NCBI RefSeq assembly: GCF_001591345.1
Contig: NZ_BCUS01000016.1
Span: forward strand, 1 to 64,000
Source: Variovorax boronicumulans NBRC 103145
GTDB lineage: Bacteria > Pseudomonadota > Gammaproteobacteria > Burkholderiales > Burkholderiaceae_C
Length of the DNA stretch: 64,000 bases
Reading direction: 5' to 3'
In this document: one piece after another, positions 1-64,000 of the stretch
Position numbering within the stretch: position 1 is the first letter of the stretch
How the letters are laid out: each line of letters opens with the position of its first letter
Position numbers and translations under genes: made by a program
The notes under the pieces: model-generated
What the model was told of the DNA's origin: nothing
The model's database searches: none
What the model saw: only the letters and a program-made list of their open reading frames with translations

Positions 1-842
1 GGGGCGGCGCCGCCGTCCACGCCCAGCCGGCCGCCGCCGCCCAGGCCTTGTCCGCGCACCGTCTGCGCCTTGTAGTTGCGCAGCGAACGGACCATCTGGT
101 TGAAGGCGTCCATGAAGGCCGCCGCGATCACCTTGCCCTGCGCGGTGTTGGTGTAGCCGCCGATGCCGCCGGCACCGCTGCGGCCACCGAGGCCGCCGAA
201 GCCTGCGAAGTCGGTCTTGGAGGCGCTGCCTTCGGCGGCAGCCACCTGCACGCCCGAGCGGTTGTCGATGAGCGTCAGCAGCGCGCTGGCTTCCTTGGTC
301 TGCAGGCTGGCGCCCACAGCCGCGATGGCGCGGCCACGGCCGCCGCCCACGAGGCCGCCGAGCGCGCCGCCGATGCCGCCGGCGTCGTTGTTGCTGAACA
401 CGATCTCGGGCGACAGGCCGTAGTCGGAGGCCACCATCTGGCCGCGACCGAAGTTGCTGCCGCCGCGCATTTCGCCCGATTGCATCAGCGCGCGCTCGCG
501 CGTCATGGCGTTCATGCCGGCCGCGCCGCGCTCCACCACCACGAAGCAGTTCGACTGCTGCACCAGCAGGCGCAGCAGGTTGGCCGTGGGCGGCAGGCGG
601 TATTCACCGGTGAGGATGGTGTACCAGCCGGCATTGACGTTCTCGATCAGCGAGACGGTACCCAGTGGCGATTCGCAGCGCTCGAGCTGGCTGCTCTCGC
701 CCGAGGTGGCACCGCCGGCGGCGCTGCCCGTGGCCGTGGTCTTGGCCGCCGGAGCGCCCATCTGCATGTCCATGGTCTGGCAACCGGAAAGCGCGAGCAG
801 GCCCGCGAGTGCGCTGGCGAGAGAGAGTTTGGAAAAAGGCAT
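1..842 (-). CDS. CsgG/HfaB-like outer-membrane lipoprotein (C-terminus cut by window edge)
   Basis: The frame runs off the left edge, so only about 280 N-terminal residues are visible. It opens with a lipoprotein signal peptide whose lipobox LALSGC puts the acylated cysteine at residue 21. A following core reading VVVERGAAGMNAMTRERAL resembles the conserved part of CsgG/HfaB proteins, and a glycine-rich run (GGALGGLVGGGRGR) follows. By family these lipoproteins form outer-membrane secretion rings for curli or holdfast components. AGGG precedes the chosen ATG; another in-frame ATG lies 12 bases upstream at 854. No curlin-like gene is visible nearby, so the exported substrate is unknown. The family call rests on remembered motif resemblance. 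Confidence 0.62.
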   Translation of the reverse strand, partial: MPFSKLSLASALAGLLALSGCQTMDMQMGAPAAKTTATGSAAGGATSGESSQLERCESPLGTVSLIENVNAGWYTILTGEYRLPPTANLLRLLVQQSNCFVVVERGAAGMNAMTRERALMQSGEMRGGSNFGRGQMVASDYGLSPEIVFSNNDAGGIGGALGGLVGGGRGRAIAAVGASLQTKEASALLTLIDNRSGVQVAAAEGSASKTDFAGFGGLGGRSGAGGIGGYTNTAQGKVIAAAFMDAFNQMVRSLRNYKAQTVRGQGLGGGGRLGVDGGAA

Positions 843-1020
843 GTCCCTGTCCATCAAATGAAAACAATGTGGCGTCCGGCTCATCGGCAGGCGCCGCGCC
901 CGCGCGACGATACGGGCCGCCCGATGCGCGGGCCAGTGTCGAAAGTCACACGGTCAGGAACATTTGTGGCGCTTGTCGGGGCTTGGTTACAGTCCGAACT
1001 CCATTCGCAGGAGTTTTCAG

Positions 1021-1251
1021 ATGGCCACAAAGAAGAGGAATATCGTGGGAGAAGCCGCCGTCGAACTGACGACGCAGCAGGTGGCGCAGGCCCTGGCCAT
1101 TGCCGGGGCGTCGGGCTACAGCGGCAGCGCCGATCCGTCGTTCGTGGGGGCGGTGCTGGTGGCGCTGGCGGTCAACACGAGTTCCGTCAGCGCGACCATC
1201 GACAGTGCGAAGAGCAGGGGCCCCGGCGTCGCCGGCGTGCTGCAGCACTGA
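1021..1251 (+). CDS. Small hypothetical protein, 76 aa
   Basis: A short frame with a good Shine-Dalgarno (AGGAG, eight bases before the ATG). The product starts with a basic MATKKRN, continues with a helix-prone, alanine/valine-rich segment, and has a mildly hydrophobic centre (FVGAVLVALAV) too short to be confident of a membrane helix. No domain is recognised. It stands alone between a divergent CsgG-like lipoprotein gene and the convergent rnk gene, so context gives no function. The strong ribosome site and typical third-position GC argue that it is real. Confidence 0.55.
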   Translation: MATKKRNIVGEAAVELTTQQVAQALAIAGASGYSGSADPSFVGAVLVALAVNTSSVSATIDSAKSRGPGVAGVLQH

Positions 1252-1294
1252 CCGGCCGGTGGGGCGCCGGCCTCCGGCCTGAACCGGCGCACTT

Positions 1295-1696
1295 TCAGGT
1301 CGTGTAGTCGCCGCTGGCTTCCGGCTGGAACAGCACGGCGATCACGCGTGCGCTGTGTTCGCCGCCGCCCGGCGTCTTCCAGCGCGCGACCGCGCCGGTC
1401 TTCTGGCCGAGCAGGCCGATGCCGACGGGCGAGAACACCGAGATGAAGCCCGTGGTCGGGTTCGCATCGGCGGGATAGCAGATCACGATCTTCTGCCGCT
1501 GTCCGGCGGGCAGGTCTTCGATTTCCACCTGGGTGTACATCGTCACGATGTCCGAGGGCATTTCCCGTGACGGAAGGATGTCGGCCGTGTCGAGCAGATC
1601 GACCAGGGCCGGAGGAAGCGGCGTGTCCGCGAATTTGCTGAGACGAACGTAATCGAGTTCGGTGAGCGTGCGCTCCCCGTGAACGGTTGAAAGCAT
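1295..1696 (-). CDS. rnk: Regulator of nucleoside diphosphate kinase, GreA/GreB-like (Rnk)
   Basis: At 133 residues it matches Rnk, which has a short N-terminal segment and a C-terminal GreA/GreB FKBP-like domain that binds RNA polymerase. The C-terminal half shows the Gre-type signature around residues 75-100 (ANPTTGFISVFSPVGIGLLG, then KTGAV and WKTPGG). Unlike GreA and GreB it lacks the long coiled coil that reaches into the secondary channel. In E. coli Rnk influences nucleoside diphosphate kinase levels and competes with Gre factors; that role here is by family only. The gene stands alone and faces away from the long gene-free region at 1697-2584. Confidence 0.85.
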   Translation of the reverse strand: MLSTVHGERTLTELDYVRLSKFADTPLPPALVDLLDTADILPSREMPSDIVTMYTQVEIEDLPAGQRQKIVICYPADANPTTGFISVFSPVGIGLLGQKTGAVARWKTPGGGEHSARVIAVLFQPEASGDYTT

Positions 1697-2323
1697 GAAG
1701 CACTCCAGATGAACGCAACCCGCCTTTCCGACAGACAGGGTCGCTACCGCGCGGTGTGGTGCCCGGCGGTCAAGGTGTGCGCATCAAGAAGAAGGTAGCG
1801 GACCGCCGGGCTCAGGAATGTGCGGACGTGCGTCGGAGGACCGACGTGGCCGCCGCGACGACGGCGCCCACACGACGACCGGCCGCTGCCATGGGCAGGG
1901 CTGCGCGCGCAGGGTATCGACGGGGCGAGAGGAGAGCCATGGGCCGCGAGTGTAGGGGATTCTGGCCAGATTGGCCAATTATGGCCCTACGGGTGCAGCG
2001 AGGAATTGCCGTGGAATCTCTGGATTCAATCTGCAGAACACCTGAATTGAAATCAAAAGCCTTTGATTCGAGACGGCGTAAATGAGTGATGGGAAAAGGG
2101 TGGGCAAGCGCTCATATTTACCGGATTCTTTGTGAGTTCGATATTTTCCTCGCCGCCGGGATTTCTCTGTAATTCATCGATGAATAATTTCTTGTGCCGT
2201 ATCGAATGAGTGGTTTTAAATTGATTTTATGGGTTCGAATTTATTGAGAATATTATTTGGTGCATAAGAGGTATCACTGAGACTGCTGTTGTTGTCTCGA
2301 TCTCAATTGTTTTGACTCTCCCA

Positions 2324-2339
2324 GAAGCTTAAAAGCTTC
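2324..2339. repeat. Perfect inverted repeat in the AT-rich leader
   Basis: GAAGCTT and AAGCTTC form seven-base arms around a two-base AA centre. It lies about 245 bases upstream of the first DUF11 gene. With such a short loop it is more likely a protein-binding dyad than an RNA hairpin. No T-run follows, so it is not a terminator. Confidence 0.4.
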
Positions 2340-2494
2340 AATTGAGGGGGCTTCAGGTCGAACGAAATGGTGGATGCATTTTGTTTGTTCAATATGTCTC
2401 ATTTGCGCATCCTCTGTTCTTTTGTTTGATTGCCATAAAAGCCCCGAGACATAAGAATTCAGTACGCAAAAATATGAGCGACCGATTGCCTTTA

Positions 2495-2543
2495 ATTGCA
2501 AGCAATGTTGATTATTTGTTTGCAATAAGAGGTTGATTGCAAA
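2495..2543. promoter_or_regulatory. Cluster of ATTGC/GCAAT motifs upstream of the DUF11 genes
   Basis: ATTGCAAGCAAT (2495-2506), TTTGCAAT (2519-2526) and ATTGCAAA (2536-2543) lie within 50 bases, ending 41 bases before the start codon of the first DUF11 gene. Repetition of one short dyad this close to a start suggests an operator cluster. The binding protein cannot be named, and AT-rich sequence makes such hexamers more likely by chance. Confidence 0.35.
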
Positions 2544-2584
2544 TTTTGCGACGTGAATTTCAAATATTGTTAATTGGGGTTTGA

Positions 2585-3208
2585 ATGACAGCATCCACAT
2601 GGGACTTGTTCTTGTCGTCGTCGCGAGGCCGCGCAGGGGCGGTCCACCCGCTGATCCGCGCGGGCCTGGCCCTGCTTGCCGCAGGCGCCGCGACCGTCGC
2701 GTTCGCGCAACCCACCGCTTCGCTGGAGGCGCCGCGCGCACCTGTCGCGGCCCAGGCCGTGACCGTCGTCCTCGCCCAGTCGAAGGTGGTCAAGGGGCCC
2801 GACGGCAATGAACAGTTCCAGGACGCGGCCACCATCAAGCCGGGCGACGTCATCGAATACAAGGCCACCTACACCAACAACACGGGCAAGCCGGTCAAGG
2901 GGCTGGTGGCGGATCTGCCGATCCCCGAGGGGCTGGAATACCTGCCGCGCAGCGCGAAGCCAGGTGCCAGCCTCGTGAAAGCCGCCACCAAGACCGCCGT
3001 CTTCGAGCCCGAGCCGCTCGTTCGCAAACTGCCCGGCGGCAAGACCGAACCCGTTCCCTACAGCGAGTACCGCATGCTGCGCTGGAGCCTGGGCCAGTTG
3101 CCCGCCAACGGCAGCCTCGCCGTGAGCGCGCGCGCCAAGGTCGAGACCGTCGCGCCGCCAACGGCTGTGCCTCCCACGCCCGCCACGCCGCCCCCGCGCG
3201 GCAAGTAA
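2585..3208 (+). CDS. Exported single DUF11-like domain protein, 207 aa
   Basis: The protein has an unusually long N-region of about 20 residues, a hydrophobic segment (AGLALLAAGAATVAFA) and a likely cleavage after AFA near residue 41. The mature part contains one DUF11-like beta-sandwich: a lead-in KPGDVIEYKATYTNNTGKPV, then DLPIPEGLEYLPRS, then a closing strand (GSLAVSARAKV) and a Pro/Thr-rich tail. DUF11 folds are common in surface and adhesin-like proteins; no enzymatic role is implied. A GGGG lies seven bases before the ATG. It is the first of four codirectional genes encoding proteins with the same fold, in the same frame as the next two. Confidence 0.72.
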   Translation: MTASTWDLFLSSSRGRAGAVHPLIRAGLALLAAGAATVAFAQPTASLEAPRAPVAAQAVTVVLAQSKVVKGPDGNEQFQDAATIKPGDVIEYKATYTNNTGKPVKGLVADLPIPEGLEYLPRSAKPGASLVKAATKTAVFEPEPLVRKLPGGKTEPVPYSEYRMLRWSLGQLPANGSLAVSARAKVETVAPPTAVPPTPATPPPRGK

Positions 3209-3221
3209 AGGCCGCGCCGGC

Positions 3222-3257
3222 CCTCGCGCGCTGCGCGAGGCGAGGGCGCCCGCCTTT
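3222..3257 (+). terminator. GC-rich hairpin after the first DUF11 gene
   Basis: CCTCGCGC and GCGCGAGG (3222-3229 and 3233-3240) form an eight-base stem with a three-base loop, and TTTT follows at 3254-3257. The T-run is 13 bases from the stem, so this is a weak or partial terminator or attenuator. It may lower expression of the next gene relative to this one. Confidence 0.4.
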
Positions 3258-3370
3258 TCCATCGATCTCTTGTTTCTGAGTGCCAGTCGGCAGGTACGCG
3301 TTCGCCCATCGAAACGTACCGGCCAGGTTCTTTCGTGTTCCCGTTCATCGACAACAGAGGAGAAAACTAC

Positions 3371-6268
3371 GTGATTCCCACCCAGCCAACCCAACGCGCC
3401 AGCGGCTGCAAGCCGTGCGCGCCCTGGGCAGGCGCCGCAGCGTTGACGCTGGGCTTCCTTTTCGGAAGCCCGGCTGCATTTGCCGCGTCGCCGCCCGCCA
3501 ACACAGTCATCGGCAACCAGGCGTCCGCCAGCTATTCGGACGCCGCCGGAACGACCCAGGTCGCCACTTCCAACTTGGTGCAGACCACCGTTCTCCAGGT
3601 GGGCTCGTTCACGCTCGACAGCGTCAACCAGGTCACGACGACCATCGTCAACACCAAGTCCGGCGCGGCCGGTGCCACGGTCTATGCGCCTCACGTGCTG
3701 ACCAACACCGGCAATGGCGTCGACACCTTTGCTCTCACGGTCAAGGCCGACGCAGGCAAGTTCTCGCGCGTCGAGGTCTTTGCCGACGCCGACGGCAACG
3801 GGCTGCCCGACAGCACGACGTCGCTCTGCTCGGCAACTGGCACGGACGTCTGCACGGTGACCCCGGCGCAGAGCGTGCCCGGCAACAACGGCGCGTTCCG
3901 TTTCGTCGTGGCCTACACGATCCCGGGCTCGGCCACCGGCGCCGGCAATTTCGATGCCGCAACGATCACCGCCACCCCGGGCACCCCGGCGCTGTACACC
4001 GCGCCGAACACCTCGGCGGCCGACAAGGACGAGGTCAAGCTGGCCACCGATGCGGTGTTCAACCTCACCAAGGTCATCGGCACTCCGTCGGTCGCAGCGC
4101 CGGGCAACGGCGTCTGGCCGACCGCGCCGGCCAGTGGGCCGAGCTCTTCCGCTGCCTGCACGGCCACGAGCTGGACGGCGGGTCTCGCGTCGAACGCGAA
4201 CTGCCAGTACTCGGTCTACACCCTCACGTTCAACAACACGGGCGGCGCACCGGGCAAGTTCGCGCTGTCCGACGTGTTGCCTGCAGGTTTGACCTACGTC
4301 ACCGGTTCGGCCGTGTGGAGCGGTGCGTCGGGTACGGCGCTGGGTGACGGTGCGGGCGGTGATCCGTCGGGCATCGACTTCCAGGTGACCGGCAACACGC
4401 TGAATGCCGTGGTGGCTTCGCTGAGCCCGAACGTGACGCAGACGCTGAGCTTCGTGGTGCTGGTGAACAGCACCGCGGCGGTCGGTACGTCGACCACCAC
4501 CAACGTGGCCCGCTACAACCCCGCGACCGCGCCGGCCGGCGTGACCGCGGCGTTGATCGGCACGGTCGGTTCGACCTCCAACCCGTCGGCGTACACCGTC
4601 CTGGCGCGTTTCGGCATCGTGGTGGGTTCCAACCCGTCCACGGCTGCAACGGCCCTCGACGCGACACCCGGCACACCGAACCCCGCCGGGCAAGATCTGA
4701 CCACGAGGCAGTTGGCCGTCGCAGGCGGCAGTGTCCGTTTCCCGCAAACCGTGTTCAACACGGGCGGCGCCTCGGATGCCGTGAACCTGTCGATCTCCGC
4801 CAGCACCTTCCCGGCCGGCACGAGCTTCCAGTTCTTCGCGGCCGACAGCGGCGCACCGCTGCTGGACACGAACGGCGACGGCGTGCCCGACACAGGCCCG
4901 ATTCCAGCCGGCGTGAGCCTCAACATCGTGACGCAGGTGCAACTGCCGCCGGGCACGGTGGGCGGCGCCTACGTGGCCACGGTGCTCGGTCGCTCCGTGA
5001 ACGACAACACGAAGATCGATGCGACCGAAGACCGCCTCGAGCGCGTGATCGAGACCCTGGTCGACCTGACCAACACGAAGATTGGTACTGGCACCGGCAG
5101 CGTCGCCAACGGCGACCTCGGCGCGGGCCCCAGCCCGTTGCCAACGCAGGTTCATGACACGGGCGCCGGCACCGGCACGGTCTTCACGCTGTGGGTGAAG
5201 AACCATGACGTGATCGACGCGACCTACAACCTTGCCGCCAGCCAGACGACCGGTTTCCCGGGCGCGCTGCCGGCAGGCTGGACGGTCAAGTTCGTGGCGT
5301 TTGGCGGCACCTGTGCATCGCCGGCCATCTCGAACCTCGCGGTCATCGCCGGGGGGCAGCAGGCGGTCGAAGCGTGCGTCACGCCGCCTTCCTCGCAAGC
5401 CGCAGTCACTGCAGTGAAGATCTACTTCAAGGTGCAATCCACTGCGGTGGCCTCGACCGGCGGCATCGCTTCCGACGTCAAGACCGACGCAGTGACGGTG
5501 ACCTCGACGGCCCTGCAGCTGGGCGCCTCGCTCACGCCGAACAACAACGGCCAGGTCGCGCCCGGCGGCACCGTGGTGTATGCCCACACGCTGACCAACA
5601 TCGGCGCCCAGAGCTGCGGCGCGTACACGCTGACAGCCACGGTGCCCGCGGCGGATGCGGCGCAAGGCTGGACCACCACGGTCTACCTCGACGTCAACGG
5701 CGACGGACAGATCGACGCTGGCGACACGCCGGTGAACGGTCCGCTGGCAAGCCTGCCGGCCGGTGCAGCGCAGAAGCTGCTGGTGCGCGTGTTCGCGCCG
5801 GGCGGCGTGAGCGCGGGTGTCAGCAACACCACGACGGTGACGGCCACCTTCACCGACCCGGCCCCCAACTGCGGTACCCCTTCGGCCACCGACATCACGG
5901 CCGTGATCACCGGTCAGATCCGCGTCCTCAAGACGCAGGCGGCCGATGCGACCTGTGACGGCGTGGCGGACACCGCGTTCGCGGCAACGTCGCTGCAGTT
6001 GAAGCCGGGCCAGTGCATCGTCTACCAGGTCGTTGCCACCAACGAAGGCATCGTGCCGGTGACCAACATCGCCATCAACGACGCACTGCCGGCGTACACC
6101 GTCCTGAGCGCGAAGCAGCCTGCATTGCAGTGCGAAGCCCCGGGCATTGGCGGTACGGCGCCGGCCTTCGCATCGACCGCCACCGCGGTCAGCTGCGGCA
6201 GTGCGGCCAACACCGTGGCCCCAGGTGGAAAGGTCACGCTGACCTTCGCCGTGCAGATCAACCCCTGA
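3371..6268 (+). CDS. Large exported DUF11/Ig-like repeat protein, 965 aa
   Basis: I chose the GTG at 3371 because AGAGGAG lies eight bases upstream; an ATG at 3335 has no such site. A signal peptide ends near ...SPAAFA. The mature chain is a string of beta-sandwich repeats of the DUF11 kind: TNTGNGVDTF near residue 115, FNNTGGAPGKFALSDVLPAG near 290, and a last one over residues 855-965. Asp-rich loops reading ADADGNGLPD (about 137), DTNGDGVPDTG (about 499) and DVNGDGQIDAGD (about 774) look like calcium-binding DxNxDG turns. There is no membrane anchor, sorting motif or barrel, so it is probably secreted or held by a partner. It is unrelated to any enzyme I recognise. Confidence 0.75.
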   Translation: MIPTQPTQRASGCKPCAPWAGAAALTLGFLFGSPAAFAASPPANTVIGNQASASYSDAAGTTQVATSNLVQTTVLQVGSFTLDSVNQVTTTIVNTKSGAAGATVYAPHVLTNTGNGVDTFALTVKADAGKFSRVEVFADADGNGLPDSTTSLCSATGTDVCTVTPAQSVPGNNGAFRFVVAYTIPGSATGAGNFDAATITATPGTPALYTAPNTSAADKDEVKLATDAVFNLTKVIGTPSVAAPGNGVWPTAPASGPSSSAACTATSWTAGLASNANCQYSVYTLTFNNTGGAPGKFALSDVLPAGLTYVTGSAVWSGASGTALGDGAGGDPSGIDFQVTGNTLNAVVASLSPNVTQTLSFVVLVNSTAAVGTSTTTNVARYNPATAPAGVTAALIGTVGSTSNPSAYTVLARFGIVVGSNPSTAATALDATPGTPNPAGQDLTTRQLAVAGGSVRFPQTVFNTGGASDAVNLSISASTFPAGTSFQFFAADSGAPLLDTNGDGVPDTGPIPAGVSLNIVTQVQLPPGTVGGAYVATVLGRSVNDNTKIDATEDRLERVIETLVDLTNTKIGTGTGSVANGDLGAGPSPLPTQVHDTGAGTGTVFTLWVKNHDVIDATYNLAASQTTGFPGALPAGWTVKFVAFGGTCASPAISNLAVIAGGQQAVEACVTPPSSQAAVTAVKIYFKVQSTAVASTGGIASDVKTDAVTVTSTALQLGASLTPNNNGQVAPGGTVVYAHTLTNIGAQSCGAYTLTATVPAADAAQGWTTTVYLDVNGDGQIDAGDTPVNGPLASLPAGAAQKLLVRVFAPGGVSAGVSNTTTVTATFTDPAPNCGTPSATDITAVITGQIRVLKTQAADATCDGVADTAFAATSLQLKPGQCIVYQVVATNEGIVPVTNIAINDALPAYTVLSAKQPALQCEAPGIGGTAPAFASTATAVSCGSAANTVAPGGKVTLTFAVQINP

Positions 6269-6283
6269 TCTGACATCGGCGCC

Positions 6284-6315
6284 GCCGACGGTTCCGCCAG
6301 GGCCGTCGGCTGTTT
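6284..6315 (+). terminator. Hairpin after the 965-residue DUF11 gene
   Basis: GCCGACGG (6284-6291) pairs with CCGTCGGC (6303-6310) across an 11-base loop, and TGTTT follows at once. It begins 15 bases after the stop codon. The short T-run makes termination leaky, so read-through to the giant gene downstream remains possible. Confidence 0.45.
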
Positions 6316-6484
6316 CCCGCGAGGCCCGAGTTCGCCCCGGTGCCTCGCCTGTTTCCCCTGCCGCTTTCACGCACATCGCTGCATGCAAGCCGTGCCTTGC
6401 CGGCCCTCGAGGCGGCAGAGGAAAGAGTTCTTCGACTGTTTGACGTGTCTCCCGCAGCGGGAGGTGCCAGGGAAGGTTCACCGC

Positions 6485-9400
6485 GTGCCACTTCTTCTTT
6501 CTTCTTCTTCGCGTGCCGGCATGCCTCGGTGGTGGGGCTGCGGGGCGCTCGCGCGCAGCGCGATGGCGGCCTTCGGCCTCGCACTCGCCACCGCAGTGGC
6601 ACTCGCCATGCTCTTCGCACCGATCGCGCAGGCGGCGCCCGCGCCCGGCGGCGTCGTGATCCGCAGCATCGCGACGGGCACCTACGTCCCGGCCGGCCTC
6701 GGGCACAGTGAGACGGCCATCTCCAATGCCGTGACCGCCAGCGTGCTGCCCGTGGAGGCGCTCTCGCTCACGCAGGACCAGCGCGTGAACCGCCCGCCCG
6801 GCACCGTCGTCACGCTGAGCCACCTGCTCACCAACACCGGCAACGTGGCTTCGCGCTACACCCTGGGCCTCGTCAACGACGGCGCGGGCTGCCCGGCCGA
6901 CGGGCTCGACCTGTCGGCGTTGCGCGTGGCGCGCGACGCCAACCACAACGGCGTCGTCGACGCCTCCGATCTGGTGCTGCTGCCCGGTGCCGCCGGCGCG
7001 CTCGCGCTGGAGCCGGGCCAGACGGCCGAACTTCTGGTGCAGGGCACCATTCCCGCGGCGGCCAGCGGCAGCGCCTGCGTGGTGCTGAGCGCGACCACCG
7101 CCCTGCAGGGCGCGAGCGCGAGCAATCGCGACACGGTCGACGTGGGCAGCGTTGCCGTGCTTGCGCTCGTCAAGTCGGCCAGCCATGCGGGCGCCATCGT
7201 GCCCGGCAGCACGCGCATCGACTTCAGCATCTCGGGCACCAACACCGGCGCGCGCGACGCGCAGCCCGGCGGCGCGGCCGCGCCCACCGGCACGCAGGTG
7301 CTGGTCAATGGCAGCCCGCGCAGCCTGCTGCTGCTGCGCGACCTCGTGCCCACGGGCACGCGCTACCTGCCTGGCAGCCTGCAGAGTACGGCGGCCGGCG
7401 CGGTGCGCCTGTTCCGCATGCCCGGCGACCCCGACTTCAGCTACCGCTCCGCTGAAGACGGCGCGGCGATCGAAGTCGCCATCGGCGTGCCCACCGCGCT
7501 CGCGCGCAACGCCTCCATCGCCATGCAGTTCGCGGTGCAGGTCAAGGCCGATCACACCAGCGACATCCGCAACACCGCGCATGGCCATTACAACGACGGC
7601 GTCGCGCCCGCCGCGTCGCCGTCGAACACGGTGGTGATCGCGGCGGCCCCGCCGCAAGGCCAGGGCCGCATCGGCGTGGCCAAGGCAGCCTCCACGCCGC
7701 GCATGCAGCGCGGCGCGGACGGCCAACCCGACGGCACGGCCACCGTCACCTTCGATGTCCACGTGCGCAACTACGGCACGACCGCGCTGCACGGCGTGCA
7801 GCTGGCCGACGTGCTCGAAGGGCAGGGCGCCGCGCAGTTCGGCACCCGCACGACCGCCGCGGTGCCGGGCGCGCGCCAGTACGCCGTGGTGCCCGGAACC
7901 CTGGCCATCGTCGGTGGTTCGGACAATGGCGTGGCGGGCACGGTGGCGGCCGTCAACGCCGCATTCAACGGCACGGCCTCCGCGCAGGACCTGCTCGCGC
8001 CCGGTGCGGTGCTGCCCGTGGGCGGCCAGTTCACGGTGCGTTTCGACGTGCGCTTTCACGTGTCGGGTCGCGCGGGCGCGCTGCTCAACACCGTGCGCGC
8101 ACAGGCCGCGCTCGCCGCCGGTGGCCCGCCCACCGTCTTCGACGACTCCGTCAACGGCAGCAACCCCGATGCCGACGACGACGGCAACCCCGGCAACGAC
8201 ACCTCGCCCACGCCGGTGCAGCTGCAGCAGCCCGTGCTCTCGCTCGTGAAGAGCGTCTCGCAGCCGCGCCGCGTGGCAGAGGGCGTCTACGAACTCGACT
8301 ACCGTTTCAAGGTCGGCAACACCGGCGCGGCCCCGGCCCCGAACGTGCGCGTGATCGACAACCTCGACTGCACTTTCGACATGGACAAGCCCGACGGCCT
8401 CGTCGCCGCCTGGGAACTCGTCGGCACGCCGAAGGTGCGCAACGGCGTGCTGCAGATCGCATCCGGCTTCACCGGCCGCGCCGCCTGCGACCGCGAGGCT
8501 GCCGCCAGCGCCGACCCCTTCAAGCTGCCCATGCAGGCCGCACTCGGCCTCACCGACGGCAGCCGCGCGTTGGCACCCGGCCAGAGCGAAGACATCGAAT
8601 TCACCGTGCGCGTCACCCGCAAGCCTTCGAGCAACGGTGCTCGCGTGCCATTCACCAACAAGGCCTGGGCCGCCGCCTTCGAGCAGAACACCGTTCCTGC
8701 GTCGTCGGCCGCGCTCGTCACCGCGAGCGCCAGCAGCGCGTCCTCCATGCTGGCCGACCCGCAGGGCGTGGTCTACAACGCCGTCACCCGCCAACCGGTG
8801 GCGGGTGCCGTCGTCACCTTCACCCGCCAGTCGTGCAGCGACGGCGCCGCCCGGCCGATGGCCCTGGCCGAGGTGTTCGGCGGCGACAGCGGCGTCTACC
8901 GCGCCAACGCCGACGGCAGCCTGTCGATGACCACCGGCGCCGACGGCGGCTACCAGTTCTATTTCCTGTCGCCGCCGGTTACCGGCAGCTGCACCTATGC
9001 GCTGGGTGTGGCGCCGCCCGCGGGCAGTGCCTACGCGGCGCCTTCGCAGCTCATCCCCGCCACGCCCGGCACCTTCGACCGCTGCGGCGCCATCGTCCCG
9101 AATGCGGCGTCGCCGCAGGGCGCGGAGCCCACCACGCACCACTTCTCGCTCAAGGCCGGTTTCGAGCCCTCGGGCGCGGCCTGCGACGTGGTGCACAACC
9201 ACATCCCGCTCGACCCGGGCAACGTGCTCGGCCTCGTGCTGCGCAAGGAAGGCAGCAAGCGCCAGGTCGAGTTCGGCGATTTCCTCGACTACGCGCTGGT
9301 CGTCACCAACAAGACCGGCTTTCCCATCACCGGCCTCAGCCTCTCCGACCAGTTGCCGCCGGGCTTCGCCTACGTGGCCGGCAGCGCGCGTCTCAACGGC

Positions 9401-12400
9401 GCGGCCACGGCCGATCCCGTGGGCGGGGCCGGTCCCCGGCTGGTCTTCAACCAGCCCGGCCTCGCGCTTGGCATCGACCAATCCGCCACGGTGCGCTACC
9501 GCGTGCGCGTGGGTGTTGGCGCACCGACGAACGGCGATGCCGTCAACCGGGCCCGCGCCAATTCCGGCCCGATGCAGTCGAACCTCGCCCAATGGACCGT
9601 GCGCGTGACCGGCGGCGTGTTCTCCGACGACGCCTTCCTCTTCGGCAAGGTCTACATGGACTGCCGGCGCGACGGCCGCCAGCAGGGCGTCGACGAAATC
9701 GGCGTGCCCGGCGTGCGCCTGTACATGGAAGACGGCACGCACGTCATCACCGACGTCGAAGGCAAGTGGAGCCTGTACGGCCTCAAACCGGTGACCCATG
9801 TGCTGCGGCTCGATGCCACCACGCTGCCCGCCGGCGCGCGGCTCGAAGCGCTCGACAACCGCAATGCCGGGCGCCCCGAAAGCCGCTTCGTCGATCTCAA
9901 GAAGGGCGAATTCCACAAGGCCAACTTCGTCGTCGCCAACTGCGACGCGCCGACGGTGATGAGCGAGGTCATCGCGCGGCGCGAGGCCATCGCCGCCGTG
10001 CCCGACACCGAGGCCGAAGCCCAGGTGCGCATGCGCCTGGACCCCGAAGGCCGGATCGTCCTCGTGGGCGATCGGCGCGCGCTGCCTGCCAGCGGCGAGG
10101 TGCGCGCGGGCGGCAGCACCGGCACCGGCACCACGCAGGCCAGTTCGGCACCGCTGATCGCGATGCCCACCGCACCGGCGTCGCCCAGCAGCTTCATCGG
10201 CGGCGCGTCGGGCAGCCAGGGCAGCACGCTCGGCGCGGCGACCGGCGGTGCCGCGGCGGATGGCGCATCCCCCGTGGGCAGTCTTTTCTCCGGCATGCGC
10301 CTGTCCCGCGGTATTGCGCAGCCGACCACCGCGGTGGCGCCGCCGCAGGCCGTCCCCAGCCCCATCGACCTCGAGGCCCTGCTGCCCCGCATCGAAAGCA
10401 ACGCCCTCGGCTTCATCGACCTGCGCGATGGCGACACCTTGCCCTCGACCTCGCTCAACGTGCGCGTCAAGGGCGAAGCCGGCCTGGCGCTGCGCCTGAG
10501 CGTCAACGGCCAGGGCGTCGAGGAGCGCCGCGTCGGCAAGAAGACCGAGCAGGCCAGCCGCAAGATCGGCGCCTGGGAATACATCGGCATCGTGCTGCGG
10601 CCCGGCGTCAACCGCCTCGTGCTCGAAGCCGTCGATCCGTTCGGCAACGTGCGCGGCGCTGCGCAGCAGATCAGCGTCACCGCGCCCGACAAGCTCGGCG
10701 CCATCCACATCGACGTGCCCGCCTCTGCGCAGGCCGACCTGCGCACGCCCGTCGTCGTGAAGGTGCGCCTGACCGACGCGGCCGGCGTGCCCGTGACCGC
10801 GCGCACGCAGCTCACGCTCGAGACCGACCGCGGCCGCTGGCTCGACGAAGACTTGAACCCCGCCGAGCCCGGCACCCAGGTCTTCATGGACGGCGGCGTG
10901 GCCGACTTCCGCCTGCTGCCACCCGGCGAACCCGGTGACGCCCGCCTGCGCGTGACGGCCGCGAGCTTCACGAGCGAGGCACGCCTGGCGCTGCTGCCCG
11001 AGCTGCGCCCCATGATCGGCGTCGGCATCGTCGAAGGCGTGCTCGACTTCACGAAGCGCGGCCAGGTGCCGTTGGGCGCGATGCCCGCGGGCGCGGCCTT
11101 CGAGGCCGAGCTGTCCGGCCTGGCCGACGAGGGCAACGACAAGCGCCGCGCGGCCGCGCGCGCTGCCTTCTTCTTCAAGGGCGCCGTCAAGGGCGAGTAC
11201 CTGCTCACTGCCGCCTACGATTCCGACAAGACGCGCAAGGACCGCCTGTTCCGCGACATCCGCCCCGACGAGTTCTACCCCGTGTACGGCGACTCGTCCG
11301 CGAAGGGCTTCGACGCCCAGAGCACGCAGAAGCTCTACGTGCGCATCGACAAGAACCGCTCCTACCTGCTGTACGGCGACTTCAGCACCGCCAGCAGCAC
11401 CGAGGTGCGCAGCCTGAGCCAGGTCAGCCGTTCGCTCACCGGCCTCAAGCATGTCTACGACGACGGCGAGGTGCGCACCACCACGTATGCCTCGCGCACC
11501 GCGCAGACCCAGCAGGTCGAGGAGTTCCGCGCCGTCGGCACCTCGGGCCCGTACTACCTGGGCGCCAGGGGCGGCGAGTTCGTCGAGAACAGCGAACAGG
11601 TCGAGATCGTCGTGCGCGACCGCAACCAGCCCGACCTCGTGCTGCAGCGCACGACCGTGACGCGCTTCGTCGACTACACCGTCGAGCCGCTCACGCGCCG
11701 CCTGCTGTTCACGCGCGCCATCGCGTCGGTCGATGCGAACCTCAACCCGCAGTCGATCCGCGTCACCTACGAGGTCGACGCGGGCGGCCCCAAGTTCACC
11801 GTGGCCGGTGCCGACGTGCAGCTCAAGGTGGCCAAGAACCTGCAGGTCGGTGTGGTCGCGGCCATCGACGAAAACCCCGAGAACCGCCGCAAGCTCGGTG
11901 CCGTCACCGCCCTGGCCCGCTTGGGCGACCACACCACTGTCGCCGGCGAATGGGTGCAGACCGACTCCGACCGCAACGGCAAGGGCAGCGGCGCCCGCGT
12001 CGAGCTGCGCCACCAGGGTGAAGACCTGGCCGTGGCCGCGCTCGCGAGCAAGACCAGCACCGGCTTCGACAACCCCGGCGCGAGCTTCTCGGCCGGGCGC
12101 ACCGAAGCCTCGGCGCGCGCCGAGTACCGGCTCGACGCCGCCACCGCGCTGCGCGGCGAACTGCTCTACGGCCAGGACGCCCTGCGCGAAGGCACCCGCC
12201 GCGGCATCACCGCCAGCGTGCAGAGAAAGTTCGGCGAGCAGCTGGTGGGCGAGTTCGGCCTGCGCCACGGCCACAACGGCACCGGCCTGGGCAGCGGCTC
12301 GGGCTTCGACTACGGCCAGGTCTCCACCTACAGCGGCAACCTGGGCAGCGGCGTGGCTGCCAACAACGTCACCGCGCTCGGTGCGGCGGCCAACGCCGGC

Positions 12401-13708
12401 ACCCAGGCCAACGCCAACGACGACGACCTGACCACCGTGCGCGCCCGCCTGTCGGCGCAGGTGCCGGGCGTGCCGCAAGCCAACGTGTTCGTCGAAGGCG
12501 AGCAGGACATCCGCAAGTCCGACCGCCACGTGCTCGCCGTGGGCGGCAACTACGCTGTCACCGACAAGACGCGCCTGTACGGCCGCTACGAACTGGTCTC
12601 CAGCCTCTACGGGCCGTACGAGCTGAACGCGGGGCAGTCGAACAACGTGGGCATCCTGGGCATCGAGAGCGCCTACATGGAGGGCGGGCGCGTGTACAGC
12701 GAGTACCGCCTGGCCGACAGCCTCGACGGGCGCGCCGCGCAGGCCGCCACGGGCGTGCGCAACACCTTCAGGGTCGATGACCACTGGCGCCTGACCGGCG
12801 GCGTCGAGCACACGCGCCAGATCGGCGGGCTACGCAACAGCGGCAACAACGGCACCGGCCAGGCCAGCGGCCTGGCGGGCGACTCCACCGCCATCACCGG
12901 CGGCGTGGAATACACCGACGCGCGCATCAAGGCCAGCGGCATCCTCGAAGGCCGCCACGGCGACGACGCGGACACGCGCCTGTTCAGCGCGGGCTTCGGC
13001 TTCAAGATCGATGCGTCATGGAGCCTGCTGGCGCGCAGCGTGATGAGCGCCAGCGAAGGGCAGGGCGCCAACGCCGGCAACGCGCACCACCTGGCGCGCC
13101 ACCAGATCGGCCTGGCCTACCGCCCGGTCGACACCGACAGCTGGAACGCGCTCATGCGCTACGAGCGCCGTTCCGAGCGCGTCACCGGTACCGGCAGTTC
13201 GACCGGCGCACTCGACGGCGCCAGCGTCTTCGGTGCGGGCAACGGCAGCGCAGCGCTGCCCGGGCGCACCAGCGCCGACATCGTCTCGGCCCACCTCAAC
13301 TACAACCCGCGCCCCGGCACCGTCATCAACGGGCGCTACGCCGCCAAGTGGTCGCGCGCCGACGACGGCCTGCTGCGCAGCACCTACTGGGCGCACCTGC
13401 TGCAGGCGCGCTACACGCAAGACCTCAACGACAGCTGGGACCTGGGCGTGCAGGCCGGCCTGCTGCGTGGCAAGGGCGGCGGCCTGCAGAAGACCTTGGG
13501 CATCGAAGTCGGCTACCAGGTCATGAAGGACCTGTGGGTGTCGGCGGGCTACAACTTCGTGGGCCTGAAAGACCGCGACCTGGCGGCCAACGACTACACG
13601 AGCAAGGGCGCGTACATCCGGCTGCGTTTCAAGTTCGACGAGACGGCGCTGGGTGCCGCGTCGGCGGGCGCGGCAGCCCCCGTGAAAGACGAGCGGACCG
13701 ATCGATGA
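6485..13708 (+). CDS. Giant outer-membrane protein: DUF11/Ig-like stalk plus C-terminal beta-barrel, 2407 aa
   Basis: The GTG at 6485 is chosen because AGGGAAGG lies eight bases upstream; an ATG at 6521 is possible. After the signal peptide (...FAPIAQA) come DUF11-like repeats near residues 227, 395, 584 and 915, prealbumin-like/SdrD-B-type domains near 761 (GVVYNAVTRQPVAGAVVTF) and 1054 (VPGVRLYMEDGTHVITDVEG), a linker rich in Gly/Ser/Thr/Ala near 1200-1280, and a Big-1-like domain near 1407. From about 1512 to the end the sequence alternates polar and hydrophobic residues, with repeated YGRYELVS- and YSEYRLAD-type strands, finishing with YIRLRFKF and a 22-residue tail. That is typical of an outer-membrane barrel, but at roughly 900 residues it is far larger than an autotransporter domain. 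The next gene begins 20 bases after the stop. Confidence 0.75.
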   Translation: MPLLLSSSSRAGMPRWWGCGALARSAMAAFGLALATAVALAMLFAPIAQAAPAPGGVVIRSIATGTYVPAGLGHSETAISNAVTASVLPVEALSLTQDQRVNRPPGTVVTLSHLLTNTGNVASRYTLGLVNDGAGCPADGLDLSALRVARDANHNGVVDASDLVLLPGAAGALALEPGQTAELLVQGTIPAAASGSACVVLSATTALQGASASNRDTVDVGSVAVLALVKSASHAGAIVPGSTRIDFSISGTNTGARDAQPGGAAAPTGTQVLVNGSPRSLLLLRDLVPTGTRYLPGSLQSTAAGAVRLFRMPGDPDFSYRSAEDGAAIEVAIGVPTALARNASIAMQFAVQVKADHTSDIRNTAHGHYNDGVAPAASPSNTVVIAAAPPQGQGRIGVAKAASTPRMQRGADGQPDGTATVTFDVHVRNYGTTALHGVQLADVLEGQGAAQFGTRTTAAVPGARQYAVVPGTLAIVGGSDNGVAGTVAAVNAAFNGTASAQDLLAPGAVLPVGGQFTVRFDVRFHVSGRAGALLNTVRAQAALAAGGPPTVFDDSVNGSNPDADDDGNPGNDTSPTPVQLQQPVLSLVKSVSQPRRVAEGVYELDYRFKVGNTGAAPAPNVRVIDNLDCTFDMDKPDGLVAAWELVGTPKVRNGVLQIASGFTGRAACDREAAASADPFKLPMQAALGLTDGSRALAPGQSEDIEFTVRVTRKPSSNGARVPFTNKAWAAAFEQNTVPASSAALVTASASSASSMLADPQGVVYNAVTRQPVAGAVVTFTRQSCSDGAARPMALAEVFGGDSGVYRANADGSLSMTTGADGGYQFYFLSPPVTGSCTYALGVAPPAGSAYAAPSQLIPATPGTFDRCGAIVPNAASPQGAEPTTHHFSLKAGFEPSGAACDVVHNHIPLDPGNVLGLVLRKEGSKRQVEFGDFLDYALVVTNKTGFPITGLSLSDQLPPGFAYVAGSARLNGAATADPVGGAGPRLVFNQPGLALGIDQSATVRYRVRVGVGAPTNGDAVNRARANSGPMQSNLAQWTVRVTGGVFSDDAFLFGKVYMDCRRDGRQQGVDEIGVPGVRLYMEDGTHVITDVEGKWSLYGLKPVTHVLRLDATTLPAGARLEALDNRNAGRPESRFVDLKKGEFHKANFVVANCDAPTVMSEVIARREAIAAVPDTEAEAQVRMRLDPEGRIVLVGDRRALPASGEVRAGGSTGTGTTQASSAPLIAMPTAPASPSSFIGGASGSQGSTLGAATGGAAADGASPVGSLFSGMRLSRGIAQPTTAVAPPQAVPSPIDLEALLPRIESNALGFIDLRDGDTLPSTSLNVRVKGEAGLALRLSVNGQGVEERRVGKKTEQASRKIGAWEYIGIVLRPGVNRLVLEAVDPFGNVRGAAQQISVTAPDKLGAIHIDVPASAQADLRTPVVVKVRLTDAAGVPVTARTQLTLETDRGRWLDEDLNPAEPGTQVFMDGGVADFRLLPPGEPGDARLRVTAASFTSEARLALLPELRPMIGVGIVEGVLDFTKRGQVPLGAMPAGAAFEAELSGLADEGNDKRRAAARAAFFFKGAVKGEYLLTAAYDSDKTRKDRLFRDIRPDEFYPVYGDSSAKGFDAQSTQKLYVRIDKNRSYLLYGDFSTASSTEVRSLSQVSRSLTGLKHVYDDGEVRTTTYASRTAQTQQVEEFRAVGTSGPYYLGARGGEFVENSEQVEIVVRDRNQPDLVLQRTTVTRFVDYTVEPLTRRLLFTRAIASVDANLNPQSIRVTYEVDAGGPKFTVAGADVQLKVAKNLQVGVVAAIDENPENRRKLGAVTALARLGDHTTVAGEWVQTDSDRNGKGSGARVELRHQGEDLAVAALASKTSTGFDNPGASFSAGRTEASARAEYRLDAATALRGELLYGQDALREGTRRGITASVQRKFGEQLVGEFGLRHGHNGTGLGSGSGFDYGQVSTYSGNLGSGVAANNVTALGAAANAGTQANANDDDLTTVRARLSAQVPGVPQANVFVEGEQDIRKSDRHVLAVGGNYAVTDKTRLYGRYELVSSLYGPYELNAGQSNNVGILGIESAYMEGGRVYSEYRLADSLDGRAAQAATGVRNTFRVDDHWRLTGGVEHTRQIGGLRNSGNNGTGQASGLAGDSTAITGGVEYTDARIKASGILEGRHGDDADTRLFSAGFGFKIDASWSLLARSVMSASEGQGANAGNAHHLARHQIGLAYRPVDTDSWNALMRYERRSERVTGTGSSTGALDGASVFGAGNGSAALPGRTSADIVSAHLNYNPRPGTVINGRYAAKWSRADDGLLRSTYWAHLLQARYTQDLNDSWDLGVQAGLLRGKGGGLQKTLGIEVGYQVMKDLWVSAGYNFVGLKDRDLAANDYTSKGAYIRLRFKFDETALGAASAGAAAPVKDERTDR

Positions 13709-13727
13709 AGTCGCGGAGGAATGGCCA

Positions 13728-16700
13728 ATGAAAATGCAAAAAACTGATTCGATGCGCTGCGCGACGGCGCTTCGCTGCCTACCCGTGCGGACGCGTGCGA
13801 GAGGCGTGGCGCACTTCTTTCATGCCTTGCGCGGCGTCGTCTTTCTGGCACTGACCTCGCTCCTGATCGGCACGCAGGCCACGGCTGCAGAGTTCTGTCT
13901 AGGGGAGCGCGGGACCTACGGGGGCGTCGCTGTCACCACGGAGGGCACATGCGAGGCGAAGGACAAGTACGCATGGGGTACCTATCTCCGGCTGGGAAAG
14001 TTCGACATGCGGGAGGCATGCACGTTCAACTTTTCTGTGCCGGTGAAGAACCTGAGCGTTCGCACTTACGTGCTCAACTGCTCCGAAGTTTGGTGCGAGA
14101 AGATGGCGGTGTCCGTCAACGGAAATCACTATCCGTTCACTGCGGCGGAGGTCACGACGCCTATCTCCGATCTATTGGCCACAGAGTTCAGGGCCTTTGC
14201 GCCGGTAAAAATCGATGCAGACGGCAATCTTGAGGGGGCGGAACTCGCCACCTCGTTCGGTTCTGGGGCTTCTGCATGGGCCTTCGTTTCGAGAACATCC
14301 GTATCTTCCGTCACGCTCTCGAACGAGCCAATCCACGGTCAGCCCAATGGGACGGACAACGCGGTGTGCTTCGTCGTGCCAGACCCCCGGTTGACGCTCA
14401 AGAAGGAAGCCAGCGCGGCCCCATGGGTCGTCGGCCAGCCTGCCAGCTACACGCTCACGCTGACGAACACGAGTGGCGTCGCGACTACTACCGATACGGT
14501 GGTGACCGACAACGTGCCGCCTTCGCTGACCATCGGCGACCTTCCCCCGTGGTGCAGCCGAATAGGCCAGAACGTCGGTTGCCTGGTGCCCGCAGGGCTC
14601 ACATCGTCCGTGTCCTTCGTCATTCCGGTGACGCCCCTGCCTTCTGCCGTGCCCAGCGTGACCAACACGGCCACGGCATCGAGGGGGGGAGACCCCACTT
14701 GCAACGACACAGGGGCGTGCACGAGCACGGTGACCACGCCGGTGGCCCCTGCGTCTCCGCCCGTCATCACCTCGACCAAGACGGTCAGCGCCAGCCCGCT
14801 GGTGGTGGGGGCGCCCAACCAGTTCTACGCTGTGCTCGTTACCGTGGCCAACGGCACGACCACGGTGCCGATCTCGGTGATGGACACCTTGCCGCCGGGC
14901 GTCACCCTGCGCGGGGCCCCGACATTGGTGGCGGGAACGACCACCGGCGTGCTGAGTGGTTGCCCGACCTCGGGATCGAACACGACCAACTGCAGCGTGG
15001 CGGCGGGCATCGCGCCCGGTACTTTCGAAATACGGATTCCTGTGAACGTCGCCGCGTCGGCCGTGGGCGCAACGGGCGGCACGAACATGGTGAATCTCAG
15101 CGGCGGAGATGTCGCCTGCACGGCGGCGCCAGGAGAGGCGTGCGATGCGAGCACGCCGGCCACGCGCGTGGTGCCCCAAGCGACGCTGAAACTCGAAAAG
15201 ATCGCTGATGTGGCGCAGTTCGCCGTTGCCGCGCAGGCCAGCTACACACTGAAACTGAGCAGCACCAACGGCGGCACGACCACGGCGAACAGCGTCATCA
15301 CCGACACCATTCCTGCCTCCTTGACGATCGGCACGCTGCCTTCGGGGTGCAGCAGGGTCGGGCAGGCCGTGACGTGTACGGTGCCTGCGGGCATGGCAAC
15401 GTCCGCGTCGTTCGTCATCCCGGTGACGCCCTTGGCGACCGCGAGGCCGAGCGTGACCAACGTGGCCACGGCCGTGGGCGGCGGGGACCCTGCCTGCAAC
15501 GGTGCGGGGGCATGCGTGAGTGCGGCGACCACACCTGTGGCCCCTGCGCCTCACATCATGGCGTTGAAATACGCGAGCACCAATTCATTGATCGTGGGAA
15601 TGCCGGGGCAGTTCTATGAGGTCGATGTCTGGGTGGAGAACGGACCGACCACTGCGCCGCTCGTGCTTGAGGACGTGTTGCCCCATGGCATCACGCTGGC
15701 AGGGCCGCCCGTGCTGCTCGCGATCGGGACCACGGGTGTCCTGAGCGGCTGCTCTGCGGCGGGCTCCGCGATCGTCCGTTGCAGCGTGGCTGCGGGGGTC
15801 GCGCCGGGCTTGTTTCAGATCCGGATTCCCGTGCACGTCGATGCCGCGGCCGTGGGGCCGCAGGGGGGAACGAACACCGTCAACCTGAGTGGCGGCGGCG
15901 ATCCGGCATGCACAGCCACGCCAAACGAGGCGATCTGTGATGACACGACGCCGCCGGTCGCCGTCCGCCTGGGGGACCCGAAACTTCGCATCGCCAAGGA
16001 AGTGATCAGCGGTTCCGGCACCCATCGCTTCGACTTTGCGCTGTCGGGCCTGAGCGTGGCCCGCGACACCATCACGGTCACCGTGCCGGGGCAGGGGGCC
16101 GGCGCGCAGACGATCACCGGCAAGGTCGGCGTCCCGGCGACCATTACCGAAACGTCGCCCGCCGGCTGGCCCGTGAATCCGGTGAGTGCCAGTTGTTACG
16201 ACCTGAAGGACCTCATTGCACCGTCGCCCATTCGCGGGGCGTCGGGTTCCAGGCCGGCGGCCGCGGCGGCACAGGCACCGCCGGTGGTGCTGGCAGGCAA
16301 CGTGCTGACGATTCCCGCCGAATGGATGGTGGTGGGCGCGGACATCCGATGCACCTTCGTCAACAGCGATGCACATGCCATCACCGGCCGCGTCTTCAAC
16401 GACAACGGCAGCGGCGCGGGCGTGCCGAACGACGGCGTGGCCAACGGCGGCGAGGCCGGGCTGGCGGGCGTGCGGATGCGGCTCACGAACTGCGGCGCGC
16501 GCGTGTGGTCCACGGCCGTGACCGACGGCTCGGGCCGCTACCGCCTGGAGGTGCCGTCGCAGCCTTCGTCGCCGTCCAACGGCGATCCGCTGTGCGTCGA
16601 AGAGAGCACGCCGGCGGGTCATCTGTCCACGGGGGCGTCGGCCGGCAGCACGCCGCTGCCTTCCGGCACGGGCGTGGCCGTGGGCGGGCGGACCTACACC

Positions 16701-17567
16701 TACACGCGCACCGCCGCGGGGGCGCCGGACCACATCGCCTTTGCATGGAAAGAGGCCCGGGCCGGCGAGCTGAACTTCGGTGACGTGGCCCTCAACCGCT
16801 TCGGCGCCGACAGCGCCCGCACCGGCTCGCCCGGCAGCAGCGTGAGCCACGCGCACACCTTCGTGGCGCAGACCGGCGGGACGGTGAGCTTCGGCGTGGC
16901 CGGCGCGGCGGCCACACCGCCGATCGACGGCTGGAGCGCAAAAATCTACGAAGACCCGGGCTGCACCGGTGCCTTGCAGGCCGGCGCCGCGGTGCTCTAT
17001 CCGCCGGCGGTGCCCAGGCCTGTGACGACAGGGCAGAACCTGTGCGTGGTGGTGCAGGAGTTCATTCCGGCCAGCGCGCTCGCCGGCTACAACGACAAGC
17101 GCTCGGTGCAGGCGAGCTTCGTGTTCACGAACGCATCACCCGCGTTGAGCGCGAGCTACCTCGTGCTCGACACCACGACCGTGTCGAGCACGGCGCTGGA
17201 GCTCAAGAAGGAAGTGCGCAACCTGACGAAGAACGGCGACTTCGGACTCAACAACGAAGCCAAGTCGGGCGAGACGCTCGAATACCGCATCACCTACACC
17301 AACAACGGCGCAACGCCGATCAGCGGCCTGACGGTGAGCGACGTCACCCCGGTCTACACCAGCTTCGTCGCCTCGCAGGAAGGCGCGACCCCGGCGACGC
17401 TGACCGCTTGCACGAAGCGCACGCCGGCCAATGCCTTGCCTGCGCCGGTCGTGGCGTGCGCGGCCGCACAAGCGCCGGGCGGAACGGGGTCGCTGGACTG
17501 GAAGTTCACCGGGCAACTCGCGCCCGGCGGTACGGGCAGCGTGCGATTCAGGGTGACGGTGAACTGA
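13728..17567 (+). CDS. Exported DUF11 repeat protein with duplicated repeat unit, 1279 aa
   Basis: GGAGG precedes the ATG and the gap to the giant upstream gene is 20 bases, so the two are probably cotranscribed. A signal peptide ends near TQATAA (about residue 50). A Cys-containing N-terminal domain of about 170 residues (residues 50-215) is not recognised. Four DUF11-like repeats follow, beginning near residues 220, 345, 486 and 610; the first and third match each other, as do the second and fourth. Next comes a segment starting VISGSGTHRFDFALSGL (about 765), an SdrD-B-like domain near 884 (ITGRVFNDNGSGAGVPNDG) and a final DUF11 domain from about 1155. No barrel or anchor is visible. The first 650 bases are less GC-biased at third positions than the rest. 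Confidence 0.74.
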   Translation: MKMQKTDSMRCATALRCLPVRTRARGVAHFFHALRGVVFLALTSLLIGTQATAAEFCLGERGTYGGVAVTTEGTCEAKDKYAWGTYLRLGKFDMREACTFNFSVPVKNLSVRTYVLNCSEVWCEKMAVSVNGNHYPFTAAEVTTPISDLLATEFRAFAPVKIDADGNLEGAELATSFGSGASAWAFVSRTSVSSVTLSNEPIHGQPNGTDNAVCFVVPDPRLTLKKEASAAPWVVGQPASYTLTLTNTSGVATTTDTVVTDNVPPSLTIGDLPPWCSRIGQNVGCLVPAGLTSSVSFVIPVTPLPSAVPSVTNTATASRGGDPTCNDTGACTSTVTTPVAPASPPVITSTKTVSASPLVVGAPNQFYAVLVTVANGTTTVPISVMDTLPPGVTLRGAPTLVAGTTTGVLSGCPTSGSNTTNCSVAAGIAPGTFEIRIPVNVAASAVGATGGTNMVNLSGGDVACTAAPGEACDASTPATRVVPQATLKLEKIADVAQFAVAAQASYTLKLSSTNGGTTTANSVITDTIPASLTIGTLPSGCSRVGQAVTCTVPAGMATSASFVIPVTPLATARPSVTNVATAVGGGDPACNGAGACVSAATTPVAPAPHIMALKYASTNSLIVGMPGQFYEVDVWVENGPTTAPLVLEDVLPHGITLAGPPVLLAIGTTGVLSGCSAAGSAIVRCSVAAGVAPGLFQIRIPVHVDAAAVGPQGGTNTVNLSGGGDPACTATPNEAICDDTTPPVAVRLGDPKLRIAKEVISGSGTHRFDFALSGLSVARDTITVTVPGQGAGAQTITGKVGVPATITETSPAGWPVNPVSASCYDLKDLIAPSPIRGASGSRPAAAAAQAPPVVLAGNVLTIPAEWMVVGADIRCTFVNSDAHAITGRVFNDNGSGAGVPNDGVANGGEAGLAGVRMRLTNCGARVWSTAVTDGSGRYRLEVPSQPSSPSNGDPLCVEESTPAGHLSTGASAGSTPLPSGTGVAVGGRTYTYTRTAAGAPDHIAFAWKEARAGELNFGDVALNRFGADSARTGSPGSSVSHAHTFVAQTGGTVSFGVAGAAATPPIDGWSAKIYEDPGCTGALQAGAAVLYPPAVPRPVTTGQNLCVVVQEFIPASALAGYNDKRSVQASFVFTNASPALSASYLVLDTTTVSSTALELKKEVRNLTKNGDFGLNNEAKSGETLEYRITYTNNGATPISGLTVSDVTPVYTSFVASQEGATPATLTACTKRTPANALPAPVVACAAAQAPGGTGSLDWKFTGQLAPGGTGSVRFRVTVN
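14386..15963 (+). repeat. Tandem duplication of a ~790-base two-domain unit inside the 1279-aa gene
   Basis: Two DUF11 domains (A, B) are followed by a second A, B pair. Anchors give the period: GTGACCAACACGGCCACGGC near 14658 recurs in diverged form at an offset of 795 bases, and a CTGAGTGGT/CTGAGCGGC anchor recurs at 789. Both copies stay in frame. The copies have diverged at many positions, so the duplication is old. Confidence 0.6.
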
Positions 17568-17570
17568 CGA

Positions 17571-17621
17571 CTTGCGCGTCAGCAGGCGCGCAAGCTGCTG
17601 CTATCAGCAGCGTCCCTTTTT
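17571..17621 (+). terminator. Double hairpin ending the DUF11 cluster
   Basis: CTTGCGCG/CGCGCAAG (17571-17578 and 17587-17594) is followed by GCTGCTG/CAGCAGC (17594-17600 and 17605-17611) and then a run of five T at 17617-17621. It starts three bases after the stop codon of the 1279-residue gene. The second hairpin and T-run overlap the last codons of the convergent YXWGXW gene, so termination may act in both directions. Confidence 0.55.
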
Positions 17622-18044
17622 CGCCTGGCCGGGCGGGCAGTGGCCGCCGCCGCGGTGGTCGTCGTCATGGTCGTAGCGGTCGTGGTCATGGCGGCGGTGG
17701 TGGCGGTCTTCGCGGCGTTCCTCACGGCGCTCGGCGCGGCGCCAGTCGCCTTCGCGCCAGCGCCAGCCGCCATCGGCGCGCACCCAGCCGCCCGGGGCGT
17801 AGGCGTAGTCGGGGCGGGCTGCCACGTAGTAGCCGGGGCGCCATGCGTAGGCGCGGTCGTTCCACTGCCAATGGCCGGGCACCCAGACCTGGCCGCTGCG
17901 CGGCCGGGGCGCGGGCTCGTAGCGCGGTGCGGGCGGCGCGACCTGGATCAGGCCGGGCACGTTGATGTTGACGGACACCTGCGCCACGGCGGGCAAGGTG
18001 GCGGCGGCCACGGCGGCGGCCAGAAGAATTCTTGTGAGTTTCAT
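17604..18044 (-). CDS. YXWGXW repeat-containing exported protein, 146 aa
   Basis: The start at 18044 gives a clean Sec signal peptide (MKLTRILLAAAVAAATLPAVAQ); longer readings add an implausible N-terminus. The mature protein carries aromatic repeats of the YXWGXW/BcpO type (VWVPGHWQWNDRAYAWRPGYY, with a second copy around PGGWVRADGGWRW), found in small periplasmic or surface proteins of betaproteobacteria. A charged Arg/His/Asp tail (RHDHDRYDHDDDH) could bind metal ions. It is a single gene convergent with the DUF11 cluster, sharing its terminator region. Function is unknown beyond the family label. Confidence 0.78.
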   Translation of the reverse strand: MKLTRILLAAAVAAATLPAVAQVSVNINVPGLIQVAPPAPRYEPAPRPRSGQVWVPGHWQWNDRAYAWRPGYYVAARPDYAYAPGGWVRADGGWRWREGDWRRAERREERREDRHHRRHDHDRYDHDDDHRGGGHCPPGQAKKGRC

Positions 18045-18261
18045 CGTGATGCCCTTGATGGTTGTTATTTGTGAATGACTGAACTCAAACAACGCCTGAG
18101 CGGCGCGTCGCGTGCACGGGTTTGCCCGGGGCAGGGCAGCAGAAGCCGTTAACAAAGAGGGAGTTTTGCACGCAGGGCGGGGCCCGCGTGTCGGACAGGC
18201 CCGCGAGCGGACAGGCGGCGGCCGATGTGTGGCGCCAAAGCAAAAGGGGCCGCAAAGCGAA

Positions 18262-18292
18262 AAGGCCCGTTACCTTGTGAGTAACGGGCCTT
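18262..18292 (-). terminator. Intrinsic terminator of the downstream tRNA-Asn
   Basis: Reading leftward, AAGGCCCGTTAC pairs over 12 bases with GTAACGGGCCTT around a seven-base loop, and TTTTCGC follows. It sits 10 bases beyond the 3' end of the tRNA at 18303. Its twin at 18514-18544 differs by a compensated base pair. Confidence 0.8.
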
Positions 18293-18302
18293 CAGCAAAT
18301 GG

Positions 18303-18378
18303 TGGCTCCTCGACCTGGGCTCGAACCAGGGACCTACGGATTAACAGTCCGGCGCTCTACCAACTGAGCTATCGAGGA
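18303..18378 (-). tRNA. tRNA-Asn (anticodon GTT), copy 2
   Basis: The 76-base leftward sequence starts TCCTCGATAGCTCAGTTGG, has the D-loop TAGCTCAGTTGGTAGAGC, the anticodon loop CTGTTAA (GTT, asparagine), the T-loop GGTTCGAGCCC, and closes with an acceptor stem TCCTCGA/TCGAGGA followed by G and an encoded CCA. It is identical over all 76 bases to the copy at 18568-18643. It has its own promoter and terminator. Confidence 0.96.
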
Positions 18379-18389
18379 ACAAGCCTTCA

Positions 18390-18418
18390 ATTATATTCAA
18401 TGGAATCGCCGTTCTGAA
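18390..18418 (-). promoter_or_regulatory. Promoter of tRNA-Asn copy 2
   Basis: A perfect -10 TATAAT lies at 18395-18390 (leftward), 11 bases before the tRNA 5' end, with TTCAGA at 18418-18413 as the -35 at a 17-base spacing. The perfect -10 suggests independent transcription of this copy. Confidence 0.6.
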
Positions 18419-18513
18419 CGGCGACCCTCAATTTTTGCCAATCGAAGTGCGTGGGGCGATTTCTTTCCATCGCTTGGCACACGTCTTCGTTCGACGGTCG
18501 TCTCACAAATGAA

Positions 18514-18544
18514 AAGGCCCGCTACCTTGTGAGTAGCGGGCCTT
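18514..18544 (-). terminator. Intrinsic terminator of tRNA-Asn copy 1
   Basis: AAGGCCCGCTAC pairs over 12 bases with GTAGCGGGCCTT around the same seven-base loop as in the twin at 18262-18292, followed leftward by TTTCATTTG. One stem pair is C-G or T-A between the twins, so pairing is preserved by a double change. Confidence 0.78.
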
Positions 18545-18567
18545 CCAGAGGCGTTGCGGCTTTGTGA

Positions 18568-18643
18568 TGGCTCCTCGACCTGGGCTCGAACCAGGGACCT
18601 ACGGATTAACAGTCCGGCGCTCTACCAACTGAGCTATCGAGGA
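18568..18643 (-). tRNA. tRNA-Asn (anticodon GTT), copy 1
   Basis: Same 76-base sequence as at 18303-18378, with GTT anticodon, canonical D- and T-arms and encoded CCA. It is the promoter-proximal copy of a tandem pair whose start points lie 265 bases apart. Confidence 0.96.
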
Positions 18644-18654
18644 ACAAGCCTTAG

Positions 18655-18683
18655 ATTATAGCGTGATTTTTGGGGCTTCCAAA
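18655..18683 (-). promoter_or_regulatory. Promoter of tRNA-Asn copy 1
   Basis: TATAAT at 18660-18655 (leftward) is a perfect -10 placed 11 bases before the tRNA. The -35 is poor (TTTGGA at 18683-18678, 17-base spacing). Confidence 0.55.
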
Positions 18684-18758
18684 ACAACGCGGCGCCCGCG
18701 CAACGAATTCGTGGCAACGACGCCGCGATGACGAAGACGAAGCGCCCCGCTCATGTCG

Positions 18759-20900
18759 TCACATCGCGATGCTCACGCCCAGGCGCAGCGTGCGCGGCGC
18801 GCCCGGGAACAGGTAGACGTGGCTGAACTGGTAGGGCGATTCCTTCCAGTAGCGGCGGTCGAACAGGTTGTCGACGGCCAGCGTCCAGCTCGTGGCCATG
18901 CCGGCCAGCTTGGTGTCGTAGCGCAGCACTGCATCCAGACGCGTCCACGACGGCAGCCGGATCGAGCCGTCGGGCAGCACGTTGCGGCGGCCTTCGTACG
19001 ACAGCTGTCCCGCGAGTTCAAGGCCCGGCACCGACGCGAAGCGGTAGCCGGCCTGTGCGCGCAGCACCTGCTTGGGCACGTTGGTGGGCGCCTGTCCGTT
19101 GAGTTCGGGTGCGGTCGTGCTGCCGCGCCGCTTGGCGTCGATCAGCGCGAGGCTGCCGCCCAGGCGCCACGGGCCGCCGGTCCATTGCGCGCCGGCCTCG
19201 AGGCCGCGATGCACCGCGCGGCCGTCGTTGCGCACCGTGCAGAACGCGCCGCACAGGTCGAGGTTGGTCATCGGGCGCGAGATGTCGAACCACGCGAGTT
19301 GCCAGTTGAACGCCGCGTCGCCGCCCTTCAGGCCGAGCTCCCATTGGCGCGATTGCAGTGCGGGCAGTGCCTCGCCGGCGTTCGCGTACTGCGAGCTCTT
19401 GTTGGGCACGACCTGCGACTCGACGCCCTTGCCCCAGCTCGCATAGGCGAGCAGCCCGGGCTGGATCGTGTAGCTGGCCGCGATCCACGGCGTGGTGATG
19501 CTGTCGCTGTAGCCGGTGGGGCGCGAGCCGTCGGTGCGGATGCTGTCGCGCGACAGCCGCGTGTGCCGCGCGCCGATCCAGGTCGTGAAGCGGTCGTTCC
19601 AGCGGATCGCGTCCTGCACCGACAGCTCGGTCGAGCGCTCGTTGCGGTTGGTGTTGGCGTCGGTCAGGCGCGGGTCGGCCGGCGTCATCGCGGTGGCCCA
19701 GATGTTGCCGGTGCCGACGTAGTTGTAGGCCTGGTCCTGGAAGCGGTTGCGCACGCGGCTTTGCAGCAGGCCGAAGCCCAGCTCGTGCCGCACGCTGCCT
19801 GTCATCACGTTGCCCTTGAGGTTCAGGCTGCCCGCGGTCTGCGTGCGGCGCTCGTTCTCGCTGCGGAAGTCGTACACGTCGAAGGTGCCGTCGGAACAGT
19901 AGCGGTCGTAGTTGCCTTCGGCGCCGCAACCGAAAGCGTAGGCCAGCCGGTCGTCGGTCTTCAGGCGCTGCTGGCCGATCTGCGCGCTCCAGCGCCAGTC
20001 GGCATTCAGCGCCTGGCTGAAGCGCACCGTACCGGTCAGCGCCTTGAACACCGAGGGCTGCGACCACGGCTGGTTGTTGAGGTTGATGCGCGGATCGACC
20101 GGTCGGGGCAGCGTGTTGCCCAGCAGGCTGTAGCCGTTCTGGCTCGGCTGCTGCTTGTGGCTTTGCTCCACCTCGAACTCGAGCACCGAGTCGCGCGTGA
20201 TGCGCCAGTCGGCCGCGAGCGAGAAGAGGCGGCGGCTGCCGTCCAGGTTGTGCGTGAGCGGTTTGAGCTTTTCGCCGGCCACGTTGAGCCGGTAGCCGAA
20301 CTGGCGGTTCTCGCCGAAGCGCCCGCCGAAGTCGAGCGCGCTGAGCACGCTGCCGCGGCTCGTGGTTTCGAGGCGGATGGTGCGCAGCTCCTGCTCGGTC
20401 GGGCGTTTGACGACGTAGTTGACGAGCCCGCCCGGCGCGCTGGTGCCGGCCTGGATGCCGCTGGTGCCACGCAGGATCTCGATGCGCTCCTTGTTGTCCA
20501 GAGGGATCGCCGTCTCGGCGCTGATCGCCAGGCCTTCGCGACGGTAGTTGAAGCGGTTGTCGAGCACGAAGCCGCGCACCGTGAGGTAGTCCCAGTAGCC
20601 GGCGGAGTTGTAGGCGTCGGTGACCGAGGCGTCGAACTGCGTCAGGTCGGCGAGGCGGCGTGCGCCGCTGCTGCGCAGCTGCTGACTGTCGATGATGGTG
20701 GCCGACAGCGGCAGCTCGCGCAGCGGCACATCGCCGAAGCCGCTGATCTCGGCCTGCGGCGCGGCGGCGCCGTCGTTCACGGTGACTTCGGGCAGTGCTT
20801 GCGATGTCGATTGCGCATGCGCGCCGCAGGCACCGAAAGTGAGAAGGGCTGCGGCAAGCGCGCGCGAAAGCGGGGAGTGCGAGAAAAGTCGAGCGTTCAT
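18759..20900 (-). CDS. TonB-dependent outer-membrane receptor coupled to thiamine genes, 713 aa
   Basis: A signal peptide ends at AHA (residue 29). The plug domain follows (about 50-170, with GFGDVPLRELPLSATIIDSQ and IEILRGTSGIQAGTSAPGG), then a long barrel with receptor strands such as YASWGKGVES and VDNLFDRRYW. By sequence it belongs with the FhuE/FhuA-type siderophore receptors. However, its ATG overlaps the thiE stop codon by four bases (ATGA) and it is the last gene of a thiO-thiS-thiG-thiE run, so I infer uptake of thiamine or a precursor rather than iron. The C-terminus is VSIAM, without the usual terminal Phe. A siderophore function cannot be excluded from sequence. Confidence 0.85.
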   Translation of the reverse strand: MNARLFSHSPLSRALAAALLTFGACGAHAQSTSQALPEVTVNDGAAAPQAEISGFGDVPLRELPLSATIIDSQQLRSSGARRLADLTQFDASVTDAYNSAGYWDYLTVRGFVLDNRFNYRREGLAISAETAIPLDNKERIEILRGTSGIQAGTSAPGGLVNYVVKRPTEQELRTIRLETTSRGSVLSALDFGGRFGENRQFGYRLNVAGEKLKPLTHNLDGSRRLFSLAADWRITRDSVLEFEVEQSHKQQPSQNGYSLLGNTLPRPVDPRINLNNQPWSQPSVFKALTGTVRFSQALNADWRWSAQIGQQRLKTDDRLAYAFGCGAEGNYDRYCSDGTFDVYDFRSENERRTQTAGSLNLKGNVMTGSVRHELGFGLLQSRVRNRFQDQAYNYVGTGNIWATAMTPADPRLTDANTNRNERSTELSVQDAIRWNDRFTTWIGARHTRLSRDSIRTDGSRPTGYSDSITTPWIAASYTIQPGLLAYASWGKGVESQVVPNKSSQYANAGEALPALQSRQWELGLKGGDAAFNWQLAWFDISRPMTNLDLCGAFCTVRNDGRAVHRGLEAGAQWTGGPWRLGGSLALIDAKRRGSTTAPELNGQAPTNVPKQVLRAQAGYRFASVPGLELAGQLSYEGRRNVLPDGSIRLPSWTRLDAVLRYDTKLAGMATSWTLAVDNLFDRRYWKESPYQFSHVYLFPGAPRTLRLGVSIAM

Positions 20901-21856
20901 TCTGTGCGTTCAGGGGAAACCGGGGCGGCGTGCATTGCCGTCATCCATTGCGCGGCCGTGGCCTCGGGGTCGTCGGCGGCGACCAGTGCGCGCACCACGG
21001 CAACCGAGCCGACGCCGGTGGCGAGCACCTCGGGCAACCGCACGGCATCGACGCCGCCGATGCCCACCTGCGGGTAGCCGCGCAGCAGCCGCGCGTAGGC
21101 CGCGAGCCGCGCCACGCCCTGCGGCGCGGTCGCCATCCTCTTGAGCGTGGTCGGGTAGATGGCGCCCATCGCGATGTAGCTCGGGCTCACCGCGTCGGCG
21201 CGCACCATCTCGGCGTAGCCATGGGTGCTCACGCCCAGCCGCAGGCCCGAGGCGCGCAGTTGCTGCAGTTCATCGGGCGACAGCGCGTCGAGGTCTTCCT
21301 GTCCGAGGTGGATGCCGTAGGCGCCGGCCGCGATGGCGACCTGCCAGTGGTCGTTGATGAAGAGCAGCGCACCCGTGCCGCGCACCGCATCGACGGCGGC
21401 CTGCACTTCGCGCGCGACGGCCTCGGCGTCGTCCGACTTGAAGCGCAACTGCACCGTCGGCACGCCGGCGCGCGCCATGCGGCCAACCCATGCCGCGTCG
21501 GGCAGCACGGCGTAGAGGCCGAGCCGTTCGGGGCAGGGCGGAAAGGCGTCGGCGCGCGCGGTGGGTGGAAACGGTCCCATGCCGAAATCGGCTGGCGCAT
21601 CGGGCCATGCCGACGCGTCGAACTGGCTGAGCCGTTCGGTCTGCGCGCGCCATGCATGGGCGAGGCATTCGGCGTCGATCTCGATGAAGCCGAGTGCGGT
21701 GCAGGCCTGCTTCGCGCCACGGTAGACAGCGTCGTCCGACGTAAAGCGCGGTGCACCGCTCACGGGCGTGGACATGGCGGCGCCGAAGCGCAGGCCGTGG
21801 GCCGCGACGATGGCTTGCGCCACGGCGCGGGCGTTGGTGGTGTCGATGGCGTTCAT
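20897..21856 (-). CDS. thiE: Thiamine phosphate synthase with N-terminal extension (ThiE)
   Basis: ThiE joins HMP-pyrophosphate and thiazole phosphate to make thiamine phosphate in the cytoplasm. The catalytic TIM-barrel occupies roughly residues 115-319, with [43 protein letters not shown] and [10 protein letters not shown] in the expected order. At 319 residues it is about 110 longer than E. coli ThiE. The extra N-terminal part ([40 protein letters not shown]) is not a domain I recognise. The ATG overlaps the thiG stop by four bases, and its own stop overlaps the TonB receptor start the same way. Confidence 0.9.
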
Positions 21857-22662
21857 GGTGCGTGGTGCCAGAAGGGCGTGCCGAGCACGGGCGTGCTGGG
21901 CTGCGCGGCGTCCTGCGCGGCCATCGCGCCGGCGCGGTAGGCGGCGCGGCCGGCCTGCACCGCATCGGCGAACGCGCCGGCCATGGCGACGGGTTCCTGT
22001 GCGAGCGCAACGGCGGTGTTGAGCAGCACGCCGTCGTAGCCCCACTCCATCACCTGGCACGCATGCGAGGGCAGGCCGAGGCCAGCGTCGACCAGCATCG
22101 GCACCTTCAGCCGCTCGCGCAGCAGGCGCAGCGCATACGGGTTGACCGGCCCGCGCCCGGTGCCGATGGGCGCGGCCCACGGCATCACGGCTTGGCAGCC
22201 CACATCGACGAGGCGCTGGCACAGCACGAGGTCTTCGGTGCAGTACGGCAGCACGTGGAAGCCGTCGCGGATCAGCTGCGACGCCGCATCGACGAGGTTC
22301 AGCGTGTCGGGCTGCAGCGTGTAGTCGTCGCCGATGAGCTCGAGCTTGATCCACGGCGTGTCGAACAGCTCGCGCGCCATCTGCGCGGTGGCGATCACTT
22401 CCTGCACGCTGTGGCAGCCGGCGGTGTTGGGCAGCACCGGCACGGCCAGCTTGCGCAGCAGCTCCCAGAAGCCGTTGCCGAGGTCGCTGTTGCCGGAGCC
22501 CTGGCTGGCGGTCTGGCGGCGCAGCGAGGCGGTCAGCATCGCGGGTTGGGCGCGCTGCACAGCGGCTTCGAGCACGTCGGGCGAGGGGTAGCGCGCGGTG
22601 CCCAGCAGTAGGCGGCTGTGGAAGGTCTGGCCGTAGAGGACCAGGGGATCGGGATTGGTCAT
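21853..22662 (-). CDS. thiG: Thiazole synthase (ThiG)
   Basis: ThiG condenses dehydroglycine, 1-deoxyxylulose 5-phosphate and ThiS thiocarboxylate into the thiazole ring. The 269-residue protein shows the family pattern: [20 protein letters not shown] at the start, [59 protein letters not shown] and [15 protein letters not shown] chose the ATG at 22662 because GGAG lies nine bases upstream; an in-frame ATG at 22677 is the alternative. It is flanked by thiS and thiE, overlapping the latter, which fits the glycine-oxidase route of aerobic bacteria. Confidence 0.95.
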
Positions 22663-22699
22663 GGTTGTCGTCTCCATCGTCTTGTCTCTGTGGTGTCGT

Positions 22700-22897
22700 T
22701 CAGCCGCCGGTCACTGGGCGGATCACCTCGACGCGGTCGTCGGCGTGCAGCGGGTGCGTGGCATAGGCCGAGCGCGGCACGAACTCGCGGTTCACCGCCA
22801 CCGCGAAAGGCGGCACGGCCTGCAGCACGGCCAGCGCGTCGGCGAGCAGCGCGCCCTCGGGCAGCGTGCAGGGCTTGTCGTTGATCAGGATGTTCAT
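22700..22897 (-). CDS. thiS: Sulfur carrier protein ThiS
   Basis: This 65-residue ubiquitin-like carrier ends in the diagnostic Gly-Gly (RPVTGG), whose C-terminal carboxylate is adenylated and thiolated to donate sulfur to ThiG. The start [15 protein letters not shown] and the middle [13 protein letters not shown] match the family. An upstream in-frame ATG at 22921 overlaps the thiO stop (ATGA) and would add eight residues (MTRTTTTP); that start would give tight coupling to thiO. It lies between thiO and thiG. The matching adenylyltransferase ThiF is not in the window. Confidence 0.9.
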
Positions 22898-22917
22898 CGG
22901 GGTCGTCGTTGTTCTCG

Positions 22918-24024
22918 TCATGCGTCGGGCACGTCCATGCCGAAGCTGTGTGCGAGCGTGGAGCGGCCGTGCGTCAGCAGTTCCATTGCCGCGTCGAGCA
23001 GGGCAGGCGCGATCATGAAACCGTGGCGGTACAGGCCGTTGATCTGCAGCACGCGCGGCTGCGGCTGGCGAATGGCGGGAAGGTTGTCGGGCAGCGTGGG
23101 CCGGCATTGCGTCGCGATCTCGACGATGCGCGCCTCGGCAAAACCGCTGTGCACCGCGTAGGCCGCGCTCAGCAGTTCGAGCGTGGAGCGCACGCTGGCG
23201 GGCGACAGGTCGTCCGACTCGATCTCGGTCGCGCCGATCACGAACAGGTGATCGGGCTTGGGCGCGATGTACAGCGGGTAGCGCGGATGCACGAGGCGCG
23301 TAGGGCGCTGCAGCGTGACCTCGGGCGCATGCACGCGGATCACCTCGCCGCGCACGCCGCGCAGCGCGTTCCATTGCGGCTTGGCGCCGAGGCCCCGGCA
23401 GTCGATCACCCAGTCGGGCTGGCTCGCCGTGCCGGGCGAAAAATCCGAGGGCGCACGCGGCGACTGCCAGTGCAACGTCACGCGCGCATCGGCTTCGAGC
23501 GTGGCGCGCAGCGACGCCAGCAGCGCGCGGTTGTCGAGTTGGCCTTCGCCCGGCAGGTACAGGCCACGGGCGAAGCGCGTGCCCAGCGAGGGCTCCAGCG
23601 CGGCGATGGCGGCGGGGGTGTCGAGCGCCTGCATCGGTGCCAGCTCGGGCACCTGCGCACCGGTGCGCGCCAGCACGCCCGCGAGCCGCGTGGCCTCGGC
23701 GGCGTCCTGGCGGTGCCACAGCACCAGCGTGCCTTCGCGCTGGAAGAACACGGGCTGCGCCAACGGCGCCAACAGCTCGGGCCAGCGCGACAGAGCATGC
23801 TGTCCCATGCGCACGACCGACACCGGCGCCACGGCCGATTCGGCCAGCGGCGCGAGCATGGCCGCGGCCACGCGCGCGGCCGCGCCTTCGGCCTCGGGGC
23901 TGCCGGCCTCGTACAGGTCAATCTTGCAGCCAGCTTGCGCGAGTGTGACCGCCATCAGGCGGCCCATCAGGCCCGCGCCGAGGATCGCCGCCGAGCCGAA
24001 AGGCAGGGGATGCGGTGTGCTCAT
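22918..24024 (-). CDS. thiO: Glycine oxidase ThiO (FAD-dependent)
   Basis: ThiO oxidises glycine to the imine used by ThiG in aerobic thiazole synthesis. The 368-residue protein begins with a Rossmann dinucleotide fold (AAILGAGLMGRLMAVTLAQA near residues 12-31), has the DAO-family segment VRGEVIRVHAPEVTLQRPTR and closes with VLQINGLYRHGFMIAPAL near the FAD. The start at 24024 has GGAGGTG five to six bases upstream; longer readings extend antisense into thiD. It is divergent from thiD across 35 bases and begins the leftward thiO-thiS-thiG-thiE-receptor run, overlapping thiS if the longer thiS start is used. Confidence 0.9.
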   Translation of the reverse strand: MSTPHPLPFGSAAILGAGLMGRLMAVTLAQAGCKIDLYEAGSPEAEGAAARVAAAMLAPLAESAVAPVSVVRMGQHALSRWPELLAPLAQPVFFQREGTLVLWHRQDAAEATRLAGVLARTGAQVPELAPMQALDTPAAIAALEPSLGTRFARGLYLPGEGQLDNRALLASLRATLEADARVTLHWQSPRAPSDFSPGTASQPDWVIDCRGLGAKPQWNALRGVRGEVIRVHAPEVTLQRPTRLVHPRYPLYIAPKPDHLFVIGATEIESDDLSPASVRSTLELLSAAYAVHSGFAEARIVEIATQCRPTLPDNLPAIRQPQPRVLQINGLYRHGFMIAPALLDAAMELLTHGRSTLAHSFGMDVPDA

Positions 24025-24059
24025 GCGGCACCTCCGTCGGCTCGCCGATAATTTTCGAC

Positions 24060-24908
24060 ATGACCCAAGCCCCCACCCAGCGCTACGCACGCGTGCTCTC
24101 CATCGCCGGCTCGGACAGCGGCGGCGGCGCCGGCATCCAGGCCGACCTCAAGACCTTTGCGGCCCTCGGCTGCTACGGCATGACGGCCATCACCGCGCTC
24201 ACCGCGCAGAACACGGTGGGTGTCTCGGGCATCCACGGCGTGCCGCCCGATTTCCTGAAAGCGCAGATCCAGGCCGTGGTGGAAGACATCGGCGTCGACG
24301 CCGTCAAGCTCGGCATGCTGCACGCGCCCGAGGTGGTCGAGGTCGTGGCCTGGGCCATCGACCGCTACCAGCTGAAGAACGTGGTGCTCGACCCCGTGAT
24401 GATCGCCACCAGCGGCGACCGCCTGATCGCGGCCGAGACCGTGCAGGTGCTGGTGCGCGAGCTGTTCCCGCGCGCCGTGGTGGTCACGCCCAACCTCGAC
24501 GAAGCCGCCTTGCTGGTCGGCCATGCCATCGGCGGCATCGACGCGCTCGACGGCGCGGCCGACGAACTGCTCGCGCTCGGTGCCAAGGCCGTGCTGCTCA
24601 AGGGCGGCCACCTGCCGGGCGACGAGGTGGTCGACGTGCTGCTGGAGCGCAACGGCGCGCGCAAGCGACTCGCGTCGCAACGCATCGCCAGCCGCAACCT
24701 GCACGGCACCGGCTGCACGCTCTCGTCGGCCATCGCCGCGCACCTGGCACTGGGCCTGGCGCTGCCCGAGGCGGTCGAGCGCGCACGCACGTACATCCTC
24801 GGCGCGATGAGCGCCGGTGCGAATGTGCAGGTCGGTGCGGGCCACGGTCCGCTCAACCACGGCTTTGCGCCAGTGCCGACCCACCGCTTGCCGCTGTCGG
24901 CCGGCTGA
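24060..24908 (+). CDS. thiD: Hydroxymethylpyrimidine (phosphate) kinase ThiD
   Basis: ThiD phosphorylates HMP and HMP-phosphate to HMP-pyrophosphate for ThiE. The 282-residue ribokinase-fold protein has SIAGSDSGGGAGIQADLKTF near residue 12, GCYGMTAITALTAQNT, VLDPVMIATSGDRL, TPNLDEAALLVG, the anion hole GTGCTLSSAIAAHLA and GHGPLNHG. No Shine-Dalgarno precedes the ATG; GATAAT ends eight bases upstream, so the mRNA may be leaderless. It is the only rightward gene in the locus, lying between cytX and thiO, and its last 56 bases overlap the 3' end of cytX convergently. A transcript from the riboswitch that continues to thiO would be antisense to all of it. Confidence 0.95.
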   Translation: MTQAPTQRYARVLSIAGSDSGGGAGIQADLKTFAALGCYGMTAITALTAQNTVGVSGIHGVPPDFLKAQIQAVVEDIGVDAVKLGMLHAPEVVEVVAWAIDRYQLKNVVLDPVMIATSGDRLIAAETVQVLVRELFPRAVVVTPNLDEAALLVGHAIGGIDALDGAADELLALGAKAVLLKGGHLPGDEVVDVLLERNGARKRLASQRIASRNLHGTGCTLSSAIAAHLALGLALPEAVERARTYILGAMSAGANVQVGAGHGPLNHGFAPVPTHRLPLSAG

Positions 24909-26193
24909 GCCAGGCCAGCACGAAGGTCGCCGCCAGCGTCGGCAGCGCCGAGCCGAACTGCGGCGCCCACTTGGCCAGCGCGTGGTAGGCCGCGATGCCC
25001 GCGAGCCAGATCAGCGCCGCGCCCCAGTCGATGGTGCGCGTGCCGTTCGCCGACACGGCACTTCCGCTGCCCAGCCGCCCGAGGATCACGCCGTACAGCG
25101 GCACGAACACCGAGCTCAGCAGCAGCAGGAAGGGTTCGAGCGTGTGCATCGGCAGCACCAGCGCCAGGCCGATGCACAGCACCGCCAGCAGCAGGCCCCA
25201 GCGCTTCACGCTCCAGCGCGGCAGCAGGCTGTGCGTGGAGACCGAGCCCGAGTACACGTCGCCATAGGCGTTGTCGAGTTCGTCGATGAGGATCAGCCCC
25301 AGCGCCACCAGCCCGCCCTGCGCCAACAGCAGCGCCGTGACGAGGCTGGTGCCCGGCTCGGCCACGCTCACCACCATCACGCCCAGCGCGTAGCACCAGA
25401 TGTTGGCGAGCGCGTAGCCGATCCAGGTGCCGCTGAACGCGCTGCCCAGGCCGCCCCCGGCGCTGCGCTTGCCGTGGCGCGCGTAGTCGGCCACCAGCGG
25501 CAGCCACGACACCGGCATCGCAATCACCAGGTCGAGCGCGCTGAACATGCCCATGCTGCCGTTGCCCGGCCGCGCCCAGAAGGCGTCCAGGCCCTTGGCG
25601 TGCAGCTGCGTGGCGAACTGCCAGCTGAGCCACAGCAGCGACAGCACCACCAGCGGCAGGCCGAAGCGGCTCACGAAGCGGCGCACCAGCTTGACCATCG
25701 AGCCGGCCAGCAGCGCCAGCAGCACCGCACCCCACAGCAGCGTGGTCAGTACGCCGCCCCAGGCCGTGCCCAGCGCGGGGCCGAAGGCCTGCTGCCCGAT
25801 GGCCTGCGTGCCCTCGCGCATGATCACGAGTTCGAAGGTGGTCCAGCCCACCAGCTGCACGATGTTGAGCAGCACCGGCAACCGCGCGAAGGCGCTGCCG
25901 TAGGTGGCGTGCATCAGTCCGGCGCTGGCCAGCCCGGTTTCGCAGCCCAGCCGCGCCGTCCAGGCCAGCAGCCCGGCGCCGAGCAGCGAGCCCAGCACGA
26001 TGGCCAGCGCCGCGTCGCGCGTACCCACGGCCGGCACCAGGTAGGCGCCGATCTGCATCACCAGCAGCCCGACGCCGAGGCTGAACCACAGCGAGGCGTG
26101 GTCGTGCCAGCCGAAGACGCGCCGGGAGGCGGGCAGGGGCGTGAGCGCTTCGTTGCCGGGCGAAGCGGAACTGTCGTTGTCGTTGTGTGCCAT
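24853..26193 (-). CDS. cytX: HMP/thiamine-precursor transporter CytX (NCS1 family)
   Basis: The 446-residue membrane protein has about twelve hydrophobic segments and the NCS1 layout: FGWHDHASLWFSLGVGLLVM in the first helix, GRLGCETGL-like loop WTARLGCETG, MPVSWLPLVADYARHG in the middle and LVALGLILIDELDNAYGDVY later. CytX is assigned to hydroxymethylpyrimidine uptake from comparative genomics of TPP-controlled operons. The ATG at 26193 is preceded by GGAG at seven bases; a TTG 18 bases upstream is less likely. It is the first gene after the TPP riboswitch at 26281-26370, and its 3' end overlaps that of thiD. Confidence 0.9.
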   Translation of the reverse strand: MAHNDNDSSASPGNEALTPLPASRRVFGWHDHASLWFSLGVGLLVMQIGAYLVPAVGTRDAALAIVLGSLLGAGLLAWTARLGCETGLASAGLMHATYGSAFARLPVLLNIVQLVGWTTFELVIMREGTQAIGQQAFGPALGTAWGGVLTTLLWGAVLLALLAGSMVKLVRRFVSRFGLPLVVLSLLWLSWQFATQLHAKGLDAFWARPGNGSMGMFSALDLVIAMPVSWLPLVADYARHGKRSAGGGLGSAFSGTWIGYALANIWCYALGVMVVSVAEPGTSLVTALLLAQGGLVALGLILIDELDNAYGDVYSGSVSTHSLLPRWSVKRWGLLLAVLCIGLALVLPMHTLEPFLLLLSSVFVPLYGVILGRLGSGSAVSANGTRTIDWGAALIWLAGIAAYHALAKWAPQFGSALPTLAATFVLAWLSRPTAASGGSALAQSRG

Positions 26194-26243
26194 CCGTTTG
26201 CTCCAGTGCAAAAGGTTTGGCAGGTGGGCGAGGCTCCAGTGGC

Positions 26244-26276
26244 GTGGCCGTCACGCGAGAGAACGTGAGAGGCCAC
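26244..26276 (-). promoter_or_regulatory. Expression-platform hairpin between TPP aptamer and cytX
   Basis: Reading leftward, GTGGCC pairs with GGCCAC and an inner TCACG pairs with CGTGA around an eight-base loop. It starts four bases after the aptamer and ends about 50 bases before the cytX ATG. No U-run follows, which favours control of translation or Rho-dependent ending over an intrinsic terminator. Confidence 0.5.
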
Positions 26277-26280
26277 CGGA

Positions 26281-26370
26281 CCAGCTTCCCTGCGCGAGGA
26301 TTACCTCAGTCAGGTTCAAAGGGACTTTCTCAGCCACACCGGTCGAAACCGGTGCAGCACCCCTAGCGAA
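26281..26370 (-). promoter_or_regulatory. TPP riboswitch (THI element)
   Basis: Read leftward the sequence carries the conserved TPP aptamer blocks in order: CTAGGGGTGC, a P3 hairpin CACCGG/CCGGTG, GGCTGAGA, CCCTTTGAACCTGA, GGTAATCCTCGCG and AGGGAAGC. GGCTGAGA forms the pyrimidine-binding bulge and the CCCTTTGAACCTGA/GGTAAT region the pyrophosphate-binding arm. It lies about 90 bases upstream of cytX and should shut the gene down when TPP is plentiful. Edges are accurate to a few bases. Confidence 0.95.
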
Positions 26371-26484
26371 ATGTCATTTTAGGCGCGTGTGTCGCGGACG
26401 CACCGAAAAGTTCCTGCGCACGGAAGAATTCGGCCACAGCGGGCCTTGCACCCGCCTCACCGATGGCGTGCCGGGGCCGAGGGC

Positions 26485-26940
26485 CTATTCCTCGTGCTTT
26501 CCCGCGCCCTCGGCGGAAAAATTCTCGACCACCGATTCGAGCCACCGGCCGACGATTGCCATCTCTTCGTCGCTGAAACCCTGGGTCAGCCGTGCGTTCA
26601 ACGCGCCGAGCCCGGCCTTTGCACGCTGTCCGGCAAGCCGTCCTTCCTCGGTCTGGTACAGGCGGAATGCGCGCCCGTCGTTCGGGTCTTGCGCGCGGGT
26701 CAGGTAGCCGGCCTTTTCGAGCCGGGCGGCAAGGCCGGACATGGCCGGGGCACCGATGTTCAGTGCCTGCGCGACTTCTCCCGTCAGTGCGCCATCGTTG
26801 GTCGACAGGAAAAACATCGTGCCGGCCTGGGCTGCCGACAGCGCGGGCAGGGCGTCGCCGCGGGTTTCCTTCCAGCGCTGCACCGCCCGCTGGGCGACGT
26901 TCAGAAGAAACACCAGCCTGTATTTTTTTTGAGCTTTCAT
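26485..26940 (-). CDS. MarR family transcriptional regulator, 151 aa
   Basis: Length and layout fit MarR winged-helix dimers: N-terminal helix, recognition region LSTNDGALTGEVAQALNIGA around residues 45-64 with AMSGLAARLEKAGYLTRAQD after it, the wing (DPNDGRAFRLYQTEEGR) and C-terminal dimer helices. It is divergent from the enoyl-CoA hydratase gene across 136 bases holding two dyads likely to be its operator. A run of eight A in codons 4-6 of the gene is a possible slippage site. The ligand is unknown; the neighbour suggests a CoA ester or aromatic acid. Confidence 0.88.
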   Translation of the reverse strand: MKAQKKYRLVFLLNVAQRAVQRWKETRGDALPALSAAQAGTMFFLSTNDGALTGEVAQALNIGAPAMSGLAARLEKAGYLTRAQDPNDGRAFRLYQTEEGRLAGQRAKAGLGALNARLTQGFSDEEMAIVGRWLESVVENFSAEGAGKHEE

Positions 26941-26995
26941 CGGATTCCTGTGGCCTGAGCGAAGGCGCGGCAGGTTACATCTTATCCGTATTTAT

Positions 26996-27027
26996 TTCGC
27001 ACACGAAGCATATACTTCGCATGCGAA
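26996..27027. promoter_or_regulatory. Paired dyads, probable MarR operator
   Basis: TTCGCACACGAA (26996-27007) and the perfect palindrome TTCGCATGCGAA (27016-27027) begin exactly 20 bases apart, two helical turns, so two dimers could bind one face. They lie between the divergent MarR and hydratase starts, which fits joint repression of both genes. Confidence 0.62.
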
Positions 27028-27038
27028 TTAAATGCCAT

Positions 27039-27061
27039 CCCTCTCGCACGGTGCGAGAGGG
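27039..27061 (+). promoter_or_regulatory. Near-perfect 23-base inverted repeat in the hydratase leader
   Basis: CCCTCTCGCAC and GTGCGAGAGGG are 11-base arms around one central base, ending 15 bases before the hydratase ATG and just ahead of its AGGAG. It shares the TCGCAC core with the adjacent MarR dyads, so a third operator is possible. As RNA it would be a strong structure directly before the ribosome site. Confidence 0.5.
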
Positions 27062-27076
27062 CAACCAGGAGAACCT

Positions 27077-27853
27077 ATGACCGAATACGTGACCGTCGAA
27101 TCCACCCAGGGTGTCCTGACCCTCACGCTGGCCAGGCCGGAGAAGATGAACGCACTGACCAATGCGATGTATGGCCGTCTGGCCGATGCCATCGCAGGCG
27201 CCGAGAGCGACCCGTCCGTCCGGGCCATCGTGATGCGAGGCGAAGGTGGCATGTTCACCTCGGGCAACGACCTGGGCGAATTTGCTGCCGTGGCTGCCGG
27301 GAAGGCCGGCAACGAAGAGCGTCATGTCGCCCGCTTCCTGCGTGCGTTGGCGAGTTCGACGCGCCCGGTGATTGCGGCGGTCAACGGACGCGCAGTCGGC
27401 GTGGGGACCACCTTGCTGTTGCACTGCGACTTCGTCGTGCTGGCTGAGGATGCGCTGCTGTCCACGCCGTTCGTCAACCTGGCGCTGGTTCCCGAAGCGG
27501 CGTCGAGCCTGCTGCTGCCTGCCCGCATCGGCCACGTTCGTGCCTACGAGATGTTTGCGCTGGGCCTGCCGGTGTCCGCTGCACAGGCCTTGGCCTGGGG
27601 CATCGCGAACCGGGTCGTGCCTGTGTCGGACCTGCACGGCGAGGCGCAGAAGGTTGCCGAGCTGCTCGCCAGCCGTGCCGCAGGCTCGTTGAAGCTGACG
27701 AAGGGCCTGATGAAGCAGGGCGCGGCCGTTGCAGCCCAGATGGACCTCGAAGGCGCGCAGTTCGTGGAGCGCCTCCAGAGTCCCGAAGCGCGCGAAGCCT
27801 TCACGGCGTTCGCCGAGAAGCGGGCCCCTGACTTCTCAAAGACTGCGGCGTAG
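27077..27853 (+). CDS. Enoyl-CoA hydratase/isomerase family protein
   Basis: The 258-residue protein is a crotonase. The two oxyanion-hole regions are visible as MFTSGNDLGEF near residue 58 and NGRAVGVGTTLLLHCD near 102, and a candidate catalytic glutamate lies in NLALVPEAASSLLLPARIG near residue 139. Members hydrate or isomerise enoyl-CoA esters in fatty or aromatic acid catabolism. The ATG at 27077 follows AGGAG; a longer reading starts in the palindrome. It is divergent from a MarR regulator and not followed by other acyl-CoA genes, so the substrate remains open. Confidence 0.88.
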   Translation: MTEYVTVESTQGVLTLTLARPEKMNALTNAMYGRLADAIAGAESDPSVRAIVMRGEGGMFTSGNDLGEFAAVAAGKAGNEERHVARFLRALASSTRPVIAAVNGRAVGVGTTLLLHCDFVVLAEDALLSTPFVNLALVPEAASSLLLPARIGHVRAYEMFALGLPVSAAQALAWGIANRVVPVSDLHGEAQKVAELLASRAAGSLKLTKGLMKQGAAVAAQMDLEGAQFVERLQSPEAREAFTAFAEKRAPDFSKTAA

Positions 27854-27978
27854 CGGCAAGCGGGCCGGTCATCGTCCAGATGTCGGCCGACCCGTGATGC
27901 GCCGGCCCGCGGGCCCACGGCCCGGGTGAGAATCTCCGCCACGAGGGCGCCTTCGAATGCCCTGGAGGCTCCCCACAC

Positions 27979-29910
27979 ATGACAGACGACCGCAAGCACC
28001 CGGAACCACCGGCCTCATCGCCCGCACCCCACGCGCGGCTGCGGCGCTTCCGGGTCGACGTCGGCACCATCATCTGCGCGGTCGCGCTGCTGCAGTCGCT
28101 GCTGCTGGTGGCCTTCGGCTACTGGGGGGCGGAGAAGCTGGTGTCGAAGGTGGGCGAGTCGGCGCACAAGGTCAACCACGACCGGGTGGAGGACAACATC
28201 CTCGCCTTCCTGGCCAAGACCGAGGGCCTGGTGCGCGCCATCGCCCACACGCCCGACCTGCATCCGGCGGGCCACGACGGCGAGCAGACCGCCGAGCTGC
28301 TCTGGGCCGCGCTGGAACAGACACCCGAAATCGACAGCATCGGCGTGGGCAGCGACGACGGCCATTTCTTGATGGCCATGCGCCACCCCGTGTCGGTGGT
28401 GCGGCAGGTGCTGCGCGAAGGGCGCACCACCACCGAGACCTGGGAGTACAAATCGCCGCCCGACAGCGACGGCGACGAAGACCCGCGGCGGCGCTATGAG
28501 ACAACGCGCATCGAGGCATTCCGCAGCGAGGACGACCCGGTGCACCAGGACTGGTTCACGCAGGCCGAGAAGGCGCAGCGCGCCGTGTGGACCGCGCCCT
28601 TCGTGCTGCCCTCGATGAAGGAGCTCGGCGTGAGCCACGCGCGGCCGAGCCGGCGGCAGGACGAGGAGGGCGTCACGCAGACGATCGTGGCGGTCGCCAG
28701 CGTGTCGCTGGGGCATCTCTCCAACCTCGTGCGCCTGTTCGGTGGCACGGGCCACGGCCACAGCGCGCTGTTGAGCGCCGACCATCACGTGATCGCGCGC
28801 AGCGACCACCCGCATTCCGTGCGCGTGCTCGAAGACCCCGACGAGGGCGTGCTCGGCGCGCTGCACACCCACATGCTGGCCAACGGCAGCCGCGGCTGGA
28901 CCGAGGACATGGCCTTTGCCCTCGTGCACGAGGGCATGCATTACCAGGTGCAGACCTCGCGCATTCCCGCCACCGACTGGCATCTGGTGAGCTGGGAGCC
29001 CGAAGAGGCGCTGCTGGGTGCGCTGCATCGCAATGTGCTGTGGTCGCTGCTGCTGGTGCTGGCGTTCCTGGCGATCGCGCTCTTCATTTCGCTGCGCCTG
29101 TCGAAGCTGGTGACCGCGCCGATCGAAAGCCTCTCGCGCACGGCGCGGCGCATCGGGCGGCTGGAGCTCGACGACCTGCCGCGCGAGTCGAGCCGCGTGC
29201 TCGAGATCCAGCACCTGAACCAGGCGCTGGACGAATCCGCGCGCAGCCTGCAGGCCTTTCGCAAGTTCGTGCCGGTGGACGTGATCCGCCAGCTCATCGC
29301 CGAAGGCCATGCCCTAGAGCCCAACGGTTCGCCGCGCCGCATCACCGCGATGTTCACCGATGTGGAAGGATTCACGGCCATCGCGGAATCGATGCCGGCC
29401 GACGTGCTGATGCGGCAGCTGACCGACTACTTCAACCTCGCGACCCGCGTGTTCGCGCGCCACGGCGGCGTGATCGACAAGTTCATGGGCGACGGCATCA
29501 TGGTGCTGTGGGGCGCGCCCACCGACCTGCCCGACGCGGAGTACCACGCCTGCGCGGCCTCGCTCGAACTGCACGCCGAGATGACCGAGCTCAACCGCCG
29601 CTGGCAGGCCGAGGGGCTGCAGCCCTTTCGCACGCGCATCGGCATGCACACCGGCGTCGTGATCGCCGGGGTGCTCGGCTCGAGCGACCGGCTGTCGTAC
29701 ACGGCGCTGGGCGACGTGATCAATGCGGCCAGCCGCATCGAGGGCACCAACAAGCAACTGGGCACGCGCACGCTGATGTCCGAGGCGACCTTCGAAGGCC
29801 TGGGCGGGCGTCTGGCCACGCGGCGCATCGAGGAGCAGATCGAGCTGCGGGGGCGGCAGACGCGGATGGTGCTTTACGAGCTGCTAGAGGTCGAGCACCA
29901 GCCTAGGTGA
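27979..29910 (+). CDS. Membrane-bound adenylate/guanylate cyclase with cache-like sensor and HAMP
   Basis: A first membrane helix (TIICAVALLQSLLLVAFGYW, about residues 30-49) and a second (NVLWSLLLVLAFLAIALFIS, about 353-372) bracket a periplasmic region of about 300 residues of probable dCache type. A HAMP linker and a class III cyclase domain (about 450-640) follow. Both metal-binding aspartates are present (MFTDVEGFTA and FMGDGIMVLWG), as is the late GDVINAASRIE motif. It therefore probably makes cAMP in response to an external signal. There is no obvious operon partner; its last 27 bases overlap the convergent reductase gene. Confidence 0.88.
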   Translation: MTDDRKHPEPPASSPAPHARLRRFRVDVGTIICAVALLQSLLLVAFGYWGAEKLVSKVGESAHKVNHDRVEDNILAFLAKTEGLVRAIAHTPDLHPAGHDGEQTAELLWAALEQTPEIDSIGVGSDDGHFLMAMRHPVSVVRQVLREGRTTTETWEYKSPPDSDGDEDPRRRYETTRIEAFRSEDDPVHQDWFTQAEKAQRAVWTAPFVLPSMKELGVSHARPSRRQDEEGVTQTIVAVASVSLGHLSNLVRLFGGTGHGHSALLSADHHVIARSDHPHSVRVLEDPDEGVLGALHTHMLANGSRGWTEDMAFALVHEGMHYQVQTSRIPATDWHLVSWEPEEALLGALHRNVLWSLLLVLAFLAIALFISLRLSKLVTAPIESLSRTARRIGRLELDDLPRESSRVLEIQHLNQALDESARSLQAFRKFVPVDVIRQLIAEGHALEPNGSPRRITAMFTDVEGFTAIAESMPADVLMRQLTDYFNLATRVFARHGGVIDKFMGDGIMVLWGAPTDLPDAEYHACAASLELHAEMTELNRRWQAEGLQPFRTRIGMHTGVVIAGVLGSSDRLSYTALGDVINAASRIEGTNKQLGTRTLMSEATFEGLGGRLATRRIEEQIELRGRQTRMVLYELLEVEHQPR

Positions 29911-30867
29911 AATCGCCCGCGAGCAGCAGGGCAGGAAGCAGTCGTTGGCCGCCTGCTCGGCGGGTGTCAGGTAGAGGTCGTGGTGCGCGACCTCGCCTGC
30001 GAGCACGCGCGTGAGACAGGTGCCGCAGACGCCCTGCGCGCAAGAGACCGGGATCTCGATGCCCTCGGCGGCGAGCGCGTCCAGTACCGTCATCGTCGCG
30101 GGAATATGGACGACGCGGCGCGAGCGGTGCAGTTCGACCTCGAAGCTGCCTTGTCCATCGGCCGGCGGTGCGGCGCCGGAGAACGATTCGAAGTGCACCT
30201 GCGCGTCCGTCCAGTGCAGGGCGCGTGCGGTCGTGCGCACGGCCTCGAGGAAGCCCGAGGGGCCACAGACATAGACGTGTCGGCCCGGCGCCGGACGGCC
30301 GAGGGTGGCGGCGAGGTCGAGGTGCTGCGCGGGCGGGCCGTCGTCGTGGTGGAAGAACACCTTGTGCGCGAACGCGCTGTCTTCGAGCCGCCGCCGGTAG
30401 GGCGCGCGCGCCGCCGAGCGGCTGCAGCAGTGCAGCGCGAAGTCGGCCCCCAGCGTGGCCAGCCGCTGCGCCATCGACAGCAGCGGCGTTACGCCGATGC
30501 CGCCGGCCAGCAGCAGGCTGTGCGTTGCGCTTTCGTCGAGCGCGAAGAGGTTGCGCGGTAGGCCGATCTGCAACACCGAGCCTTCATGGACGGTGTCGTG
30601 CATCGCCCGCGAGCCGCCGCGCGAGGCGGCGTCGCGCAGCACGCCGATCTCGTAGTGCCCCTCGTCGTCAGGGGCCGATGCGTTGCACAGCGAATACTGG
30701 CGCACCAGCCCGCCTGGCAATGCGACGTCGATGTGCGCGCCCGGCGTGAAGGCCGGCAAGCGCTCGCCATCGACGGGCACCAGCCTGAAGCCGGCGACGC
30801 CCTCGGCCTCGACCGTCTTGCGCGCCACCCGCACCGCGATGCCCGCACCGCTCGACACGCCATTCAT
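29884..30867 (-). CDS. PDR/VanB-family oxygenase reductase
   Basis: The 327-residue protein has the phthalate-dioxygenase-reductase layout: FMN-binding domain (about 10-105; HIDVALPGGLVRQYSLCNAS), NAD-binding domain (about 110-225; LLLAGGIGVTPLLSMAQRLA, VYVCGPSGFLEAV) and a C-terminal plant-type [2Fe-2S] domain (PVSCAQGVCGTC plus a later CC pair, FLPCCSRA). It would pass electrons from NADH to the Rieske oxygenase encoded just upstream, whose stop codon its ATG overlaps (ATGA). It ends convergently, overlapping the cyclase gene by 27 bases. Confidence 0.92.
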   Translation of the reverse strand: MNGVSSGAGIAVRVARKTVEAEGVAGFRLVPVDGERLPAFTPGAHIDVALPGGLVRQYSLCNASAPDDEGHYEIGVLRDAASRGGSRAMHDTVHEGSVLQIGLPRNLFALDESATHSLLLAGGIGVTPLLSMAQRLATLGADFALHCCSRSAARAPYRRRLEDSAFAHKVFFHHDDGPPAQHLDLAATLGRPAPGRHVYVCGPSGFLEAVRTTARALHWTDAQVHFESFSGAAPPADGQGSFEVELHRSRRVVHIPATMTVLDALAAEGIEIPVSCAQGVCGTCLTRVLAGEVAHHDLYLTPAEQAANDCFLPCCSRAISPRLVLDL

Positions 30868-32090
30868 TCCTTGGGCACGAGGAAGTTGCCGGCTTCGAAC
30901 TGCACGGGCGCCGCCGCGGGGTCGAAGCTCACGCCGGCCGGGTCGCGGCCTTCGCGCAGCGCGTCGAGCTGGCGTTGCAGCAGCCGGCGCAGCATCACGA
31001 TGCCGCGGTCGGACGAGGCCAGGTGCTCTTCCGAATGCGCGGTGATGGCGCCCTGGCTCACCTGCGCCTCGTAGTCGCCGGGAAAGGCGCGGTGCTCGGC
31101 CTCGCTCAGCTCTTCCCACAGCTTGCCGTTCAGGCGCGAGCGCACGCGGGCAAGGTCGCCGGGGTTTTTCACCCGGCCGACGGTGTAGATGCGAAAACTG
31201 TGGTCGTCGATCGGCAGCACCCAGCCGATCGACTCGACGCGCCCGTAGGCGGCCACGCGCGGGTTGGGCACCACGCGCAGCGTCGGCAGCACGGGGCCGG
31301 CCACGCGGCGGAAGGTGCTGCCGTCTTCGCGCGTGCGGATCGAGGTGATCGTCACGCCGGTCTCGGTGCTCTCGAAGGTCACGTCGGGCATCTGACCCAT
31401 GAGCGCCACGAACTGCGTGCCGCTGAAGCTGCCGTGCAGCACGGGCACGTGGAACGGGTCGGCCACGTTCTCGTAGTGCTGCAGCCAGTTGCAGGGAATG
31501 ACCTGCGGCCCGCCGCCGCCGATGCTGTTGCCGTCGGCTTCCAGGGTCTCGCCGTCGTCCATGGTTTCGAGGCAGTCGTAGCGTGGCAGCACCGGCTTCT
31601 TCTCGGCCGGGCCGAGGTAGGCCCAGACCAGGCCGTACTGCTCCTGCACCGGGTACCAGGGCTGGCGCACGCGGCCGCGGCTGCGCGCGCCGCCATCGGG
31701 TTCGCAGGGCTGGTCGACGCAGTGGCCCTGCACGTCGAACATCCAGCCGTGGTAGCAGCAGCGGATGCCTTCTTCTTCCACGCGCCCGTAGTAGAGCGAC
31801 GCTCCGCGGTGCGCGCAGCGCCAGTGCACAAGGCCCGCGCGACCTTTCTTGTCGCGGAACAGGATGAGGTCTTCGCCCAGCACGCGCACCTGGCGCGGCG
31901 TATCGGTGGCGTCGGCGGCCAGGCCGATGGGATGCCAGTAGCGGCGCAGCAGCTCGCCCATGGGCGTGCCGGCGCCAACCTCGGTCAGCTCGGGTTTGTG
32001 GCTCGGCGCCTTGCGGCCGTAGGCGGTACCGGTGTCGAAGGCGATGGGTTGCCACTCGGACGTGGCGGAAGGGGGGGCGACGGCGCTCAT
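30864..32090 (-). CDS. Rieske aromatic ring-hydroxylating oxygenase, alpha subunit
   Basis: The Rieske ligands are C92, H94, C111 and H114 (CAHRGASLYYGR, CCYHGW). The mononuclear iron site shows as NWLQHYENVADPFHVPVLHG, with the bridging Asp and both His. The 408-residue size and absence of a beta subunit point to a type IA oxygenase such as phthalate or vanillate demethylase relatives, working with the VanB-type reductase encoded next. The start at 32090 overlaps the stop of the Bug receptor gene. The substrate cannot be read from sequence; an aromatic carboxylate fits the coupled solute receptor. Confidence 0.92.
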   Translation of the reverse strand: MSAVAPPSATSEWQPIAFDTGTAYGRKAPSHKPELTEVGAGTPMGELLRRYWHPIGLAADATDTPRQVRVLGEDLILFRDKKGRAGLVHWRCAHRGASLYYGRVEEEGIRCCYHGWMFDVQGHCVDQPCEPDGGARSRGRVRQPWYPVQEQYGLVWAYLGPAEKKPVLPRYDCLETMDDGETLEADGNSIGGGGPQVIPCNWLQHYENVADPFHVPVLHGSFSGTQFVALMGQMPDVTFESTETGVTITSIRTREDGSTFRRVAGPVLPTLRVVPNPRVAAYGRVESIGWVLPIDDHSFRIYTVGRVKNPGDLARVRSRLNGKLWEELSEAEHRAFPGDYEAQVSQGAITAHSEEHLASSDRGIVMLRRLLQRQLDALREGRDPAGVSFDPAAAPVQFEAGNFLVPKE

Positions 32091-33118
32091 TCGGGGGTGA
32101 CTCCTGCGGCCTTGATCAGGTCCGCCACGCGGGGAAAGTCGGCCTTGTAGCCGGCACGGAATTCGGCGGGCGTGCTGCCCAGCGGCTCGAAGCCGTAGCC
32201 GGCCAGCCGCTCCTGGATGTCGGGCAGCTTCGTGATCTCGCGCAGCGCGAGCGACCATTCGTCGAGGACGGGCTGCGGCGTGCGCGCGGGCGCATACACG
32301 CCGATCCAGCTGTCGAGGTCGAAGCCTGCGAAGCCCTGTTCGGTGAAGGTCGGCACGTTGGGCATCGAGCGCACGCGCTGGCGGCCCGTGATGCCCAGCA
32401 CCTTGATGCGCCCGGCCTGTGCGAGGCCGCGTGCGGTCGCGGGGTTGGCCCAGGCCACGCCCAGCGCTTCGCCGAACATGTCGTTGTGCGCGGCGGCCTC
32501 GGCCTTGTAGGGCACGTGCACGAGGTCGATGTGGTTCTGGCGCGCCAGCAGTTCGCCGAACAGGTGCGCGTTGGAGCCGTTACCCCAGGTGCCGTACGAA
32601 ACGCCGGGATGCGCCTTGGCGTAGGCCACGAATTCGCGCACGGTGGAGAAGGGCGCCGATGCACGGGCGATCAGCATCGGGCCGCCCGTGGCCAGCTGCG
32701 ACAGCGGCTCGAAGTCTTTCACCGGGTCGTAGGGCAGCTTGGGCTGCAGCACCACGTTGTTGATGTGCGTGAGCGGCAGCGTGAGCAGCACCGTGTAGCC
32801 GTCGGGCGCGGCCTTGGCGACGGCGTCGGCCGCGATGGTGCCGCTGGCGCCGGGACGCGCCTCGACGATCACCGGCTGGTTCCAGCGCGCCTTGAGCTTC
32901 TCGGCATAGACGCGGGCGATGGCGTCCATCGGCCCGCCGGGCGAGCCGAAGGGCACGATGCGCACCACGCGGTTGGGAAAGGGCGCGGGTTGCGCGAAGG
33001 CGGGGCCGGCGGCGAGGGCCGCGATGCCGGCACCGAGCACACCGAGTGCATGGCGGCGCGTGGTGCACTTCTTGTCCGCCGCATGTGCTTCGGGCGGCGA
33101 GGGTCTGAACCGATTCAT
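32087..33118 (-). CDS. Tripartite tricarboxylate transporter substrate-binding protein (Bug family)
   Basis: Bug receptors capture organic acids in the periplasm. The 343-residue protein starts with a Tat-like signal region (TTRRHALGVLGAGIAALAAG, cleavage near AFA). It then shows the two characteristic loops, RIVPFGSPGGPMDAIAR and the later SYGTWGNGSNAHLFGELL, plus WIGVYAPARTPQPVLDEW near the end. GGAG precedes the ATG at nine bases. It is the first gene of a three-gene operon with the Rieske oxygenase and reductase, each overlapping the next by four bases. No TctA/TctB membrane partners are present, as is usual for Bug proteins. Confidence 0.93.
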   Translation of the reverse strand: MNRFRPSPPEAHAADKKCTTRRHALGVLGAGIAALAAGPAFAQPAPFPNRVVRIVPFGSPGGPMDAIARVYAEKLKARWNQPVIVEARPGASGTIAADAVAKAAPDGYTVLLTLPLTHINNVVLQPKLPYDPVKDFEPLSQLATGGPMLIARASAPFSTVREFVAYAKAHPGVSYGTWGNGSNAHLFGELLARQNHIDLVHVPYKAEAAAHNDMFGEALGVAWANPATARGLAQAGRIKVLGITGRQRVRSMPNVPTFTEQGFAGFDLDSWIGVYAPARTPQPVLDEWSLALREITKLPDIQERLAGYGFEPLGSTPAEFRAGYKADFPRVADLIKAAGVTPE

Positions 33119-33180
33119 CGTGTCTCCAGTCGTGTTGTACTTGTGCGCTGGACGATACGGACAGCCTGCCCCGCGGGCAA

Positions 33181-33194
33181 TTCGAAGCTTTGAA
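33181..33194. promoter_or_regulatory. LysR-type operator
   Basis: TTCGAAGCTTTGAA is an imperfect dyad (TTCRAAGCTTYGAA) with a T-N11-A-like frame. It lies eight bases before the LysR ATG and 62 bases before the divergent Bug gene. Binding here would block lysR translation or transcription and could activate the oxygenase operon. Confidence 0.5.
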
Positions 33195-33202
33195 TATGAG
33201 AT

Positions 33203-34120
33203 ATGGCCCAACGTGATATCCGTAGCCTCGACGTCGGCATGCTGCGGACCTTCGATGCCCTGATGCGCGAGCGCAGCGTGTCGCGCGCGGCGACCCGGCT
33301 CTTCCTGAGCCAGCCTGCGGTGAGTGCCTCGCTCAACCGGCTGCGCGACACCTTCGGCGATCCGCTGTTCACGCGCACGGCCCACGGCGTGGAGCCCACC
33401 GCGCGCGCCCATGCGCTGGCCGGCCAGGTCGAGCGCGTGCTGGCCGACCTGTCGGCGATGCTGGAGCCCGGCGAGGGCTTCGAGCCGGCGGCGTCGCAGC
33501 GCATCTTTCGCATCTCGGGCAGCGACTACGCCAGCCACCTGCTGCTGCCGACACTCGCCAACGAACTCGCGGCCTGCGGCTCGCGCATCCGCCTGCACTG
33601 GGAGACCAGTTCTTTCCTCACGCTCACCGAGCGCCTGCGCAAGGGCGACTTCGACGTGGCCGTGCTGCCGCGCCTGCAGCCGCCGAGCGATTGCGAATCG
33701 GCGCTGCTGTACGAGGACCGCTACGTGGTCGCGGTGCGCCGCGGCCATCCGACGCTGGGCGAGGCCGCCACGCTCGACGCGTTCTGCGAAGCACCGCACG
33801 TGTTCCTGGGCTACGGCAGCTCGGCGCTGGACGACCTCATCGACCAGGTGCTGGCGCGGCAAGGGCGCACGCGCAGCATGCGCGTGGCGATGACCAGCTT
33901 CGGCCAGATCGTCGACCTGCTGGCGCAGACCGACCATGTGGCCGTGCTGCCGCTGCGCGTGGCCGAGCGCTTTCGCGATCGCCTCGCGGTGCACCCGCTG
34001 CCCTTCGAGCTGCCGGGCTACCGCTCGGTCGTCTGCTGGAACCGCCGCTCGAATTCGGATGCGGGCGTGCTGTGGCTGAAAGACGCGCTGCTGCGCATCG
34101 CGCTCACTGCACCGGCTTGA
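33203..34120 (+). CDS. LysR family regulator of the oxygenase operon
   Basis: The 305-residue protein has an N-terminal winged helix-turn-helix (RSVSRAATRLFLSQPAVSAS, about residues 24-43, then LNRLRDTFGDPLFTRTAHGV) and a C-terminal effector domain. The segment MRERSVSRAATRLFLSQPAV resembles NodD/NahR-like members more than CysB-like ones. It is divergent from the Bug-Rieske-reductase operon across 84 bases, the usual arrangement for the regulator of a degradation pathway. Its last 17 bases overlap the convergent tetR gene. Confidence 0.9.
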   Translation: MAQRDIRSLDVGMLRTFDALMRERSVSRAATRLFLSQPAVSASLNRLRDTFGDPLFTRTAHGVEPTARAHALAGQVERVLADLSAMLEPGEGFEPAASQRIFRISGSDYASHLLLPTLANELAACGSRIRLHWETSSFLTLTERLRKGDFDVAVLPRLQPPSDCESALLYEDRYVVAVRRGHPTLGEAATLDAFCEAPHVFLGYGSSALDDLIDQVLARQGRTRSMRVAMTSFGQIVDLLAQTDHVAVLPLRVAERFRDRLAVHPLPFELPGYRSVVCWNRRSNSDAGVLWLKDALLRIALTAPA

Positions 34121-34856
34121 GCCTGCGCGCGAAAGCTTCCAACCCGTCGATCGTGATCTGGATGTGCCGCTCGAAACTGCTGTCGAGCGGCACGGTGGTG
34201 CCGTTGTCCCAGCGCAGGATGAAGGCCTTGTTGGCCAGCTGCGGCAGGTGGCGCGTGAGCACGGGATGGTCGAGCGGGCGGATCGTGTGGACGCGCTCGC
34301 GCAGCTCTTCGGCCCAGGCCTGCGTGTTGTCGGCGGGCAGGGGCGAGAACTCCATCGTCAGGAAGCCCAGCATCGCGGCGATCACGCAGTTGTAGGCCTC
34401 GCGCAGCGGCTCGCCGTCGAAGCCGGCCTCGGTCAGCGCCGCCAGCACGCCTTCGACCAGCTCGGTCGGCAGGCTGCCGTTCGACACCAGCTGCGCCCCG
34501 AGGAGCTGCGCCACATTCGGGTGCTGCCGCACCGCGGCGCGGCTGCGGTGGAACAGCTCGGCGATCCAGTCCTGCCAGGCGAGCGTGCCCTTGGGCGGCG
34601 TGACCTGCGCCATGACCGTGGCGGCGACTTCGGCCAGCAGGGCCTCGCGCGTGCTGACATGCCAGTGCACCGTGGCCGGGTACACGCCGAGTTGCGCCGC
34701 GATCTCTCGCATGCTGAAGGCGCCGAGGCCGAACGCGTCGATGTGCGCCAGCGCGGCTTCGGCGATGCGCTGCTTCGACAACGCCGCACCGCCGGCGGGG
34801 CGGCCGGCCGTTCGGGGGCGAGGCTCGGGGGCTTTTTTCTTCATGGATGGGGCCAT
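34104..34856 (-). CDS. TetR/AcrR family regulator, 250 aa
   Basis: After a basic, proline-rich tail comes the HTH (FSMREIAAQLGVYPATVHWH, about residues 47-66) followed by VSTREALLAEVAATVMAQV. The large C-terminal ligand domain resembles TetR_C-type members. It is divergent from a class III aminotransferase gene, with an inverted repeat in the shared 103-base gap that is probably its operator. No clear ribosome site supports either ATG (34856 or 34844). The ligand is unknown. Confidence 0.87.
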   Translation of the reverse strand: MAPSMKKKAPEPRPRTAGRPAGGAALSKQRIAEAALAHIDAFGLGAFSMREIAAQLGVYPATVHWHVSTREALLAEVAATVMAQVTPPKGTLAWQDWIAELFHRSRAAVRQHPNVAQLLGAQLVSNGSLPTELVEGVLAALTEAGFDGEPLREAYNCVIAAMLGFLTMEFSPLPADNTQAWAEELRERVHTIRPLDHPVLTRHLPQLANKAFILRWDNGTTVPLDSSFERHIQITIDGLEAFARRLKPVQ

Positions 34857-34889
34857 TGTGCAGCGGGTGAATTGATTGTATAAATATTA

Positions 34890-34912
34890 TTAATTGAGCA
34901 TTGATCAATTAA
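34890..34912. promoter_or_regulatory. Probable TetR operator
   Basis: TTAATTGA and TCAATTAA are perfect eight-base arms with a seven-base spacer, set in a short AT-rich stretch between the divergent tetR and aminotransferase genes. Symmetry, length and position fit a TetR dimer site that controls both genes. Confidence 0.62.
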
Positions 34913-34959
34913 ACGGGCCGGGCGCTCCCGGCACGTTCCACTCCCAAAGGATGTCTCCC

Positions 34960-36261
34960 ATGACGACCGCCATCGACCAGGCCCTGGCCCAGGCCCATCA
35001 ACGCTTCACCGACGGCAACCCGGAAAGCCTGCGCCGCTTCGAGGCGCAGACGCGCTACATGCCCGGCGCCAACAGCCGCTCGGTGCTGTTCTATGCGCCG
35101 TTCCCGCTCACCATCGCCAAGGGCGAGGGCGCGTCGCTCTGGGACGCGGACGGCCACCGCTACACCGACTTCATCGCCGAGTACACGGCCGGCGTCTACG
35201 GCCACTCGGCGCCCGAGATCCGCGAGGCGGTCATCGCGGCGATGCAGGGCGGCATCAACCTCACGGGGCACAACCTGCTCGAAGGTCGGCTCGCACAGAC
35301 GATCTGCGAGCGCTTCCCGCAGGTCGAGCAGCTGCGCTTCACCAACTCGGGCACCGAGGCGAACCTGATGGCGCTCACGGCCGCGCTGCGCTTCACGGGG
35401 CGGCGCAAGATCGTGGTGTTCTCGGGCGGTTACCACGGCGGCGTGCTCGGTTTCGGCGACCAGCCGTCGCCGACGACCGTGCCCTTCGACTTCCTCGTGC
35501 TGCCCTACAACGACGCGGGCACGGCGCGTGCGCAGATCGACGAACACGGTGCGGACATCGCCGCCATCCTGGTCGAGCCGATGCAGGGCGCGAGCGGCTG
35601 CATTCCGGGACGGCGCGATTTCCTTCAGGCATTGCGCGACGGGGCCACGCGGGTCGGCGCACTGCTGGTCTTCGACGAGGTGATGACCTCGCGGCTCGGG
35701 CCGCACGGGCTGGCGAACGGGCTGGGCATTCGAGCCGACCTCACGACGCTGGGCAAGTACATCGGCGGCGGCATGTCCTTCGGCGCCTTCGGTGGACGGG
35801 CGGACGTGATGGCGCAGTTCGACCCACGCACCGGGGCGCTCGCGCACTCGGGCACCTTCAACAACAACGTGATGACGATGGCGGCCGGCTACGCAGGCCT
35901 CACGCAGCTGTTCACGCCCGAGGCGGCGGGTGCGCTGGCCGAGCGCGGCGAGGCGATGCGGTCACGGCTCAACGCGCTGTGCGAACGCGAGGGTGTCGCG
36001 ATGCAGTTCACCGGCGTGGGCTCGCTCATGAATGCGCATTTCTTGCGGGGCGAGGTGCGGCGCGTGGCCGATCTGGCGGCGGTGGATGGGCGCTTGCGGC
36101 AGCTGCTGTTCTTCCACCTGCTGAGTGAGGGGATCTACACCTCGCCGCGCGGATTCGTGGTGCTCTCGCTGCCGTTGTCGGCGCAGGATATCGACCGCTA
36201 CGTCGCCGCCGTGGGCAGCTTCATCGAGGCCTGCCGACCGCTGCTGCTCAGCGCGGAGTAG
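34960..36261 (+). CDS. Class III PLP aminotransferase, glutamate-1-semialdehyde aminomutase-like
   Basis: The 433-residue protein has the class III hallmarks: NSGTEANLMALTAALRFTGR near residues 130-150, FSGGYHGGVLGFG, VEPMQGASGCIPG, the PLP-binding Asp in LLVFDEVMTSRLGPHG and the Schiff-base lysine in TLGKYIGGGMSFGAFGG. Overall it is closest to GSA aminomutase-like aminotransferases rather than HemL itself, since several loops differ. AAAGGA supports the ATG at 34960. A divergent TetR suggests induction by an amino acid or amine. Its last 14 bases overlap the convergent reductase gene. Confidence 0.87.
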   Translation: MTTAIDQALAQAHQRFTDGNPESLRRFEAQTRYMPGANSRSVLFYAPFPLTIAKGEGASLWDADGHRYTDFIAEYTAGVYGHSAPEIREAVIAAMQGGINLTGHNLLEGRLAQTICERFPQVEQLRFTNSGTEANLMALTAALRFTGRRKIVVFSGGYHGGVLGFGDQPSPTTVPFDFLVLPYNDAGTARAQIDEHGADIAAILVEPMQGASGCIPGRRDFLQALRDGATRVGALLVFDEVMTSRLGPHGLANGLGIRADLTTLGKYIGGGMSFGAFGGRADVMAQFDPRTGALAHSGTFNNNVMTMAAGYAGLTQLFTPEAAGALAERGEAMRSRLNALCEREGVAMQFTGVGSLMNAHFLRGEVRRVADLAAVDGRLRQLLFFHLLSEGIYTSPRGFVVLSLPLSAQDIDRYVAAVGSFIEACRPLLLSAE

Positions 36262-37324
36262 TGCCCGCAACGCCCAGCAGCTCGTGCAGGCGCGTGCTGG
36301 TGGTCGTGTACTGCAGCGGGATCGCCTTGCCGGGGAACACCCGCGCGGCCGCGCCCCAGGCCGCCAGCGTGGCCTCGTGGAAGCCGCAGACGATGAGCTT
36401 CTTCTTGCCCGGGTAGGTGTTGATGTCGCCCACCGCGAACACGCCGGGCTCGCGGGTTTCGTACTTCTCGGTGTCGACCGGCACCTGCTTGCGTTCCAGC
36501 TCGAGGCCCCAGTCGGCGATGGGGCCCAGGCGCGGCGAAATGCCCAGGCAGGCGATCAACGCATCGAGCGGCAGGTCGACCGTGGTGGCGTCGGGCGTGG
36601 TGATCTGCAGTTGCTTGCCGTCGAAGGCGCTCGGCTGGCCGACCTGGAAGGCCAGCTTGCCGTCCGCCACGAGGGCGCGCATGGCGGCCACGTTCGCTTC
36701 GTCGGCCTGGAAGCCGTCGCGCCGGTGGACCAGCGTGACCTGCTTGGCCAGGGCCGTGAGGGCGATGGCGGTTTCCAGCGCGATGTCGTCGCCGCCATTG
36801 ACCACGACCGTCTGGCCGGCGAAGCGGTCGAGCGAATCGGGGTGATAGAACAGCGTCGAGCCCTCGAACTGCCCGATGCCGTCGACGGCGATGCGCTTGG
36901 GCACGAAGGCGCCGACGCCGGCCGCGATGAACACGGTCTTCGCGAGGAAGGCGGTGCCGGCCGAGGTGGTCAGCAGCAGGCGGTCATCGGCCTGGCGGGC
37001 CAGCGTAGAAACCTGCTCGCCGAAGTGGAATTGCGGCTTGAATGGCGCCACCTGCTGCAGCAGCGATTGCGCCAGATCGCGCCCGCTCGTGACCGGGGTG
37101 CCGGGAATGTCGTAGATCGGCTTGTGGCCGTACAACGCCACGCACTGGCCGCCCGCGGCGGGCAGCGCATCGACGATGTGGCAGGAAATCTCGAGCAGGC
37201 CCAGCTGGAAGGCCTGGAACAGGCCGACCGGACCGGCGCCGATGATCAGCGCGTCGGTCTCGATCGGTGCGGGCGCCTGGCTCAGCGCACGAGCTCCGAG
37301 ATCTTGCCGGTCTTGTCCTTCCAC
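36248..37324 (-). CDS. Ferredoxin-NADP reductase, thioredoxin-reductase-like type
   Basis: This is the low-molecular-weight FNR type of about 350 residues: FAD motif [20 protein letters not shown] near residues 25-44, [14 protein letters not shown] motif [20 protein letters not shown], and the closing [20 protein letters not shown]. It reduces ferredoxin with NADPH, or the reverse. The only start in frame before the FAD motif is a GTG at 37324 that lies 43 bases inside the ferredoxin gene; a non-ATG start nearer the ferredoxin stop is possible. The overlap with fdxA suggests the two proteins work as a pair. Confidence 0.9.
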
Positions 37325-37611
37325 TCTTCAGCTTCGGGCAGAGCGGGCTTGCGCTTGGTGATGCTCTTCCAGCCGTCGGCCAGGGCCAGCTCGGCGTTCA
37401 GCTTGATGAAGGCGATCTGGTCGGCCGGCAGGTCTTCCTCGGCGTAGATCGCATTGACCGGGCATTCGGGGATGCAGACGGCGCAGTCGATGCATTCATC
37501 CGGGTCGATCACCAGCATGTTGGGACCTTCGCGGAAACAGTCGACGGGGCAAACGTCCACGCAGTCGGTGTATTTGCAACGGATGCAGGCTTCGGAGACG
37601 ACGTGGGTCAT
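37282..37611 (-). CDS. fdxA: Seven-iron ferredoxin FdxA
   Basis: The 109-residue protein matches Azotobacter FdI-type 7Fe ferredoxins: [18 protein letters not shown] provides ligands for the [3Fe-4S] and [4Fe-4S] clusters (C9, C17, C21, C25), and [18 protein letters not shown] the rest. A helical C-terminal extension (about 60-109) is typical. It lies 43 bases after cysN with no terminator between, and its 3' end overlaps the FNR gene, so it may share the sulfur-assimilation transcript. Confidence 0.94.
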
Positions 37612-37654
37612 TTGTCTTTTAGCGTCAGGGGAAGGGGCTGGAAAACCCTAGATT

Positions 37655-38992
37655 TTAGGCCTTTGCGGCGGGCGGCTGCACGAGCACGGCGGCGGAGGTG
37701 CGATGAGAGGCCGTATCGACCAGCACCAGCGACCCCAGGGCACGCGATTGGGCGAAGGGCAGGACGGCCAGCGGCTGCTGCAGCGCGAGCACCACATCGC
37801 CGATGGAATTGGCTTCCAGCTGGGTCGCCGGCTCGGATTCGAGGGTGGTGATGTTCACGCGATCGACGATGCGCGCGACCTTGGCCTTGACCCAACGGTG
37901 GCCCTGCAGCGCCCAGTACACGCGGCCCGCCACCAGCGGCTCGTCGTCGAGCCAGGCCACGGTGGCGGTGATCTCGCGCACGGGCTCGAAAGCCTCGGGC
38001 GCCAGCAGCCAGTCGCCGCGCGACACGTCGAGCTCGCGGTCGAGCACGATGCCGGCGCTGTGGCCCGCATGCACGGTCTTCGGCTGGCGCGTGTGGCTCA
38101 GCACCTGCGCCACGGTGGCGGTCTGGTTGCTGGGCAGCACCGTGACGCGCTGACCGGGCTCCACATGGCCCGAGGCGACGCGGCCCCAGAACACGCGGCG
38201 GCCCTGCGAGGTGTCGGCCGAGGCCGAGAACTTCTCGACCCACTGCACCGGGAAGGCGAAGGGCACGGCTTCGTCCTGCGCGGTCACGGGCAGGTCTTCG
38301 AGCAGCTCGAGCAGGCTCGGGCCTTCGTAGCCGACCCAGTCGGCATGGCGCGTGGCCACGTTCCAGCCCTTGAGGGCCGAGATCGGCACGATGGCCGCGA
38401 CCTTCACGCCGGCCGCTTCGGCAAAGGCGTTCAGCGCGGTCGAGATGCGCTCGAAGGCGAGGGCGGCGTCGTCGATGGCGTCGAGCTTGTTGACCGCGAA
38501 CACGATCGACTGCACGCGCAGCAGGTGGGCCAGCAGCGTGTGGCGGCGCGTCTGCGGCAGCAGTTCGCGCTTGACCACGGTGCCGTCTTCGACCTCGGCG
38601 GCCCAGGCCAGCTTGGTGGCATCGACCAGCACCACGGCCGCGTCGGCGGCCGAGACGGCCGTGACCATGTTGCGCGTGTACTGCTCGTGGCCCGGCGCGT
38701 CGCCGATGATGAACTTGCGCTTGGCGGTCGAGAAGTAGCGGTAGGCCACGTCGATCGTGATGCCTTGCTCGCGCTCGGCCGAGAGGCCGTCGGTCAGCAG
38801 GGCCAGGTCGGTCTCGCCGCCGCGCTGCACGCCGGCCAGCTGGTCCTGCAGCACGGTCTTGCTGTCGACCAGCAGGCGGCCGATGAGCGTGCTCTTGCCG
38901 TCATCGACCGAGCCGCAGGTGATGAAGCGCAGGGCGGTGCCGGTGTCGCCGTGGACGTCGGACGTGGCGGGGGTTGCGATCGTTGCGCTCAT
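37655..38992 (-). CDS. cysN: Sulfate adenylyltransferase subunit 1 (CysN)
   Basis: CysN is the GTPase subunit that drives ATP sulfurylase (sulfate to APS). The 445-residue protein has the G1 loop GSVDDGKSTL near residues 27-36, the switch region DGLSAEREQGITIDVAYRYF, the G3 motif DAPGHEQY and G4 NKLD, followed by beta-barrel domains as in EF-Tu. It is not fused to an APS kinase (CysC). Its ATG shares one base with the cysD stop (TGATG), a coupling that keeps the heterodimer balanced. Confidence 0.95.
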   Translation of the reverse strand: MSATIATPATSDVHGDTGTALRFITCGSVDDGKSTLIGRLLVDSKTVLQDQLAGVQRGGETDLALLTDGLSAEREQGITIDVAYRYFSTAKRKFIIGDAPGHEQYTRNMVTAVSAADAAVVLVDATKLAWAAEVEDGTVVKRELLPQTRRHTLLAHLLRVQSIVFAVNKLDAIDDAALAFERISTALNAFAEAAGVKVAAIVPISALKGWNVATRHADWVGYEGPSLLELLEDLPVTAQDEAVPFAFPVQWVEKFSASADTSQGRRVFWGRVASGHVEPGQRVTVLPSNQTATVAQVLSHTRQPKTVHAGHSAGIVLDRELDVSRGDWLLAPEAFEPVREITATVAWLDDEPLVAGRVYWALQGHRWVKAKVARIVDRVNITTLESEPATQLEANSIGDVVLALQQPLAVLPFAQSRALGSLVLVDTASHRTSAAVLVQPPAAKA

Positions 38993-39945
38993 CAGAAGTA
39001 ACCGTCTTTCTTGCGTTTTTCCATCGAAGCTTCGGACGTCATGTCGTCCATGCGCGTGGCGCCGCGCTCGCTGACGTCGACCGACAGCGTCTCCAGCACC
39101 ACATCGCCCGCGCCTGCGGCCAGGCTCTCGACCGGGCAGGTGGTCGTGATGTCGCCCACGGTGCGAAAGCGCACGTCGCGCACCTGCACGGTCTCGCCGT
39201 CGCGCGGCGGCGTGAGTTCGGTCACGGGCACCAGCAGGCCGCGGCGTTCGACCACTTCGCGCTTGTGCGTGTAGTAGATCGACGGCAGGCCGACGTTCTC
39301 GCGCTCGATGTATTGCCACACGTCGAGTTCGGTCCAGTTCGAGATCGGGAACACGCGGAAGTGCTCGCCGGGAGCCAGGCGCGTGTTGAACAGCGTCCAC
39401 AGCTCGGGGCGCTGGTCCTTGGGCTGCCACTGGCCGAAGCTGTCGCGGTGCGAAAAGATGCGTTCCTTGGCGCGGGCCTTTTCTTCGTCGCGGCGGGCGC
39501 CGCCGATCAGCGCGTCGAAGCGGAATTCTTCGATCGCCTCGAGCAGCGTCACCGACTGGTGCGCGTTGCGCGATTCGCCGGGATGGGCCAGGCGCACGGT
39601 GCCGCGCTTCATCGAGTCTTCGACGCTGCGCACGATGAGTTCGGCGCCCAGTTCCTTCGCGCGCTGGTCGCGGTAGGCCGTCACTTCGGGGAAGTTGTGG
39701 CCGGTGTCGATCATCAGCAGCGGGTAGGGAATGCGGCCGACGCCGAAGGCTTTTTCAGCGCACTTGAGCAGCACCAGCGAGTCCTTGCCGCCCGAGAACA
39801 GCAGGGTGGGGCGCTCGAAGGCGGCAGCCACTTCGCGCAGGATGAAAATGGTTTCTTCTTCCAGCGCGTCGAGGTGCGTGTTGGACAGGTTCGCGGGTGA
39901 ATGCATGGGCGGCTGCAGCAGGTCGGCTTCGGTACGGGCGTTCAT
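38992..39945 (-). CDS. cysD: Sulfate adenylyltransferase subunit 2 (CysD)
   Basis: CysD holds the ATP pyrophosphatase site of ATP sulfurylase. The 317-residue protein shows the PP-loop SGGKDSLVLLKCAEKAF at residues 51-67, DTGHNFPEV, GGARRDEEKARAKERIFSHR, and ends in TSEASMEKRKKDGYF, as do other CysD proteins. It lies between cysH and cysN, with a 31-base gap from cysH and a one-base overlap with cysN. It needs CysN for activity. Confidence 0.96.
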   Translation of the reverse strand: MNARTEADLLQPPMHSPANLSNTHLDALEEETIFILREVAAAFERPTLLFSGGKDSLVLLKCAEKAFGVGRIPYPLLMIDTGHNFPEVTAYRDQRAKELGAELIVRSVEDSMKRGTVRLAHPGESRNAHQSVTLLEAIEEFRFDALIGGARRDEEKARAKERIFSHRDSFGQWQPKDQRPELWTLFNTRLAPGEHFRVFPISNWTELDVWQYIERENVGLPSIYYTHKREVVERRGLLVPVTELTPPRDGETVQVRDVRFRTVGDITTTCPVESLAAGAGDVVLETLSVDVSERGATRMDDMTSEASMEKRKKDGYF

Positions 39946-39976
39946 CGGATGGGTCCTGGAGGCGGAGAGCGATCGT

Positions 39977-40609
39977 TCAGTGCGACAAGTGCAAGCCGCA
40001 TTCGCGGTTGTCCTCGCCCTTGGTCGGGTCCACGTAGTCGAAGTTGTTGGGCAGGCCGTTGGCTTCGCAGTATTCGTACAGGTCCTTGGACGACCAGTGC
40101 AGCAGCGGCGCGACCTTGATCAGGCCGTCCGGGTTGACGCTGACCGGGTCCATCTGCGCGCGCACGGCCGTGTCGGTGGCCCGCAGCGCGGTGAACCAGA
40201 CCTTGGGCGCGGTCTCGCGCAGTGCGCGGGCAAAGGGCTCCAGCTTCACTTCTTCAGTGAAGGCCGCGTGGCGCGGATCGTCCAGCGCCGGCGTGGGGCC
40301 TTCGACCGCTTCGCGGTGCGCGCGCGAGCGGCGCGGCAGGTAGATGTGCAAGTCCAGGCCCAGGAGCTTCGTCACCTCGTCGGCAAAACGGTAGGTGGCC
40401 TCGGTGTTGTAGCCGTTGTCCATCCAGACCACCGGCACGTCCCGCTTGGCGCGCGTGACCATGTGCAGGATCACGGCCTCGAAGGGGCGGAAGTTGGTGG
40501 TGATGATCGCGGGCTGGCCCAGGCCGACGGCCCAGTCCACCAGGCCCTCGGCGTTGCGGCCGAGTTCGGTGTTGATGCGTGCGAAGTCGATGTCGGTGGC
40601 GATGCTCAT
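39977..40609 (-). CDS. cysH: Short (P)APS reductase-family protein (CysH)
   Basis: CysH reduces PAPS or APS to sulfite. The 210-residue protein has the family core (VPVVWMDNGYNTEATYRFAD, VWFTALRATDTAVRAQ, LLHWSSKDLYEY) and the catalytic cysteine in ECGLHLSH at the C-terminus. It lacks both the CC pair and the late CxxC that hold the [4Fe-4S] cluster of APS reductases, which points to PAPS as substrate. It is also about 30 residues shorter than E. coli PAPS reductase before ECGLH, and its nucleotide loop reads TTNFRPFEAVIL rather than the usual Ser/Gly-rich form. No APS kinase gene is in the window. Confidence 0.85.
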   Translation of the reverse strand: MSIATDIDFARINTELGRNAEGLVDWAVGLGQPAIITTNFRPFEAVILHMVTRAKRDVPVVWMDNGYNTEATYRFADEVTKLLGLDLHIYLPRRSRAHREAVEGPTPALDDPRHAAFTEEVKLEPFARALRETAPKVWFTALRATDTAVRAQMDPVSVNPDGLIKVAPLLHWSSKDLYEYCEANGLPNNFDYVDPTKGEDNRECGLHLSH

Positions 40610-40626
40610 GGGGCTCTCTTGTCTGC

Positions 40627-41022
40627 TCAGGCGCCGGCGACGAAGTGCGGCGCGGTCTTCACCGCATCGCCCTGGTAGAACGTGGCGAAGCGGTCGAACT
40701 GGCGCTGTGCGTCGGAGGCGTCCACGCCTTCCTTGAGCACGGCGCTGGAGAAGCCGGTGCGTTCCATCTGCACCAGCTGGTCGATCAGCACATCGCCCGT
40801 GGCGCGGATGTCGCCCGTGAAGCCCAGGCGGCGGCGCAGCAGGAAGGCCTGGCTGTAGGCGCGGCCGTCGGTGAACTTCGGAAAGTTCAGGTCGATGCGC
40901 TCGATGTCGGCCAGGCACACCTCGATGGCGAGCGGGTCGGCGTCGTTGGCCAGTTGCAGGACCTTCGGGTCGCCGTCGTCGATGTGTTCTTCGGCCGAAA
41001 GGATGTTCAGAGTCTTTTTCAT
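40627..41022 (-). CDS. DUF934 family protein of the cys operon
   Basis: The 131-residue protein matches the DUF934 family, routinely found beside cysI and cysH in proteobacteria: ADIERIDLNFPKFTDGRAYS, LLRRRLGFTGDIRATGDVL and FYQGD. The gene ATG overlaps the cysI stop by four bases, and GGAGGAAG lies just upstream of it. Its biochemical role is unknown; by location it probably assists sulfite reductase or (P)APS reductase. Confidence 0.88.
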   Translation of the reverse strand: MKKTLNILSAEEHIDDGDPKVLQLANDADPLAIEVCLADIERIDLNFPKFTDGRAYSQAFLLRRRLGFTGDIRATGDVLIDQLVQMERTGFSSAVLKEGVDASDAQRQFDRFATFYQGDAVKTAPHFVAGA

Positions 41023-42797
41023 GCTGCTTCCTCCACCTTGAATCGCGCACCGTTGGCTGCGGCCTTGAACGGGTCGTGGCCCACGCGGCGCAGGGTGTCG
41101 ATGAAGGTCTCGCCGTTGGCGCGGGTGTCGCGGTACGTGGTGAGCACGGCCTCGATCACGCCCGGCACTTCGGCCGCCGAGAACGAGGGGCCGACCACCT
41201 TGCCGGCTTGCGGCGCGCCGCTGAGCGCGGAGCCGTCGGAGCCGCCGAGGGTGACCTGGTACCACTCCTTGCCGTCCTTGTCGACGCCCAGGATGCCGAT
41301 GTGGCCGCTGTGGTGGTGGCCGCACGAGTTGATGCAGCCGCTGATGTGCAGGTCGATCTCGCCCAGGTCGTCGAGCTCGTCGAGGTCCTGGTAGCGCTCG
41401 GTGATGGCTTCGGCGATGGGAATGGAGCGGGCGTTGGCCAGCGCGCAGAAGTCGCCGCCGGGGCAGGCGATCATGTCGGTCAGCAGCTGCACGTTGGCGC
41501 TGGCGAAACCGGCGGCGCGGGCGGCGAGCCACAGCGCGTGCAGGTCTTCGGCGTGCACCCAGGGCAGCACCACGTTCTGGTCGTGCGTCACGCGGGCTTC
41601 ACCGGCCGAGAAGCGGTCGGCCAGCTCGGCGATGGTGTCGAGCTGGTCGCCCGAGGCGTCGCCGGGCGCCTGCTTCAGGCGCTTGAACGACAGCGTCACG
41701 GCGCGCAGCGCGGGGTTCTTATGGGCGTCGACGTTGCGGGCCAGCCAGCGGGCGAACATGACGTCGTCGGCGGCGTGGGCGCGCAGCTCGGCGTCGGTCT
41801 TCTCGGCGCTTTGCAGCACGCGGGTGGCCAGCGTCGGCGGCACGAAGGAGGCGGCCACGCGGTCGTACTCTTCCTGCGTGATGGTGTGCGGTGCGCCGTC
41901 GTGCTCGATGATCTGCTTGTACTCGGCCTCGACGTCGTCGATGTAGCGCTGGCCTTCGGCCTTCACCAGGATCTTGATGCGCGCCTTGTAGATGTTGTCG
42001 CGGCGGCCGTAGCGGTTGTAGACCCGGATCACCGCTTCGAGGTAATTCATGATCTGCTGCCAGGGCAGGAACTCGCGCAGCACGGTGCCGATGATGGGCG
42101 TGCGGCCCATGCCGCCACCCACCTGCACGCGGAAACCGATGTCGCCCGCTTCGTTCTTCACCACGTGCAGGCCCACGTCGTGCCAGCCGGTGGCGGCGCG
42201 GTCTTCGGTGGCGCCGGTGATGGCGATCTTGAACTTGCGCGGCAGGAAGGCGAACTCGGGGTGCAGCGTGCTCCACTGGCGCATGATTTCCGCGAACGGG
42301 CGCGGGTCGGCGATCTCGTCGACGGCGATGCCGGCGCGCTCGTCGCTCGTGATGTTGCGGATGCAGTTGCCGCTGGTCTGGATGCCGTGCATGTCGACCG
42401 AAGCCAGCAGGTCCATCACGTCGGCCGACTTGGCCAGCGGAATCCAGTTGTACTGGACGTTCTGGCGCGTCGTGAAGTGGGCGTAGTGGGTGGGCAGCTT
42501 GTGGCTGCCGAGCAGGCCCTGGGTCTCGATGGCCTTGCGGTAGACCTCGGCCTCGGGCTCGTCGTATTCGCGGGCGATGCGGGCCAGCACGCGCAGCTGC
42601 TTGCTCGACAGCTCGCCGTACGGCACGGCCACGCGCAGCATCGGCGCGTAGCGCTGCACGTACCAGCCGTTTTGCAGGCGCAGGGGGCGGAACTCGTCCT
42701 CGTGCAGGCGGCCCTTTTGCCAGCGCTCGAGCTGGTCTCGGAACTGGGCAGCGCGTTGGTGAACGAACTGGCGGTCGAATTCTGTGTATTGGTACAT
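41019..42797 (-). CDS. cysI: Sulfite/nitrite reductase hemoprotein (CysI-type)
   Basis: This 592-residue siroheme [4Fe-4S] protein reduces sulfite to sulfide. The cluster ligands appear as CPGGDFCALANARS and CISGCINSCGHHHSG near the end, and the tandem ferredoxin-like half-domains are visible (YAPMLRVAVPYGELSSKQLR; RNITSDERAGIAVDEIADPR). No flavoprotein subunit CysJ is encoded nearby, so electrons probably come from a ferredoxin such as FdxA at the 3' end of this gene string. The ATG at 42797 is chosen; a longer reading starts 42 bases upstream without a ribosome site. Confidence 0.92.
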   Translation of the reverse strand: MYQYTEFDRQFVHQRAAQFRDQLERWQKGRLHEDEFRPLRLQNGWYVQRYAPMLRVAVPYGELSSKQLRVLARIAREYDEPEAEVYRKAIETQGLLGSHKLPTHYAHFTTRQNVQYNWIPLAKSADVMDLLASVDMHGIQTSGNCIRNITSDERAGIAVDEIADPRPFAEIMRQWSTLHPEFAFLPRKFKIAITGATEDRAATGWHDVGLHVVKNEAGDIGFRVQVGGGMGRTPIIGTVLREFLPWQQIMNYLEAVIRVYNRYGRRDNIYKARIKILVKAEGQRYIDDVEAEYKQIIEHDGAPHTITQEEYDRVAASFVPPTLATRVLQSAEKTDAELRAHAADDVMFARWLARNVDAHKNPALRAVTLSFKRLKQAPGDASGDQLDTIAELADRFSAGEARVTHDQNVVLPWVHAEDLHALWLAARAAGFASANVQLLTDMIACPGGDFCALANARSIPIAEAITERYQDLDELDDLGEIDLHISGCINSCGHHHSGHIGILGVDKDGKEWYQVTLGGSDGSALSGAPQAGKVVGPSFSAAEVPGVIEAVLTTYRDTRANGETFIDTLRRVGHDPFKAAANGARFKVEEAA

Positions 42798-42912
42798 CGT
42801 GCGTATGTGTCTTGAAGAAGTGCGGTGCCGCACGTACAACGGGGCGCCCCAGCAAGAAGCCCCGGATTCTGAAAGCCCGCCTTATGGAAACAAACTATTT
42901 TTTGGTTCGCGT

Positions 42913-42983
42913 CTTATGCGGATAAGCTTATTCACCAGCATCCATGCGGGTTACGAGGCGGTTGGTTGCTTATTCCGGATAAG
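42913..42983. promoter_or_regulatory. CTTAT/ATAAG dyads upstream of cysI (CysB-like sites)
   Basis: CTTATGCGGATAAG (42913-42926), the overlapping palindrome ATAAGCTTAT (42922-42931) and CTTATTCCGGATAAG (42969-42983) are repeats of one half-site. The last contains TTA-N7-TAA, the spacing reported for CysB-type sites. They begin about 115 bases upstream of the cysI start, in an AT-rich patch of the 254-base gap. A CysB-type activator is the likely ligand. Confidence 0.45.
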
Positions 42984-43051
42984 GCGCGAAGGCCGGCGCG
43001 GGGTCGCCGGACGCTGGATTCTAGGAACCCGGGGGCGCCTGCGCAGGGCGG

Positions 43052-43372
43052 CTATCGCAGCTTGAAGTCGAAGCCGAGGGTCTGCGGCGAGCTCAGCAGC
43101 TGGCGGGCGGCCTTGTCGGCCTGGTGCTGCGCGTTGAGCCATTCCCGGGCCAGCCGGGCTTCGGTCCGGTTCAGGTGCTCGATGCCGTGGTGACGCTCCT
43201 TCGACCAGGCCTGGAAGCACTTCACCACCCGCAGCGGATCGCCGATCTGCTCCTCGATCCGCAGCCGGTAGATGTCCGCGGCCACCATGACATCCTTCAA
43301 AGTGAAGTTCTGGCCTTTGACGTGGACCACGTAGGGGACCACGTAAGAAGTTGTCCTGGCGAGATCGCTCAT
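43052..43372 (-). CDS. Hypothetical protein, 106 aa
   Basis: A soluble, mostly helical product with a mixed-charge C-terminal half (RTEARLAREWLNAQHQADKA); it has no signal peptide, membrane segment or motif that I recognise. Codon use is ordinary for the window. It stands between the cys operon and the response regulator gene on the same strand. A tandem-hexamer site identical but for one base to the one in front of the response regulator lies 65 bases upstream of its start, which suggests control by that regulator. Confidence 0.6.
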   Translation of the reverse strand: MSDLARTTSYVVPYVVHVKGQNFTLKDVMVAADIYRLRIEEQIGDPLRVVKCFQAWSKERHHGIEHLNRTEARLAREWLNAQHQADKAARQLLSSPQTLGFDFKLR

Positions 43373-43436
43373 GCCTTCATCCGTGCCTCAAGTCGCTGCC
43401 TGTGCCGCAGATTAGCGGCGGGTATCGAAATGAAAC

Positions 43437-43452
43437 TGAGCGTTTCTGAGCG
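43437..43452. promoter_or_regulatory. Response-regulator tandem-hexamer site, copy 1
   Basis: TGAGCG-TTTC-TGAGCG places two direct hexamers 10 bases apart, the spacing used by OmpR-family dimers. It matches the site at 44207-44222 in 15 of 16 positions. It lies between the response-regulator stop and the 106-residue gene downstream of it. Confidence 0.55.
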
Positions 43453-43479
43453 CCGCAGCGGCGCCCGATCTGCTGTGGA

Positions 43480-44172
43480 CTAGCGCCGGATGAGCGTCTT
43501 GGCGTGGAAGCGGTAGCCGGCGTTGCGCGCCGTGTTGATCGGCAGCACCAGCCCCGTGGCCTCGCTGACCTTGCGCCGCAGGCGGCGGATCTGCGTGTCG
43601 AGGCGGCGCTGGTCGTAGCTCAGGTAGTGCTCGCCCAGGGCCTGCACGATCTGCTGGCGGCTGGCGATCTCGCCGGCGCTGCGCATCAGCTCGTGCAGCA
43701 CCGTGAGGTCCTGTTCCGACAGCGCAATGGGCGCAAAGCCCGGTGGCGACAGCCGGCGCGGGCCCAGCTCCAGCACCCAGGCGTCGGCCGGCAGCGCGGC
43801 GGGCGAATCGCCCAGGCGCCGCGACAGCGCCGCCAGCGTGGCCGCCAGTTCGTCGAGGTCGGTGGTCTTGGACAGGTAGTAGTCGGCGCCGATGTCCAGC
43901 CCCGTCACGCGGTCGCGGGCGCCGCCGCGCGCCGTCAGCACGACGATGCCCAGGCGCTCGCCGCGTTCGCGCAGCTCGCGGATCAGCGACAGGCCGTCGC
44001 CGTCGGGCAGCCCGAGGTCGACCAGCGCGATGCCGTGGCGGGCGGGGTCGTAGGTGCGGTGGAAGCCTTCGAGCGACGCCTCGGCATCGACCCGGTAGCC
44101 GCTGCCGGTCAGGAACTCGCTCAACTCTTCGCGCAGCACGGCTTCATCTTCCAGCAGGATCACATCACGCAT
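43480..44172 (-). CDS. OmpR-family response regulator
   Basis: The 230-residue protein has a receiver domain with the phospho-acceptor Asp52 (ALVDLGLPDGDG), the acidic pair EDE at residues 8-10 and the conserved Lys in YYLSKTTDLDEL, then a winged-helix DNA-binding domain (about 130-230; RRLDTQIRRLRRKV, GYRFHAKTLI). It is divergent from a histidine kinase gene across 98 bases and surely its partner. A tandem-hexamer site in that gap implies autoregulation. The signal is unknown. Confidence 0.93.
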   Translation of the reverse strand: MRDVILLEDEAVLREELSEFLTGSGYRVDAEASLEGFHRTYDPARHGIALVDLGLPDGDGLSLIRELRERGERLGIVVLTARGGARDRVTGLDIGADYYLSKTTDLDELAATLAALSRRLGDSPAALPADAWVLELGPRRLSPPGFAPIALSEQDLTVLHELMRSAGEIASRQQIVQALGEHYLSYDQRRLDTQIRRLRRKVSEATGLVLPINTARNAGYRFHAKTLIRR

Positions 44173-44206
44173 GGGAACAGGGTAGGGGCTGGTGGCCGAG
44201 GGAATC

Positions 44207-44222
44207 TGAGCGTTTCTAAGCG
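44207..44222. promoter_or_regulatory. Response-regulator tandem-hexamer site, copy 2
   Basis: TGAGCG-TTTC-TAAGCG lies in the gap between the divergent response regulator and kinase genes, 35 bases from the former and 49 from the latter. Identity in 15 of 16 bases with the site at 43437 makes chance unlikely. Confidence 0.58.
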
Positions 44223-44270
44223 CGGCGAAGTGCGCGCAGATTCTAGGTGCGGCCTCGATAATCCGCGCCC

Positions 44271-46301
44271 ATGAAACGCCTTGCTCGGTGCCTGTGGCGG
44301 TGCGGTTGTCTTGCCGTGCTGGGCCTTCTCTTTTCTGCTTCGGCCGCCGCTGGCGTGCTGCGGCTGAATCCGCTGGCGAGCGTCGACAGCCACGGCCAGT
44401 TGTCGATGCTGCGAGACCCCGAAGGGCGCCTCAGCGCTGACGAAGCCGCCGCCGCCCCGGGCTGGAAGGCCTTGCCCGGGGCCGTGAATGCGGGCTTCAC
44501 GCGCGACGCCGTGTGGATCAGGCTCGAGGTGCAGCGCCCGGCCGACGCGCCGCAGCAGCGGTGGCTGGCGCAGTTCAGGAACGCGCTGCTCGACGATGTG
44601 CGGCTGTACCGCCAGGACGACACCGGCCGCTGGCAGCTGGCCGTGCAGTCCGGCGAAGACATCGGCCGCGAGCACTGGCCCGTCGACGCGCGCAACGTGC
44701 AGCTGCCGCTCACGCTGGAGAGCACCGAGCCCACGCCGCTGCTGCTGCGCCTGCAGTCGCGCAACGCCATGTCGACCACCATCGGCTTCGCGGCGCCCGA
44801 GGTCTACGCGGGCACCGCGCGGCGCGAGTACCTCTTCTATGGCCTGGGCTTCGGCTTCGGCCTGATGCTGCTCGCCTTTCACACGCTGTTCTGGCAGATG
44901 ACGCGCGAGCGCCTGAGCGCCTGGTACCTGGTCTATGTGGCGAACGCGCTGCTGGTCGAGTTCCTGACGGCCGGGCTGCCGCAGCAGCTGCTGGCCATGC
45001 CCGCGCGGCTGTCCGACCTGCTGCTGAGCCTGTCGATCTGCGCCGGCGTGGCCATCGGCATCCGCTTCGCCGGCATGCAGCTGGGAACCGACGTGCAGTG
45101 GCCGCGCTTCACCCGCGTGGCGGTGCGCGTGGTGGGCCTCGTGAGTGCCATCGCGGTGGCGCTGGTGCTGGCCGGCGCCAATGGCCTGGCCATGCAGGCG
45201 GTGCAGGGGACGGCGATGCTGTGCATCGTCTACCTGATCGGCGCCGCGCTGTGGCTGTTGCCGCGCGACCAGGGACAGGCGCGGGCTTTTCTCATCATCT
45301 TCGGCATCTACTACGTGGGCGTGATGGTGAGCTTCCTGCGCAACCAGGGCTGGTTGCCGGCCGGCGCCTGGACCGACAACGCGACCGCCGTGGGCACGCT
45401 GCTGCACCTGCTGCTCATGAGCATGCGGCTGAACCGCCGCTACGACCAGCTGCGCCGCGAAAAGGAAGCCGCGCAGGCGCGCCTGGTGCACGTGGTCGGT
45501 CGCCAGAACGACCGGCTGGAGGACGAGGTGCGCAAGCGCACCGCCGACCTGCGCGGCGAGATCGAGCAGCGCCAGCGCCTCGAGGTCGACCTGCGCGCCG
45601 CGCTGGAGACCGAGCGCCGCGCCAAGCAGTCGCAGGTGGACTTCGTCGCGATGGTGTCGCACGAGTTCCGCACGCCGCTGGCGATCATCCACACCACCGC
45701 GCAGCAGATCGCCAAGAACCTCGATGCCGCGCGCGAGAAGACCCTGGCACGCTGCCTGAACCTGCGCGCTGCCGCGCAGCGCATGACCGCGCTGGTCGAC
45801 GAGTACCTGACCTCCGATCGCATGGAAGCCGGCCAGACGCCGTTCCAACCGCGCCCTTGTGAGCGCGACGAGCTGCTGGAGCTGTTCGAGGACCTGGTGG
45901 CCGACTGGCCCGATGGCCGCGTCGTGTGGCAGGGCAGCCACCTGCCGCCGCAGCTGGTGTGCGACCCCGGCCTGCTGCGCGTGGCGCTGCGCAACCTGCT
46001 GGCCAACGCCGACCGCCACACGCCGGCGGGCCGGGCCATCGTGCTCGATGTGGTGCCGGCGGGACCGGATGGGGAGGGCGGCCTGAACATCCGCGTGAGC
46101 AACCCCGGCGACGCGATTCCGCACGACGAGGTGCCGCGGCTGTTCGAGAAATACTTCCGTGGCCGCCAGGCGGCGCGCTCACCGGGCGCCGGCCTCGGCC
46201 TGTACCTCGTGCACCAGATTGCCGAGCTGCACCGGGGGCACGCCCGGCTCGACAGCGCCGGGCAGGACGGTCACGTGCGCTTCAGCCTCGCATTGCCTTG
46301 A
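44271..46301 (+). CDS. Sensor histidine kinase with 7TMR-DISM sensor region
   Basis: A signal peptide is followed by an extracytoplasmic 7TMR-DISM extracellular-2-type domain (about residues 30-180), seven hydrophobic segments (about 190-390), a coiled coil (RREKEAAQARLVHVVGRQND and RKRTADLRGEIEQRQRLE) and the kinase core. The phospho-acceptor is His464 (MVSHEFRTPLAII), followed by the N box (NLLANADRHT) and G box (GAGLGLYLVHQIAEL). The partner is the divergent OmpR-type regulator. DISM domains often sense carbohydrates or other small ligands, but nothing here names the ligand. Confidence 0.93.
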   Translation: MKRLARCLWRCGCLAVLGLLFSASAAAGVLRLNPLASVDSHGQLSMLRDPEGRLSADEAAAAPGWKALPGAVNAGFTRDAVWIRLEVQRPADAPQQRWLAQFRNALLDDVRLYRQDDTGRWQLAVQSGEDIGREHWPVDARNVQLPLTLESTEPTPLLLRLQSRNAMSTTIGFAAPEVYAGTARREYLFYGLGFGFGLMLLAFHTLFWQMTRERLSAWYLVYVANALLVEFLTAGLPQQLLAMPARLSDLLLSLSICAGVAIGIRFAGMQLGTDVQWPRFTRVAVRVVGLVSAIAVALVLAGANGLAMQAVQGTAMLCIVYLIGAALWLLPRDQGQARAFLIIFGIYYVGVMVSFLRNQGWLPAGAWTDNATAVGTLLHLLLMSMRLNRRYDQLRREKEAAQARLVHVVGRQNDRLEDEVRKRTADLRGEIEQRQRLEVDLRAALETERRAKQSQVDFVAMVSHEFRTPLAIIHTTAQQIAKNLDAAREKTLARCLNLRAAAQRMTALVDEYLTSDRMEAGQTPFQPRPCERDELLELFEDLVADWPDGRVVWQGSHLPPQLVCDPGLLRVALRNLLANADRHTPAGRAIVLDVVPAGPDGEGGLNIRVSNPGDAIPHDEVPRLFEKYFRGRQAARSPGAGLGLYLVHQIAELHRGHARLDSAGQDGHVRFSLALP

Positions 46302-46313
46302 GAAGCCGCTACG

Positions 46314-47132
46314 TCAGCGCAACATCGACGACATCGCCGAGCAGCAGTTCAGCATGCGCACGGCCGACTCCACCGAGTCGGCGCTGAAGCGCAGCGTCAC
46401 GCCATCGACACGCTCGAAGCTCGGCCACTGGCAGAACAGGTCGGCCATCATCGGCGACTGGGTGCGCAGCGTGACCACCTGCGGGCCCTGGAAGACCAGC
46501 GGGCGTGCATGGGCACGCGCGGCCAGCCCTTCGATCACGCCGGCACGGATCGCCTGGCGCGACTGTTCCGGCGAGAGCGACACGCCACTGTTGAAGCCGG
46601 TCGCCTTCTTGGTCTGCACGAAGCTTGCGTGCGGAAAGAGCGCCTGGTTCTCGGAGATGAACACGTCGTCGCCGCTGGCCATCACGACCGGCACGCCGTA
46701 CTCGCCGGCCAGTGCGCCGTAGAGCCCGGCTTCGCCCAGTTCCTGGTTGCCGAGCGAGATGCTCGCGAAGGCGAAACTGTTGATCGTGTGCGCCAGGATG
46801 CCCCGGCCCTGCGCGCGCGAGTGGTAGCCCACCATGCACAGCGCGTCCACGCCTTCTTCCACGCCGGCCACCATGCTCAGGTAGCGCGGCTTGCCTTGCA
46901 CCACGCGCGCGCGTGCATCGAGCACATCGGGCGGCATGTTGCGAAAGCCGCCGTGCGAGTCGTTCACCAGCACCTCGGTCGCGCCGGCGTCGAAGGCGCC
47001 GGCAATCGCGGCGTTGGCCTCCTGCGCCATCAGCACGCGGGCGCGTTCGTACTCGGGGTTGCCCTGGCGTGCCTGCTCGTGGTGGTAGACGCCCGCAACG
47101 CCTTCGATGTCGGTGGAGATCAGGACTTTCAT
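46314..47132 (-). CDS. M55 family D-aminopeptidase (DppA-like)
   Basis: The 272-residue protein starts MKVLISTDIEGVAGV, whose Asp8 and Glu10 are zinc ligands in DppA. It continues with LVNDSHGGFRNMPPDVLD, VGYHSRAQG and LAHTINSFAFASISLGN. M55 enzymes release N-terminal D-amino acids from peptides, as in peptidoglycan turnover. It is the last gene of a long leftward operon behind the P1 peptidase and peptide ABC transporter genes, with a 12-base gap, and is convergent with the histidine kinase gene. Confidence 0.9.
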   Translation of the reverse strand: MKVLISTDIEGVAGVYHHEQARQGNPEYERARVLMAQEANAAIAGAFDAGATEVLVNDSHGGFRNMPPDVLDARARVVQGKPRYLSMVAGVEEGVDALCMVGYHSRAQGRGILAHTINSFAFASISLGNQELGEAGLYGALAGEYGVPVVMASGDDVFISENQALFPHASFVQTKKATGFNSGVSLSPEQSRQAIRAGVIEGLAARAHARPLVFQGPQVVTLRTQSPMMADLFCQWPSFERVDGVTLRFSADSVESAVRMLNCCSAMSSMLR

Positions 47133-47143
47133 GGACGTGTGTT

Positions 47144-48205
47144 TCAGGCGAGAGGTGAAAGGGAAGACGCCGGCAGCAGTTCGCCGAGCGCCGCGCGGTG
47201 GTTGCCGTCGCGGCCCGTGACCGGCGTGGCGCGCCACAGCGCATGAAGTATGGCCTGCTCGGTGCTGTCGGCCGCGGCCTGGAACAGCCCGTCGAGCCGT
47301 GTGTCGTGCAGCATCGCCACGGCCGGCATGGGCCGCTCGGCGCGGTCGGGGATCGTGTAGGCCGTTGAGAAGGCCAGCACGAGGTCGCCGCTGCCGTGGC
47401 CGTAGACCGAGCCGGTGCGGGCCAGCCCCGCGCCCGCGCGCAATGCCAGGCGGCGCAGCTGGCGCGCGTCGAGCGGTGCGTCGGTGGCGACGACGATGAT
47501 GATCGAGCCCTTCTCGGGCTCCGACGCCTCCTTCGCTGCTTGCAGCGCCGCGAGCCGTTCGCCCACCGCGTGCCCGGCCAGTACCAGCTGCGGCTGGCGG
47601 CCATAGTTCGCCAGCACCAGCGTGCCCACCGTGTGGGTCGTGCCGTCGGCCATCGCCACGCGGCGCGACGCGCTGCCGATGCCGCCCTTGAGCTGGAAGC
47701 TCGACATGCCGCGTCCCGCGCCGACCGAGCCCTGTTCGAAATCGGTCCCGGCGGCGTCGAGCGCCTGCAGGTAATCGGCCTCGGTCACGGCCAGCCGCTG
47801 GATGTCGTTGAGAAAACCGTCGTTGCACTCGAAGACCAGCGGGTTCACCGTGGGCAGCGCGCGGCCGGTCTCGGGGTTGGCCGCCGCGCAGTGGCGGATC
47901 TGCGCCGTGGCCACGGTGCCGACCGAGAAGGTGTTGGTCAGCGCGATCGGCGTTTCCAGCACGCCGAGCTCGGCCAGTTGCACCAGCCCCACGCTCTTGC
48001 CGAAGCCGTTGAGCACCACGGCCGCGGCCGGCACCTTGTCGCGGAACGGGTCGCCGGCGTGCGGGCGGATCACGGTCACGCCGGTCTGCACCGGGCCGTC
48101 GGCCAGCGTGCGGTGGCCGACCGTGACGCCCGCGACGTCGGTGATGGCGTCGCGCGGGCCCGCAGGCAGCGTGCCGATGAAGGGCAGGGAAGTCGTCGAG
48201 GCCAT
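47144..48205 (-). CDS. P1 family peptidase (DmpA/BapA-like aminopeptidase)
   Basis: The 353-residue protein belongs to the N-terminal nucleophile family P1, which cleaves itself before a serine to make two chains. The predicted cleavage is before Ser234 in EKGSIIIVVATDAPLDARQL. Other family stretches are ITDVAGVTVGHRTL, VVLNGFGKSVGLVQLAELG and VGAGRGMSSFQLKGGIGSAS. Members remove D-Ala or beta-amino acids from peptides. It sits between the ABC permease gene and the M55 peptidase gene, so it probably processes imported peptides in the cytoplasm. Confidence 0.92.
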   Translation of the reverse strand: MASTTSLPFIGTLPAGPRDAITDVAGVTVGHRTLADGPVQTGVTVIRPHAGDPFRDKVPAAAVVLNGFGKSVGLVQLAELGVLETPIALTNTFSVGTVATAQIRHCAAANPETGRALPTVNPLVFECNDGFLNDIQRLAVTEADYLQALDAAGTDFEQGSVGAGRGMSSFQLKGGIGSASRRVAMADGTTHTVGTLVLANYGRQPQLVLAGHAVGERLAALQAAKEASEPEKGSIIIVVATDAPLDARQLRRLALRAGAGLARTGSVYGHGSGDLVLAFSTAYTIPDRAERPMPAVAMLHDTRLDGLFQAAADSTEQAILHALWRATPVTGRDGNHRAALGELLPASSLSPLA

Positions 48206-48223
48206 GAAGAGAAAAAGAAGAAC

Positions 48224-49150
48224 TTACTGGCGGTCGATCTTCGGATCGAGCGCGTCGCGCAGCGCATCGCCCAGCAGGTTGAAGGCCAGCACGGTGAAGA
48301 AGATGGCCAGGCTGGGGAACAGCGCCACGTGCGGCGACGTGACCATGTCGGCGCGGGCTTCGTTGAGCATCGCGCCCCACTCGGGCGTCGGCGGTTGCGC
48401 GCCCATGCCCAGGAACGACAGGCTGGCCGCCGTGATGATCGAGGTGCCCACGCGCATCGAGAAGTACACGACGATCGACGAGATCGTGCCCGGCAGGATG
48501 TGCCGCACGATGATGGTCCAGTCGGACGCGCCGATGCTGCGCTCGGCCTCGATGTAGGTCTGCTGCTTGAGCACCAGCGTGTTGCCGCGCACCAGGCGCG
48601 CAAAGGCCGGCACGCTGAACACCGACACCGCCACCACCACGTTGGTCATGCTGCTGCCCAGGATGGCTACCACGCCCAGCGCCAGCAGGATGCCGGGGAA
48701 GGCGAACAGCACGTCCGAGATGCGCATCACGATGCGGTCCCACCAACCTTCGTAGTAGCCGGCCAGCAGGCCGAAGGCCGTGCCGATGATGCCGCCCACC
48801 AGCACCGACAAAAAGCCGGCCGCCAGCGAGATGCGCGTGCCCGCCAGGATGCGGCTGAAGATGTCGCGACCCAGCGGATCGACGCCGAACCAGTGCGTGG
48901 CCGAGGGCCCGCTGTTCAGCATGTCGTAGTCGAAGAAGTTCTCAGGATCGAAGGGCACGATCCACGGTGCGAACACCGCGATCACCACCAGCAGCAGCAC
49001 GAACACCGCCGCGACGATGCCCACGGGCTGCTTCTTGAAACGGCGCCAGCATTCGCCCCAGGGCGTGCGGACCTTGCCGGCGGTCAGCGCAACGGCAACG
49101 GGGGACAGGGGAACGATGGATTCGGCAGACACGCCGGTAGCTTGCGTCAT
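48224..49150 (-). CDS. gsiD: Peptide/glutathione ABC transporter permease (GsiD/DppC-like)
   Basis: The 308-residue inner-membrane protein has a cytoplasmic N-terminus, then about six helices and the DppC-type order: [20 protein letters not shown] in the periplasmic loop, [20 protein letters not shown], and the EAA loop [20 protein letters not shown], followed by [18 protein letters not shown]. The start at 49150 leaves ten bases after gsiC. With GsiC it forms the channel for the peptide importer. The glutathione label rests on the iaaA-gsiABCD gene order. Confidence 0.88.
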
Positions 49151-49160
49151 GGCTGCGTGC

Positions 49161-50081
49161 TCACTTGTAGCGGATGGTCGGGTTGATGTAGCCGTACAGC
49201 ACATCGACCACGAGGTTGATCAGGATGAATTCGAGCGAGAACAGCAGCACCAGCGTCTGGATCACGGGGTAGTCGCGCATCTGCACGGCATCGACCAGCA
49301 GGCGGCCCAGGCCGGGCCAGTTGAACACCGCCTCCACAAGGATGGAGCCGCCCAGCAGGAAGCCGAACTGCAGGCCCATCATCGTGACCACCGGAATCAG
49401 CGCGTTGCGCAGCGTGTGCTTGAACACCACGCTGGTTTCATGCACGCCCTTGGCACGCGCGGTGCGCACGAAGTCTTCCTGGATCACCTCGACGAACGAG
49501 GCGCGCGTGAAGCGCGCCATCACGGCCGCGACGGCCGCGCCCAGCGTGATCGAGGGCAGGATGTAGTGCTGCCAGGTCGCGGCGCCCACCGTGGGCAGCC
49601 AGCCGAGCTGGACCGAGAAGATCTGCATCAGCAGCATGCCCAATGCAAATGCGGGGAACGAGATGCCCGACACCGCCAGCGTCATGCCGATGCGGTCGGG
49701 CCATTTGTTGCGGTACACCGCCGACACGATGCCGATCCCCATGCCGAAGATCACCGCCCACACCATGCTGGTGATGGTCAGCATCACCGTCGGGAAGAAG
49801 CGCTCGGCAATCTCCGTCGACACCGGCCGCCGCGTGCGGATCGAGGTACCGAAGTCGCCTTGCACCATGTGGGTGAAGAAGCTCACGAACTGCTGCGGCA
49901 GCGGCTTGTCCAGCCCGAGCTCCGCGCGCACCATGGCCACGGTCTGCTCATCGGCATCCTGGCCGGCGGCAAGGCGCGCCGGGTCGCCGGGGAGCATGTG
50001 GACGAACAGGAACACCAGCACTGCCACGATGAGCAGTGTCGGGATCAGGCCCAACAGTCGTTTGAGGAAGTAATTCAGCAT
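49161..50081 (-). CDS. gsiC: Peptide/glutathione ABC transporter permease (GsiC/DppB-like)
   Basis: The 306-residue protein follows the DppB pattern: [20 protein letters not shown] in the first helix, [12 protein letters not shown], the loop [16 protein letters not shown], the EAA loop [20 protein letters not shown] and the end [14 protein letters not shown]. It lies between gsiB and gsiD on the same strand. It pairs with GsiD as the other half of the channel. Specificity is by context only. Confidence 0.9.
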
Positions 50082-50162
50082 GGGATACGGTTGTCGCGAA
50101 CGGGCGATGGCACGGTGCCACCGCCCGCCGGACAGTCAGTCAGGAAAACGAAGGAGCCGCGA

Positions 50163-51716
50163 TCAGTTCGATACCGACATGGCATCGATGTTGATGTTCG
50201 CGTCGGGCATCACGAACACACCCGACAGGCGCTTGGCGTGCGCCGACAGGTTCTGCTCGGTGACCAGCGGCACGCGCGGCAGGTCCTTGCGGATCTCTTC
50301 CTGCGCGGTCTTGTACAGCGCGGCCTTTTCCTTGTCGTCCACCGTCACGAGCGCCTTGGCGATCGCGGCGTCGACCACGTCGCTCTTGTAGAACGACATG
50401 TTGTTGAGCTTGGGCGCCCACGACTCGGAAGCGAACAGCGGACGCAGGCCCCAGTCGGCTTCACCGGTCGACGACGACCAGCCCGTGTAGTACATGCGGA
50501 CCTTGGCCGTCTTCGGATCGGGCCAGGCATCGACCTGCTCGGTGCGCTGGCCCACTTCGAGCGCCTGCACCTGCAGCTTGATGCCCACCTGTGCGAGCTG
50601 CTGCTGCACGAACTGGATCGTCTTCTGGCTGGTCGTGTTGTTGTAGGCGCTCCACAGCACCGACTCGAAGCCGTTCGGGTAGCCGGCCTCGGCCAGCAGG
50701 GCCTTGGCCTTCTTCACGTCGTAGGGAATGGGCGCCATCTTCTCGGCGAACTTCACGCCCTGGGGCATCACGCCCTGTGCGGGGAAGGCGTAGCCGCCGA
50801 AGGCGACCTTCGACAGCGCTTCCTTGTTGATGGCGTAGCCGATGGCTTCGCGCACCTTCGGGTTGTCATACGGCTTTTGCAGCATGTTGAAGGCCAGGAA
50901 GCGCGTGATGATCGAGGGCGATGCCACCACTTCGAGCTTGTCGCTCTTCTTCAGCAGCTCGGCCTGCTCGTAGGGAATGGGGAAGGCAAAGTCGGCTTCG
51001 CCAGTCTGCAGCATTGCGGCGCGCGTGTTGTTCTCGAGCACCGGCTTCCATTGCAGGTTGTCGACCTTCGGGAAGCCCTTCTTCCAGTAGCCGTCGAACT
51101 TCTTGGCCTTCACGGCGTCGGTCTGCTTCCACTCGACGAACTCGAAGGGGCCGGTGCCCACGGGGTGGAAGGCGATGTCCTTGTTGCCCCACTTCTTCAG
51201 CGCGGTGGGCGAGATCATGGCGGCCGAGGCGTGGGCCAGCGAGTTGATGAAGGGGCCGAAGGGCTCCTTCAGCGTGATGCGCACGGTGGTCGGGTTCACC
51301 GCCTCGACCTTGCCCACGCGGTTGAACTGGTTGTAGCGCAGCAGCTTGTTGTCCTGGTTCAGCACGCGGTCGAGCGTGACCTTCACGGCTTCGGCGTTGA
51401 AGTCCGTGCCGTCGTGGAACTTGACGCCGCTGCGCAGCTTGATGGTGTAGACCAGGCCGTCCTTGGACACGTCGTAGCTCTCGGCGAGCACGTTCTGCAC
51501 CTTCAGGTCCTTGTCGAACTGGAACAGGCCTTCATAGAAGGTCTTGGTCACGGCCGTGGTGATGGTCGTGTTGGTGTTGTACGGGTCCAGCGTTTCCGGC
51601 TGGTAGCCGATGGCCAGCACCACGTCTTTGGCAGCCAGTGCCGAGCCCGAGGCGGCGAGCGCGGCCAGGCCCAGCAATGCGGATGCCCAGCGCAGGGAGG
51701 AAGAAGATTGCTTCAT
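50163..51716 (-). CDS. gsiB: Peptide/glutathione-binding periplasmic protein (GsiB-like)
   Basis: The 517-residue receptor belongs to extracellular solute-binding family 5. A signal peptide ends at SALA (residue 28). Mature motifs include IGYQPETLDPYNTNTTITTA, YTIKLRSGVKFHDGTDFNAE, HPVGTGPFEFVEWKQTD and PFGPFINSLAHASAAMISP. GGAG lies eight bases before the ATG. The protein delivers peptides to the GsiC/GsiD channel. Its resemblance to GsiB, together with the iaaA-first operon, makes glutathione or gamma/beta-linked peptides likely ligands. Confidence 0.9.
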   Translation of the reverse strand: MKQSSSSLRWASALLGLAALAASGSALAAKDVVLAIGYQPETLDPYNTNTTITTAVTKTFYEGLFQFDKDLKVQNVLAESYDVSKDGLVYTIKLRSGVKFHDGTDFNAEAVKVTLDRVLNQDNKLLRYNQFNRVGKVEAVNPTTVRITLKEPFGPFINSLAHASAAMISPTALKKWGNKDIAFHPVGTGPFEFVEWKQTDAVKAKKFDGYWKKGFPKVDNLQWKPVLENNTRAAMLQTGEADFAFPIPYEQAELLKKSDKLEVVASPSIITRFLAFNMLQKPYDNPKVREAIGYAINKEALSKVAFGGYAFPAQGVMPQGVKFAEKMAPIPYDVKKAKALLAEAGYPNGFESVLWSAYNNTTSQKTIQFVQQQLAQVGIKLQVQALEVGQRTEQVDAWPDPKTAKVRMYYTGWSSSTGEADWGLRPLFASESWAPKLNNMSFYKSDVVDAAIAKALVTVDDKEKAALYKTAQEEIRKDLPRVPLVTEQNLSAHAKRLSGVFVMPDANINIDAMSVSN

Positions 51717-51781
51717 GGAAGAACTCCAGTCGGTTCGTGGAAAAAATGCAGGGGGCCTGCGGGTGAAAAAACGGTTCGGAA

Positions 51782-53659
<1,878 letters not shown>

Positions 53660-53691
53660 GGCGGATGCGGGAGAAAAGTAGGGCGTGTGCG

Positions 53692-54651
53692 TCAGGCGAA
53701 GATGGCCGTCACTGGCGTTTCGTCGCCGCGCGCGTGGCCGCGGTACATGCCTTCGGTGTTGAAGGCCAGGCTCAGGTTGCCGTGGCGGTCGACGGCGATC
53801 AGGCCGCCGGTGCCGCCGATGGCGGGCAGCGACTCGTGCACCACGGCGTGCGTGGCCGCTTCGAGCGTGGCGCCGCCGTAGGCCATGCGCGCGCAGATGT
53901 CGTAGGCGGCTGCGACGCGGATGAACATTTCGCCGCTGCCGGTGCACGAGATGGCAGCGGTGCGGTCGTCGGCGTAGGTGCCGGAGCCGATGAGCGGTGT
54001 GTCGCCGACGCGGCCCACGCGCTTGTTGGTCATGCCGCCGGTCGAGGTGGCGGCGGCCAGGTGGCCGTGGATGTCGAGCGCCACGGCGCCGACGGTGCCG
54101 AACTTCTTGTCTTCGTCCAGCGGCGGCTTGGTCATGGCGGCGCCTTCGTGGTCGGTGACCACGCGGCCCGTGTCGCGCACGCGGTACAGCTGCTGGCGGC
54201 GCGCGTCGGTCGAGAAGAAGAAGGGCTCGACCATCTCCAAGCCGCGGTCGCGCGCGAAGGCTTCGGCTCCTGCGCCGGCCAGCAGCACGTGGGCGCCGTC
54301 CTCGAGCACGGCGCGCGCGGCGCGCACCGGGCGGCGCACGTGGCTCACGCCGGCAATGGCGCCGGCCGCGAGCGTGGCGCCGTCCATCACGGCCGCGTCG
54401 AGCTCGTGCGTTTCCTCGTGCGTGAACACCGCGCCGTAGCCGGCGTTGAAGAGGGGGCAGTCTTCGAGCATCTCGACCGCCAGGCAGGTGGCGTCGAGCG
54501 CGGACATGCCTTTGCGCAGCGCGGCCTGCGCGGCGCGCACGATGGCCTGCAGCGCGTCGTGGTAGGCCTGCGCCTGCTCGGGGTTGGTCGTCGAGGCGCT
54601 GATGGTGCCGGCGCCGCCGTGGATGGCGATGACGGGCGTGACGTTCTTCAT
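53692..54651 (-). CDS. iaaA: Isoaspartyl peptidase/L-asparaginase (IaaA)
   Basis: The 319-residue Ntn-hydrolase is made as a precursor that cleaves itself before Thr186 ([19 protein letters not shown]), which becomes the nucleophile. Other family markers are AIHGGAGTI at the start, [40 protein letters not shown] and GTGGLIAVD. It hydrolyses beta-aspartyl dipeptides and asparagine. In E. coli iaaA precedes gsiABCD, exactly as here. Its ATG overlaps the rpiR stop by four bases. Confidence 0.94.
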
Positions 54652-55619
54652 CGGGAAGCTTTCTTCTTTTTCTTGCCGGCGTCGGAAGCGACGGCGGCGG
54701 GGAGGGAGGGCATGGAGACTTCGCCGCGTGCATGGCCCTGGCCCAGCCCGCCGTGCAGCCACGGGCGCACCGCCTGCAGGATGCGGCCGGCCGACTGCGC
54801 CGCGCCGGGCGCGCGCAGGGCGACCGCGCTGGTCAGTGCCTCGATCAGCGCGAGCACGCTGGTCTCGCAGTTGGGGCGGTAGCTGGTTTCGGTCTGGCCA
54901 TAGAGCACCACGTCGGCCAGCGGCGCGATGGGCGAGCTGGGGCGGTCGGTCAGCGCGAGCACCGCACAGCCCTGGCCGCGCGCGATCTGCGCCAGCGCCA
55001 CTGTGTCGGTGAGGTAGCGCGGAAAGGTCAGGCCGATGAACAGGTCCTGCGGCCCCGCGTGCATCAGCGTGCGCGCCGAATGCGTGACGCCGCTCACGCT
55101 GGAGAGCATGCGCACGTCGCTGCAGGAACCGTCGAGCCCGTGCTGCAGCAGCCCCGCGAGCCAGGCGCTGGCGCCGAAGCCGCCGATGTAGATCGAGCGG
55201 GCCTTCAGGATGCGCTGCACCGCGGCCTCGCAGGCGGCGTAGTCCAGCGACTGGCGCGTGGCTTCGATGTTGCGGCGGCTCTCGTCGAGTGCGGTGGCGA
55301 ACACCTCGGCCACCGTGGTCGGGTGCTCCAGGTTGCCGCGCAGCCGCTCGACCGGCGCCACCAGCGGTTCGAAGCCGCGCACGAGCTCGGCGCGGAAAGC
55401 GGCGTAGCCGTCGAAGTCCAGCGCGCGCGCAAAGCGGTTGGCCGTGGCCACCGACACGCCGGCCGCGGCGGCGAGCTCGTCGATGGGCAGCGTCGCGACC
55501 TGCAGCGGATGCCCGAGCACGAAGTCGGCCACCTGCCGGTGCGAACGCGTCAGCCGCGGCAGCGCCTGCGCAATGCGCTGGGCCACGGTGGTGCCTGGGG
55601 TGTCGACGTTGGTGCTCAT
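54648..55619 (-). CDS. RpiR/MurR family regulator of the peptide operon
   Basis: The 323-residue protein has an N-terminal HTH_6 domain ([20 protein letters not shown], then [20 protein letters not shown], about residues 23-70) and a C-terminal sugar-isomerase-like SIS domain (about 130-270; [20 protein letters not shown]). A Lys-rich tail (GKKKKKASR) is unusual. SIS domains bind phosphosugars such as MurNAc-6-phosphate, so a peptidoglycan-derived signal is plausible. It is translationally coupled to iaaA and likely controls the whole operon from a palindrome at 55654-55669. Confidence 0.88.
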
Positions 55620-55653
55620 GGGGCGGGCGACGCACCGGGAAGGGTGCGAGTGA

Positions 55654-55695
55654 TGTAAATCGGTTTACAAATATATGTCAGTTATGAAAATTTTC
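55654..55695. promoter_or_regulatory. Palindromes upstream of the rpiR-gsi operon
   Basis: TGTAAA-TCGG-TTTACA (55654-55669) is a perfect 16-base inverted repeat 35 bases upstream of the rpiR start. GAAAATTTTC (55686-55695) is a second perfect palindrome. Both lie in a short AT-rich patch. The first is the better candidate operator for the RpiR protein. Confidence 0.5.
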
Positions 55696-55894
55696 TGTCA
55701 TTTCCGAGCGTGAATGCAAATACTGGGCCAGAAGAGAGGGTGTTTTGAGGGTTTATCCCGAGTCGAATCGGTCGGGGTCGGGTGGGCGCAGGTTCGGCGT
55801 TTCCCCAGGCGATACACTCCCGGCCGCACGTCAAAAAAGGCGTGCACGGGATTGGCGTCCCGAATCACCTCTGCGTTTTCAACGGAGGCCATTC

Positions 55895-56200
55895 ATGGCT
55901 GGTTCTGCCTGCTCACTCACGCCATCTCCCGCATCCCCTGACTTCGGCGTTGCCGAAGCTTTCGCTCTTCAGGCGTGCGACGACACCGACAGCCTGCGCG
56001 AAGTGCTCTGTGCCTACGCGTGTCTCGAAAAACTCATCGTGCCGCTTGAAGTGAGCGACACGGAGCAGCTCAACCCGACTCGCAGTGAACTCAGCGCGTT
56101 GCTGCGCCTGGTCAATGACGAGTTGAGCCGCCGCATCGAGGCCGTCGACAAGACGGTTCATGCGATGCGTGGCGCGTTGACTGTCGCTGCTGCGAACTGA
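55895..56200 (+). CDS. Hypothetical protein, 101 aa
   Basis: GGAGG six bases before the ATG supports the start. The product is soluble and mainly helical, with acidic stretches (CDDTDSLREVLCAYACLEKL, VSDTEQLNPTRSELSALLRL) and a C-terminal helix EAVDKTVHAMRG. No signal peptide or known motif is seen. The 275 bases upstream, shared divergently with rpiR, hold the rpiR palindromes and no other gene. The COQ7-family gene starts 89 bases after its stop. Confidence 0.62.
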   Translation: MAGSACSLTPSPASPDFGVAEAFALQACDDTDSLREVLCAYACLEKLIVPLEVSDTEQLNPTRSELSALLRLVNDELSRRIEAVDKTVHAMRGALTVAAAN

Positions 56201-56289
56201 CGGACAGTTGAATGTCCTTCGTCACGGGGCGTCCCAAAGAGCGCGCTCGCGCTGTTCGTCAAAATGCGGACAGAAAAGGGAGCCATGCA

Positions 56290-56832
56290 ATGAAGACAGA
56301 GGAAGCGAGTGACCAAGGTTCTGCGCTGGGCGGGCGAATCCTGAAGGTCGACCACGCCGGAGAGCAGGGAGCGGTGAACATCTACAGGGCGCAAATCTTC
56401 ATGGCGCGATGGACCGCGCCTTCGCTGGTGCCTGAACTGCGGGAGTTCAAGTCCCACGAAGAAGGGCACCGGGCGTTGTTCGCGGCCGAACTGAAGCGCC
56501 GGGGCGTTCGTCGCTGCCGCAGCTACTGGTTGTGCGGCATGGGTGGCTGGGTGCTCGGCCTGATCACCGGGTTGCTCGGTCGTCATGCGATTTCGGCCAC
56601 CACCGTCGCTGTCGAGCGCGTAGTGCTTGGGCATCTGAAGGCCCAGTTGCGCGAACTCGCGGGGAAGGACGAGGCGGCCGTGCGCACCATCTCGCAGATC
56701 GTGGAAGAAGAACAGCTGCACCACGACCAGTCCGCATCGCACGTGCAGGCCAATCACCTCTGGACGCGGGTCCTGAGTCCCGTGGTCGCGCTGTCGACCG
56801 AGTCCGTCATCTGGCTCGGGATGCGCCTCTGA
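56290..56832 (+). CDS. COQ7 family diiron protein (demethoxyubiquinone hydroxylase-like), 180 aa
   Basis: The family hydroxylates demethoxyubiquinone in ubiquinone synthesis. All six expected diiron ligands are visible: Glu25 (DHAGEQGAVNIYRAQ), Glu57 and His60 (HEEGH), Glu109 (VAVERVVLGH), and Glu141 with His144 (EEEQLHHD). It is somewhat shorter than typical Coq7 and has a hydrophobic stretch near residues 84-98 (MGGWVLGLITGLLG) and a hydrophobic C-terminus, fitting membrane association. GGGAG precedes the ATG at 56290; a longer reading at 56212 has no ribosome site. Whether it is the main Coq7 or a second copy cannot be told here. Confidence 0.82.
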   Translation: MKTEEASDQGSALGGRILKVDHAGEQGAVNIYRAQIFMARWTAPSLVPELREFKSHEEGHRALFAAELKRRGVRRCRSYWLCGMGGWVLGLITGLLGRHAISATTVAVERVVLGHLKAQLRELAGKDEAAVRTISQIVEEEQLHHDQSASHVQANHLWTRVLSPVVALSTESVIWLGMRL

Positions 56833-56969
56833 GTTTTTTAATTTGTCGGCCACGTAGACAAAGGAATTAATCGCCGCGGCTGAACGCGCATCGCGGCGTT
56901 GACGCCCTCGTGCCCAACCCCGAGTATCCCGAGCGGTGCGATTGGCACCGGGGAACGAGGAACCAAAAA

Positions 56970-57842
56970 ATGAGACAGGAATGGCTTCGCCGCGCGTGCG
57001 CGGTGATGGGCGGCTTTGTGCTGGTTGCGGCCCTGTCCGCCTGCGGCGGCGGTGGGGGCGGAGGAGGTGGCGGGGGCGGTGTGCCGCTGATCCTGCCGCC
57101 GACGGGCACGGCGCCCGTGCAGCCGGCGCCTTCGGCCAATGGCCGGGTGGTGTCGGACACCGTGACGTCGAGCGTCAATGGCGTGCGCTACCCGATCGAG
57201 GTGTTCATCCCGGCCGCCTACGACAGCAGCAGCGATGCCGTGCCGATCATCTACGCCTTCGACGGCGACGCGACCAACGGCCTGCCCGACACGCGCTTCA
57301 CCAACCTCAAGAACGTGCTGCTCAAGCGCGGCACCAAGGCCATCCTCGTGGGCATCGGCTACACCGCGCGCCGGCAGGAGGACTACAACTTTCCGGGCGC
57401 CAACGCGTACCACACCTTCCTCACGAAGGACCTGGTGCCGTTCATCGAATCGAAGTACCGCGCGGACCCGAAGAAACGCATGCTCACGGGCCTGTCGACC
57501 AGCGGCAACCTTGCGGCCACGGCGTTGTTCCTGGAGGCGCCCGACAACCTCGTGTTCTCGTACTTCATTTCCATCGAGGCGGCCTTCTGGCAGCAGGAGG
57601 CCGAGAACAACGCGCTCGAAAAGAAGATGTTCGACGCGCTCGCGGGCCGGCCATTGCCCGTCACGCTGATCCTGGCGCACTGCGCCAGCGGCTGCAACGA
57701 AGTACCGGTGAAGGCGATGTACAAGCGGATGTCCGAGCGGGGCTACGTGGGGCTGCAGCTCATCGACACGGAGTTCAACTCCACGCACGTGGGCACGGAC
57801 GTGCTCGCGTTCGACGACGCGATCGTGCGGATCTTCAAGTAA
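56970..57842 (+). CDS. Lipoprotein alpha/beta-hydrolase with Gly12 linker (esterase-like)
   Basis: A lipoprotein signal ends in the lipobox LSAC with acylated Cys25, followed by exactly twelve glycines (57045-57080) and a Pro-rich stretch. The 290-residue product then shows a putative-esterase fold: YPIEVFIPAAYDSSSDAVPI, the nucleophile elbow GLSTSG near residue 174, and a late His in FNSTHVGTD. It probably acts on an ester at the cell surface or in the periplasm. A paralog with the same Cys25 and Gly12 layout lies at 59276-60157. Confidence 0.82.
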   Translation: MRQEWLRRACAVMGGFVLVAALSACGGGGGGGGGGGGVPLILPPTGTAPVQPAPSANGRVVSDTVTSSVNGVRYPIEVFIPAAYDSSSDAVPIIYAFDGDATNGLPDTRFTNLKNVLLKRGTKAILVGIGYTARRQEDYNFPGANAYHTFLTKDLVPFIESKYRADPKKRMLTGLSTSGNLAATALFLEAPDNLVFSYFISIEAAFWQQEAENNALEKKMFDALAGRPLPVTLILAHCASGCNEVPVKAMYKRMSERGYVGLQLIDTEFNSTHVGTDVLAFDDAIVRIFK

Positions 57843-57883
57843 GGCCTTGCGGCGAACCGGGCAACCCGATTCGCGCCACATGC

Positions 57884-58087
57884 TCAGTTGGCGGAAGGAC
57901 TCGGCGGGTAGCCGGCTTCCGTCAACGCCGCCACCAGCGAGGGGCGGTCTTCGGTGGTGTCGATGCGCACCGTTCTTTGCTTCACGTCCACTTCGAGCCT
58001 GGCCTGCGGGTCCAGGTCCTTGATGGCGCGGGTGATGCGGCCGGCGCAACTGCCGCAGGTCATCGACTGGATTTCAAACGCTTGCAT
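57884..58087 (-). CDS. copZ: Heavy-metal-associated domain protein (CopZ-like copper chaperone)
   Basis: The 67-residue protein is a single HMA domain with the Cu(I)-binding motif MTCGSC at residues 9-14 and a beta-alpha-beta-beta-alpha-beta pattern (RLEVDVKQRTVRID, LVAALTEAGY). Such proteins carry Cu(I) to P-type ATPases or regulators. It is divergent from a MerR-type gene across 170 bases containing two MerR-style dyads. No copper ATPase is encoded in the window. Confidence 0.88.
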   Translation of the reverse strand: MQAFEIQSMTCGSCAGRITRAIKDLDPQARLEVDVKQRTVRIDTTEDRPSLVAALTEAGYPPSPSAN

Positions 58088-58118
58088 GGGGTGAGTCCTT
58101 TCAAAAGAGTGGCTCGCA

Positions 58119-58148
58119 GTGTCAAGCTTGGCATCGTGTGAAGGTCAA
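58119..58148 (-). promoter_or_regulatory. MerR/CueR-type promoter of copZ
   Basis: Reading leftward, TTGACC (58148-58143) is followed by a 19-base spacer containing an imperfect dyad ACCTT...AAGCT (58145-58125) and then GACACT. The over-long 19-base spacer with a dyad between -35 and -10 is the hallmark of promoters untwisted by MerR-family activators. Confidence 0.5.
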
Positions 58149-58162
58149 GCGCGTCGAGTGCC

Positions 58163-58185
58163 TGACCCCTGGCGTGCCAAGGTCA
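58163..58185. promoter_or_regulatory. Second MerR-type dyad
   Basis: TGACCCCTGGC and TGCCAAGGTCA are imperfect inverted arms around one base, resembling the ACCTTG...CAAGGT pattern of CueR-like sites. It lies 73 bases before the merR-like start, so it may serve autoregulation. Confidence 0.4.
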
Positions 58186-58257
58186 TGCGCCGTCTGCGTT
58201 TGACTCTCTCATGGTGTGAAGGTTGAGACTTCGCGCTTTGGCTCGAAGGAGAACCCC

Positions 58258-58704
58258 ATGGAACATCCCACGGCGCCGGCTGCTGCGGCGCGCTTGTCCC
58301 TTGCCGATGTCGTTGCGCGCTCCGGTGCGTCCGCGCGGCTGCTGAGCGACTGCGAATCGCTCGGGCTGCTCGACGACACGGCGCACGGCGGCCGCTACGA
58401 CGAACGCGCGGTGTCGACACTGCGCTTCGTGCGACGCGCACACACGCTGGGTTTCGACACGCCGGAAGTCGTCGAGCTGCACGCCCTGTGGCAAGACGGA
58501 CGCCGCGCGAGCTTCGACGTGAAGCGCGTTGCGCTCGAACGCGCCGACGACCTGGCCCAGCGCATCGAAGAGCTCGCGCACATGAAGCGCCTGCTGGAGC
58601 GCCTGGCGCATTGCTGCGAAGGTGACGAGCGCCCGGAATGCCCCATCCTCGATGAACTGGCCGGGCTCAAGGGATTCGCCGGCTGTGAAGCACGGCGTGC
58701 CTGA
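58258..58704 (+). CDS. MerR family regulator (CueR-like metal loop)
   Basis: AAGGAG precedes the ATG. The 148-residue protein has a MerR winged helix (LSLADVVARSGASARLLSDC, LRFVRRAHTLGFDTPEVVEL), a long dimer helix and, near residues 120-130, the metal loop CCEGDERPEC similar to the CueR Cys-x7-Cys loop for monovalent copper, silver or gold. The helix after the HTH reads ARLLSDCESLGLL instead of the usual RYYE, so it is a divergent member. The divergent copZ gene is the obvious target. Confidence 0.82.
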   Translation: MEHPTAPAAAARLSLADVVARSGASARLLSDCESLGLLDDTAHGGRYDERAVSTLRFVRRAHTLGFDTPEVVELHALWQDGRRASFDVKRVALERADDLAQRIEELAHMKRLLERLAHCCEGDERPECPILDELAGLKGFAGCEARRA

Positions 58705-58713
58705 GGCCGATCC

Positions 58714-59160
58714 TCAACCCGGAATGTTCGGCTCGACCAGCTGCGCCAGCGCGACCAGCGATTCCTGCCAGCCCAGGTAGCACATCTCGACGGGAATCAC
58801 GCCGGGGATGCCTTCCTGCACGACGGACATGTCCGTGCCGCACGAGACCGCGGTCAGGACCACCGTGGTCTTCATCGTGCCCGGCAGGTGGGGATCGTCG
58901 AAGCTCGCGTCGTAGGCAATGCGCTGGCCGGGCACGAGCTCCAGGTACTTGCCGCCGAACGAATGGCCGTGGCCGGTGCCGAAGTTGGTGAAGGACATGC
59001 GCCACGCGCCGCCCACCACCGGTTCCATGGTGTGGACCTTGTCGGTGAAGCCGAAGGGCGGCAGCCAGCGCTCGAAGGCGCCGGGCTCCACGAAGGCGCG
59101 GTAGAGTTTGTCGGGGGTGGTGCGCAGCACGCGGTGCAGGCGAACGGTGTTGGTGGCCAT
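58714..59160 (-). CDS. SRPBCC/AHSA1 domain protein
   Basis: The 148-residue protein fits the START/Bet v1-like helix-grip fold of the AHSA1 family: VRLHRVLRTTPDKLYRAFVE at the start, WLPPFGF, GGAWRMSFTNFGTG in the middle and GWQESLVALAQLVE in the C-terminal helix. These bind hydrophobic ligands; a specific role is not known for this type. It is a single gene, with its stop ten bases from the convergent merR stop. Confidence 0.85.
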   Translation of the reverse strand: MATNTVRLHRVLRTTPDKLYRAFVEPGAFERWLPPFGFTDKVHTMEPVVGGAWRMSFTNFGTGHGHSFGGKYLELVPGQRIAYDASFDDPHLPGTMKTTVVLTAVSCGTDMSVVQEGIPGVIPVEMCYLGWQESLVALAQLVEPNIPG

Positions 59161-59275
59161 GGTTGCTTTCTCCTGATGAAGTACAGAGGACGACCCTCTG
59201 TGGTGACGTCGGATGAGCCCGCTGCGATTCGACAGGTGCAGGATCAGGAAAAACCCTGAGCCCGCACCCCGCGCC

Positions 59276-60157
59276 TCAATCGATGAACCGCGCGACGATG
59301 TCCTGGAACGACGGCAGGTCCATCGGCGTGTGGCCGCCTTCGTAGCCCTTCAGGCTCAGCTGCAGACCCTTGTAGTTGCGCGCGGCGATCTGGTCGCGCA
59401 GCGCGGTGATCTCCGGGCCGCCGACGTTGCCGATGGCATAGCCCAGCAGCAGGGTCACGGGAATGTCGCGCGTGCTGCTGTTGGCGTACATCTGGCTTTC
59501 GAGCGGATCGAGCTGGCCGCGCGCGCCGGCGGCGGGCGGGTCGGACGCGAAGAAATGCTGGAAGGTGAACGTGCCCGCCGCGCCTTCGGTGAAGAAGGCG
59601 ATGAGCGTGAAGACGCCGCCGTTCGACAGGCCCGAGAGCATGCGCCTGGCCGGATTGGCCCGGTAGTTCGATTCGACATGCGGCACCAGCTGGGCGACGA
59701 GGAACTCGTGGTACGCCTTGGCGCCCGGCATCAGGTAGTCGGTGTTGCGGCGCGAGGTGCCGCCGATGCCGACCACGATGGCTTTCTTGCCGGCCTTCTC
59801 GAGGATGTCGGTGAAGTTCTGGAAGCGCGTCACGCTCTGGTTGTAGACCGCGTCGCCATCGGTGATGTAGACCGTGGGGTAGCTCGCCGTGGCGCCGTCG
59901 TAGCCGGGCGGCAGGTAGACCTGGATCGGGTAGGTCGCTTCGGTGGCGGTCGACTTCATCGAACTGCTGACCACCCGTCCGCGCCCGGTGTCCGCGGGCG
60001 GTGGCGTCGGCGTGCCGCCGACCGGTGGCAGCGGCAGCATCGCCACACCGCCTCCGCCGCCTCCACCACCCCCTCCGCCGCCGCAACCTGACAACCCCAG
60101 CAGCAGGGCGCAGCCTGCTGTGAACATGAGCCGGCGAAGAATCCCTCTTGTCTGCAT
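59276..60157 (-). CDS. Lipoprotein alpha/beta-hydrolase with Gly12 linker, paralog
   Basis: The signal peptide ends in the lipobox LSGC with Cys25, then exactly twelve glycines (60047-60082) and a Pro/Thr-rich linker. The 293-residue product continues with YPIQVYLPPGYDGATASYPT, TDGDAVYNQSVTRFQNF and the nucleophile elbow GLSNGG, and a late His in GGHTPMDLP. It is a paralog of the product at 56970-57842. The elbow matches the Ser-hydrolase pattern G-x-S-x-G. It probably faces the periplasm or cell surface; the substrate is unknown. Confidence 0.82.
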   Translation of the reverse strand: MQTRGILRRLMFTAGCALLLGLSGCGGGGGGGGGGGGVAMLPLPPVGGTPTPPPADTGRGRVVSSSMKSTATEATYPIQVYLPPGYDGATASYPTVYITDGDAVYNQSVTRFQNFTDILEKAGKKAIVVGIGGTSRRNTDYLMPGAKAYHEFLVAQLVPHVESNYRANPARRMLSGLSNGGVFTLIAFFTEGAAGTFTFQHFFASDPPAAGARGQLDPLESQMYANSSTRDIPVTLLLGYAIGNVGGPEITALRDQIAARNYKGLQLSLKGYEGGHTPMDLPSFQDIVARFID

Positions 60158-60205
60158 GTGACGTTCCTTGTTGTGATGACCGTGGTGGCGGAAGCCGGGG
60201 CGATC

Positions 60206-60679
60206 TTAGGGGCGATGGGGTGCGGTTGTCTCGACCGTCTTCTGCATGAACACACTCAACGGATCGTCCGGGTAGTCGCCGAAGCGCTCGCGCCGCGCAT
60301 ACCCCGCACGCGCATAGAAGGCCAGCGCCTCGGGCTGGCTCACGCCCGTCTCCAGCCGGAACATGGCGCATCCGCGCGCCGCTGCTTCGGCTTCGAGAAA
60401 GCCCAGCACCTTCGCCGCGACGCCTTGCCCGCGGTTCTGCGGGCGCACGTACATGCGCTTGAGTTCGCCGTAGCCGGGGTTCATGACGACGGCGCCGCAG
60501 CCGATGGCCGTGCCGGCCGCGTCGCGTGCGACGGCGAACAGCACGTGGGCGGCCGACAGTGCGGCGATGTCGATGCCGTAGTGGCTCTCGGGCGGGTACA
60601 GCGGCTTCTGGTACGCATCGAGGTCATCGATGAGCTGGATGACGTCGGGCTGGTTCGGGTTTTCGATCGAGATCTGCAT
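60206..60679 (-). CDS. GNAT family N-acetyltransferase
   Basis: The 157-residue protein has the GNAT acetyl-CoA-binding core: ELKRMYVRPQNRGQGVAAKV (motif A with the R/Q-x-x-G-x-G/A turn), FLEAEAAARGCAMFRLETGV, and PEALAFYARAGYARRERFGD in motif B. The substrate cannot be predicted. It stands alone, divergent from the aldo/keto reductase gene. Confidence 0.88.
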   Translation of the reverse strand: MQISIENPNQPDVIQLIDDLDAYQKPLYPPESHYGIDIAALSAAHVLFAVARDAAGTAIGCGAVVMNPGYGELKRMYVRPQNRGQGVAAKVLGFLEAEAAARGCAMFRLETGVSQPEALAFYARAGYARRERFGDYPDDPLSVFMQKTVETTAPHRP

Positions 60680-60801
60680 CGTTCGATCGTAGCGAGCCGA
60701 AGCGCCGCAAAGCCCGACGCGCGACGGGGTTCTGCGCGGCGGCCAACAATGGCCGCGTCATTCATCTTGTTCGTCAGTTCATTGATTGAAGGAGTAGAAC
60801 T

Positions 60802-61830
60802 TTGGAATACCGTCATCTGGGCAAATCAGGCCTCAAGGTCCCCGTGCTGAGCTTCGGCACCGGCACCTTCGGCGGCAAGGGCGAGTTTTTCAGCGCATGG
60901 GGCAGCACCGACGTGGCCGAGGCGCGCACGCTGATCGACATCTGCATGGACGCCGGCGTGAACATGTTCGACAGCGCCGACATCTACTCGGGCGGCGCCG
61001 CCGAATCGGTGCTGGGCGAGGCGATCAAGGGCCGGTCGCGCGACCGGCTGCTGATCTCGACCAAGGCCACCTTCCGCAGCGGCGAAGGGCCGAACGACGT
61101 GGGCTCGTCGCGTCACCACCTCGTGCAGGCGGTCGATGCGTCGCTGAAACGGCTGGGCACCGACTACATCGACCTGTTCCAGCTGCACGGCTTCGACGCC
61201 AGCACGCCGGTGGAAGAAACGCTCTCCACGCTCGACGACCTCGTGCGCGCGGGCAAGCTGCGCTATGTGGGCGCGTCGAACTTCTCGGGCTGGCACCTCA
61301 TGAAGTCGCTGGCGGTGTCCGAGCAGCGCGGCTATGCGCGCTACGTGGCGCACCAGGCGTACTACTCGCTGGTGGGCCGCGAGTACGAGTGGGAGCTGAT
61401 GCCGCTGGCGCAAGACCAGGGCGTGGGCGCGGTCGTCTGGAGCCCGCTGGGCTGGGGCCGGCTCACGGGCAAGATCCGCCGCGGCCAGCCGCTGCCCGCC
61501 AACAGCCGCCTGCACGTGACGGCCGACATGGGCCCGCCGGTGCCCGACGAGCTGCTGTATCGCGTGGTCGAGGCACTCGAAAAAGTCGGCGCCGAGGTCG
61601 GCAAGACGGTGCCGCAGGTCGCGCTCAACTGGCTGCTGCAACGCCCGACGGTGTCCAGCGTGGTCGTCGGTGCGCGCGACGAGGCGCAGCTGCGCCAGAA
61701 CCTCGGCGCGGTGGGCTGGAACCTCACGCCCGCGCAGGTGGCCGAGCTCGACGCGGCCAGTGCGACGACGCGCACCTACCCGTACTGGCACCAGCAGGGC
61801 TTCAAGGAACGCAACCCGAACCCGGTCTGA
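60802..61830 (+). CDS. Aldo/keto reductase
   Basis: The start is TTG, preceded by AAGGAG at eight bases; no ATG in frame is as well placed. The 342-residue TIM-barrel shows the AKR order: MEYRHLGKSGLKVPVLSFGT, catalytic Asp and Tyr in FDSADIYSGGAAESVLGEAI, Lys in LISTKATF, His in YIDLFQLHGFDAS, and late NADPH contacts (VVVGARDEAQLRQNLGA). It reduces aldehydes or ketones with NADPH; YajO/Tas-like members are the nearest relatives. The downstream LysR gene is convergent. Confidence 0.92.
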   Translation: MEYRHLGKSGLKVPVLSFGTGTFGGKGEFFSAWGSTDVAEARTLIDICMDAGVNMFDSADIYSGGAAESVLGEAIKGRSRDRLLISTKATFRSGEGPNDVGSSRHHLVQAVDASLKRLGTDYIDLFQLHGFDASTPVEETLSTLDDLVRAGKLRYVGASNFSGWHLMKSLAVSEQRGYARYVAHQAYYSLVGREYEWELMPLAQDQGVGAVVWSPLGWGRLTGKIRRGQPLPANSRLHVTADMGPPVPDELLYRVVEALEKVGAEVGKTVPQVALNWLLQRPTVSSVVVGARDEAQLRQNLGAVGWNLTPAQVAELDAASATTRTYPYWHQQGFKERNPNPV

Positions 61831-61836
61831 CCGGGT

Positions 61837-62730
61837 TCAGTCGGGTGTCAGCCCCAGCACCCACTGCTTGAACTGCTCCAGCGCCCCGGAGGCCGGACGG
61901 CCTTCGGGGTACGCGAAGTAGTAGCCCTGGTGCACGTCCAGGTGCCGGTCCACCGGAATCACGAGTTCACCGGTGCGCAGCTCCTGCTCGACCAGGATGC
62001 GCGGCGCCAGCCCCACGCCCATGCCCGCCGCCGCGGCGGCCACCACCATGGTGAACAGCTCGTAGCGCGGCCCGCGCGAGGCATGCACCGTGTACTCCCA
62101 TTCCTGCTGCGCGTACCAGTCGCGCCACGCATGGGCGCGGGTGCTCAGGTGCACGTGGCGGCAGCGCTCGAAGCCGGCTTCGTCCCACCGGGCGTGCGCG
62201 TCGCGGAACGCGGGGCTGCAGATGGGCACCATCTCGCCTTCGGAAAAGATCAGCCCGCCGCGTGTGTTCGGCCAGAACTGGTCGCCAAAGTAGATCGCCG
62301 CGTCGTACGCGTTTTCCTGGAACGAGAAGGGCTGCGAGCGCGCCGACAGGTTCACCGTGATGTTCGGGTGCAGCCGGCTGAAGTCGGGCAACCGCGGAAT
62401 GAGCCATTGCGTGGCGAAGGTCGGCACCACGGCCAGTTCGAGCACGAAGCCCATCTCGTGGCCGGCGCTGATCTCCAGCGTGTCGCGGCGGATCTGGTCG
62501 AGGTGGCGGCGGATGCGCGCGGCGTACTCGCGGCCCACGTCGGTGAGCGTGAGCCGCTTGCGCACGCGCGAGAACAGTGGCACGCCCAGGCGCTGCTCCA
62601 GCATCGCCACCTGGCGCCCGACCGCGCTTTGCGTGAGCGCCAGCTCGGTCGCCGCGCGGGTGAAGCTCCCCAGGCGCGCCGAGGCTTCGAAGGCCTGCAG
62701 CGCGCCGAGGTTGGGAATGTCTTTTCTCAT
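61837..62730 (-). CDS. LysR family regulator (GcvA-like)
   Basis: The 297-residue protein has the N-terminal HTH (LGSFTRAATELALTQSAVGR, about residues 20-39, then MLEQRLGVPLFSRVRKRLTL) and a substrate-binding-like effector domain. The sequence IPNLGALQAFEASARLGSFT resembles the GcvA/AmpR subgroup. It is divergent from the FAD oxidoreductase gene across 77 bases, so it probably controls it. GcvA-type regulators often respond to amino acids, which suits an amine oxidase target. Confidence 0.9.
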   Translation of the reverse strand: MRKDIPNLGALQAFEASARLGSFTRAATELALTQSAVGRQVAMLEQRLGVPLFSRVRKRLTLTDVGREYAARIRRHLDQIRRDTLEISAGHEMGFVLELAVVPTFATQWLIPRLPDFSRLHPNITVNLSARSQPFSFQENAYDAAIYFGDQFWPNTRGGLIFSEGEMVPICSPAFRDAHARWDEAGFERCRHVHLSTRAHAWRDWYAQQEWEYTVHASRGPRYELFTMVVAAAAAGMGVGLAPRILVEQELRTGELVIPVDRHLDVHQGYYFAYPEGRPASGALEQFKQWVLGLTPD

Positions 62731-62807
62731 CGCGCTATTCTGGCGGGAGCTTGCGCGGCCCGGGCAACGGCCCGGGCCCGCACATCGAAGACACGGAAAG
62801 GGATCTC

Positions 62808-63980
62808 ATGCGGCGTGTGGCGATCATCGGCGGCGGGGCCATCGGCTCGGCCATCGCGTACTTCCTGGGCGCCGACCCGACGGGCGAGGCCTTCGACATC
62901 ACGGTGGTGGAGCGCGACTTCTCGTACCGGCAGGCCTCATCGGCGCTGTCGGCCAGCTCGATCCGCCAGCAGTTCTCCACCGCCATCAACATCGAGATGT
63001 CGCTCTACGGCATCGAGTTTTTTCGCGCGCTGGGCGAAACGCTGCGCGTGGGCGACGACGTGCCGGACATCGGACTGGTCGAGCCGGGCTACCTGTACCT
63101 GGCCTCGCCGGCGGGTGTCGAGGTGCTGCGCGAAAACCACGCGACACAGAAGGCGCACGCGGTGGACGTGGCGCTGCTGACGCCCGATGAACTGAAGGCG
63201 CGCTTCCCGTGGATCTCGACCGAGGGCATCGCGCTCGCATCGCTCGGCCTGTCGGGCGAGGGCTGGTACGACGGCTACAGCCTGCTGCAGGCCTTTCGCA
63301 AGAAGGCAGTGTCGCAAGGCGTGCGCTATGTGCAGGCGCAGGCGACGGGCCTGCAGCGCGAGGGGCGCCGCGTCACCGGCGTGCAGCTCGACGGCGGCGA
63401 CACGCTGCATGCGGACATCGTCGTCAACGCGGCGGGCGCGTGGGCGGCGCCGGTCGCGCAGTGGGCGGGCATCGCGTTGCCGGTGCACGGTCGACGCCGC
63501 AGCGTGTTCAGCTTTTCATGCCCGAGCGCCTTGCCCGGTTGCCCGCTGGTCATCGACACCTCGGGCATCTGGCTGCGGCCCGAAGGCCGCCAGTTCATCT
63601 GCGGCTTTGCGCCGCCCGAAGACCGGGACCCCGACGACGCGCCGCTCGAAGTCGACCACGAGGCCTTCGAGAGTTTCATCTGGCCGGCGCTGGCCGAACG
63701 CATTCCGGCCTTCGAAGCCGTCCGCATGACCGGCGCCTGGGCCGGCTACTACGAGATGAACGTGTTCGACCACAACGCGATCCTCGGCCTGCACCCGGAC
63801 TGCGACAACCTCTACTTCGCGAACGGCTTCTCGGGCCACGGGCTGCAGCAGTGCCCGGCGGCGGGGCGCGGCATCGCGGAGCTGATCCGCTTCGGCGGCT
63901 ACCTCAGCCTCGACCTGTCGCCGCTGTCGTTCGCGCGCCTCCTCGAGAACCGGCCGCTGCGCGAGAAGAACATCATCTAG
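62808..63980 (+). CDS. FAD-dependent amine/amino-acid oxidoreductase (DAO family)
   Basis: The 390-residue protein begins with a Rossmann FAD-binding motif (VAIIGGGAIGSAIAYFLGAD at residues 4-23), followed by ALSASSIRQQFSTAINIEMS, VVNAAGAWAAPVAQWAG and, near the end, LYFANGFSGHGLQQCPAAGR with conserved Gly-His-Gly. It resembles DadA/sarcosine-oxidase-like members that oxidise N-methyl or free amino acids to imines. AAAGGG supports the ATG. It is probably controlled by the divergent GcvA-like regulator. Its stop is 20 bases from the window edge. Confidence 0.9.
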   Translation: MRRVAIIGGGAIGSAIAYFLGADPTGEAFDITVVERDFSYRQASSALSASSIRQQFSTAINIEMSLYGIEFFRALGETLRVGDDVPDIGLVEPGYLYLASPAGVEVLRENHATQKAHAVDVALLTPDELKARFPWISTEGIALASLGLSGEGWYDGYSLLQAFRKKAVSQGVRYVQAQATGLQREGRRVTGVQLDGGDTLHADIVVNAAGAWAAPVAQWAGIALPVHGRRRSVFSFSCPSALPGCPLVIDTSGIWLRPEGRQFICGFAPPEDRDPDDAPLEVDHEAFESFIWPALAERIPAFEAVRMTGAWAGYYEMNVFDHNAILGLHPDCDNLYFANGFSGHGLQQCPAAGRGIAELIRFGGYLSLDLSPLSFARLLENRPLREKNII

Positions 63981-64000
63981 GGCTGCTGCTCCGCCGGTTT

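Follow-up and report, generated by a model that had tools for sequence, protein, structure and literature searches.

In two-partner secretion (type Vb), a large exported adhesin-like protein is paired with a dedicated outer-membrane barrel, and orphan cargo genes occur; in type IX secretion, the cargo carries a conserved C-terminal beta-sandwich domain and the barrel is very large. Four genes, here designated P1 to P4, located in the analyzed window (the whole 64,000-nt stretch from Variovorax boronicumulans NBRC 103145), resemble the former system in outline, with a big, presumably exported protein beside its own barrel and orphan cargo-like genes, and the latter in a C-terminal domain on the putative cargo and a large barrel. 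In contrast to two-partner secretion, the constant part of P4 is C-terminal instead of N-terminal, the barrel is apparently far larger, and P1 and P2 are present as extra core partners. POTRA and ShlB had no Pfam match in P3 (E up to 1), and the 22 families found on 27 barrels of the P3 family did not include them, while the TPS domain was found neither on the P4 of the window (E up to 1) nor among the 18 families detected in 20 P4-type sequences (E up to 0.001). The type IX C-terminal sorting family was absent from P1–P4 of the window (NCBIfam, E up to 1), the SprA family had no match on the 27 barrels, and the classical autotransporter (type Va) barrel, PF03797, matched neither P3 nor the 27 barrels at E up to 1.

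The chaperone-usher systems likewise combine Ig-like domains and exported Ig-like partners with a large barrel, and the barrel of P3 seems to contain an inserted domain. The usher family PF00577 gave no match on the 27 barrels at E up to 1, and the pilus-chaperone family was not among the Pfam matches of P1–P4. A VIA-align comparison, resting on a poor model of the barrel, placed FimD chains on top with an rmsd of 10.8 and VDAC chains at a nearly equal score; with an rmsd near 11 and VDAC almost level, the FimD match was not used as evidence, and SprA was not among the matches listed in that comparison, which excludes nothing. The surface proteins with DUF11/TIGR01451 repeats share the repeat with all four products, but that family names a domain and not a system, whereas the present genes form a co-inherited set with a dedicated barrel.

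None of the known secretion families screened with Pfam and NCBIfam fitted, and, by sequence, P1–P4 belong as a system to none of the four groups compared (two-partner secretion, chaperone-usher, type IX and DUF11 repeat proteins). The preliminary description of the locus had known of no named system with such a composition, and none emerged from the family scans or from the literature, where no description of the P1–P4 set was found with search terms one of which also matched longer DUF numbers; passages of PMC11879582, PMC12282271 and PMC8779699 were unrelated to the set. P1–P4 form a real, co-inherited and widespread system, predicted to belong to the cell envelope and, as far as these searches reach, undescribed. 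New here are the split clade of P3, the placement of OmpA domains, the variable P4 and the shared C-terminal DUF11 domain.

Locus Organization and Genomic Site

The host, a soil bacterium, is represented by a 6.7 Mb draft genome, and the nearest named relatives of its barrel are from Variovorax. The four open frames are codirectional on the plus strand: P1 (2585..3208, 207 aa), P2 (3335..6268, 977 aa, or 965 aa from a GTG at 3371), P3 (6383..13708, 2441 aa, or 2407 aa from a later start) and P4 (13728..17567, 1279 aa). In each of them a heuristic scan detected a signal-peptide-like start, made up of a hydrophobic core near the N-terminus with an AxA-like site behind it, and each passed the cut-off of 24 for the DUF11-type repeat TIGR01451 (NCBIfam; 26.6, 44.6, 62.2 and 54.9 bits for P1 to P4, respectively). 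Among the four, the Pfam gathering score for DUF11 was exceeded in P3 and P4 only, and the Pfam matches to SdrD_B in the window proteins were sub-threshold. The open frames, TIGR01451 and the N-terminal heuristic together bear out the preliminary description of four codirectional genes for signal-peptide-bearing DUF11-type proteins. Its further remark that P1, P2 and P4 have no anchor agrees with the heuristic scan, in which no TM-helix-like stretch was found in these three outside the signal-peptide region, and no usher, sortase, chaperone or secretion ATPase gene was present directly beside the locus among the five flanking genes scanned, as had also been noted. These flanks include a GreA/GreB-type gene upstream and a WXXGXW-repeat gene and a TonB receptor gene downstream, two further genes remaining unmatched. 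Two tRNA-Asn (gtt) genes lie directly downstream of the locus, at 18303-18643.

The locus is preceded by an AT-rich region (1960..2584) with 40.5% GC against about 70% around it. Pattern matching placed a promoter-like site at 2430-2458, 5' of P1, and a terminator-like hairpin with a T run at 17594..17611 on the plus strand, 3' of P4, against a background of 3 promoter-like sites found with 0.9 expected and 16 terminator-like sites with 11.7 expected. The blastn match to the corresponding site of one related genome (G574) ended at window base 1994 and restarted at 2546, so that most of the AT-rich region is not conserved there.

In another genome, G122, the P1–P4 set is missing between the GreA-type and WXXGXW genes and sits on another contig. 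The empty site retains a 65-base stretch (L165, 2674-2738) matching the 3' end of P4 at 80%, so that it resembles a scar left by deletion more than an insertion site that was never filled. The G122 site points to loss or movement of the set as a unit.

Architecture of P3

P3 combines a DUF11- and SdrD_B-like region, two Ig-like domains and a predicted C-terminal outer-membrane beta-barrel. A CarboxypepD_reg/DUF11/SdrD_B block at residues 792-1220 (8756..10042, plus strand) is labeled here the dock. It is followed by an Ig-like stretch at residues 1340-1540 (10400..11002, plus strand), where 11 of 27 relatives had a Big_1 or Invasin_D3 match, and by the barrel at residues 1541-2441 (11003..13705, plus strand), for which a low-confidence model shows about 37 strands together with one short inserted domain. 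Between the window and 12 close sets, the identity of P3 was 0.19 within the first 100 residues and 0.64-0.89 beyond them.

Two AF2 models of the barrel, built with 16 and 19 sequences, were weak (pLDDT 59.5 and 60.1, pTM 0.36 and 0.40, respectively); in the second, 37 strands of at least 6 residues were counted by hand outside the short inserted domain. The family profile of the barrel matched the OmpT porin at 4e-6, and weak similarity to porins or OMP_b-brl was present in P3 or its relatives, while no Pfam family covered the barrel as a whole (27 barrels, with 22 families matched in parts). Foldseek against the PDB returned generic barrels, S-layer and Ig proteins with low TM-scores. The amphipathicity count, compared with shuffled sequences, gave a z of 3.7 for the barrel, but it cannot single the barrel out since the Ig part (3.6), P2 (3.0) and P4 (2.7) were also raised. 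The AF2 strands and the porin/OMP_b-brl similarity agree with the earlier prediction of a barrel in P3 only, P3 being the only one of the four products that was modeled.

Co-inheritance in the Genus and Close Relatives

Of 61 genus genomes searched with E-values up to 1e-10 for P1, 1e-50 for the barrel and 1e-20 for the P4 C-terminus, one and the same group of 16 gave matches to all three. P2 (up to 1e-50) was present throughout this group, and G559 additionally has a contig fragment of it; the 61 genomes are related to one another and no probability is attached to the co-occurrence. Two P1 genes and two barrels each were present in G000, G568, G574 and G584, the host being one of the four. 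Its second set is scattered over contigs, with P1, P2 and the N-terminal part of P3 on C89 and the P3 barrel and the start of a P4-like gene on C204; the P4 end is probably carried by C155. The conserved co-occurrence of all four genes, which the preliminary description had proposed to look for in relatives, was thus found. Since the four genes are one co-inherited unit in the genus, the pattern that would have spoken against their belonging together, a giant gene alone with the others scattered, was not encountered there.

Among 19 loci of the collection with a P3 relative, P1–P4 were complete, in order and on one strand in 13, and the other six (L007, L017, L018, L020, L021 and L022) were cut, broken, rearranged or distant. 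The gene neighbors varied among several of the 19. In L021 (8869-13444, Pseudacidovorax sp. NFM-22), the barrel frame and a dock-end fragment are on opposite strands, due to either an inversion or an assembly effect, and the fragment adjoins genes for a TPR protein and a T2SSE/MshEN ATPase.

Wider Distribution and the Two Forms of P3

The barrel part matched 33 of 150 genomes of the family, and a two-form barrel profile matched at least 74 of 398 sampled Pseudomonadota genomes. In at least 37 of the 74 (hand count), one match spanned 900 or more of the 1065 profile positions, and the rest were partial or in pieces; the phylum counts are lower bounds because two candidates were scored per genome. 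Forty stretches hand-picked from longer match lists, together with three plasmid stretches, were read with HMMs covering P1, P2, the dock block and barrel of P3, the C-terminus of P4 and the OmpA-type partners. The dock and the barrel formed one chain (fused type) in 25 of the 40 and belonged to separate genes in the other 15. In all 15 split loci the order was a dock-bearing giant, the barrel and an OmpA-domain gene, the dock block being the end of the separate giant gene immediately upstream of the barrel gene. The two halves of P3 can therefore exist as separate chains.

In a quick tree of 59 barrels, from which the duplicates L107 (same contig as L022) and L053 (same cluster as L006) had been removed, the 15 split-type barrels made a single group with full support. 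Midpoint rooting, chosen for drawing, put this group among the fused barrels; L075 forms a long branch of its own. On this quick tree the split form appears to be derived, and the fused arrangement, to which the P3 of the window belongs, is probably the older one. The split mark on L002 in the tree was discarded as an artefact, since its contig starts inside P3.

The P1-P2-P3 core was also present in other Burkholderiales, on an Acinetobacter plasmid, in Mariprofundaceae and on a Rhodobacterales plasmid (L074); family f39 seems to be Mariprofundaceae, L107 being a contig of the named L022. The plasmid of Acinetobacter haemolyticus (L073) carries P1, a broken P2, P3, an OmpA gene and a gene for a DUF11 protein. 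A scan of viral contigs yielded one relative, L106.

The Conserved Partners P1 and P2

P1 is a single DUF11-type domain behind a signal-peptide-like start; it carries a conserved RW motif, and its C-terminal tail is rich in Pro and Ala. P2 has DUF11-type repeats and a C-terminal DUF11 domain that runs to the final residue. The identity of P2 between the window and the 12 close sets was 0.63-0.78 per 100-residue block. Some of the distant lineages have short P2-like proteins, located on either side of P1. The P2 HMM also matched the N-terminus of P3 in L053, L055 and others, indicating that P2 and the P3 N-terminus are related.

Of the 25 fused-type loci that were read in relatives, 22 have a small P1 nearby, and the remaining three (L107, L108 and L111) are cut upstream of P3; six of these 22 P1s (L053-L058) were training members of the HMM or identical to one, leaving 16 independent. 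A wide P1 profile matched strongly in 8 of 12 fused-type genomes that had been kept out of the profile and whose type was assigned by frame length alone: in five of the eight, P1 lay upstream of the barrel on the same contig and strand, and in three on another contig. There was no match in three of the 12 (G377, G409 and G412) and a weak one in G243. Among 18 genomes without a barrel match, P1 was absent from 17, and G018 gave a weak match inside a larger frame. Six barrel carriers of uninspected type included G109, where a P1-like frame lies on a different contig, and G045, with a weak match in a larger frame. The G109 frame (L131, 8768-9460) codes for 230 aa and has no P2 or P3 nearby. The profile found no P1 in any of 14 split-type genomes, so P1 is not required by every barrel of the family.

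These distributions bear on the idea that the four are coincidental neighbors, that is, common DUF11 genes gathered by duplication and sharing no function. DUF11 proteins are indeed common, and P1, P2 and P4 do share domains; it would be hard, however, to reconcile such an origin with an occurrence in exactly the same 16 genomes out of 61 and the matching copy numbers of P1 and barrel, with the recurrence of the P1-P2-P3 set in distant lineages or with the consistent lack of P1 in the split type, and we consider it highly improbable. Chance clustering of DUF11 genes was rejected on the co-inheritance in the genus.

Genes resembling response regulators, as named from sequence starts or annotation, adjoin P1 or the set in the distant loci L113, L114, L126, L122, L074 and L057.

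OmpA Domains and the Orientation of P3

OmpA domains bind peptidoglycan. Of 28 fused P3 proteins, six have such a domain (PF00691) between the dock and the point where the barrel profile begins, identified with the partner-derived HMM as L111, L113, L114, L115, L119 and L126, and no internal one was found in the other 22. It was N-terminal to the barrel in L075 and C-terminal to it in L016 and in the second copy of the host. As a separate gene it accompanied the split type and several fused loci, e.g., L022, L056, L073, L108 and L109. The P3 of the window lacks an OmpA domain and no OmpA-type match was present within the window; 13 of the 14 close loci were likewise without a match to the OmpA-partner HMM, L016 being the sole exception. 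An OmpA-domain protein is a recurrent, putative further component of the system, absent from the copy in the window.

Because OmpA domains bind peptidoglycan, their positions suggest, as the simplest arrangement, a periplasmic orientation of the dock linker and of the barrel at either end, and the linker between the DUF11 part and the barrel is probably periplasmic and not a surface stalk. The opposite arrangement would make P3 an autotransporter-like surface anchor, whose DUF11 stalk passes out through its own barrel and is bound by P1, P2 and P4 as a fibre or coat. The presence of N-terminal repeats and a C-terminal barrel within the single P3 chain and the relatedness of P2 to the P3 N-terminus, as might be expected of fibre partners, would fit with this; on the other hand, an OmpA domain inserted between the DUF11 part and the barrel would need the periplasm, the DUF11 giant and the barrel are separate chains in the split clade, and the Pfam autotransporter barrel had no match on the 27 barrels at E up to 1. 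Such a stalk is thus rather doubtful. The preliminary description had seen the barrel protein as the outer-membrane anchor of the set, and this holds in so far as P3 alone has a barrel; a simple surface anchor is called into question by the OmpA domain of the six relatives.

The Variable Member P4 and a Possible Export Route

Behind its signal-peptide-like start, P4 has a variable N-terminal part and SpaA_4, SdrD_B-like and DUF11 domains. Compared with the 12 close sets, the mean identity was 0.08-0.24 over residues 1-700 and 0.56-0.70 after residue 900, where a conserved C-terminal module (residues 921-1279; 16488..17564, plus strand) ends flush with a DUF11 domain. The length of P4 ranged from 996 to 2604 aa among close relatives; the gene starts in the reading of close loci can be short, as in L006 with a P4 of 785 aa against the 996 aa of the longest frame in its copy L053. 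The C-terminal module was not found, at E up to 1e-20, in the 45 genus genomes lacking the rest of the set.

P4 was also multiplied. Tandem P4 genes were present in G563, G574 and G584, those of the latter two adjoining the same WXXGXW and TonB-receptor neighbors as in the window. Besides its tandem pair, G563 carries a further P4 some 2.6 Mb away on the same contig, remote from the single P1–P3 set of this genome, and the same lone copy is found in G592 on a contig different from that of its single P1–P3 set. These duplicated and orphan copies also carry the C-terminal module. The orphans of G563 and G592 share one chromosomal neighborhood and may go back to a single event.

P2 and P4 both terminate in a DUF11 domain, at its last strand, and P1 amounts to one such domain plus a short tail, tails being present on most of the Burkholderiales P1s examined. 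Profile comparison of these C-terminal domains gave E-values of 2e-17 for P2-P4, 5e-12 for P1-P4 and 8e-5 for P1-P2, and flush DUF11 ends were also found in many DUF11-bearing partners of distant loci. One may guess that the domain acts as a recognition signal; it may also reflect plain kinship, DUF11 domains being common.

The preliminary description had further regarded the three proteins without a barrel as secreted partners or fibre subunits. The three are, however, not equivalent: P1 and P2 make up a conserved core, and P4, which varies and in some genomes is multiplied, behaves as would be expected of a cargo or of a protein on display. The same properties bear on another explanation, in which P1–P4 pack into a structural envelope layer, an S-layer-like coat or a periplasmic scaffold, tied down by P3 and OmpA and exporting no cargo. 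A P4 that varies in length and domains and can be duplicated or orphaned, and the patchy presence in 16 of 61 genus genomes, are better explained by a variable displayed protein than by a lattice subunit, so that we regard a layer as quite unlikely.

The reading that we favor, although the chances for and against it as a whole appear about evenly balanced, is a periplasm-facing P3 platform with P1 and P2, from which the variable P4 would be exported or displayed. The C-terminal barrel of P3 would sit in the outer membrane as the platform, the linker before it and, most simply, the whole DUF11/Ig part would face the periplasm, and in many relatives a peptidoglycan-binding OmpA domain, either fused or encoded next door, would belong to the system. 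P1 and P2 would be the exported core partners of P3, while P4 would reach the cell surface and be displayed there, by way of the barrel or upon it, with its conserved C-terminal module as the part recognized by the platform; the end use may be adhesion. A more specific proposal, which we consider less likely than not, is an unnamed outer-membrane export or assembly system of Pseudomonadota. Its barrel, with about 37 strands and in many relatives a tie to peptidoglycan, would bring periplasmic DUF11 proteins to the surface by their C-terminal DUF11 domain; P1 and P2 would be its core partners, and a single machine would serve several interchangeable cargos, the orphans among them. If the export reading holds, it would be a widespread route for environmental bacteria to surface large variable proteins, the C-terminal module of P4 would provide a handle for finding cargos, and the split and fused forms would tell which parts must touch.

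The domain content of P4-type proteins was surveyed in 20 sequences, comprising 18 P4 (three of them, L002, L018 and L054, cut) and two genes downstream of P4 (L015 and L016): SpaA_4 occurred in 12, Big_1 in seven, PATR in four and a glycine-rich family in four. The extra genes after P4 are located at 28849-30436 of L015 (Pseudacidovorax) and 27605-30206 of L016 (Xenophilus), and the former has SpaA_4 and PATR matches. On a plasmid of Eleftheria terrae (L075, 17363-26225), the pair of giant and OmpA-barrel genes is followed on the opposite strand by genes annotated as prepilin, secretin, GspE and GspF.
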